Positions 1 to 33,953 of a stretch of DNA of 33,953 bases are shown piece after piece. Within the stretch, counting starts at the first letter, position 1; each line of letters starts with the position of its first letter. The DNA is taken from contig JAISXU010000091.1 in NCBI GenBank assembly GCA_031270395.1, positions 1 through 33,953 on the forward strand, read 5' to 3'. This DNA comes from Oscillospiraceae bacterium (GTDB taxonomy: Bacteria; Bacillota; Clostridia; Oscillospirales; Oscillospiraceae). Below the pieces are notes generated by a model. The model saw nothing but the letters and a program-made list of their open reading frames with translations, made no database searches and was not told where the DNA came from. The translations under genes were made by a program, and so were the position numbers.

Positions 1-545
<545 letters not shown>

Positions 546-569
546 TCCGGCGTCCGCGCCCGGGAAAAA

Positions 570-1151
570 TCACTCATCCGGAAACAGCGCGTCTACTACC
601 GATTCGACGTAGGCGCGCTGCCCGGCGGGGGCGCGCATGTCGGCGCCCGCGAACGCGTCGAACAGTCCCGGAAACGCCGCGTAATAGAGCAGAACAGACG
701 ATATGAGCTGGATCAGCAACCGACGCGCCTCGGGCTCTTCCAACCCGCGCCGCTTCCTGAGTATCTCGGCGAGCATTCTGTCGAGGAACACGGTCATCCT
801 GGTCAGAGCGGGCGAGTCGTAGTTGTTGTTTACAAACATCTCGTAAAAGTGCGCCTGTGATATTCTGGGGAATTTCACTGCGCCGGCGGCCAGATGGCAC
901 AGTATTTCCAGAAGCTGCGCGCGCAGCGGCCACTCCTCGGTATACCGGAAATCCTCCCAGCGGAACGCGTTATCGAGGGTTATGGCCATCACGCGGTCGA
1001 TCAGGGCGCTTTTCGAACGGAAATAGTAGTTGACGGCGGCGCTGTTGATGCCCGCCAGCTCGCTTATTTTGCGTATGGTCGTCCCCCGGACGCCAAATTC
1101 TTCCAGACAGGCGATGGTCACGTCGATGATTTTTTCCTCAATTGCTCCCAT
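570..1151 (-). CDS. TetR/AcrR-family transcriptional regulator
   Basis: The 193-residue protein has the standard TetR layout. An N-terminal three-helix DNA-binding domain covers about residues 1-55, with the recognition region GVRGTTIRKISELAG followed by the conserved NYYFRSKSALI stretch. An all-helical ligand-binding and dimerisation domain follows. The inducer cannot be predicted. The gene is divergent from two short-chain dehydrogenase genes, the usual arrangement for a local repressor. An inverted repeat in the dehydrogenase promoter is the candidate operator. The ATG start at 1149-1151 is followed directly by the family N-terminus. A GGAG lies about 12 bases upstream, so ribosome binding is only moderate. 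Confidence 0.93.
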   Translation of the reverse strand: MGAIEEKIIDVTIACLEEFGVRGTTIRKISELAGINSAAVNYYFRSKSALIDRVMAITLDNAFRWEDFRYTEEWPLRAQLLEILCHLAAGAVKFPRISQAHFYEMFVNNNYDSPALTRMTVFLDRMLAEILRKRRGLEEPEARRLLIQLISSVLLYYAAFPGLFDAFAGADMRAPAGQRAYVESVVDALFPDE

Positions 1152-1201
1152 CCGCCGTCAGGCTCCATTCTAAAAGGTTATTTGCGTGTTGACGCGGATA
1201 C

Positions 1202-1230
1202 AGCATAACAAATCTAAAAAGCTATGTCAA
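1202..1230 (-). promoter_or_regulatory. Promoter of the tetR-type gene
   Basis: Read on the minus strand, TTGACA (1225-1230) is followed after 17 bases by TATGCT (1202-1207), about 50 bases before the ATG. This is a good sigma-A type promoter. It lies about 85 bp from the divergent dehydrogenase promoter. Confidence 0.75.
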
Positions 1231-1314
1231 ACGGTCAGGGCGCTTCAACACGTACCGGAGCGGAAAATTTAATGTATTTTATATGACGATTTAATCAATA
1301 ATTAAAACAAGCGT

Positions 1315-1343
1315 TTGACTTATCCCTGCGGATGTTATAGAAT
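1315..1343 (+). promoter_or_regulatory. Promoter of the dehydrogenase pair, overlapped by an inverted repeat
   Basis: TTGACT (1315-1320), a 17-base spacer and TAGAAT (1338-1343) form a good sigma-A promoter. A perfect 11-bp inverted repeat, ATCCCTGCGGA at 1322-1332 and its complement at 1347-1357, brackets the -10 element and is followed by TTTT. Its position suits an operator for the divergent TetR protein. It also resembles a small terminator hairpin, but nothing upstream on this strand needs terminating. Confidence 0.7.
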
Positions 1344-1437
1344 ACCTCCGCAGGGATTTTTACCATTATGCTCACATCCCATACCGCTGAGCGGCGCAAG
1401 GCCGCGGCGCGGCGATCGGCGTACTGGAGGGATTTTT

Positions 1438-2295
1438 TTGAAGCGGTGGTTCATGGTCACGGGCGCCGCCGGAGGGCTCGGCAGATCGTTATGCGTCGCC
1501 TGCGCGCGCAGGGGATACGCCCTGTACATGACCGACGTGTCCGCGCGGCGGCTGGACGCGCTGGCGGCGGGGCTGCGCGGCGCTTACGGCGCCGAGACGC
1601 GCTCCTCCGTGTGCGATATGACGGACGCGCCGTCGCGTGACGCGCTGTACGTGGAGATAGCGCGCTCGGGTATCCGTTTCTCCGGGCTTATCAACGCCGC
1701 CGGCGTGGATAAAGAGGGTGCGTTTGACTCGCTCGGGCTGGAGGACATACGGACGATCATGCAGCTCGACATGTGCTCCGTCGCAGAGAATATCAGGAGC
1801 ATCCTGCCGTACCGCAGGGAGAGTGAGCTGTTTACAATTATAAATGTGGCCAGTCAGGCGGCGTTTCAGCCGATGCCGTACAAGGCGCTGTACGCGGCGG
1901 GCAAGCGGTTTTTACTGCAATTATCGCTGGCGCTCCGGGAGGAGCTGCGCGACAGCGGGGTGTACGTCGCCGCGCTGTGTCCGAGCGGTATGCCGACGAC
2001 ACCGGAGTGTATTGAGGCGATAGGCGCTCAGGGTTTCATAGGCGCGCTGACGGCGCGCAATACCGGCGATGTTGCGGAGGCGGCGCTCCGCGGCGCGCTG
2101 CGGGGACGCGCGGTGATCGTTCCCGGGGCGGCGAACCGCCTGATATGGGCGCTGTCCGCGCTGACGCCGCAGACGTGGTCCGCCCGCTATGTGGGCCGCC
2201 GTTGGGGCAGGGCTTTGGCGTACAGAGCGGCGTCGGGGCCGGCGGCAATCCCGCTTCCCGCTCCGGCGCTGTCCCGCGGGGCGAGCGCGTCATGA
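1438..2295 (+). CDS. Short-chain dehydrogenase/reductase (SDR), first of a pair
   Basis: The 285-residue classical SDR has the Rossmann motif TGAAGGLG at residues 8-15. An Asp in MTDVSARRL at the end of the second strand suggests NAD(H). The INAAG motif, Ser139 and the catalytic pair Tyr152/Lys156 in YAAGK are all present. The substrate is unknown. The chosen TTG start has a GGAGG seven bases upstream (1426-1430). An upstream in-frame ATG at 1453 would lack a ribosome site, and a longer frame reaches back into the promoter. The stop overlaps the next start as ATGA, so the two dehydrogenases are translationally coupled. The pair may form one pathway controlled by the divergent TetR regulator. 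Confidence 0.9.
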   Translation: MKRWFMVTGAAGGLGRSLCVACARRGYALYMTDVSARRLDALAAGLRGAYGAETRSSVCDMTDAPSRDALYVEIARSGIRFSGLINAAGVDKEGAFDSLGLEDIRTIMQLDMCSVAENIRSILPYRRESELFTIINVASQAAFQPMPYKALYAAGKRFLLQLSLALREELRDSGVYVAALCPSGMPTTPECIEAIGAQGFIGALTARNTGDVAEAALRGALRGRAVIVPGAANRLIWALSALTPQTWSARYVGRRWGRALAYRAASGPAAIPLPAPALSRGASAS

Positions 2296-3152
2296 CGGAT
2301 ACGACGGCCGTCGTGACGGGGGCGACAAGCGGCATCGGCCTGGCGGCGGCGCGTCTGCTCGCGGAGAAGGGCGTATATGTGCTCGGCGTCGGACGCGACG
2401 CGCGGCGCTGCGGTCAGGCGGAGTATTCGATACGCGCCGCGTGTCCCCAAGCGCGGATCGAATATGTCACGGGCGAGCTCGGCGGCGTCGGTTCGGTGAG
2501 GGAGCTCGCCGCCGAGCTCGCCGACAGAGTAGAGAGGACGGGCGGCGGCAAGCTGGACATTCTGGCGCACGTCGCCGGAGCGGTGTCCACGTGGCGTATG
2601 CAGACGGATGAGGCGTATGAGATGCAGTTCGCGGTAAACCATCTTGCGCCGTTTATGCTGACGGGCGAGCTCATGCCGCTGCTGAGGCGCTCCGGCGGTG
2701 CGAGAGTGCTGGCCGTCAGCTCCGGCTCGCATTACCGCGCCCGTATCCGATGGGACGACGTAATGATGCACCGCCGCTACCGCTGTCTGGCCGCGTACGG
2801 GCAGTCCAAGCTGTGCAACATCCTGTTTATAGCCGAGCTGGCGCGGCGGGAGTCGGACTCCGGGCTGTCGGCTTACGCGTTTGACCCCGGGCTTGTGAAT
2901 ACCGACATCGGGCTGAAGGGGACGCGCGGGCTCGAAAAATTCGTCTGGGAGAGACGCAAAAAGCGCGGCAGGCCGCCGGAGGTCCCGGCCGCGTATCTGG
3001 CCGAGCTCGTCACGGCGCCCGAATACGCCGGACGCAGCGGTCTGTACTGGAAAGACGGCCGCGTCAAGACTCCGAGCCGTCGGGCCCGCGATCCGCGCGC
3101 TCAGCGGCGGCTGTGGGCGCTCTCGGAGGAGCTGTGCGGGACAGTCGGGTGA
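2292..3152 (+). CDS. Short-chain dehydrogenase/reductase (SDR), second of a pair
   Basis: The 286-residue SDR has TGATSGIG at residues 9-16 and a GVGRDARR segment after the second strand, whose Arg favours NADP(H). A variant AHVAGA replaces NNAG, and the catalytic motif is YGQSK (Tyr169, Lys173). The overall pattern resembles the retinol-dehydrogenase/protochlorophyllide-reductase-like branch of SDRs, but this does not fix a substrate. The ATG start overlaps the stop of the preceding gene by four bases. The gene ends 37 bp from the convergent mnmG. The different cofactor predictions for the two dehydrogenases suggest an oxidation and a reduction step on related substrates; that is inference. 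Confidence 0.9.
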   Translation: MTDTTAVVTGATSGIGLAAARLLAEKGVYVLGVGRDARRCGQAEYSIRAACPQARIEYVTGELGGVGSVRELAAELADRVERTGGGKLDILAHVAGAVSTWRMQTDEAYEMQFAVNHLAPFMLTGELMPLLRRSGGARVLAVSSGSHYRARIRWDDVMMHRRYRCLAAYGQSKLCNILFIAELARRESDSGLSAYAFDPGLVNTDIGLKGTRGLEKFVWERRKKRGRPPEVPAAYLAELVTAPEYAGRSGLYWKDGRVKTPSRRARDPRAQRRLWALSEELCGTVG

Positions 3153-3189
3153 AGTCCCTGTCTCACCGCGCCCCTCCCGCGAGGCCCGC

Positions 3190-5058
3190 TCATAGACCGC
3201 TCAGATATATCATCAGCGCGGCGACGTCGGCCGGCGACACGCCCGGAACGCGGGCGGCCTGTCCGAGACTGTGCGGACGCGCGGCGGAGAGCTTCTGGCG
3301 CGCCTCGACGCGCAGTCCGTTCAGCGAGCCGTAGTCGAGAGTCTCCGGCAGAATATGCGACTCCAGCTTCCGCATTTCCTCCAGCTCGCGCTCCTGACGC
3401 TTTATATACCCGGCGTACTTAACAGTTATCTCGATCTGCTCGGCCACATCGCGCCCGAGCTCCGGGCGAGCGCCGTCAAACCGCCGGAGGTCGCCGTAAC
3501 CCACCTTAGGGCGGCGCAGGAGCGACGCCAGACTGACGCCGGAGGACGCAGGCGCGGATCCGAGCGACGCCAACAGCTCGTTGAGCTCCGGCGACGGAGC
3601 GATATATGTGCTTTCGAGGCGCGCGCTCTCACGGCTGACGGCGTCGTATTTCGTGAGCACGCGAGCGTACCGCTCGTCCGGTGTCAGCCCCGCGCGGCGC
3701 GCTATGTGGCAAAGCCGTATATCGGCGTTATCCTGCCTGTGCAGCAGTCTGTACTCGGATCGCGACGTCATTACGCGGTACGGCTCCTCCGTACCCTTCG
3801 TGACAAGATCGTCTATCATCACGCCGATATATCCGTCGCCGCGCCGTATTACCATGGGCTCCTCCCCGCGGATCCTAAGCGCCGCGTTGACGCCCGCCAC
3901 AAGGCCCTGCGCCGCCGCTTCCTCATATCCGGACGTCCCGTTGAACTGCCCCGCGCCGTACAGCCCGGATATTTTTTTCGTCTCGAGCGTCTGCCGGAGC
4001 TCCAGCGGATTTATGCAGTCATATTCGATAGCGTACGCAAACCTCATTATCTCCGCGTTCTCCAGGCCGCGAACCGTACGGAGCATCGCCGTCTGCACAT
4101 CCTCCGGCATGGACGACGAAAAGCCCTGTACGTACATCTCTTGCGTATCGACGCCCGTAGGCTCGATGAAAAGCTGGTGCCTCTGTTTGTCCGCGAAGCG
4201 CACGACCTTATCCTCTATTGACGGACAGTAGCGCGGCCCGACGCCCTCGATAACGCCGGAATACAGCGGGCTCCGGTGCAGATTCGCGCGTATTATTTCG
4301 TGTGTGCGCGCGTTCGTGTACGTGAGGTGACACACGGCGCGGTTTCGCGGCGTCCCGGCGGTCTCAAACGAGAATGGGACGGGCTCGTCGTCGCCCGGTT
4401 GGAGCTCCATCCTCGTGAAATCAAGGCTGCGGGCGTTCACGCGCGGCGGAGTGCCAGTCTTGAAGCGGCGCATGTCGAAGCCCAGCTCCCGCAGCCGGGC
4501 GCCGAGACGCGTCGCGGCGAACATCCCGTCCGGGCCACCCTCCCGCACAGTGTCGCCGACGACGGTTCTGCCGGACAGATACGTCCCGGAGCATATGATC
4601 ACGGCGCGCGCGCGGTAGACGGCGCCCGTGTAAGTTTTGACAAACTCGACGGCGCCGTCCGACGCCCCTATATCGACGATCTCCGCCTGACGCAGCGTGA
4701 GCCCCTCCTGACGCTCGAGCTCGCGCTTCATTATCTTCTGATATTCGCGCCTGTCCGCCTGCGCCCGCAGCGAATGTACGGCGGGCCCCTTGCCGCGGTT
4801 GAGCATCCTGTACTGTATGCATGCCTCGTCGGCGGCGCGGGCCATCTGCCCGCCGAGCGCGTCGATCTCGCGCACAAGGTGTCCCTTACCCGTGCCGCCG
4901 ATCGCCGGGTTGCACGGCATATTGCCCACGGCGTCAAGGTTTATGGTGAAGCACACCGTTCGTGCGCCGAGACGCGCGGCGGCAAGCGCGGCCTCGATAC
5001 CCGCGTGGCCCGCGCCTATGACCGCTACGTCAAACTCCCCCGCGTCGTAATCTGTCAT
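3190..5058 (-). CDS. mnmG: tRNA uridine-5-carboxymethylaminomethyl modification enzyme MnmG (GidA)
   Basis: The 622-residue protein has the usual family length. With MnmE it adds the carboxymethylaminomethyl group to wobble U34 of certain tRNAs, using FAD, NADH and a folate. The FAD-binding motif GAGHAG is at residues 15-20. The family blocks [22 protein letters not shown] and YCPSIEDK are present, and the C-terminal helical domain that contacts MnmE is complete. In many Firmicutes the gene sits in mnmE-mnmG-rsmG near the origin; here neither partner is adjacent. It is convergent with the dehydrogenase pair. No strong ribosome site precedes the ATG. Confidence 0.97.
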
Positions 5059-5371
5059 TTAAGTAACGCCGCGCCCGCGGCGCGCCTCCCCACTCATAAA
5101 ATGCCGGACGACGCCTCTCCCGTTGAACGGTTCAGGCATGGGAGCGTATAGACCTCAATTCCCCTGAACATGCTGATTACCGACATGACCAGCCCCCGCC
5201 TTTCAAGCTGATATCTCGCGCAATAGAGGTTTTGATATGCACGGAACGCATGGCGAGCTTCCGCCCCAGACGCCGCTGTAACCTCCGTGATAATAGTCGT
5301 AACGATTGCCATGTATTTGTTTTGTTCAATGGCGTATGCTGTGTTCGTTGATGACCTTACAGTATCAGAGG
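5059..5371. other. Intergenic stretch between mnmG and the hicB-like gene
   Basis: No convincing gene was found. One minus-strand frame at 5094-5312 could encode 72 residues, but it has no ribosome site and matches no family I recognise. Base composition falls toward the hicB side. The left copy of an imperfect flanking repeat (5320-5335) lies here. Confidence 0.5.
5320..5335 (+). repeat. Left copy of imperfect direct repeat flanking the hicB-cobQ block
   Basis: TTTTGTTCAATGGCGT here recurs at 7584-7606, where a 7-base duplication interrupts it (TTTTGTTCAATG then AACAATGGCGT). The two copies bracket the hicB-like gene and cobQ. Confidence 0.5.
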
Positions 5372-5665
5372 TTAGCGAGCGAGCTTGTAGAGGCAGTATT
5401 GGTTCAGACTGACGCCCTGTTCCTTTGCTATCTCAATAAGTTGGGCGTGTAACTCTCTCGGCACGCGCAATAAGATTTTCCCGCTGAACTCGCGTCTGGC
5501 TATAATACTGTCAAGGGTGGTTCCTTCGTCGTTTGGATCATGCTCAGCGTCGAGCTCCGCCAGCAGTTTGCGGTCAATTTCATCGGGTTCGGCAACCGGA
5601 ATAGCGACCAGATTTTTTGTGAAGGCGTCGTTCAAACTAACCATCTCCTCATTTATAAGCGTCAC
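5372..5665 (-). CDS. HicB-family antitoxin-like protein, no partner toxin seen
   Basis: The product is up to 97 residues. Its C-terminal 45 residues carry the ribbon-helix-helix pattern of HicB-type antitoxins: a Gly-Lys-Ile-Leu-Leu-Arg-Val-Pro strand, the helix LHAQLIEIAKEQGVSLNQY, then a short tail. The N-terminal part is acidic and variable, as in the family. A HicA toxin would be a small basic double-stranded-RNA-binding-type protein of about 60 residues, and none is adjacent, so this is an orphan or a regulator. The start is uncertain. GTG at 5663-5665 gives 97 residues, but GAGGAG lies nine bases before an in-frame TTG at 5633-5635. A promoter with a palindromic operator lies upstream. 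Confidence 0.75.
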   Translation of the reverse strand: MTLINEEMVSLNDAFTKNLVAIPVAEPDEIDRKLLAELDAEHDPNDEGTTLDSIIARREFSGKILLRVPRELHAQLIEIAKEQGVSLNQYCLYKLAR

Positions 5666-5704
5666 CGCGCGGTCCGATTCTTGTCACCGTCTTGCCCCTG
5701 TATC

Positions 5705-5733
5705 ATGCTATCATATGTGATAGCGTATGTCAA
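5705..5733 (-). promoter_or_regulatory. Promoter and palindromic operator of the hicB-like gene
   Basis: On the minus strand, TTGACA (5728-5733) and TAGCAT (5705-5710) are 17 bases apart. A perfect palindrome with 7-bp arms, GCTATCA and TGATAGC, separated by four bases, spans 5707-5724 and overlaps the -10 element and spacer. This is where a ribbon-helix-helix antitoxin would bind to repress itself; autoregulation is inference. Confidence 0.65.
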
Positions 5734-6093
5734 TAGTTTTCCTGCCACTTGCGCACTTGTGAAATGCGGTGTCCGAATCAAAATAATTTCGTATGTACCC
5801 ATTTACGCTCTCTCGTCCTTTTCGCCTGTGGCGAAAAGAATTTTTGCGGACGAAGTGCGCCCTCGTCGGAGCGAACTACACTGCACTGCACCGCCCTATG
5901 GGCGGTATCCGCTCCGTTGCGTTGCTCCTCCTCTCCAACACGAACCCACTTCGTTGGGCTTCGTTTCGGTTTTGGACGTGGGGGTTGGGACGCCGCCGGA
6001 GATATGCCAACAAGAATCATTTGCCATGCCATGCTTGCCGGAGCGCCAAAAATCAGTTATCATAGCAGAAGCTATAAACAAAGGCGGTGTGAC
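5734..6093. other. Gene-free stretch upstream of cobQ, rich in small hairpins
   Basis: The cobQ frame runs open through this segment, but the translation is Cys/Arg/Ser-rich and unlike any protein, so I treat it as non-coding. It holds a hairpin at 5813-5853 (inner arms TTTTCGCC/GGCGAAAA, outer arms TCGTCC/GGACGA), a hairpin at 5891-5905 (CCGCCC/GGGCGG) and further short inverted repeats near 5940-5960. No B12-box motif of a cobalamin riboswitch was recognised. Confidence 0.55.
5782..5833 (+). repeat. Dispersed intergenic repeat, copy 1
   Basis: This 52-bp segment aligns without gaps to 18982-19033 with 46 identical positions by eye. The invariant core TTTCGCTC/TTACGCTC-x-TCGTCCTTTTCGCCTGTGGCG includes a hairpin arm pair. 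Both copies are intergenic and in the same orientation. Confidence 0.75.
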
Positions 6094-7596
6094 ATGGCAA
6101 AAGCGATAATGGTGCAAGGCACAATGTCAAACGCGGGCAAGAGCATCCTCGTGTCCGCGCTGTGCCGTATTTTTAAGCAGGACGGGTACAGGGTCGCGCC
6201 GTTCAAAAGCCAGAATATGGCGCTTAACAGCTTCATCACACGTGACGGTTTGGAGATGGGCCGCGCTCAGGTCACTCAGGCGGAAGCCGCCGGAGTCGAA
6301 CCGGACGTGCGCATGAACCCCATACTGTTGAAGCCCGTTCACGACCAGGGCTCGCAAGTCATTCTCCACGGCGAAGTGCTTGATACCATAACCGCTCGAA
6401 ACTACTACGCGATGAAGTCAAAGCTGAAGCCCGAGATAATGAAAGCGTACAATTCTCTTGCCTCGGCTTTCGACGTGATAGTGCTTGAGGGCGCGGGTTC
6501 CGCCGCGGAGCTAAACCTGTCAAAGGACGACTTCGTCAATATGGGTATGGCAAAAATGGCAAACGCGCCCGTGCTGCTTGTCGGGGACATTGACCACGGC
6601 GGCATATTCGCGCAGTTGTACGGGGCGGTGAAAATTCTCCCGAAAGACGAACACGACATGATAAAAGCCCTGATTGTAAATAAATTTCGCGGCGATATGG
6701 CGCTATTTGACGACGGGGTGAAAATACTGGAGAACATCTGCGGCAAGCCTGTCGCGGGAACAGTGCCGTATCTTGACGTTGACATAGACGATGAGGACAG
6801 CGTAGCGGAGCGAATGGCGCGCAAAAGTGATGCGGCCGTACTTGACATAGCGGTCATATTCCTGCCGCACATCTCCAATTTTACGGACTTTGCCGCACTC
6901 GAAGCCACGCCGGGCGTCAGAGTGCGTTATGTCAAAGAGTCGTACCGCCTGGGCAAACCTGATTTGGTAATTATTCCCGGGTCAAAAAGTACGATTTTCG
7001 ACTTGCTTCGTCTGCGGGAGTGCGGCATAGAGGCCGGAATCAAGCAGCTTGCACATCGCGGCGTACCCGTTATCGGCATATGCGGCGGCTATCAAATGCT
7101 CGGCGAGAGTATCAGCGATACCGCAAACACCGAGGGCGGCGGCTGCGTTGCGGGAATGGGTCTGCTGCCGGTCACGACCGAGTTTGCGGAAGAAAAGCAC
7201 CGCACACGCGTAACGGCAGCCGCGGCGAATACGGGCGGCATTCTCGCGCCGCTCACCGGGGCAAGGCTGGAGGGTTACGAGATTCATATGGGCGTGTCGG
7301 CACTCAAGGGCGACGCAAAGCCGCTGTTGACGCTCAGTAACGGTGCGCTTGACGGCTGTCAGCTTGGCAGCATATACGGCACGTATCTTCACGGCTTCTT
7401 CGACAGCGCGGAGTGCCGCGACAGAATACTTAACGCGCTTGCCGCGCACGCGGGCGTGTCGCTGGCTGATACGTCGTTTGATTTTGCCGCGTACAAGGAG
7501 CGCAATTATGACTTGCTTGCACAGGGTGTCCGTGACGCGCTTGATATGGACCTGATTTGCCGTATATTGGAGGAGGGCGTCAATTTTGTTCAATGA
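6094..7596 (+). CDS. cobQ: Cobyric acid synthase CobQ (glutamine-dependent amidotransferase)
   Basis: The 500-residue enzyme amidates four carboxylates of the corrin ring of adenosylcobyrinic acid a,c-diamide, using glutamine and ATP. The synthetase domain begins with the nucleotide loop GTMSNAGKS (residues 8-16) and contains SQNMALNS and GDIDHGGIFAQLYG. The class I glutaminase domain has GICGGYQMLG with nucleophile Cys330 and His433 in YLHGFFD. AAGGCGG lies about seven bases before the ATG at 6094; a longer upstream frame is not coding-like. No other cobalamin gene is nearby, which is unusual because cobQ normally sits in a cob/cbi cluster. With the HicB-like gene and flanking repeats this suggests an acquired block. 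Its codons look less GC-biased than those of its neighbours. Confidence 0.95.
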   Translation: MAKAIMVQGTMSNAGKSILVSALCRIFKQDGYRVAPFKSQNMALNSFITRDGLEMGRAQVTQAEAAGVEPDVRMNPILLKPVHDQGSQVILHGEVLDTITARNYYAMKSKLKPEIMKAYNSLASAFDVIVLEGAGSAAELNLSKDDFVNMGMAKMANAPVLLVGDIDHGGIFAQLYGAVKILPKDEHDMIKALIVNKFRGDMALFDDGVKILENICGKPVAGTVPYLDVDIDDEDSVAERMARKSDAAVLDIAVIFLPHISNFTDFAALEATPGVRVRYVKESYRLGKPDLVIIPGSKSTIFDLLRLRECGIEAGIKQLAHRGVPVIGICGGYQMLGESISDTANTEGGGCVAGMGLLPVTTEFAEEKHRTRVTAAAANTGGILAPLTGARLEGYEIHMGVSALKGDAKPLLTLSNGALDGCQLGSIYGTYLHGFFDSAECRDRILNALAAHAGVSLADTSFDFAAYKERNYDLLAQGVRDALDMDLICRILEEGVNFVQ

Positions 7597-7606
7597 ACAA
7601 TGGCGT
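7584..7606 (+). repeat. Right copy of imperfect direct repeat flanking the hicB-cobQ block
   Basis: The segment overlaps the cobQ stop codon. It matches 5320-5335 apart from an internal 7-base duplication (CAATGAA/CAATG). The duplication also makes a small perfect inverted repeat, TTGTTCA/TGAACAA, at 7586-7600. Confidence 0.5.
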
Positions 7607-7734
7607 GTGTCAAAATAAGTGAGTAATTCCGCGAAATATGATGAAATCAACTAAAAAGATTCATTACGACGAGATAAATTGTAATATCACCACAAAACAG
7701 ATAAAAACAGCCTATTGAGCGGGGAATATCGAGT

Positions 7735-7763
7735 TTGACGTTCCCTGATGTTCGGACTATAAT
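7735..7763 (+). promoter_or_regulatory. Promoter of the ctsR-mcsA-clpC operon
   Basis: TTGACG (7735-7740), a 17-base spacer and a perfect TATAAT (7758-7763) form a near-consensus sigma-A promoter. Transcription should start near 7770, just before the CtsR operator. Confidence 0.88.
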
Positions 7764-7772
7764 TAGCTCATA

Positions 7773-7789
7773 GGTCAAAGATAGTCAAA
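7773..7789 (+). promoter_or_regulatory. CtsR operator (heptad direct repeat)
   Basis: GGTCAAA (7773-7779), three bases GAT, then AGTCAAA (7783-7789). This exactly fits the known CtsR consensus of two RGTCAAA heptads separated by NAN. It starts a few bases after the predicted transcription start, so bound CtsR would block initiation. A third partial GTCAGAG follows directly. The operon is thus autoregulated by heat or protein stress. Confidence 0.93.
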
Positions 7790-7952
7790 GTCAGAGTGGA
7801 AGGAGCAGCCGCGATTCATTCGCGGCAAGCGGGTCAGCGAGCGGTAAAGACCGCGAGCCGCGCCCGCAGGCGCGTTCCCCGTGCGTTAGCACGTGAGCGC
7901 GGCCGCGATTCACTCGCGGCAAGCGGAATAGTCATGGAGGAGGTGGCGCCAA
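7790..7952 (+). other. ctsR leader with duplicated hairpin
   Basis: About 160 bases separate the operator from the ctsR start. A 25-bp unit at 7808-7832 is repeated at 7902-7926 with one mismatch. Each unit forms a hairpin with arms CCGCGA and TCGCGG around a 5-base loop, followed by CAAGCGG. Between them are further GC-rich arms near 7850-7900. A strong ribosome site GGAGGAGGTGG ends the leader at 7937-7947. No T-run follows any hairpin, so transcription attenuation is not obvious. Confidence 0.7.
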
Positions 7953-8402
7953 TTGGGAATGAGCGACGTGATCGCCGGCTTTATCAACGACATGCTTCTT
8001 GAGACGGACGGCAGCGCGGAGCTCCGGCGCGCGGAGCTTGCGAACCGGTTCAACTGTGTGCCGAGTCAGATAAACTACGTTATATCGACGCGTTTTTCAC
8101 CTGAGCGCGGGTATATTGTGGAGAGCAGACGCGGCGGGGGCGGTTACATCAGGATCAGACGCATAAGCATGGAACCCAAGGAGCTAGTCATGCACACGGT
8201 AAACGCGATAGGCGAGCGGATAGACGTGAATACGGCGGCGGCGCTGATCGCAAATCTGCTTGACGGGCTGGCGATCGACGAACACACGGCGAACATGATA
8301 CTGGCGGCGACATGCGCGAACGCGCTCCGTCCGGCGGACGCGCCGGAACGCGAGGCGGTCAGGGCAAGCATAATAAAGCAGATGCTTATCAACATTATTT
8401 GA
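7953..8402 (+). CDS. ctsR: CtsR, repressor of class III heat-shock genes
   Basis: The 149-residue dimeric repressor binds the RGTCAAA heptad operator found in its own promoter. Residues 1-70 form the winged helix-turn-helix domain. The glycine-rich wing loop RRGGGGYIRI at residues 59-68 is the known DNA-contact and heat-sensing element, and it is fully conserved. The C-terminal four-helix domain (about 80-149) mediates dimerisation and Clp/McsB contact in Bacillus. The TTG start at 7953 lies eight bases after GGAGGAGGTGG; an ATG two codons later is possible. It heads the operon ctsR-mcsA-clpC. Confidence 0.97.
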   Translation: MGMSDVIAGFINDMLLETDGSAELRRAELANRFNCVPSQINYVISTRFSPERGYIVESRRGGGGYIRIRRISMEPKELVMHTVNAIGERIDVNTAAALIANLLDGLAIDEHTANMILAATCANALRPADAPEREAVRASIIKQMLINII

Positions 8403-8418
8403 TTGGGAGGATATGGAC

Positions 8419-8907
8419 ATGAAATGTGAAAATTGCGGAAAGAACGAGATCAACTTCCACTTTACCTCAAATGTGAACGGCGTGGTCACGGAACGCCATC
8501 TGTGCTCGGAGTGCGCGTCAAAGCTGGGATACGGCGGCATTACCTCAATGGCGCCGGGCGGACTGCTCAGCGATATTTTTAACGATTTCTTCGGACACGG
8601 GAGAGGCATGGCCCCCATGGGCGGATTCGGAATCGCGGCGCCGATGTTCGCGGCGTCTCCGGGTTTGGGACTTGCCGCGCCTGTGACGGTATGGCAGCCC
8701 GATATGGACACGCCGCGCGAGGCGGCGCCTGACATCCGTCTGGACGACGAGCTGAAGAAAAAGCTGGAGATCAACAAGCTGCGCGCGCAGATGCAAAAGG
8801 CGGTCGGGAGCGAGGATTTCGAGACTGCCGCGCGTATCCGCGACCGTATTCGCGAGATGGAGGCCGCGGCTTCGCCTGAAAGGGAGGGAAACAAAAATGA
8901 GATTTGA
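8419..8907 (+). CDS. mcsA: McsA-like zinc-finger/UVR-domain protein
   Basis: The 162-residue protein lies in the mcsA position. It starts with a single zinc-ribbon, CENC at the N-terminus and CSEC about 25 residues later, followed by a Gly/Met/Pro-rich linker. It ends with a UVR motif, EINKLRAQMQKAVGSEDFETAARIRDRI. Classical McsA has two Cys-x-x-Cys pairs of zinc modules and activates the arginine kinase McsB; here the second module is missing and mcsB is absent. It may therefore act directly as a ClpC adaptor through its UVR segment; that is inference. ATG at 8419 is preferred because GGGAGG lies eight bases upstream; ATG at 8413 would be only two bases from it. The 3' end overlaps clpC by 11 bases. 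Confidence 0.88.
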   Translation: MKCENCGKNEINFHFTSNVNGVVTERHLCSECASKLGYGGITSMAPGGLLSDIFNDFFGHGRGMAPMGGFGIAAPMFAASPGLGLAAPVTVWQPDMDTPREAAPDIRLDDELKKKLEINKLRAQMQKAVGSEDFETAARIRDRIREMEAAASPEREGNKNEI

Positions 8908-11350
8908 AGACAGATTGACGCAGAGCGCAAAAAAGGTGTTCGAGCTGGCGAACGCGGCGGCGGCAGAGCTGGGGCACGGGTACGTGGGCAGCGAGCACAT
9001 CCTGCTGGCGATGACACGGGAGAGCGGGAGCGCGGCGTCCAGAATACTGCGCGAGGCGGGTTTGGAGCCGGAGCTTGTGAGCGAGCTGATCGTGAGACGC
9101 ATCGGGCGCGGCTCGCGCGGCGAGACGCCGCCGCAGGGACTTACGCCGCGCGCGAAACGTATAGTCGAGATAGCGGCGCTGGAGGCCAACAGACTCGGCC
9201 ACAGCTTCATAGGGGCGGAGCATTTGCTCATGGGTATGCTGCGCGAGCACGACAGCGCCGCGGCGCGAATGATAATCTCGACGGGCGGAGACCTCAACAA
9301 GATATATATGGAGATATTGAACGTCTTCGGCAGCGGCAATTATGACCCGAGAAGTCCCGTGGGCGCCGGTCGCGTGGTGAGGCGCGGCAACACGGGTACG
9401 CTCGACCAGTTCAGCCGCGACCTCACGCAGATGGCCGACGAGGGCACGCTCGACCCGGTGGTCGGCAGGGATACGGAGGTGGCCCGCGTCATACAGATAC
9501 TCTCGCGCAGGACAAAGAATAATCCCGTCCTCATCGGCGAGCCGGGAGTAGGCAAGACGGCGATAGCCGAGGGACTCGCCCAGCGCATAATCGCCGGGGA
9601 CGTGCCGGAGACGCTGCGCGACAGGCGCGTCGTGGCGCTCGATCTGTCCGGTATGCTCGCCGGCACAAGATACAGGGGCGACTTTGAGGAACGCATAAAA
9701 ACGGCGCTCGACGAGGTGCAGAAGGCCGGCAACGTCATACTGATGGTGGACGAGCTGCACACTATAATAGGCGCCGGCGCGGCCGAGGGCGCGGTAGACG
9801 CCGCGAATATCATAAAGCCCGCGCTCGGGCGCGGCGAGATACAGGTGATAGGCGCGACGACGCTCAACGAGTACAGGAAATACATCGAGAAGGACGCCGC
9901 GCTCGAACGCAGATTCCAGCCCGTAACGGTCAGCGAGCCGACGCAGGAGGAGTCCATACAGATACTGAGGGGTCTGCGCGACAAGTACGAGGCGCACCAC
10001 AAGCTGAAGATAACGGACGAGGCCATCGAGGCAGCCGTGAGCATGTCGAGCCGGTATATAAACGACAGGTATCTGCCGGACAAGGCGATCGACCTCATAG
10101 ACGAGGCGGCTTCACGCGTCAGGATGGATAATCTCCGGCTGCCTCCGAGTCTCAAGGAGCTGGAGGTTCGGCAGGAGGAGCTCGGAAAGGAAAAGGAGTC
10201 CGCCGTCAAGAGTCAGGATTTCGAGCGCGCCGCCCGGCTGCGCGACCGCGAGCGCGAGCTGGAAAGCGAGATGGAGAAAGCGCGCCGCAACTGGGAAAAC
10301 GTGCGCACGGGCGACGCGGACGGAGTTCGCGCGGAGGATATAGCGGCCGTCGTCTCCGGTTGGACGGGCATACCGGTGACAAGCATAACCGAGGACGAGG
10401 GCAAGAGACTGCTGAAGATGGAGGAAGTCCTCCACCGCCGCGTGATAGGGCAGGACGAGGCGGTAAGCGCCGTATCGCGCGCCATCCGCCGCGGCCGCGT
10501 GGGACTGAAAGACCCGAAGCGTCCGATAGGCTCTTTCCTGTTCCTCGGGCCGACGGGCGTCGGCAAGACGGAGCTCTGCAAGGCGCTGGCCGAGGCGATG
10601 TTCGGCGACGAGAGCGCGATGCTGCGCATAGATATGTCCGAGTATATGGAGAAGCACACGGTATCAAAGCTCATAGGCTCGCCGCCCGGCTACGTCGGAT
10701 ACGACGAGGGGGGGCAGCTCACCGAAAAGGTGCGCCGCAAGCCGTATTCCGTGGTGCTCTTTGACGAGCTTGAGAAGGCGCATGAGGATGTGTTCAATAT
10801 CCTGCTCCAAATCATGGAGGACGGTATCCTGACCGACTCGCAGGGGCGCAGGGTGGATTTCAGAAATACTATAATCGTGATGACGTCGAACGCCGGGGCG
10901 CGCAATATCACGGAAAAGCGCGCAAAGCTCGGCTTCGCGTCCGGCGAGGACGCCTCCGGCGGCTTTGACGCCATCAAAGAGGCCGTGATGGCGGAGCTCA
11001 AACGAGTATTCAAGCCGGAATTCCTCAACAGGATCGACGAGACCATAGTCTTCCGCCAGCTCACAAAGGACGACATAAGAAAGATAAGCGCCAAAATGCT
11101 CGACACCGTAAGGGACAGGATAGGCGCGATGGGCGTCGAGCTCGACGTAGAGGACTCCGCGCTTGACGCGCTGTCCGAAAAGGGGTTCGATCCGGTGTAC
11201 GGCGCGCGGCCGCTGCGCCGCGCCATACAGAGCGCCGTAGAGGACGCCGCCGCGGAAAAGCTCCTCGACGGGGGCATAAAGAGCGGCGACCGCGTCACAA
11301 TATCCGCTCCCGACGGAGTGATCCGGTTCAAAACGGAGGTCAAAGGTTGA
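8897..11350 (+). CDS. clpC: ClpC, AAA+ unfoldase of the Clp protease
   Basis: The 817-residue ClpC has the usual family length. It has two N-terminal Clp-N repeats (about 1-140), a first AAA+ module with GEPGVGKT near residue 214 and Walker B VILMVDELH, and a UVR-containing middle coiled coil (about 420-460, QEELGKEKESAVKSQDFERA). The second AAA+ module has GPTGVGKTELCK near residue 552 and VVLFDELEKAH. The C-terminal D2-small domain contains the ClpP-contact loop region. It unfolds substrates for ClpP, which is encoded elsewhere. The ATG is eight bases after GGGAGG and overlaps mcsA. The stop codon is inside a perfect hairpin. In Bacillus mcsB precedes clpC and radA follows; neither is here. 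Confidence 0.97.
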   Translation: MRFEDRLTQSAKKVFELANAAAAELGHGYVGSEHILLAMTRESGSAASRILREAGLEPELVSELIVRRIGRGSRGETPPQGLTPRAKRIVEIAALEANRLGHSFIGAEHLLMGMLREHDSAAARMIISTGGDLNKIYMEILNVFGSGNYDPRSPVGAGRVVRRGNTGTLDQFSRDLTQMADEGTLDPVVGRDTEVARVIQILSRRTKNNPVLIGEPGVGKTAIAEGLAQRIIAGDVPETLRDRRVVALDLSGMLAGTRYRGDFEERIKTALDEVQKAGNVILMVDELHTIIGAGAAEGAVDAANIIKPALGRGEIQVIGATTLNEYRKYIEKDAALERRFQPVTVSEPTQEESIQILRGLRDKYEAHHKLKITDEAIEAAVSMSSRYINDRYLPDKAIDLIDEAASRVRMDNLRLPPSLKELEVRQEELGKEKESAVKSQDFERAARLRDRERELESEMEKARRNWENVRTGDADGVRAEDIAAVVSGWTGIPVTSITEDEGKRLLKMEEVLHRRVIGQDEAVSAVSRAIRRGRVGLKDPKRPIGSFLFLGPTGVGKTELCKALAEAMFGDESAMLRIDMSEYMEKHTVSKLIGSPPGYVGYDEGGQLTEKVRRKPYSVVLFDELEKAHEDVFNILLQIMEDGILTDSQGRRVDFRNTIIVMTSNAGARNITEKRAKLGFASGEDASGGFDAIKEAVMAELKRVFKPEFLNRIDETIVFRQLTKDDIRKISAKMLDTVRDRIGAMGVELDVEDSALDALSEKGFDPVYGARPLRRAIQSAVEDAAAEKLLDGGIKSGDRVTISAPDGVIRFKTEVKG

Positions 11351-11366
11351 AACAAGTTCAACCTTT
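11342..11366 (+). terminator. Hairpin at the clpC stop codon
   Basis: Perfect 10-bp arms AAAGGTTGAA (11342-11351) and TTCAACCTTT (11357-11366) enclose a 5-base loop, with the clpC TGA inside the left arm. Only a weak T-content follows, so it may be a processing or stability hairpin rather than a full terminator. Confidence 0.55.
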
Positions 11367-11379
11367 ACGTTAAAATCGC

Positions 11380-11410
11380 GTTTTGCTCGCCCTACGGGCA
11401 ACCGCAAAAC
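11380..11410 (+). other. Two-level hairpin between clpC and the EFR1 gene
   Basis: Outer arms GTTTTGC (11380-11386) and GCAAAAC (11404-11410) enclose an inner GCCC-TAC-GGGC stem at 11389-11399. The inner unit resembles the CCGCCC-TAT-GGGCGG hairpin at 5891-5905. Confidence 0.6.
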
Positions 11411-11417
11411 AGGCGCA

Positions 11418-11479
11418 TTATGACCATGCCTTTTCATGATCGTTTTGTGCCTGAAGTAAAACGAAAGGCATGGTCATAA
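11418..11479 (+). promoter_or_regulatory. Long bulged hairpin covering the 5' end of the EFR1 gene
   Basis: Perfect 16-bp arms at 11418-11433 and 11464-11479 (TTATGACCATGCCTTT and its complement) enclose a 7-base bulge and a second perfect 6-bp stem, CGTTTT/AAAACG (11441-11446 and 11458-11463). The right arm contains AAAGG and the ATG at 11470 and ends three bases before the preferred ATG at 11482. If transcribed with the gene, it should hide the ribosome-binding region. Confidence 0.75.
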
Positions 11480-11481
11480 GT

Positions 11482-12240
11482 ATGATTTTCTACTTTACCG
11501 CTACGGGGAACACGCAGTACGCCGCGGAGAGAATAGCGGAGGCGACGGGCGACCGGCTCGTGTCGGTCGGGCAGGCGCTGAGGAGCGGCTCGTATGAGTA
11601 CGACGTCACGGGGGACGGGTATCTCGGTTTCGCGGCGCCCACGTTTGCGGGGACGCTGCCCGGCGCGGTAGGCTTGTTCCTTGACAGGCTGAAGCTCACG
11701 GGATACGGCGGCCAGTTTGTGTACGGCGTCTTTACATGCGGGGCGAGCGACGGCTTTGAATCGGCGGCGCTGTACACCGTGCTGAAGAACAGGGGTATCG
11801 ATTTTAACGGTTCATACGAGCTCGTAATGCCGGACAACTTCATCGTGTGGTCGGATATCCCGTCCGGGGCGAGGCTGGGCGCGATACTGGAGAGGGCGGA
11901 CAGGCGGCTTGACGAAATAGCGGCGGCGATCAAGGGCAAAAGGCCCGGAAAGGTGGACGCGCGCGCGCCGCAGCAACTATATATGCCGCTGTCCGAGGTG
12001 AGCGCCGCCGGAAACACGGGCGCTCTCCACGCGGACGGCAAGTGTACCGCCTGCGGCCTGTGCGCGGAAATCTGTCCGATGGGCTGTATCAGGCGGGACG
12101 GCGACGGGCGCCCCGTCTGGGACGGCTCGTGTACGATGTGTCTCGCCTGTCTCCACAGGTGTCCCGCCGCCGCCGTGCAGCACGGCCGCGACACGCAAAA
12201 CAAGGCGAGGTACGTCCACCCTAAGGTAAAATTTATTTGA
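11482..12240 (+). CDS. EFR1-type protein: flavodoxin-like domain plus two 4Fe-4S clusters
   Basis: The 252-residue protein starts with MIFYFTATGNTQYAAERIA, the flavodoxin-type FMN-phosphate loop (T-x-T-G-N-T). It continues through a flavodoxin-like fold (about 1-165) and ends with two ferredoxin motifs, CTACGLCAEICPMGCI and CTMCLACLHRCP. EFR1 proteins are cytoplasmic electron carriers or oxidoreductases of anaerobic Firmicutes whose partners are mostly unknown. It lies just upstream of the ferredoxin-dependent iorAB genes, so sharing electrons with that module is a reasonable inference. An ATG four codons upstream (11470) is an alternative start; neither ATG has well-spaced Shine-Dalgarno pairing, and the region is inside a long hairpin. 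Confidence 0.88.
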   Translation: MIFYFTATGNTQYAAERIAEATGDRLVSVGQALRSGSYEYDVTGDGYLGFAAPTFAGTLPGAVGLFLDRLKLTGYGGQFVYGVFTCGASDGFESAALYTVLKNRGIDFNGSYELVMPDNFIVWSDIPSGARLGAILERADRRLDEIAAAIKGKRPGKVDARAPQQLYMPLSEVSAAGNTGALHADGKCTACGLCAEICPMGCIRRDGDGRPVWDGSCTMCLACLHRCPAAAVQHGRDTQNKARYVHPKVKFI

Positions 12241-12261
12241 GCTGTGCGCGCCTCCCTCCCC

Positions 12262-12333
12262 TTGTGATTTTGCCGGATGTGTATTATAATTCGATGTGCC
12301 GCCGACACATTACCCGTCATTACGGCAAAATCA
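12262..12333 (+). promoter_or_regulatory. Promoter of the iorAB-paaK operon with an inverted repeat
   Basis: TTGTGA (12262-12267), a 17-base spacer and perfect TATAAT (12285-12290) lie about 90-105 bases before iorA. A perfect 11-bp inverted repeat has one arm, TGATTTTGCCG (12265-12275), overlapping the -35 element. The other arm, CGGCAAAATCA (12323-12333), is in the early transcript. A protein bound at both arms, or DNA looping, could control the promoter. Confidence 0.65.
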
Positions 12334-12394
12334 TCCGGAACGCGCCGTCCGCGCGCTCCGGGACGACTGGAGGCGCGTTTATATCAAAACGCTT

Positions 12395-14125
12395 ATGCTT
12401 GGGAACGAGGCCGCGGCGCGCGGCCTGTACGAGGCGGGCTGCGCCGTCGCCTCAAGCTATCCGGGAACGCCCAGCACCGAGATAACGGAGAGCCTTGCCG
12501 AATACGGCGAGATATACACGGAGTGGGCGCCGAACGAGAAGGTGGCGCTGGAGACGGCGTTCGGGGCCTCGTTCGCCGGACGGCGCGCCTTTTGCGGCAT
12601 GAAGCACGTGGGGCTGAACGTCGCGGCCGACCCGCTGTTCACGATCTCTTATACGGGCGTGAACGCGGGCCTCGTGATAGCCGTCGCGGACGACCCCGGT
12701 ATGCATTCGTCGCAAAACGAGCAGGATTCGCGTCACTACGCGATAGCCGCGAAGCTGCCGATGCTCGAACCCGCCGATTCGGCGGAATGTCTCGAATTCG
12801 CCAAATACGCCTTTGAGCTGTCGGAGCGGTTCGACACGCCCGTCCTGCTGCGCGTGTGTACGCGCATCGCCCACTCGCAGAGCGTCGTGGAGACGTCCGC
12901 GAGGGCGGAGCCGCCCGCCGCGGAGTACGTCAAACGCGCCGAGAAATACGTCATGATGCCCGGGAACGCGCGCCGGCGCCATCCGGTGGTCGAGCGGCGC
13001 ACGGAGGAGCTGAGACTTCTCGCGGAGGACACGTTTCTCAATCGCGCGGAGCCGGGCGACCGGCATCTCGGGGTCATTGCCTCCGGCACGGCGTACCAGT
13101 ACGCCCGGGAGGCGCTCGGCGACGGCGCGAGCATATTGAAGCTCGGGCTTGTCAACCCTCTCCCCGAGAAGCTGATACTCGATTTCGCGGCGTCTGTGGA
13201 CAGGCTCGTCGTAATAGAGGAGCTCGACCCGGTCATAGAGGATCATTGTAAAAGGCTCGGGCTCCGCGTGGAGGGGAAAAACATTTTCCCCGCGATTGAC
13301 GAGTTTTCGCAAAACCTCGTGGCCTCCGCTCTCGGCCTGCCGGCGCCCTCCGGCCGGACGCTCGGCGAGGACGTCCCGGCGCGCCCGCCCGTTATGTGCG
13401 CGGGCTGTCCGCACAGGGGCCTTTTTTACGCGCTGTCAAACAATAAGGTGACGGTAATAGGTGACATCGGCTGTTACACGCTCGGGGCGTCGCCCCCGCT
13501 GCAAGCTATGGACTCCACCATATGTATGGGCGCCTCGGTGTCGGGGCTCCACGGGTGGAGCCGCGCACTCGGGCGCGCCGGGAGCGGACGCGCCGTCGCG
13601 GTTATCGGGGACTCCACGTTTATACACTCCGGCGTTACGGGGCTCATCAATATCGCCTACAACGGCTCGGATTCCACGGTCATAATTCTCGACAACTCCA
13701 TAACCGGCATGACGGGGCACCAGCAGAACCCGACCACCGGCTATAACATCAAGGGAGAGCCCGCCGGAAAGATCGATCTCGAAGCGCTCTGCCGCTCCGT
13801 GGGCATTACGCGCGTGCGCGTCGTCGATCCCTACGATCTGGCGCAGTGCGAGCAGGCGCTGCGCGAGGAGCTTGACGCCGCCGGGCCGTCCGTGATAATC
13901 TCCCGCCGCCCCTGCGCGCTTCTGAAATACGTCGCGCCCAAGCCACCGCTCGCCGTCGCTCCGGGCAAGTGTAAGAAGTGTAAGGCGTGCATGAAAATAG
14001 GGTGTCCCGCCATATCCATGCGGGACGCGGGCGCGAGCGTCGATCCGACGCTCTGCGTGGGCTGCGGCGTGTGCGCGCAGCTCTGCAAGTTCGATTCGTT
14101 TGACACGGCTCTGCCGCAGCATTGA
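12395..14125 (+). CDS. iorA: Indolepyruvate:ferredoxin oxidoreductase, alpha subunit
   Basis: The protein is 576 residues from the first in-frame ATG, close to the family length. IorAB decarboxylates aryl-pyruvates (indolepyruvate, phenylpyruvate, hydroxyphenylpyruvate) to aryl-acetyl-CoA, reducing ferredoxin; the reverse reaction can build aromatic amino acids. The N-terminal block has the SSYPGTPSTEI signature, the TPP-binding domain is in the second half (GDIGCYTLG and GDSTFIHSG), and the C-terminus carries two 4Fe-4S motifs (CKKCKACMKIGCP, CVGCGVCAQLC). The start is unusual: GGAGG at 12369-12373 is 21 bases before the ATG but nine before an in-frame ATC at 12383, which would give the family-typical N-terminus (M)KTLMLGNEA. 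Confidence 0.95.
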   Translation: MLGNEAAARGLYEAGCAVASSYPGTPSTEITESLAEYGEIYTEWAPNEKVALETAFGASFAGRRAFCGMKHVGLNVAADPLFTISYTGVNAGLVIAVADDPGMHSSQNEQDSRHYAIAAKLPMLEPADSAECLEFAKYAFELSERFDTPVLLRVCTRIAHSQSVVETSARAEPPAAEYVKRAEKYVMMPGNARRRHPVVERRTEELRLLAEDTFLNRAEPGDRHLGVIASGTAYQYAREALGDGASILKLGLVNPLPEKLILDFAASVDRLVVIEELDPVIEDHCKRLGLRVEGKNIFPAIDEFSQNLVASALGLPAPSGRTLGEDVPARPPVMCAGCPHRGLFYALSNNKVTVIGDIGCYTLGASPPLQAMDSTICMGASVSGLHGWSRALGRAGSGRAVAVIGDSTFIHSGVTGLINIAYNGSDSTVIILDNSITGMTGHQQNPTTGYNIKGEPAGKIDLEALCRSVGITRVRVVDPYDLAQCEQALREELDAAGPSVIISRRPCALLKYVAPKPPLAVAPGKCKKCKACMKIGCPAISMRDAGASVDPTLCVGCGVCAQLCKFDSFDTALPQH

Positions 14126-14145
14126 CGTCAGTCGAGGTGAGGGAT

Positions 14146-14727
14146 ATGGATACAAGGAATATTATGATCGTGGGCGTAGGCGGGCAGGGGACTCTGCTCG
14201 CGAGCAGAGTGCTCGGGCGTCTGCTGCTGGCCGAGGGCTTCGACGTAAAGGTCTCGGAGGTACACGGAATGAGTCAGCGCGGAGGCTCCGTCGTGACATA
14301 CGTCCGGTACGGGCGGAGCGTGGCGTCGCCCGTCATAGACGCCGGGCAGGCGGACTACATCGTCTCGTTCGAGCTGCTGGAGGCGGCGCGGTGGCTGGGG
14401 CACCTTGCCCCGGACGGACATATAATAACGAACACCCGGCAAATCGACCCCATGCCCGTCATAACGGGGGCGGCGGAATATCCGTCCGACCTCGCCGCGA
14501 AGCTGGCGGCGGCGGGGGCGAGAGTGGACGCGTTTGACGCGCTCGCTCCCGCGGAACGCGCCGGGTCCTCCAAATCCGTAAATATCGTGCTTATGGGGAG
14601 ACTGTCGAGATATTTTGAATTTGCCGAGACGGCGTGGGAGCGCGCACTCTCCGAGTGCGTACCGACGCGCTTCATCGACATGAATAAGGAAGCTTTCCGG
14701 CTTGGAAGGGATGGGAGTCCCGTTTGA
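14146..14727 (+). CDS. iorB: Indolepyruvate:ferredoxin oxidoreductase, beta subunit
   Basis: The 193-residue subunit belongs to the gamma-type domain of 2-oxoacid:ferredoxin oxidoreductases. It begins with MIVGVGGQGTLLASRVLG and contains SEVHGMSQRGGSV, both signature blocks of IorB. It completes the active heterodimer with IorA, whose stop is 20 bases upstream. The ATG at 14146 is chosen because AGGTGA lies five bases before it; a longer frame from 14122 lacks this. Confidence 0.96.
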   Translation: MDTRNIMIVGVGGQGTLLASRVLGRLLLAEGFDVKVSEVHGMSQRGGSVVTYVRYGRSVASPVIDAGQADYIVSFELLEAARWLGHLAPDGHIITNTRQIDPMPVITGAAEYPSDLAAKLAAAGARVDAFDALAPAERAGSSKSVNIVLMGRLSRYFEFAETAWERALSECVPTRFIDMNKEAFRLGRDGSPV

Positions 14728-14817
14728 CACGGCGCCGCCGCGACGGACGGGCCGCACAAGCCGGATGAGTTTTTATAGCTTATTGAGCGGACATCGGAAT
14801 AAATAAGAGAGGCGTGA

Positions 14818-16122
14818 TTGATTTTGCAACGCTACTACCAACCGGAGATCGAGCGCATGTCGTACGACGAGATGAAAGCAATACAGGACGGGAGGCTCAG
14901 CGAGCAGGTCGCGCACGTATACAAAAACGTGGCCTATTACAGAAAGCTGATGGACGATAAGGGCGTCGCGCCCGAAGACGTCAAATCCACGGAGGATCTC
15001 CGCAAGCTGCCGTTCCTGACTAAGGACGATCTGCGCGACGCGTATCCCTACGGACTGCTCGCCGTTCCGCTGCACGACGCCGTGCGCATACAGTCTACGT
15101 CCGGAACCACGGGACGCCGCGTCGTCGCGTTTTACACGCAGGAGGACATCAATCTGTGGAGCGAGTGCTGCGCCCGCGCGATAGTCGCGGCGGGCGGGAC
15201 GAGCGACGACGTCGTGCAGGTGTGCTACGGGTACGGGCTTTTCACGGGCGGGCCGGGACTTGACGGGGGCTCGCACAAGGTCGGGAGTCTCACGCTGCCG
15301 ATGTCGTCGGGGAACACGGAGCGGCAGATACAGTTCATGTGCGATCTCGAGACCACGATACTCTGCTGCACGCCGTCCTACGCCGCGTACATAGGCGAGA
15401 CGGTAGATGAGATGGGCGCGCGGGACAAGCTGAAGCTAAAGGCGGGCATTTTCGGCGCGGAGGCGTGGAGCGAGGAGATGCGGCGCGGCATCGAGGCGAA
15501 GCTGGGCCTAAAGGCGCACGACATATACGGCCTTACGGAGATATCCGGCCCCGGCGTTTCGTTCGAGTGCTGCGAGCAGACGGGGCTCCACGTGAACGAA
15601 GACCACTTCATCGCCGAGATCATCGACCCCGCGACGGGCGAGGTGTTGCCGTACGGCGAAAAAGGGGAGCTCGTATTCACGAGCATCACGAAAAAGGCGT
15701 TCCCGCTGCTGCGCTACAGGACGCGCGACATATGCGTGCTGACGCGCGAGTCGTGCTCGTGCGGGCGGACGCTCGTAAAGATGTCACGGCTCATGGGGCG
15801 CACGGACGATATGCTCATTATCAGGGGCGTGAACGTATTCCCGTCACAGATAGAGACGGTGCTCATAAGCAGCGGTTTTCAGGCAAATTACCAGCTTATA
15901 GTGGACAGGGTGAATTTCTCCGATACCCTGGAGGTGCGCGTCGAGCTGACGCCCGATATGTTCTCGGATACCGTGCGCAAACTGGAGGATCGCGGGCGGG
16001 AGCTCAGGGACAAGCTCAAATCAATGCTCGGTCTGTACGCAAAGGTGACTCTCGCCGAACCAAAGAGCATAGCGCGAAGCGAGGGTAAGGCCGTGCGTGT
16101 CATCGACAAACGCAAAATATAA
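14818..16122 (+). CDS. paaK: Phenylacetate-CoA ligase
   Basis: The 434-residue enzyme belongs to the adenylate-forming family. It activates aryl-acetates with ATP and CoA, giving aryl-acetyl-CoA, AMP and pyrophosphate. The nucleotide loop STSGTTGRRVVAFYT lies near residue 95, and the family motifs YGLTEISGPG and YRTRDICVLTRE are present. The C-terminal mobile domain contains GRTDDMLIIRGVNVFPSQIE. The TTG at 14818 lies five bases after AGAGAGG; a TTG at 14824 is an alternative. It follows iorB by 90 bases and precedes an ACT protein, an arrangement widespread in anaerobes that interconvert aryl-acetates and aryl-pyruvates. The physiological direction cannot be read from sequence. Confidence 0.95.
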   Translation: MILQRYYQPEIERMSYDEMKAIQDGRLSEQVAHVYKNVAYYRKLMDDKGVAPEDVKSTEDLRKLPFLTKDDLRDAYPYGLLAVPLHDAVRIQSTSGTTGRRVVAFYTQEDINLWSECCARAIVAAGGTSDDVVQVCYGYGLFTGGPGLDGGSHKVGSLTLPMSSGNTERQIQFMCDLETTILCCTPSYAAYIGETVDEMGARDKLKLKAGIFGAEAWSEEMRRGIEAKLGLKAHDIYGLTEISGPGVSFECCEQTGLHVNEDHFIAEIIDPATGEVLPYGEKGELVFTSITKKAFPLLRYRTRDICVLTRESCSCGRTLVKMSRLMGRTDDMLIIRGVNVFPSQIETVLISSGFQANYQLIVDRVNFSDTLEVRVELTPDMFSDTVRKLEDRGRELRDKLKSMLGLYAKVTLAEPKSIARSEGKAVRVIDKRKI

Positions 16123-16140
16123 TACAATACAATACAATAA
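16120..16140 (+). repeat. Pentanucleotide AATAC tandem repeat between paaK and the ACT gene
   Basis: Three AATAC units and a partial fourth follow the paaK stop directly and lie just before the ribosome site of the next gene. The tract is short and could change length by slippage. Confidence 0.7.
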
Positions 16141-16160
16141 CGGGAGGCTGTGAAATCAAT

Positions 16161-16598
16161 ATGACAATCGAACAACTGTCTGTTTTCGTGGAAAACAAGT
16201 CCGGCAAGCTCGTGCAGGTGTTAAAGACTCTAGGCGACGCGGGGATCGACCTGCGCGCGATGTCCATAGCCGACACCTCCGATTTCGGTATCCTCCGGCT
16301 CATAGTGGACGAACCGGGCAGGGCGCACGATATCCTGCGCGCCGCCGGATACGTCGTGATACTCAACAACGTGCTCCCGCTGGCCATCGACGACGCGCCC
16401 GGAAGCCTCGCGGGAGTGCTCGGCGCCCTGTCCGAGGCCGCAATAGGCGTCGAATACGTATACGCGTTCGTGGCGCACGGCGGGAATCGCGCGCACGTCA
16501 TTTTGCGCACTACGGACGATAAGCTCGCCGCATCCGTGCTCAAGGCGCGCGGCGTCGCGTTCGTACCGGCCGGGGAAATACTGCGCGCGCCGCAGTAG
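16161..16598 (+). CDS. Tandem ACT-domain protein
   Basis: The 145-residue protein consists of two ACT domains: about 1-68, beginning MTIEQLSVFVENKSGKLVQVLKTL, and about 69-140, with NNVLPLAIDDAPGSLAGVLGAL. ACT domains bind amino acids. Stand-alone double ACT proteins commonly accompany paaK/iorAB and probably sense an aromatic amino acid, either to regulate PaaK/IorAB or to act as a transcription cofactor. No DNA-binding or catalytic domain is present. CGGGAGG lies about 13 bases before the ATG. It is the last gene of the operon; a 7-bp GC hairpin at its stop lacks a T-run. Confidence 0.9.
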   Translation: MTIEQLSVFVENKSGKLVQVLKTLGDAGIDLRAMSIADTSDFGILRLIVDEPGRAHDILRAAGYVVILNNVLPLAIDDAPGSLAGVLGALSEAAIGVEYVYAFVAHGGNRAHVILRTTDDKLAASVLKARGVAFVPAGEILRAPQ

Positions 16599-16692
16599 GC
16601 GCGCCGTCCGTCAATCGGCCGTTTGTTCAGTATGACGGTGATTTTCGACGTATTTCTCCTATAATTGTCTATATTTGCATGCAGATTACGTC

Positions 16693-16749
16693 TTGAAATT
16701 TCATTAACAATTTGTTAATATATCAGGGTTGCCGGCGGACAGCCGCCGG
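16693..16749 (+). promoter_or_regulatory. Promoter and leader hairpin of hppA
   Basis: TTGAAA (16693-16698), a 17-base spacer and TAATAT (16716-16721) make a plausible promoter. The spacer and -10 contain the near-palindrome ATTAACAA/TTTGTTAAT (16703-16719). A hairpin with 7-bp arms CCGGCGG/CCGCCGG at 16732-16749 begins the transcript. The rest of the 240-base gap between the ACT gene and hppA shows no gene. Confidence 0.6.
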
Positions 16750-16837
16750 AAAAATAATCGGGCGCCGCTGATCAACTCCGCACCGAGTCATTTATGGCGT
16801 CCAATTCTATTTTTATTATGGGGGTCGGAATTACTTT

Positions 16838-18928
16838 ATGGACGGTTTGTTGTATGCCGTGGCCTGCGCCGCCGGTGTCCTCGCGCTGCTTTTTGCCGCG
16901 TATCTCGCGCGCAAGATAGGCAGGGAGGATCCCGGAGACGATAAGATGCGGGAGATCGCGGACGCGATACACACGGGAGCGATGGCGTTCCTCCGGAGGC
17001 AGTACGGGGTACTGATCATCTTTGTGGCGGTTCTTGCGGTCGTTATCTTCGTCGTGGGCGTCGTCACAAAGGGAGATCAGAGCTTGCAGCCGGCGACGGC
17101 AATCAGCTTTATTATCGGCGCGCTGTGTTCCGTGCTCGCGGGGAACTTCGGAATGCGCGTCGCGACAAAGGCGAACGTGCGCACCGCAAACGCCGCGAAG
17201 GTCAGCGGCGCGGTCAAGGCGCTCACCGTCGCGTTTTCGGGCGGAAGCGTCATGGGTATGTGCGTCGTCGGGCTCGGTCTCGTGGGACTGTCGGCGGTCA
17301 TATTACTCGTGAACGTCGTGCTGCGCGATCTGCCGCTTGAGACAAAAGCGTCCATTATCAACGGATACGCGCTCGGAGCGTCGTCCGTCGCCCTGTTTGG
17401 GCGCGTCGGGGGCGGCATATATACAAAGGCCGCGGACGTGGGCGCCGACCTCGTGGGCAAGGTGGAGGCCGGTATTCCCGAGGACGACCCGCGCAACCCC
17501 GCCGTCATAGCCGACAACGTCGGCGACAACGTCGGCGACGTCGCAGGTATGGGCAGCGATCTGTTCGAGTCGTTCGTGGGCTCCATAATATCGGCTATCG
17601 CGCTCGCCTCGGTAATCATAACGGGCGGCGGAAGCGACGGCGAAAACTGGACCCGGCTCCTCATAGCGCCAATACTCGTCGCCGGCATAGGCACGATAGC
17701 GTCGGTCATCGGAAGTCTATTTGTCCGAACTAAGGAGGGGAAAAATCCCGCGAGAGCGCTGAATATCGGCGAGGTCGTCTCGACCGTTCTCGCAATCGCC
17801 GGGATATTCGCGGTATCGCTGCTCATTATTCCGGATAAATTCACCGACGACGGCAAGACGTTTACGAATATGGGCGTGTTTTTCGCGTCGATATCCGGCC
17901 TGATCGTCGGCTTTATCATAGGCAAGGTGACGGAGTATTACACCTCCGCCGACTACAATCCGGTCAAGGCTATAGCCAAATCGTGCGAAACCGGCACGGC
18001 CACCAACATAATATCGGGTATCGCCACCGGTATGGGTTCAACCGCCCTGCCGATCCTGCTCATAGTCGCGGCTATCCTCATCGCCAACGGTCTCGCGGGG
18101 CTCTACGGCGTCGCGATGGCGGCCGTCGGAATGCTCTGCACTACCGGCATGGTGGTCGCCGTGGACGCCTACGGGCCGATCTCGGACAACGCGGGCGGTA
18201 TCGCGGAGATGGCCGGGCTCGACAAGAAGGTCCGCGAGATAACGGATAAGCTCGACTCCGTGGGCAACACGACGGCGGCCATAGGCAAGGGCTTCGCTAT
18301 CGGTTCCGCCGCGCTCACCGCGCTGGCGCTTTTCTCCGCGTATGTAAAGGCCGTGGGCCTCAGCTGGAACGACACCAGTATTCTCGACCCGCAGGTCGTG
18401 GCGGGGCTTTTCATCGGCGGTATGCTGCCGTTTTTGTTCTCGTCTATGACGATGCAGGCCGTCGGGCGGGCCGCACAGACGATGATCGCCGAGGTGCGCC
18501 GCCAGTTCCGCGAGATAACCGGCCTGATGGAGGGCAAGGCAAAGCCCGATTACTCCAAGTGCGTCGATATAAGCGCGAAAGCGGCGCTCCGCGAGATGAT
18601 AGTTCCGAGCCTCATAGCCATCATTGTACCGATCCTCGTCGGCGTACTGCCGTTTCTCGGGGCAAAGGCGCTCGCCGGTCTGCTGGCGGGTACGCTCGTG
18701 TCGGGCTTCCTGCTGGCTATTATGATGTCAAACGCCGGCGGAGCGTGGGATAACGCCAAGAAGTACATAGAAGAGGGCAATCACGGCGGCAAGGGCTCCG
18801 ACGCCCATTCCGCGGCGGTCAACGGCGACACCGTCGGCGACCCGTTCAAGGACACCTCCGGCCCGTCGATAAACATACTCATCAAGCTGATGACGATCAT
18901 CGCGCTCGTCTTCGCGCCGATGTTCTAA
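16838..18928 (+). CDS. hppA: Membrane-bound ion-translocating pyrophosphatase, K+-dependent type
   Basis: The 696-residue integral membrane protein has about 16 hydrophobic segments. It hydrolyses cytoplasmic pyrophosphate and pumps H+ or Na+ outward. The catalytic loop contains the family signature around residues 195-245, with [20 protein letters not shown] and repeated DNVGDNVGD acidic motifs. A second acidic loop near the C-terminus has [15 protein letters not shown]. The sequence [10 protein letters not shown] at residues 476-485 has Ala at 480, the position that is Lys in K+-independent enzymes, so K+ dependence is predicted. Proton versus sodium transport cannot be decided by eye. It lies just downstream of the PPi-producing paaK gene but has its own promoter. 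Confidence 0.97.
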
Positions 18929-18981
18929 CAAGGCAGGCCCTCAAGTCCCCCGGCTTCCCAAGTCAACATAAGCTGAAATCG

Positions 18982-19033
18982 AATAATTTCGTTTGCACTC
19001 GTTTTCGCTCTTTCGTCCTTTTCGCCTGTGGCG
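18982..19033 (+). repeat. Dispersed intergenic repeat, copy 2
   Basis: The segment lies between the convergent hppA and aroE. It matches 5782-5833 at 46 of 52 positions and ends at TCGTCCTTTTCGCCTGTGGCG, after which similarity stops. The distal half of the hairpin present in copy 1 is truncated here. Confidence 0.75.
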
Positions 19034-19053
19034 GGCTTGCGGCGCGGCGGGCG

Positions 19054-19914
19054 TCATTGCAGCCCGATCACTTCGGCGACGAGAGCGTCCGGCGGACGGA
19101 CGCCCGTGAATATCTCAAACGACAGAGCCGCCTGTCCGACGAGCATGGCAATACCGTTTACGGCGCGCAGACCTCGCGCCTCCGCCTCGCGCAGCAGGCG
19201 TGTTTTGCGCGGACTGTACACGAGATCGTATACGCTTCCGCCGCGTCTCATGGAATCGAGGAAGCCGAAGCCGTCAAACCGGGCGTTTGTTTCCGACATG
19301 CCAAGCGGCGTTGCGTTTACCACAAGCGCCGCGCTATCCGCTGCCCTCGCGATTTCGCTCCACGGCAGCCGCTCGTCCGCGTATTCCGCCGGGAATTCTT
19401 CCGGGCGTCGCGCCGCCACGCGCGTATACACTCCGCGTCCGCGCAGAGCGGCTGCGACGGCGCGCGCCGCTCCCCCGGCGCCGAGCACGAGCGCGCCGCC
19501 GTCTCCGGCGTCCAGCCCCAGCAGATCGAGCGACAGGAGAAAGCCGTCCCCGTCCGTGGAGACGCCGTACAGCTCCCCGCCGCGCAGGGTTACCGTGTTC
19601 ACGGCTCCGCCGGGCGCGCGCGCGCCCGGCGGAGCCGTGAGATACGGCAGTAATAGCCGTTTGAGCGGCATTGTGACATTGAAGCCCGCCATGTTCAGCG
19701 CGCGCGCCGCTTCTATGAAGCCGCCGAGCGTGCCGGGCGTGACCTCGAAGGCCACATATACGTAAGGCAGTCCGAGCGCGCGCGCAAAGCGGTTGTGTAT
19801 GAGCGGGGAGAGACTGTGCGCCACGGGACTGCCGATAACCGCCAGCAGCCGCGTATTTCCCGTTATTTCCCAAGCGCCGCTTGTGGGCGCTCCGGCGCCG
19901 TTATCTCCGTCCAT
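19054..19914 (-). CDS. aroE: Shikimate dehydrogenase
   Basis: The 286-residue NADP-dependent enzyme reduces 3-dehydroshikimate to shikimate. It has the SHSLSP-type substrate motif as AHSLSPLIHN, the catalytic Lys in NVTMPLK, the GAVNT block, the Asp motif as STDGDG (usually NTDG), LGAGGAARA for NADP, and the C-terminal GIAMLVGQAALSFEIFTG. Residues 93-105 (TAPPGARAPGGAV) are encoded by a perfect palindrome, yet the spacing from the catalytic Lys to GAVNT equals that of E. coli AroE as I recall it, so nothing is inserted. The gene is the last of the aromatic operon. Its start overlaps aroQ by 14 bases, with a GGGGGCGG ribosome site. Confidence 0.95.
   Translation of the reverse strand: MDGDNGAGAPTSGAWEITGNTRLLAVIGSPVAHSLSPLIHNRFARALGLPYVYVAFEVTPGTLGGFIEAARALNMAGFNVTMPLKRLLLPYLTAPPGARAPGGAVNTVTLRGGELYGVSTDGDGFLLSLDLLGLDAGDGGALVLGAGGAARAVAAALRGRGVYTRVAARRPEEFPAEYADERLPWSEIARAADSAALVVNATPLGMSETNARFDGFGFLDSMRRGGSVYDLVYSPRKTRLLREAEARGLRAVNGIAMLVGQAALSFEIFTGVRPPDALVAEVIGLQ
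19599..19640. repeat. Perfect 42-bp palindrome inside aroE
   Basis: Every base from 19599 pairs with its mirror position through 19640, with no central spacer. The left arm starts TCACGGCTCCGCCGGGCGCG. The next outward pair (19598/19641) does not match. It could extrude as a cruciform or fold into a very stable RNA hairpin. Confidence 0.95.
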
Positions 19915-20353
19915 TGTCCGCCCCCGTCCCGCGCGACGCGAAATAGCTGATCGCGGCGATGTAGCCCGCGAAGCCGAGTCCGCTTATCTGCCCTATGCAG
20001 GCAGGCGCGGTGACCGACCTCCGGCGGAAGCCCTCACGCGAGGCGATATTTGTCAGATGCACCTCTATGGCGGGCACATCGACCGATTTCAGCGCGTCGT
20101 GGATGGCATAGCTATAGTGCGTGTAGGCGCCGGGATTTATGACGATGCCGTCCGCGCCGCATTCCGCGCCCTGTATGGCGTCTATTATTGCGCCCTCGCT
20201 GTTAGACTGCACTATCTCCACCTCGACGCCCGCGCCGCCGGCAAAGCCCCGTATCGTCCGCGTCAGGTCGTCGTACGAGCTCGCGCCGTACACGTCCGGC
20301 TCGCGCCTCCCCAGAAGGTTCAGATTCGGTCCGTTTATTATGAGCAGCTTCAC
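19901..20353 (-). CDS. aroQ: Type II 3-dehydroquinate dehydratase
   Basis: The 150-residue dodecameric type II enzyme dehydrates 3-dehydroquinate. It has NGPNLNLLGRREPDVYG with the catalytic Tyr and flexible-loop Arg, NPGAYTHYSYAIHDAL, and EVHLTNIASREGFRRRSVTAPACIGQI with the catalytic His. The start is GTG, overlapping the aroK stop as GTGA, with GGAGG eight bases upstream. Translational coupling with both neighbours is clear. Confidence 0.97.
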   Translation of the reverse strand: MKLLIINGPNLNLLGRREPDVYGASSYDDLTRTIRGFAGGAGVEVEIVQSNSEGAIIDAIQGAECGADGIVINPGAYTHYSYAIHDALKSVDVPAIEVHLTNIASREGFRRRSVTAPACIGQISGLGFAGYIAAISYFASRGTGADNGRR

Positions 20354-20838
20354 CTTAGTGCCTCCAATACTCTCTCCGCGGTTTCCTCTATCGAACCGCT
20401 GTTGTTGATTTTGAGATCGCAGGTATCCTCATAGAGGACGCGTCTCTTGCCGTACAGCTCCCGCAGACTGCCGGGGTCCTTCAAAAGCGGCCTCGAGCCC
20501 GGCGCCACCGCCGCGGCAATATCTTCTAAGGTGCGCTCCAGATACACCACGACGGCGTTGCGCCTGAGAAGCCCCGCGTTTCGCGCGACGGCGCCCCCGC
20601 CGGCGGAGATCACCGCGCCGCTCCGGGACGACAATTCCAGCAGTGTCTCCGTCTCGAGCCGCCGGAAATACTCCTCTCCGAACCGCTTGAATATCTCCGG
20701 GACGCCTATCCCCTCCGACGCCTCGATTTCAACGTCGGAATCGTACCATTTTCTCCCCAGCCGCGACGCGACGGCGCGCGCGACGGCGCTTTTGCCGCAT
20801 CCGGGCATCCCGATGAACACGATGTTTTTCGAGTTCAT
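20350..20838 (-). CDS. aroK: Shikimate kinase
   Basis: The 162-residue kinase phosphorylates shikimate at the 3-hydroxyl with ATP. It starts MNSKNIVFIGMPGCGKS with the Walker A GMPGCGKS. It contains the DSD motif (YDSDVEIE), the shikimate-binding GEEYFRRLE (usual F-R-x-x-E) and the AGGGA motif, and the lid Arg lies in APGSRPLL. The ATG overlaps the pheA stop by four bases (ATGA). An extended upstream frame inside pheA is not used. Confidence 0.96.
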   Translation of the reverse strand: MNSKNIVFIGMPGCGKSAVARAVASRLGRKWYDSDVEIEASEGIGVPEIFKRFGEEYFRRLETETLLELSSRSGAVISAGGGAVARNAGLLRRNAVVVYLERTLEDIAAAVAPGSRPLLKDPGSLRELYGKRRVLYEDTCDLKINNSGSIEETAERVLEALR

Positions 20839-21965
20839 TCGACGATCTCTCCGCAGCAGCCCAGCACCTCGAAATAGTCGCAGTGCATCGACGCGAGCGT
20901 GAGCGCGTCGCGCGTCGCGCCCGACATGATATTTGACTGCAGGTCGGCGAAAAACCTGTATCTGTCGGCGGATACGGGGCGCGACTCTATGCGCGAGAGG
21001 TTGATGCCGGTCAGCATGAACGCCTCCAGCACGGCGCAGAGCGCGCCGCTGCGGTGCGCTGTCGAAAACGTGATGCTCACGGTGTCGCAATTCTCGTCGT
21101 AAAGGGGTTCAGCGGCTATGGCGATAAAGCGCGTCTTGTTTCCGGCGTCGTCCATTATGTCGGGCGAGACTACCTCCAGTCCGTAGGCGGCGGCGGCGCG
21201 GCGCGAGCCGATCGCGGCGTATTTGACACCGCCGCGCTCCGCCGCGAGCTTTGCAGCGTAGGCGGTATTGCGGCAAGCCGTCAGCTCCCAGTTTCTGTTT
21301 TTCAGGAAGCGCGAGCACTGTCCGAAGCCCTCCGGGTGTGAGTATACCTCGCGGATGTCGCTCAAAACCGCGCCCTTTTGCCCGAGAAGGCACTGCTTGA
21401 CGGCGACCCATGCCTGTCCGACAATATAGCAGGAGTGGCGGCGCAGCAGATCATACACCTCTCCAATGGCGCCCGTGCGCGAATTTTCTATCGGCAGCAC
21501 GCCGTAGTCCGCATCATTCGCCACGACCGCTTCAAAAACGCTCTCGAAGTAGTCGTATCCGGTGAAAGCGGCGCCCGGAAACAGCAATTCCGCCGCGTGC
21601 TCCCCCCACGCGCCCTCCACCCCCTGAAACGCCGCTCTGACGCCGTCCGTCTTTCGGCTTGACGACGGGGGAAACGAGACGGCGTCGGCGAGTCCCAGCT
21701 TCTCTATTTGCCGTTTCTTTGACAGGGATATGAGCGCGCGCATCAAAGTCGCGGCAGCCGCCCTGTTCCTGTCGCCGGAGGCTGCGGCCGCGGCGTCAAT
21801 GACGTCCTGCTCGCGCCGCAAGTCGGTGACGGCGATATTTCCCCGCTCCTTCGCCCGCGCTATTTCCTCCGATACGCGCATCCTCTCGTTGAACAGTCCG
21901 ACGATACGCCCGTCTATGCCGTCGATCTCCCCCCTGAGTCTCTCCAATTCCTCTTTAGCTGTCAA
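20835..21965 (-). CDS. pheA: Bifunctional chorismate mutase / prephenate dehydratase (P-protein)
   Basis: The 376-residue protein converts chorismate to prephenate and then phenylpyruvate. Residues 1-90 form an AroQ-type chorismate mutase helix bundle (LRGEIDGIDGRIVGLFNERM). Residues 105-285 form prephenate dehydratase, with the catalytic TRF at 278-280. Residues 295-376 form an ACT domain with the ESRP motif (GINLSRIESRP) that binds phenylalanine for feedback inhibition. The start is TTG with GAGAGG about 10 bases upstream. It is separated from aroF by about 75 bases, the largest gap within the operon, which contains a hairpin. The phenylpyruvate product is a substrate for the neighbouring IorAB module. 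Confidence 0.96.
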   Translation of the reverse strand: MTAKEELERLRGEIDGIDGRIVGLFNERMRVSEEIARAKERGNIAVTDLRREQDVIDAAAAASGDRNRAAAATLMRALISLSKKRQIEKLGLADAVSFPPSSSRKTDGVRAAFQGVEGAWGEHAAELLFPGAAFTGYDYFESVFEAVVANDADYGVLPIENSRTGAIGEVYDLLRRHSCYIVGQAWVAVKQCLLGQKGAVLSDIREVYSHPEGFGQCSRFLKNRNWELTACRNTAYAAKLAAERGGVKYAAIGSRRAAAAYGLEVVSPDIMDDAGNKTRFIAIAAEPLYDENCDTVSITFSTAHRSGALCAVLEAFMLTGINLSRIESRPVSADRYRFFADLQSNIMSGATRDALTLASMHCDYFEVLGCCGEIVE

Positions 21966-22006
21966 AGCTGATCATCCTCTCAAAATTTATTCTGATTGCG
22001 ACTGCC

Positions 22007-22040
22007 GCGCGATTGTGCCCGTGTTGCGGCGCAATCGCGC
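22007..22040 (-). other. Intercistronic hairpin after aroF
   Basis: Perfect 9-bp arms GCGCGATTG (22007-22015) and CAATCGCGC (22032-22040) start at the aroF stop codon. No T-run follows. It may stabilise or process the operon mRNA. Confidence 0.6.
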
Positions 22041-23044
22041 TATCTTATCGCGGCCCGCACAGCGTCCGCCTTGCGCATCAGCCTGTGAAACACCTGCGGA
22101 GTGATGGACTGGGCGCCGTCGCACAGCGCCGCCTCCGGATGGTTGTGTACCTCGATTATCAGGCCGTCGGCGCCCGCGGCGACGGCGGCAAGCGCCATCG
22201 GCTCCACGAGATGCCAGTAGCCCGTGGCGTGCGACGGGTCGATCACGACGGGAAGATGCGTCCTCTGCCGGAGTACCGGTATGGCCGAGAGATCCAGCGT
22301 GTTGCGCGTCGCCGTCTCGAACGTGCGTATACCGCGCTCGCACAGTATGACCTCCTGCGAGCCGCCCGCCATGATATACTCCGCGGCCATCAGCAGCTCC
22401 TCGAGCGTTGACGACAGTCCGCGCTTGAGGAGCACCGGCTTTCCTATCGAGCCTACCTGCTGCAGCAGCGCGAAATTCTGCATATTGCGCGCTCCTATCT
22501 GTATGACGTCCACGTGCTCGGCGAAGGCGTCCAGATATTCCTGTGACATTATCTCGGTCACTATCGGCAGACCCGTCTTCTGACGCGCGAGACGCAGAAG
22601 CTCCAGCCCGTCCAGCCCGAGACCGCGAAACGCGTAGGGCGACGTGCGCGGCTTGAACGCGCCGCCGCGCAGAAAGCTCGCGCCGGACGCCTTGACGTCG
22701 CGGGCGACGGACAAAATCTGCTCCTCGCTCTCCACCGAGCACGGCCCCGCGATGACGGCGAACTCCCCGGCCCCGATCCTACGCCCGGATATCTCGTACA
22801 TGCTGTCCGCGGGGTGGAACTTCCGCCCCGCGAGCTTGTACGGCTCCTGTATGCGCATTATGCGCTCGACGCACGGGAAGCACATAACGGCGTCCTCGGA
22901 TATAGACGAGGTGTCGCCCGCCAGACCGATCATTCTGGTCGTCTCCCCCACTATGTCCTGCATTATGATGTTTTGGCCCGTCAACAACCGCCTGATAGGC
23001 TCGATTTCCGCCTCGTCCACACCACTTTTCAGTATAAGTATCAT
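22040..23044 (-). CDS. aroF: 3-deoxy-7-phosphoheptulonate (DAHP) synthase, type I-beta
   Basis: The 334-residue enzyme condenses phosphoenolpyruvate and erythrose 4-phosphate, the first step of the pathway. An N-terminal ferredoxin-like regulatory domain (about 1-70, [17 protein letters not shown]) is followed by a TIM barrel. Barrel motifs include [39 protein letters not shown] and the metal-binding DPSHATG. The regulatory domain in this subfamily usually gives feedback inhibition by Tyr or Phe. The ATG overlaps the aroC stop (ATGA), with GGAGAGG six bases upstream; a longer frame inside aroC is not used. Confidence 0.96.
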
Positions 23045-24105
23045 ATTGACCTCTCCTTTTTCAGATCGAGCAGGCATAGCGCCAGCCCCGCCTCCACCAC
23101 CGGAACGGCGCGCGGCGCGACACACGGGTCGTGCCGGCCGGTGAACGAGTGTTCAACAGTCTCGCCGCTCCGGATATCCACGGTAGTCTGCCGTTTCGAT
23201 ATTGTCGGAGTCGGCTTGACGGCCACCCGCAGGACGATCGGCTGCCCGTTGGATATTCCTCCCGCGACGCCGCCGCCGTGATTCGTCTTGTAGGCGACCT
23301 GCCCGCCGCGCATATACATCTCGTCGTTTGACTCGGAACCGAGCTTGTCCGACAGCGCGAAGCCGTCCCCGAACTCCACGCCCTTGACGGCCGGTATTGA
23401 GAACATCATCTCCGCCGCGGCGCTCTCAAGCGAGCGGAAAAACGGTTCGCCCCAGCCCGGCGGAACGCCCAGCGCGACGCACTCGACTATACCGCCCACC
23501 GAGTCGCCGCGCGCGCGCGCCGCCTCAATCTCCGCGCGCATGAGCTCGCCGCGCCCGGCGGAGCACACGGGCAGCTCCCGTCCGGAGGCCGCCAGAATAT
23601 CCTCCGGCGCGGCGTCGATATCGCGGACGCCGCGGACTGAGAGTATGCGAGCGCCTATCCTTATTCCGTCTCCGCGCAATATCTGACGCGCGAGCGCGCC
23701 GGCAAACACGATAGGCGCCGTGAGTCTTCCGGAGAAGTGTCCGCCCCCCCTGTAGTCGGCGTAGCCCCCGTATTTTATAAAGGCCGTCATATCCGCGTGT
23801 CCCGGCCGCATGACGCCCCGGACGTAGTCTTGCGATCTGGCGTCCGTGTTCCGAATGACAGCGCACAGCGGGGCGCCCGTGGCCGCGCCCTCAAAAAGCC
23901 CGGACAGCACCTCCCATTCGTCGCTCTCGCCGCGCGGCGTCGCCAGCGGGCCCGTCCCGGGCGCACGCCGCGCCATCTCGGCCCGCACGCCGTCCCAGTC
24001 GGGCACAAAGCCCGGAGGCAGTCCGTCTATCACAACGCCTATCGCGGGGCCGTGCGATTCGCCGAACAGCGATATTTTGAATCGGCAGCCCCAATTTCCG
24101 CTCAT
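23041..24105 (-). CDS. aroC: Chorismate synthase
   Basis: The 354-residue FMN-dependent enzyme makes chorismate from EPSP. It has the signature [10 protein letters not shown] near the N-terminus, [22 protein letters not shown] with the conserved histidine, and [15 protein letters not shown]. The usual RSS-x-R becomes HFSGRLTA in this clade. The C-terminal region has [21 protein letters not shown] and the DPC motif ([17 protein letters not shown]). Both ends overlap neighbours by four bases. Confidence 0.97.
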
Positions 24106-25313
24106 GTGCTCACATCCTTGTTCCTCTTTTCAAAATCGTCCCAGAAACCGGGATACGATTTGGCCACGCAGTCCGCGTTCTCTATAAATACGGGCCTGTC
24201 GCAGCGTATCGCGGCGACGGCGCCCATCATGGCAATCCTGTGGTCGTTGCGCGAGCTCATGGCGCCTCCCGTCAGCCGTTTTGCGCCATTTATCACGATA
24301 TGGTCGGTTCCCGCCCTGATTCCCGCGCCCAGCTTTTTCAGCTCCGAACACACGGCGGCGAGCCTGTCGCTCTCTTTCATGCGGAGTCTGCCCGCGTTCA
24401 CGATACGGCTCTCACCGTCGGCAAACGCCAGCAGCGCGGCGAGCGGCGGGACGAGATCGGGTATGTGCGTCGCGTCTATCATCATCGGCTTTATCCTGTC
24501 GCACGGGAAAACCGTAACGCCCCCGCTCCGGCTCTTGCGCACGCGCGCGCCGCAATCCTCCATAAGCTCGACTATATAGCTGTCTCCCTGCCGCGAGAAC
24601 GGGGCGAGTCCCGTACATTCGCACTCGTATCCGAGGGCGCCCGCCGCGAGAAAATATGCCGCCTGCGAGTAATCCCCCTCGATTTTCACATCGCTGTAGA
24701 TATAGCGCTGTCTTCCGTGTATCAGCAACCGGGCGTAGTTGTCGTTGTACGCGGTGACGCCGAATTTGCTCATGACGTCGAGCGTCACATCGACGTATGA
24801 CGCCGAGACCATCGGCGTGATCAGCCTTATCTCGCTGTCGCCGTTCAGCAGCGGGAGCGCGAGCAGCAGCCCCGTGATAAACTGCGAGCTGATATCGCCG
24901 GGCAGAGCGTACACGCCCGGCCGCAGGACGCCCTCCACGGTAATTTTGCCTCCGTACGAGCTTATCTCCAGGCCGTGCCTCCGCAGCTCGTCGAGATACG
25001 GCTCTATCGGGCGCTTCATCAGCCGTCCGCGCCCGACAAACGTCTTTTTCCCGGGTTGAAGCGCCGCCACCGGGAGCATGAAGCGCAGCGTCGAGCCGGA
25101 TTCCCCGCAGTCGAACACCTTATCCCCGTCGCCGGACATGGCCGCCGCGCAGCGGGCCGTGGCCTCCGTGTCCTCGGAGACGGCCGCCCGCGCCACTTCC
25201 TCCGGCCTGCCGGACAGCGCGGTACATATGATGACCCTGTGCGCTATGCTTTTTGACGGAGGCATCTCTATCACGCCTCCCGGAAAGAGCGCCACGCGTT
25301 TAGTGTATCCCAA
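24102..25313 (-). CDS. aroA: 3-phosphoshikimate 1-carboxyvinyltransferase (EPSP synthase)
   Basis: The 403-residue enzyme joins phosphoenolpyruvate to shikimate 3-phosphate. It has MPPSKSIAHRVII at the N-terminus (catalytic Lys, shikimate phosphate site), GESGSTLRFMLPVAAL in place of GNAGTA-type/GxSGTxxR, and SSQFITGLLLALPL. The C-terminal RMKESDRLAAV and RNDHRIAMMGAVAA motifs are present. The glyphosate-site segment reads GESGSTLRFM, a class II-like pattern; tolerance cannot be judged by eye. The start is TTG at 25311-25313, 10 bases after an AAGGGGGG ribosome site. The stop overlaps the aroC start as ATGA. Confidence 0.96.
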   Translation of the reverse strand: MGYTKRVALFPGGVIEMPPSKSIAHRVIICTALSGRPEEVARAAVSEDTEATARCAAAMSGDGDKVFDCGESGSTLRFMLPVAALQPGKKTFVGRGRLMKRPIEPYLDELRRHGLEISSYGGKITVEGVLRPGVYALPGDISSQFITGLLLALPLLNGDSEIRLITPMVSASYVDVTLDVMSKFGVTAYNDNYARLLIHGRQRYIYSDVKIEGDYSQAAYFLAAGALGYECECTGLAPFSRQGDSYIVELMEDCGARVRKSRSGGVTVFPCDRIKPMMIDATHIPDLVPPLAALLAFADGESRIVNAGRLRMKESDRLAAVCSELKKLGAGIRAGTDHIVINGAKRLTGGAMSSRNDHRIAMMGAVAAIRCDRPVFIENADCVAKSYPGFWDDFEKRNKDVST

Positions 25314-25337
25314 GGTTCGCCCGCCCCCCTTTTGAAC

Positions 25338-26411
25338 TCATCCGGTCTGCGCCGCGTCCGCCGTCAAAGCGCGCCCAAGCGCGCCGCCGCTTATCCTGCG
25401 ACTTGTCGGCGCCCCAAAATTTTCAAGCAAAATAAGCGTTATATCGCCGTCCGTATTCTTTTTGTCGCCCGCCATAAGCGGGATAAGGCAGCCCGGGTCG
25501 CCGTCGAAATCATACCGCAGTCCGCACGTATCCATCAGCCCGAGGAGCTCGCGCGACGCCTCCGGCGAGGTCACTCCCAGCGCCTCGCCGGCCCTCGCCG
25601 CGAGCGCCATGCCCATCGCCACGGCCTCGCCGTGCAGATATGTACCGTAGCCGTAATACTTCTCGATCGCGTGCCCGAAGGTATGCCCGAAGTTGAGCGT
25701 CATGCGCTCGCCCGTATCGCGCTCGTCGCGCCGCACATAGCCGGCCTTGCACCGGCAGCACATGTATACGATGTCCCCGAGCCTGCCGGAGGGCGCTCCG
25801 CGCGAGGCGAGCAGTCCGGCAAGTCCGCTCTCGCCTATCGCGGCGTACTTGACGACCTCGGCCATACCCGAGTACAGCTCGCGCTCCGGCAGCGTGCCGA
25901 GCAGCGAGACGTCGGATATGACGAGCCTCGGCTGGTAGAAGCTGCCCACGAGATTTTTGCCCTCGTCGATGTTCACGGCGACCTTGCCGCCGACCGACGA
26001 GTCCACCTGCGCGAGCAGCGTAGTCGGTATCTGGACGAGCGCGACGCCGCGCATATACGTCGCGGCGGCAAAACCCGCCAGATCGCCCACCACGCCCCCG
26101 CCGAAAGCGATCACGGCGTCGCTCCGCCGCAGCCCGAAGCCCGCGAACGCGTGATACAGCCGTTCGAGGTTCGCAATAGACTTGCCGCCCTCCCCCGGCT
26201 CCACCGCGACGGTCTCCGCCTCGACGCCGCGCGATCTCAGTACGTCCGAGAGCGCGTCTCCGTGCGCCGCCCTGACGTTCGTGTCCGTCACAACGGCGGC
26301 CCTGCCGCCGCCGCAGAGCTCCGCTATCCGCTCCGCCGACTCCCGGAGAGCTCCCTCGCCGATAAAAATCGGGTATGAGCGCTCGCCGAGCTCGACGTCC
26401 AGTCTCCTCAT
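25338..26411 (-). CDS. aroB: 3-dehydroquinate synthase
   Basis: The 357-residue NAD- and divalent-metal-dependent enzyme cyclises DAHP to 3-dehydroquinate. It has EPGEGGKSIANLERL, the NAD loop FGGGVVGDLAGFAAATYMRG, QIPTTLLAQVDSSVGGKVAVN, KNLVGSFYQP and the metal site LNFGHTFGHAIEKYYGYGTYLHGEAV. The ATG at 26409-26411 is preferred because GGGTGA lies eight bases upstream; a GTG four codons earlier (26423) is possible. It is the first gene of the minus-strand aromatic operon aroB-aroA-aroC-aroF-pheA-aroK-aroQ-aroE. Confidence 0.96.
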   Translation of the reverse strand: MRRLDVELGERSYPIFIGEGALRESAERIAELCGGGRAAVVTDTNVRAAHGDALSDVLRSRGVEAETVAVEPGEGGKSIANLERLYHAFAGFGLRRSDAVIAFGGGVVGDLAGFAAATYMRGVALVQIPTTLLAQVDSSVGGKVAVNIDEGKNLVGSFYQPRLVISDVSLLGTLPERELYSGMAEVVKYAAIGESGLAGLLASRGAPSGRLGDIVYMCCRCKAGYVRRDERDTGERMTLNFGHTFGHAIEKYYGYGTYLHGEAVAMGMALAARAGEALGVTSPEASRELLGLMDTCGLRYDFDGDPGCLIPLMAGDKKNTDGDITLILLENFGAPTSRRISGGALGRALTADAAQTG

Positions 26412-26440
26412 TTTCCGAATCACCCGCCTGTCGTCAATAG

Positions 26441-26476
26441 AAAACGGGGGGATCCATTCTGATTATGAATCCCCCC
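26441..26476 (-). terminator. Intrinsic terminator between valS and aroB
   Basis: On the minus strand a GGGGGG/CCCCCC stem (26471-26476 with 26446-26451), extended by ATTC/GAAT pairing around a 7-base loop, is followed by GTTTTC. It most likely ends valS transcription. It lies only about 30 bases before aroB, so if the aroB promoter is upstream of it, it could also act as an attenuator. The 146-base valS-aroB gap has a weak promoter-like pair, TTGCGG with TATGAA, near 26500-26525. Confidence 0.7.
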
Positions 26477-26557
26477 GCCTGATTTATGTTTCCCGACGCG
26501 CCCCGTCCCGGTCATTCATATCCGATATTCACTTGTCCGCAACCAAAGTAACCAAAG

Positions 26558-29197
26558 CTAAAAAAGCTCTGGCAGCTGCGACAGGCTCGCCTCCAGATTT
26601 GCTATCAGCGCCCGCGCCTTGTCCGCGCGCGCCCTCTCCGCGTCCACGACGCGTTGCGGCGCCTTTGACGTGAATTCCGCATTGCGGAGCTTGCCTTCAA
26701 GGCGCTCCAGCTCGGCGCGCGCCTTTTCAAGCTCGCGCGTTATGCGGCCGCGCTCCGCGTCCAGATCCACAAGCTCGCTAAGCGGCATATATATCCGCGC
26801 GGAATCCGTCGCGGCCGATACAAGCCCCTCCAAATCCGCGGGCGCGGCGCGCGAGACCGTGACACCGCCCGCGCCGGCGAGCCTCGCGATATACGCGCTC
26901 CCGGCCTCGAACGCCTCCGGGGCGTCGGACACTATGGTGATATGCGGGCGCTTTGACGGCGGTACGTTCATCTCCGCCCTTCTCGCGCGTACGGCGCGTA
27001 TGGCAGCCATGACGCGCCCGAAATCCGTTTCCTCGCGCGGGAAGTGCAGCGCGGCGTCGAACTCCGGGAATTTCTGAACCATTATCGGCGCGTCCCCGCC
27101 CTCGCCGCGCGGCAGCGCCCGCCATATCTCCTCCGTTATAAAGGGCATAAACGGGTGCAGGAGCTTCAATATTTCCGACAGCGCGTACAGCAGCGTCCTG
27201 CGCGCCGCGCGGGCGGACGGCGAGTCGCCGGAATTGAGCCGCGGCTTGCACAGTTCTATGTACCAGTCGCAGAAATCGTCCCAGATGAAGTCGTAGATTT
27301 TCGACGAGGCGACGCCGAGCTCGTACCTGTCGAGATTTTCCGTCACCTCGCGGGCGGTAGAGTTAAGCCTTGACAGTATCCACTTGTCCTCCGGCTCCGG
27401 CGCCTCGGGCAGACCCGTCTCCGGATCGTCCGTCAGGTTCATCAGCACATAGCGCGCGGCGTTCCATATCTTGTTTGCGAAGTTGCGCATGGCCTCGCAG
27501 CGCTCCGGGTAAAAGCGCATGTCGCTGCCGGGCGAGACGCCGGTTATCATATTCATCCGCAGAGCGTCCGCGCCGTATCTGTCGATGATCTCCTGCGGGT
27601 CTATGCCGTTGCCGAGCGATTTTGACATCTTACGCCCCTTGTCGTCGCGCACCATGCCGTGAATGAACGCCGCGCGGAACGGCACGTCGCCCATAAACTC
27701 CATGCCGGAGAATATCATTCTGGCGACCCAGAAGAATATTATCTCGTAACCGGGCGTCACTACCATCGTGGGATACCAGTATTCGAGCTCCGGCGTCTTA
27801 TCCGGCCAGCCGAACACCTCAAACGGCCACAGCGCGGAGGAAAACCACGTGTCGAGCACGTCGGGATCGCGCTCGATGCCCGTATGGCCGCACTTTTCGC
27901 ATCTGTCGGGGTCCTCGCGCGACACGGTGACATGCCCGCATTTGGCGCAGTACCACGCCGGTATCTGATGCCCCCACCAGAGCTGGCGCGATATGCACCA
28001 GTCGCGCACGTTCTCCATCCAGTTCGTATATATCTTAGCGAAGCGCTCGGGGACAAATTTCATGCGCCCGTCGCGCACGACGTCCATAGCCGGGCCCGCC
28101 AGAGGCGCCATTTTGACAAACCACTGCGGACTGACGATCGGCTCCACCGTCGTGCCGCAGCGGTAGCACTTGCCGACGCTGTGCGCGTGTTCCTCCGTTT
28201 TATCCAAGAGCCCGAGAGCTTCGAGGTCGCCAACGATGGCGCGGCGCGCCTCGAAGCGGTCGAGGCCGTCGTACTTCCCGCCGTTAATGATACGCGCGTT
28301 GTCGTCCATTATGAGTATTTGCGGCAGACCGTGGCGCGCCGCCACCTCAAAGTCATTCGGGTCGTGGCAGGGCGTTATCTTCACGCAGCCCGTGCCGAAC
28401 TGTGTATCGACGTATTCGTCGGCTATTATGGGAATTTCGCGGTCCATAAGCGGCAGGAGGCCGGTCTTGCCGACGAGCCACGAGTAGCGGGCGTCGTCCG
28501 GATTGACGGCGACGGCCATATCTCCGAGCATCGTCTCCGGGCGCGTCGTCGCCACGGTAACGTAACCGCTCCCGTCTAATATGGGGTATTTTATATGCCA
28601 GAGCTTCCCCGCCTCGTCCTCGTGCTCCACCTCCGTGTCGCTGAGCGCCGTCACGCAGTGCGGACACCAGTTGATAATGCGCTCACCCTTGTATATGATC
28701 CCCTTTTCGTACAGGCTGACAAAAACTTCGCGCACGGCGCGAGAGCATCCGTCGTCCATCGTGAAGCGCTCACGCGCCCAGTCGCACGAGCTTCCGAGCA
28801 GCTTCAACTGCTCTATGATCCTGCCGCCGTACTTCTCCTTCCACTCCCAGACGCGCTTCGTGAACTCCGCGCGCCCGAGGTCGTGCCGCGTGAGTCCCTC
28901 ACGGCGAAGCTCCTCCTCGACGCGTATCTGTGTGGCGATTCCGGCGTGATCCGTGCCGGGTATCCATACGGCAGAGTAACCCTGCATGCGCTTGAAGCGC
29001 GTCAGTATATCCTGGATGGTGTTGTCCAGCGCGTGGCCGAGGTGGAGCTGTCCCGTGACGTTCGGCGGCGGTATCACGACGGAAAACGGCTTTTTGGACT
29101 TGTCCGGTTCCGCGTGGAAATATCCGCCCCTCTCCCACATCTCATATATGCTCTTTTCAACACCCCTCGGGTCGTACACTTTTTCCAGTTCTCTCAA
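26558..29197 (-). CDS. valS: Valyl-tRNA synthetase
   Basis: The 879-residue class I synthetase charges tRNA-Val. The HIGH signature is HLGH at residues 52-55 within PPPNVTGQLHLGHA, and KMSKS is at 523-527. Zinc-finger-like cysteine pairs (CHYR-type CYRCG, CAKCG and CEKCG) lie in the central part. The C-terminus ends with the family coiled-coil arm (about residues 810-879). The start is TTG with GGGAGTG about 12 bases upstream. I saw no T-box motif in the leader, unlike valS in many Firmicutes. It has its own promoter, divergent from the RNase J promoter. Confidence 0.97.
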   Translation of the reverse strand: MRELEKVYDPRGVEKSIYEMWERGGYFHAEPDKSKKPFSVVIPPPNVTGQLHLGHALDNTIQDILTRFKRMQGYSAVWIPGTDHAGIATQIRVEEELRREGLTRHDLGRAEFTKRVWEWKEKYGGRIIEQLKLLGSSCDWARERFTMDDGCSRAVREVFVSLYEKGIIYKGERIINWCPHCVTALSDTEVEHEDEAGKLWHIKYPILDGSGYVTVATTRPETMLGDMAVAVNPDDARYSWLVGKTGLLPLMDREIPIIADEYVDTQFGTGCVKITPCHDPNDFEVAARHGLPQILIMDDNARIINGGKYDGLDRFEARRAIVGDLEALGLLDKTEEHAHSVGKCYRCGTTVEPIVSPQWFVKMAPLAGPAMDVVRDGRMKFVPERFAKIYTNWMENVRDWCISRQLWWGHQIPAWYCAKCGHVTVSREDPDRCEKCGHTGIERDPDVLDTWFSSALWPFEVFGWPDKTPELEYWYPTMVVTPGYEIIFFWVARMIFSGMEFMGDVPFRAAFIHGMVRDDKGRKMSKSLGNGIDPQEIIDRYGADALRMNMITGVSPGSDMRFYPERCEAMRNFANKIWNAARYVLMNLTDDPETGLPEAPEPEDKWILSRLNSTAREVTENLDRYELGVASSKIYDFIWDDFCDWYIELCKPRLNSGDSPSARAARRTLLYALSEILKLLHPFMPFITEEIWRALPRGEGGDAPIMVQKFPEFDAALHFPREETDFGRVMAAIRAVRARRAEMNVPPSKRPHITIVSDAPEAFEAGSAYIARLAGAGGVTVSRAAPADLEGLVSAATDSARIYMPLSELVDLDAERGRITRELEKARAELERLEGKLRNAEFTSKAPQRVVDAERARADKARALIANLEASLSQLPELF

Positions 29198-29236
29198 CAG
29201 ACGACACTCCCTACCCTTTCACTCGAAGTTTATCGC

Positions 29237-29276
29237 ATTATACACCGCGCGCCGCGTCTTGTCCACGTGTACACGT
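29237..29276 (-). promoter_or_regulatory. Promoter of valS with an adjacent 12-bp palindrome
   Basis: On the minus strand, TGGACA (29260-29265) and TATAAT (29237-29242) are 17 bases apart, about 40-70 bases before the TTG. The perfect palindrome ACGTGTACACGT (29265-29276) abuts the -35 element and may be an operator. Confidence 0.7.
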
Positions 29277-29316
29277 ACATACATACACCGCCGGGCAGCA
29301 ATCACCCGAACCCCCG

Positions 29317-29357
29317 CGCGAAACATTCGCGGCAAGTGCGAAACATTCGCGGCGAGA
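29317..29357 (+). repeat. Tandem 20-bp dyad repeats upstream of the RNase J promoter
   Basis: GCGAAACATTCGCGGC occurs at 29318-29333 and again at 29338-29353. Each copy has GCGAA/TTCGC arms around ACA. The second copy ends 10 bases before the -35 element. The TTCGCGGCAAG part also occurs in the ctsR leader repeats. Confidence 0.8.
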
Positions 29358-29362
29358 ACCAT

Positions 29363-29391
29363 TTGACAAACACGTTTATCCGATATATAAT
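29363..29391 (+). promoter_or_regulatory. Consensus promoter of the RNase J gene
   Basis: A perfect TTGACA (29363-29368) and perfect TATAAT (29386-29391) with a 17-base spacer form the strongest promoter in the window. Transcription should begin near 29398, giving a leader of about 390 bases. Confidence 0.9.
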
Positions 29392-29397
29392 GGCGGC

Positions 29398-29791
29398 AGT
29401 ATAAGTGTTATGGTGTTAAAGCTCCTGCGGAATAATATCGCCGACTGCTTCCGCCCTCCGCGCAACGGGGGTAAGAGCAGGGCGTTTTAAGCGGTGTGAG
29501 ACCCGTCCGGCGCCGCCGGGGGGTTTCTGTGAGTTTTGCTTTTTGCGAGCGTATTGCAAACTGATTTTATCAGTACGCCGGACAAGAGTTCCGGCGCCGC
29601 GCCGCGCGCGGCGCTATGAGGAGCGTCCTTTTTGTTCGCCCGACGCGCGTACGGCGCCGCGCGCCGGGGCGTCATGAATCCCATAACCAAATCCGCGGCT
29701 CCGGTATGACCGGGAGCGGATTGATCCCCGCAGGCGGATATTGTCCGTCCGAGGATATTATTTTATATTATAAAGGAGTAATAATCAGCAA
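29398..29791 (+). ncRNA. Long structured leader of the RNase J gene, possible small RNA
   Basis: Successive hairpins are visible. 29439-29484: arms CGCC/GGCG and CTGCT/AGCAG, with apical CCTCCG/CGGGGG, then TTTT. 29501-29524: CCGGC/GCCGG extended by ACCC/GGGT, then a T-rich stretch. 29560-29574: ACTGAT/ATCAGT. 29576-29596: CGCCGGA/TCCGGCG. 29599-29614: a 16-bp palindrome. 29610-29633: terminator-like. 29642-29673: nested GACGC/GCGTC and GGCGC/GCGCC. No convincing peptide is encoded. The first 165 bases could fold with weak closing stems in a 6S-RNA-like shape, but I cannot assign a known family. A long 5' region suggests autoregulation, as for RNase E in other bacteria. Confidence 0.5.
29610..29633 (+). 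terminator. Terminator-like hairpin within the RNase J leader
   Basis: GGCGCT and AGCGTCC (one bulged T) pair around ATGAGG and are followed directly by TTTTT (29629-29633). Its left arm shares bases with the 16-bp palindrome 29599-29614, so the two structures exclude each other as in terminator/antiterminator switches. Confidence 0.55.
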
Positions 29792-31447
29792 ATGGCAGTA
29801 AAACTCAAAATCATCTCACTGGGCGGTCTCAACGAGATCGGCAAAAATCTCACGGTCTACGAGTACGGTTCGGACATCATGATCGTAGACTGCGGCCTCG
29901 GCTTTCCCGACGACGATATGTACGGCGTTGACATCGTCATACCCGACGTCACGTACCTCGTCAAAAACCAGTCGCGCATACGCGGAATCGTGCTGACGCA
30001 CGGACACGAGGATCACATCGGCGGCATACCGTACGTGCTCCGCGAAATATCAGCGCCCATCTACGCCACCCCTCTGACGGCCGGACTCGTTCAGCTCAAG
30101 CTCAACGAGCACAGACTTGCCTCCAAAACAAAGTTGGAGGTAGTCAACGCGGGCCAAACGATACGGCTGGGCTGCTTCCGCGTCGAGCTCATCCACATAA
30201 ACCACAGCATACCCGATTCCGTCTCGCTCGCAATCAAGACGCCCGTCGGCGTGGTGATCCACACCGGAGATTTTAAGGTGGACACGACGCCGATTTCCGG
30301 CGATATGATAGACCTCGCGCGCTTCGGAGAGTACGGGAACAAGGGCGTTCTGGCGCTCTTATCGGACTCGACCAACGTGGAAAAGCAGGGCTACTCCACC
30401 TCCGAGCGCAAGGTTGGCGAGCGCTTTGACGGGCTATTCAGAGGCTGCACCCAGCGCATACTTGTGACGACCTTCGCGTCAAACGTACACAGGATACAGC
30501 AGGTCATAAATTACGCCGCTAAATACGGGCGGCGCGTCGCCGTCACCGGCCGGAGCATGGAAAATATCATGAAGGTCTCGACGGGTCTCGGCTGTATGAA
30601 CGTCCCGGACAGACTGCTCGTGGATCTCAATCAGGTGAAAAATCTGCCACCCGAGCAGGTCGTCATCATAACGACGGGCAGTCAGGGCGAGGAGATGAGC
30701 GCGCTGCACCGCATAGCGTTTTCCGATCACAGGCAGGTTGAAATTAAGCCCGGCGACAGGATACTGATTTCCGCGTCCGCCGTGCCCGGAAACGAAAAGA
30801 CGATCAGCCGCGTGATCGACGAGCTATTCAGGCGCGGCGCGGAGGTCATATATGACAAATATTCCGAGCTGCACGTATCGGGACACGCATATCAGGAAGA
30901 ACTGAAAATGATGATCGCGCTTACAAAACCGAAATTCTTTGTCCCGGTACACGGCGAGCACCGGCATCTGAGCACTCATGCGAAAATAGCCGCGCAAATG
31001 GGTATCGAGCCGAAAAATATTCTCATCAGCAGCATCGGCGCCGTTATTGAGCTGACGGAGGACTCCATAGCGCGAAACGGTTCCGTGCCGTCGGGCCGCG
31101 TGCTCGTGGACGGCAGCGCCGGCGAGGTCGGGTCAGTCGTGATGCGCGACAGGAAGCATCTCGCGCAGGACGGAATGCTCATTGTGATCTTAAACCTCTC
31201 AAGCGAGGACGGCGGCGTCATATCCGGGCCAGATCTCATCACGCGCGGCTTCGTTTACGTCAAGGAATCGGAGGAACTCATGCGCGACCTGAAGGAGGTC
31301 GTGCTCAACACGCTCTCCGGCTATACCGACCACAGGAATACTGACCTCGCCGCCCTCAAAAATTCGATAAAAACAAGTCTCTCCACATATCTGTTCAAGA
31401 AGACGAGGCGCAACCCGATGATACTGCCCGTCGTGACGGAGATATGA
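29792..31447 (+). CDS. rnj: Ribonuclease J
   Basis: The 551-residue metallo-beta-lactamase/beta-CASP nuclease has 5'-to-3' exonuclease and endonuclease activity in mRNA turnover. It has the zinc motif HGHEDH at residues 70-75, NHSIPDSV, HTGDFKVD, SDSTN and TFASNVHRIQQV, and HVSGHA in the beta-CASP part. The C-terminal RNase J domain runs from about residue 450. AAAGGAG lies 13 bases before the ATG, a rather long spacing. The gene follows a long structured leader and overlaps the next gene by four bases. Whether it corresponds to J1 or J2 cannot be told. Confidence 0.97.
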   Translation: MAVKLKIISLGGLNEIGKNLTVYEYGSDIMIVDCGLGFPDDDMYGVDIVIPDVTYLVKNQSRIRGIVLTHGHEDHIGGIPYVLREISAPIYATPLTAGLVQLKLNEHRLASKTKLEVVNAGQTIRLGCFRVELIHINHSIPDSVSLAIKTPVGVVIHTGDFKVDTTPISGDMIDLARFGEYGNKGVLALLSDSTNVEKQGYSTSERKVGERFDGLFRGCTQRILVTTFASNVHRIQQVINYAAKYGRRVAVTGRSMENIMKVSTGLGCMNVPDRLLVDLNQVKNLPPEQVVIITTGSQGEEMSALHRIAFSDHRQVEIKPGDRILISASAVPGNEKTISRVIDELFRRGAEVIYDKYSELHVSGHAYQEELKMMIALTKPKFFVPVHGEHRHLSTHAKIAAQMGIEPKNILISSIGAVIELTEDSIARNGSVPSGRVLVDGSAGEVGSVVMRDRKHLAQDGMLIVILNLSSEDGGVISGPDLITRGFVYVKESEELMRDLKEVVLNTLSGYTDHRNTDLAALKNSIKTSLSTYLFKKTRRNPMILPVVTEI

Positions 31448-31776
31448 ACATTCAGATTTTCGGCAAATCGAAGTGCTTTGACACCAAAAAGGCGGAGCGG
31501 TACTTCAAGGAGAGGCGGATCAAATATCAGAGTATTGACGTCGTCCGCTACGGTATGAGCCGCGGCGAATTTAACAGCGTAAAAAGCGCCGTCGGTTTTG
31601 ACGCCATGCTTGACGCGGGCGCGAACGGTGCGGAGCTCATAGAATATCTCGCGCACGAGAGCGCGCGCGAGGAAAAGCTCATGGAAAATCCCGCGCTTAT
31701 AAAAACGCCCGTCGTCAGAAACGGACGCCAAGCCACGGTCGGCTACCGTCCGGATATTTGGAAGGATTGGGAATGA
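31444..31776 (+). CDS. ArsC/Spx-family thioredoxin-fold protein
   Basis: The 110-residue protein begins MNIQIFGKSKCFDTKKAERYFKERRI, the ArsC/YffB/Spx signature with a single Cys11 in place of the CxxC of Spx. It also has the conserved KTPVVRNGRQATVGYRPDIW near the C-terminus. This resembles arsenate-reductase-like YffB proteins more than the transcription regulator Spx. Its substrate is unknown. The ATG overlaps the RNase J stop (ATGA), so the two are co-translated; the link may be historical. Confidence 0.88.
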   Translation: MNIQIFGKSKCFDTKKAERYFKERRIKYQSIDVVRYGMSRGEFNSVKSAVGFDAMLDAGANGAELIEYLAHESAREEKLMENPALIKTPVVRNGRQATVGYRPDIWKDWE

Positions 31777-31880
31777 TTCCGTTTTCAACATCCGCGCCAT
31801 GTCCGCGCCATTCGCTTTCCGCAAAAACGGCGTTATGTACAGCCGAGCGGCATAATAATAAATTCAGGAGATAAACCGAT

Positions 31881-33143
31881 ATGAAAAACAAATCACCGCT
31901 TCCGTCTATTATCGGATGCCTCGTAATCCAACTGTGCGTGGGGATACTGTATCTCTGGAGCGTGTTTCGCAGGGATTTTCCGGCTGTCTACGCGCTGCCG
32001 CCGGATTCCACGATACCTGGCATGATCACGTCATACATGCTGTTCGCGTTCGTTGTGGGTAATTTCATCGGCGGATTTATCAACGACAAAAAGGGCCCGC
32101 AGTTTACCGCCATAATCGGCGTCATACTGTTCGCCGCCGGCGTAGGGTCGACCGGACTGCTGACGAAGGACAGCGTGGGCCTGATAGTCCTCACGTATTG
32201 CGTGACGGGGGGGCTGGGCTCCGGCATCGCGTACGGCGCCTGTATAAGCTGCGTACAGAAATGGCTCCCGCACAGGCGCGGTCTCGCGTCGGGTCTCGCG
32301 GTCTCAGCGTTCGGTTTTTCCACGGTAGTTTTCGCGCCCGTCGCGAACTGGCTCATCGGCGCGTTCACGAAAGTTGACGCCGCTACGGGCGCCGCGACCG
32401 CCAATTTCAGCCCTGTGTTCTTTATCCTCGCCGGCGTATTCTTTGTGTTTGGGATTGCGGCCTGCTTCTTTGTGCGGCTGCCGGACGCCGGCTATCTCGC
32501 GTCGCTCCCGAAGCCCGCGGCAAACACAAAGGTCGTCTCGTCCGCGCGCGACTACACGCTCGCGCAGGCGGCGAAAACCGTTCCGTTCTGGTGCATCTTC
32601 CTGTACATTTTCTTCATAAACGGCACGTGGAATCTGACCTCGCCGCTTATCGCCACGCTCGGGGAGCAGGAGCGTGGCCTCACTAACGCGCTCGCCGTAT
32701 TTGCAGTGTCGTTTACCGGCGTTACAAATTCAGCCGGGCGCCTCATTATGGCCGCGGTTTCCGACAGGATAGGGCGCGTCGCGGCGTCGGTCGTCCTCTG
32801 CGGCGTCACTCTGGTCGGCGCCGTGCTTATGACATTTATTGCCGGTATCCCATACATTATAACCGTAGCCGTCATAGCGTTTGCGTACGGAGGGCCGTCC
32901 GCAATCAACGCCGCCGTCAGCACGGACTTCTTCGGCCCGAAAAACTCGGGGACAAACTACGGCGTCGTGATGATGGGGCTCGGCGTCTCGTCGGTATTCT
33001 TCAACATGATATCAAACACCATTCTCAAAAAGAACCCGGTTCCGACATTTATTATGGGCGGCGTCACGGCGGTGCTGGCCGCGCTCTGTATGCTCGTCAT
33101 CAGCCGCTATCTCGCCAGAGTGAAGCGCGGCGAGAGCATCTAG
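31881..33143 (+). CDS. MFS transporter of the oxalate/formate antiporter (OFA) type
   Basis: The 420-residue protein has 12 predicted membrane segments. It opens with SIIGCLVIQLCVGILYLWSVF, typical of the OFA family. The loop between helices 2 and 3 reads INDKKGPQ, the counterpart of the MFS G-x-x-x-D-R/K motif. Helix 4-5 has GLASGLAVSAFGFSTVVFAPVANWLI. Members transport small carboxylates such as oxalate, formate, lactate or pyruvate; the substrate is not predictable here. AGGAG lies about 10 bases before the ATG, and 104 bases separate it from the preceding gene, so it may be transcribed separately. Confidence 0.92.
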   Translation: MKNKSPLPSIIGCLVIQLCVGILYLWSVFRRDFPAVYALPPDSTIPGMITSYMLFAFVVGNFIGGFINDKKGPQFTAIIGVILFAAGVGSTGLLTKDSVGLIVLTYCVTGGLGSGIAYGACISCVQKWLPHRRGLASGLAVSAFGFSTVVFAPVANWLIGAFTKVDAATGAATANFSPVFFILAGVFFVFGIAACFFVRLPDAGYLASLPKPAANTKVVSSARDYTLAQAAKTVPFWCIFLYIFFINGTWNLTSPLIATLGEQERGLTNALAVFAVSFTGVTNSAGRLIMAAVSDRIGRVAASVVLCGVTLVGAVLMTFIAGIPYIITVAVIAFAYGGPSAINAAVSTDFFGPKNSGTNYGVVMMGLGVSSVFFNMISNTILKKNPVPTFIMGGVTAVLAALCMLVISRYLARVKRGESI

Positions 33144-33183
33144 CAGCCGCCGAGGGCGCCGCGCAGACCGTATCGGCGCTTTG

Positions 33184-33555
33184 TCAGGCGCCAAAGTCCT
33201 CGAGAGTCCGGAGCAATTTCTCATAGGTATCCACGGCGACGCCGCCCTCCAGCAGAGCTATATCGTGGGAGCGGAGCGTCGCGACGTCAATATCGGTCAC
33301 CGCGACCGGTTCTCCTCCCGGCGGCATAAAAACCGCCACCTTGCCGTCGCTGGCTTTCACTATATATTCCGTATCCGCGCGCGCGTCATACATGACCGCG
33401 CCGGTGCGCGCCGGCCGCGAGCCTCTTATTATTCCGGGCAACGGAGAAATAAACGCCATTACCGCCATAAGCACGGCGGCGATAACCGCCAGCGCCGCCT
33501 TCAGCGGGAGTCCCCGCGCGCGTTCTGCCGCCATTCCGTTCCTATTTACCATCAT
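33184..33555 (-). CDS. Small single-pass membrane protein with BofC C-terminal-like domain
   Basis: The product is 123 residues from the ATG at 33553-33555, where AAAGGCGG lies about nine bases upstream. A basic N-terminus (RNGMAAERARG) precedes one membrane segment (about 18-38, rich in Ala/Val/Met). An extracytoplasmic domain follows: EYIVKASDGKVAVF, then a Pro-rich turn, VTDIDVATLRSHDIALLEGG, and VDTYEKLLRTLEDFG. This pattern of V-K-x-x-x-G-K-v-A-V-F and a final L-E-D-F is common in clostridial proteins related to the C-terminal domain of BofC, a regulator of sporulation sigma-K processing. The function here is unknown. A longer upstream frame has no coding character. Confidence 0.75.
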   Translation of the reverse strand: MMVNRNGMAAERARGLPLKAALAVIAAVLMAVMAFISPLPGIIRGSRPARTGAVMYDARADTEYIVKASDGKVAVFMPPGGEPVAVTDIDVATLRSHDIALLEGGVAVDTYEKLLRTLEDFGA

Positions 33556-33914
33556 TCCAACAGTCCGCCTTTCGTGAAGCTGGAACCAAGCCAAGCCGCA
33601 TGTGATTTTTGCGTATTTTACCCGCCGGGGCGAGCAGCCGCGAAATCTGCGTATAGCACCCATGACGGAAATACGGCTTGCTTCTCTTTCAATTATTCCC
33701 ATAACTGCCTTTATTATTCCACATTGACCCGGCGCGCGTTCCGTACGCTTGCGCCGGGTTTTTCTACGCGCTGCCGCCCGCGCGCCCCGACTTTTCGGGC
33801 GGTTCAGACCGGCGCTCAAGACGCAAAAAAGTGTACAAATTAAACGACCGTTTTTTCTGTACAACTTTGGGGGAAAAACGGAGAAAAGTTGCAAAAATGC
33901 AAGGAGGAAAAAGC
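33556..33914. other. Gene-free stretch with structured segment, terminator and TGTACA repeats
   Basis: The long minus-strand frame through here translates to Arg/Cys-rich sequence and is not believed. Inverted arms CAAGCCG and CGGCTTG (near 33590 and 33672) enclose about 80 bases with GC-rich inner hairpins, a possible structured leader of the minus-strand gene. A plus-strand terminator is at 33728-33763. Two TGTACA hexamers (33832-33837 and 33858-33863) lie upstream of the final gene and could be regulator sites. Confidence 0.5.
33728..33763 (+). terminator. Intrinsic terminator with no obvious gene to serve
   Basis: Perfect 8-bp arms CCCGGCGC (33728-33735) and GCGCCGGG (33751-33758) are followed by TTTTT (33759-33763). 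The nearest plus-strand gene ends about 585 bases upstream, with a minus-strand gene between. Confidence 0.8.
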
Positions 33915-33953
33915 ATGAAACATCTCAGCAGGTTCCTGAGTCTGGTACTCGTC
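33915..33953 (+). CDS. Start of a secreted or surface protein (3' end outside window)
   Basis: Only 13 codons are present: MKHLSRFLSLVLV. The basic start followed by a hydrophobic run is the beginning of a Sec signal peptide of the type seen in clostridial SLH-domain and other exported proteins. AAGGAGG (33901-33907) is seven bases before the ATG, which makes the start certain. The mature domain lies outside the window. Confidence 0.75.
   Translation, partial: MKHLSRFLSLVLV

Follow-up and report, generated by a model that had tools for sequence, protein, structure and literature searches.

A conserved structured leader of the RNase J gene in the Oscillospiraceae and a diverged candidate copy in one lineage

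The window (the whole stretch of DNA analysed here, 33,953 nucleotides of contig JAISXU010000091.1) was placed among the Oscillospiraceae by a search for relatives with RNase J, and the closest genomes appear, from the names of the isolates, to come from insect guts. The window carries rnj, the gene for RNase J, with valS as its divergent neighbour (26558-29197, minus strand). As the original prediction made from this DNA had stated, a promoter of full consensus stands before the rnj leader. The features of the locus are the following:

29363-29391, plus strand: sigma-70 promoter of rnj, TTGACA-N17-TATAAT, 12 of 12 consensus matches
29399-29501, plus strand: 5' region of the leader, unconserved even within the genus, in which about 29440-29485 forms a local hairpin (-23.5 kcal/mol)
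29542-29560, plus strand: P1-like hairpin, 29542-29548 paired with 29554-29560 in the local fold
29579-29638, plus strand: P2/P3 arm (-34.0 kcal/mol, z -2.58), recovered by local folding in both the minimum free energy structure and the centroid
29599-29614, no strand assigned: palindrome of 16 nt with overlapping 9-nt arms
29610-29633, plus strand: terminator-like hairpin (29610-29627, GGCGCT/AGCGTC) and U-run (29629-29633) within CTTTTTG, energetically not favoured
29637-29671, plus strand: GC-rich hairpin 3' of the arm, -20.0 kcal/mol in the fold
29690-29722, plus strand: hairpin, -16.8 kcal/mol, unconserved in the sister species G002
29772-29778, plus strand: ribosome-binding site AAAGGAG, read from the sequence
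29792-31447, plus strand: rnj, RNase J (551 aa), TIGR00649, 628.9 bits against a cut-off of 400

The leader of the window (29399-29791, about 390 nt) folds at -167.2 kcal/mol with a z of -3.02, and none of 100 shuffles folded as well, confirming that a structured leader of roughly this length precedes rnj. This stretch contains no tRNA. In the arm, P2 is formed by 29579-29587 with 29630-29638, and P3 by 29588-29592 with 29620-29624 and by 29593-29602 with 29606-29615, leaving a 3' bulge at 29625-29629. Local folds gave the same P2/P3 layout in G002, which has an RNase J 91% identical to that of the window, and in the locus L024. Note that the folds of the whole leader are unlike the local fold, the arm competing there with long-range pairing among GC-rich repeats.

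The comparison set consisted of 129 distinct rnj upstream regions of relatives. Among relatives, the best-conserved part corresponds to the window from about 29758 into rnj. Further upstream, dozens of these relatives, which are gut bacteria, carry an element composed of a P1 hairpin near the 5' end, a P2/P3 arm with an 8-nt loop of sequence GNNNCRGG, a U-rich linker, the motif UACAUA and the ribosome-binding site. In many of them P1 reads GGCwUUAUGUAC or GGCUUUAUGYGC, P2 pairs GGACAC with GUGUCC, the P3 cap is GGC-GANNCRGG-GCC, and the 3' linker is UUUGUUUUGnUGyGC, with UACAUA and the ribosome-binding site next to it. Named isolates are among the relatives (Flavonifractor sp. An82, Pseudoflavonifractor phocaeensis and Oscillibacter sp. 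1-3). The element is absent from L023 and L025-L028, where rnj lies close behind another reading frame (recR-like, by eye). In five loci (L107, L111, L115, L137 and L152) the UUAUGUA of P1 (UUAUGUG in L111) is complementary to a UACAUAA located just before the ribosome-binding site, which is suggestive of a possible long-range helix overlapping P1; this pairing is without covariation because both strands are nearly invariant.

The octaloop hairpin was found in 69 of the 129 rnj leaders, compared to 1.3% of shuffles and 0/129 reverse complements. In its stem 79.6% of cells were paired, changes on both sides occurred at 9/9 pairs, and the covariation score was 0.540, versus 0.186 in shuffles and no more than 0.218 on sliding the stem; the three inner pairs had been part of the selection and the outer six had not. 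RNAalifold recovered little structure from the family alignments because MAFFT misaligns P2, and hence the counts for the whole element come from a model-fitted alignment. Across the whole element both-side changes were seen at 26/30 pairs (score 0.371 versus 0.155), a count biased towards structure by an alignment that was fitted to it. Since counts of this kind lean towards structure, we added a test in which hairpins were not selected for their loop sequence: among all hairpins of at least 8 bp with an 8-nt loop, GNNNCRGG was present in 29/44, and on the other strand in 0/32. A lack of covariation among relatives had been named beforehand as evidence against the idea; the relatives covary strongly, whereas the window fails their covariance model.

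The element is also tied to one gene. The covariance model R2 gave 40 matches in 39 of the 150 family genomes, and 38 of these end 8-155 nt upstream of the rnj start; the 39th precedes an rnj truncated by the end of its contig, and the remaining match is weak and not at rnj. Note that the training set of R2 was made up of rnj leaders, which does not by itself explain why the 150 genomes hold almost no other sites. A search across the order found the element in the Oscillospiraceae only, with stricter filters that may miss weak members. Our results show that the relatives carry a conserved structured leader, in cis and near-exclusive to rnj.

The promoter of rnj has its own signature as well. 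Many relatives have GTATACTTTT-N11-TGnTATA in place of the usual -35 (examples are G157:C11:209812-209839 and G114:C6:53461-53488). This exact format occurs at 31 sites in the 150 genomes, 29 of which lie 95-620 nt upstream of rnj, and other formats of the GTATACTTTT box were found upstream of rnj at 0/23 sites in the same genomes. Although rnj leaders had been inspected before the format was defined, the count across whole genomes does not depend on this. The box points to a transcription factor or promoter type that serves RNase J specifically. The rnj promoter of the window is without it and has TTGACA in its place.

We propose that 29399-29791 forms the 5' untranslated leader of the rnj mRNA and that RNase J, by itself or together with a partner nuclease, might act on this leader to restrain its own synthesis; we give this explanation as a whole a probability of about 0.45. 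By analogy with other decay enzymes, the most likely role is control in cis of RNase J synthesis via mRNA decay. The folded 5' end of the leader would shield the rnj mRNA from 5' decay; an excess of free RNase J would lead to binding or cleavage of the arm and its U-rich linker, and the mRNA would thereby be opened to decay. In a number of relatives P1 starts 14-20 nt downstream of the -10 box; elsewhere the best promoter match is further off. Where it is that near, the hairpin would lie close to the 5' end and could hinder 5' decay. In many R2 matches some 40-50 nt separate the end of the element from the start codon, and control by covering the ribosome site directly is therefore not the obvious mechanism. 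The element may instead respond to another protein or to a metabolite. We also entertain, tentatively, a control of RNase J in two layers across the family, in which the near-exclusive rnj promoter box would be combined with a new kind of folded leader whose GNNNCRGG arm senses RNase J, the lineage of the window having exchanged the box for a consensus promoter and the family leader for a rebuilt one.

To our knowledge, little is known about the control of RNase J levels in Gram-positive bacteria, where it is the 5'-to-3' decay enzyme. In Escherichia coli, an element in the 5' UTR of rne serves the autoregulation of RNase E. Feedback through the rne 5' UTR is stated in the abstract of PMC10989929. 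As occurs with rne, the rnj element is a structured, gene-specific leader of a major RNA-decay enzyme gene for which feedback is proposed; it differs in that the enzyme is RNase J, a beta-CASP nuclease, and in having another structure without an Rfam match. In Bacillus subtilis, according to the portion of PMC10303841 consulted, RNase Y is autoregulated by cleavage of its own transcript, with trimming by RNase J1; the 164-nt 5' UTR of rny takes part and is cut at many sites, and control lies mainly in the first codons. As is proposed for rnj by analogy, a decay enzyme there limits its own mRNA with involvement of the 5' UTR; unlike in the rnj leader family, no conserved structured element of rny is described in that portion of the paper.

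How the window copy relates to this family is a separate question. It lies between the promoter and the rnj start, and its local folds give a layout that resembles the family order of P1 hairpin, GGACA, arm and U-rich 3' linker, although the alignment to the family is not significant. The P1-like hairpin is paired both in the window and in G002, with one pair differing on both sides, and at the place of the GC-rich hairpin a comparison by hand found a similar one in G002, CCGCCCGAUUCG/CGAGUCGGGGCGG. GGACAA and the layout of P2, P3 and 3' linker, as judged by local folds, are common to the window, G002 and L024, the last with an RNase J 76% identical, a clear P1 and only 10.2 bits with R2. However, the relatives carry a conserved structured cis element specific to this RNase gene, whereas the window copy is unmatched by their models (0.4 bits with R1 and 3.2 bits with R2); G002 is likewise unmatched by both. 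No GNNNCRGG-capped arm with at least 4 bp was found in the window. An octaloop match near 29661-29668 has a stem of only 3 bp and was taken as chance. Beyond the genus, neither DNA search, R1, R2 nor local alignment gave significant homology for the window leader: in the DNA search only G002 aligned, over 29502-29650, and local alignment with the relatives' leaders against shuffles reached a best p of 0.015-0.045 over many tests, which is not significant. Lacking the octaloop and the box, and at 3.2 bits, the window copy is therefore a diverged, GC-rich leader that occupies the position of the family element; that it descends from the family is plausible, if unproven. The initial idea of a structured, cis-acting RNase J leader is accordingly well supported in the relatives, and for the window copy by position and layout only.

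Another possibility, which we consider rather unlikely, is that the window leader holds no regulatory RNA, the lineage having lost the element and gained a strong promoter with a GC-rich spacer. The failure of R1 and R2 and the missing octaloop agree with this, as do the 5' part that is unconserved in the genus, the complete loss of the element in some relatives, and the ease with which GC-rich palindromic sequence folds. Against it, the window leader folds better than dinucleotide shuffles, the consensus fold of the alignment with G002 beats 195/200 column shuffles (z -2.2), and the GGACAA and arm layout recurs in G002 and L024. The two-sequence consensus of the arm itself was not retained: it yielded a rival fold in which no pair had changed on both sides. 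G002 is without the promoter and the 5' hundred bases of the window. In that genome, tRNA-Met, tRNA-Glu and tRNA-Val genes with a TTGACA/TATAAT promoter (L201, 578-885) stand directly before the rnj leader, and thus rnj may be read there from a tRNA operon.

A metabolite riboswitch, in which the octaloop arm of the family would bind a small molecule connected with RNA turnover, its version in the window having diverged or decayed, seems improbable to us. The near-invariant loop positions, the strong covariation and the absence of an Rfam match are all consistent with such a receptor, but a riboswitch is commonly found at several genes of one pathway and this element is linked to the single gene rnj, has no obvious expression platform, and is without its loop in the window.

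The original prediction had offered a terminator/antiterminator switch, in which the hairpin at 29610-29627 and its TTTTT would stop transcription early unless the arm of the palindrome forms. The described parts are largely there. The GGCGCT/AGCGTCC hairpin is followed by the U-run, as in intrinsic-terminator attenuators with a hairpin and U-run within a long leader; three terminator-like sites were found in 29100-29900 against 0.8 expected; and the palindrome does overlap the hairpin, so that a hairpin with its U-run and an overlapping alternative coexist at 29599-29633. The palindrome is, however, 16 nucleotides and not 16 base pairs long, and its foldable version has 9 bp and a 3-nt loop (29594-29602/29606-29614). 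Unlike in such attenuators, the terminator fold is neither favoured nor conserved. Its pair probability stayed below 1% (at most 0.006) in every leader-length transcript tried, including those ending at the U-run, and part of the hairpin reached 0.033 in the isolated arm; forcing it cost 4.4-7.0 kcal/mol, also in transcripts ending at the U-run. In the local fold the palindromic sequence sits at the tip of the arm and most of the U-run is paired within P2. G002 has UUUAU where the window has UUUUU, and although 14/71 relatives have at least 5 U in 9 after P3, 57/71 have no terminator-like U-run there. The low pair probability, the cost of forcing and the UUUAU of G002 therefore make the terminator reading unlikely, and we regard the switch as very doubtful.

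That 29398-29560 encodes a small RNA of its own, for example a 6S homologue (RF00013), is hardly credible, although the 5' part has a good fold (z -2.59 for 29399-29585) and a GC-rich folded transcript behind a strong promoter resembles 6S RNA, since the Rfam 15 search suggested at the outset brought no family to threshold in the window, the 6S RNA of this genome lies on another contig (G000:C88, 64.9 bits), and 29399-29501 is missing from G002.

In the loci of 18 relatives, Rfam 15 gave nothing except tRNAs, and searches of the text of open papers did not turn up any RNase J leader. The family element is thus apparently undescribed, with a prior listing in a motif catalogue being possible. 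It represents an RNA family that could enter Rfam and, as a conserved element of one gene, with named isolates among the relatives, a directly testable system. A leader so nearly exclusive to rnj suggests that cells gauge the amount of their RNA-decay enzyme and keep it in check.

Finally, two neighbouring regions of the window deserve mention. On the minus strand, 20835-26423 holds an aromatic amino acid cluster (aroB, aroA, chorismate synthase, DAHP synthase and chorismate mutase/prephenate dehydratase). Downstream, the protein encoded by 31444-31776 resembles the Spx/ArsC family weakly, scoring below the cut-off, and is probably co-translated with RNase J because its start lies inside the rnj stop codon (ATGA overlap).
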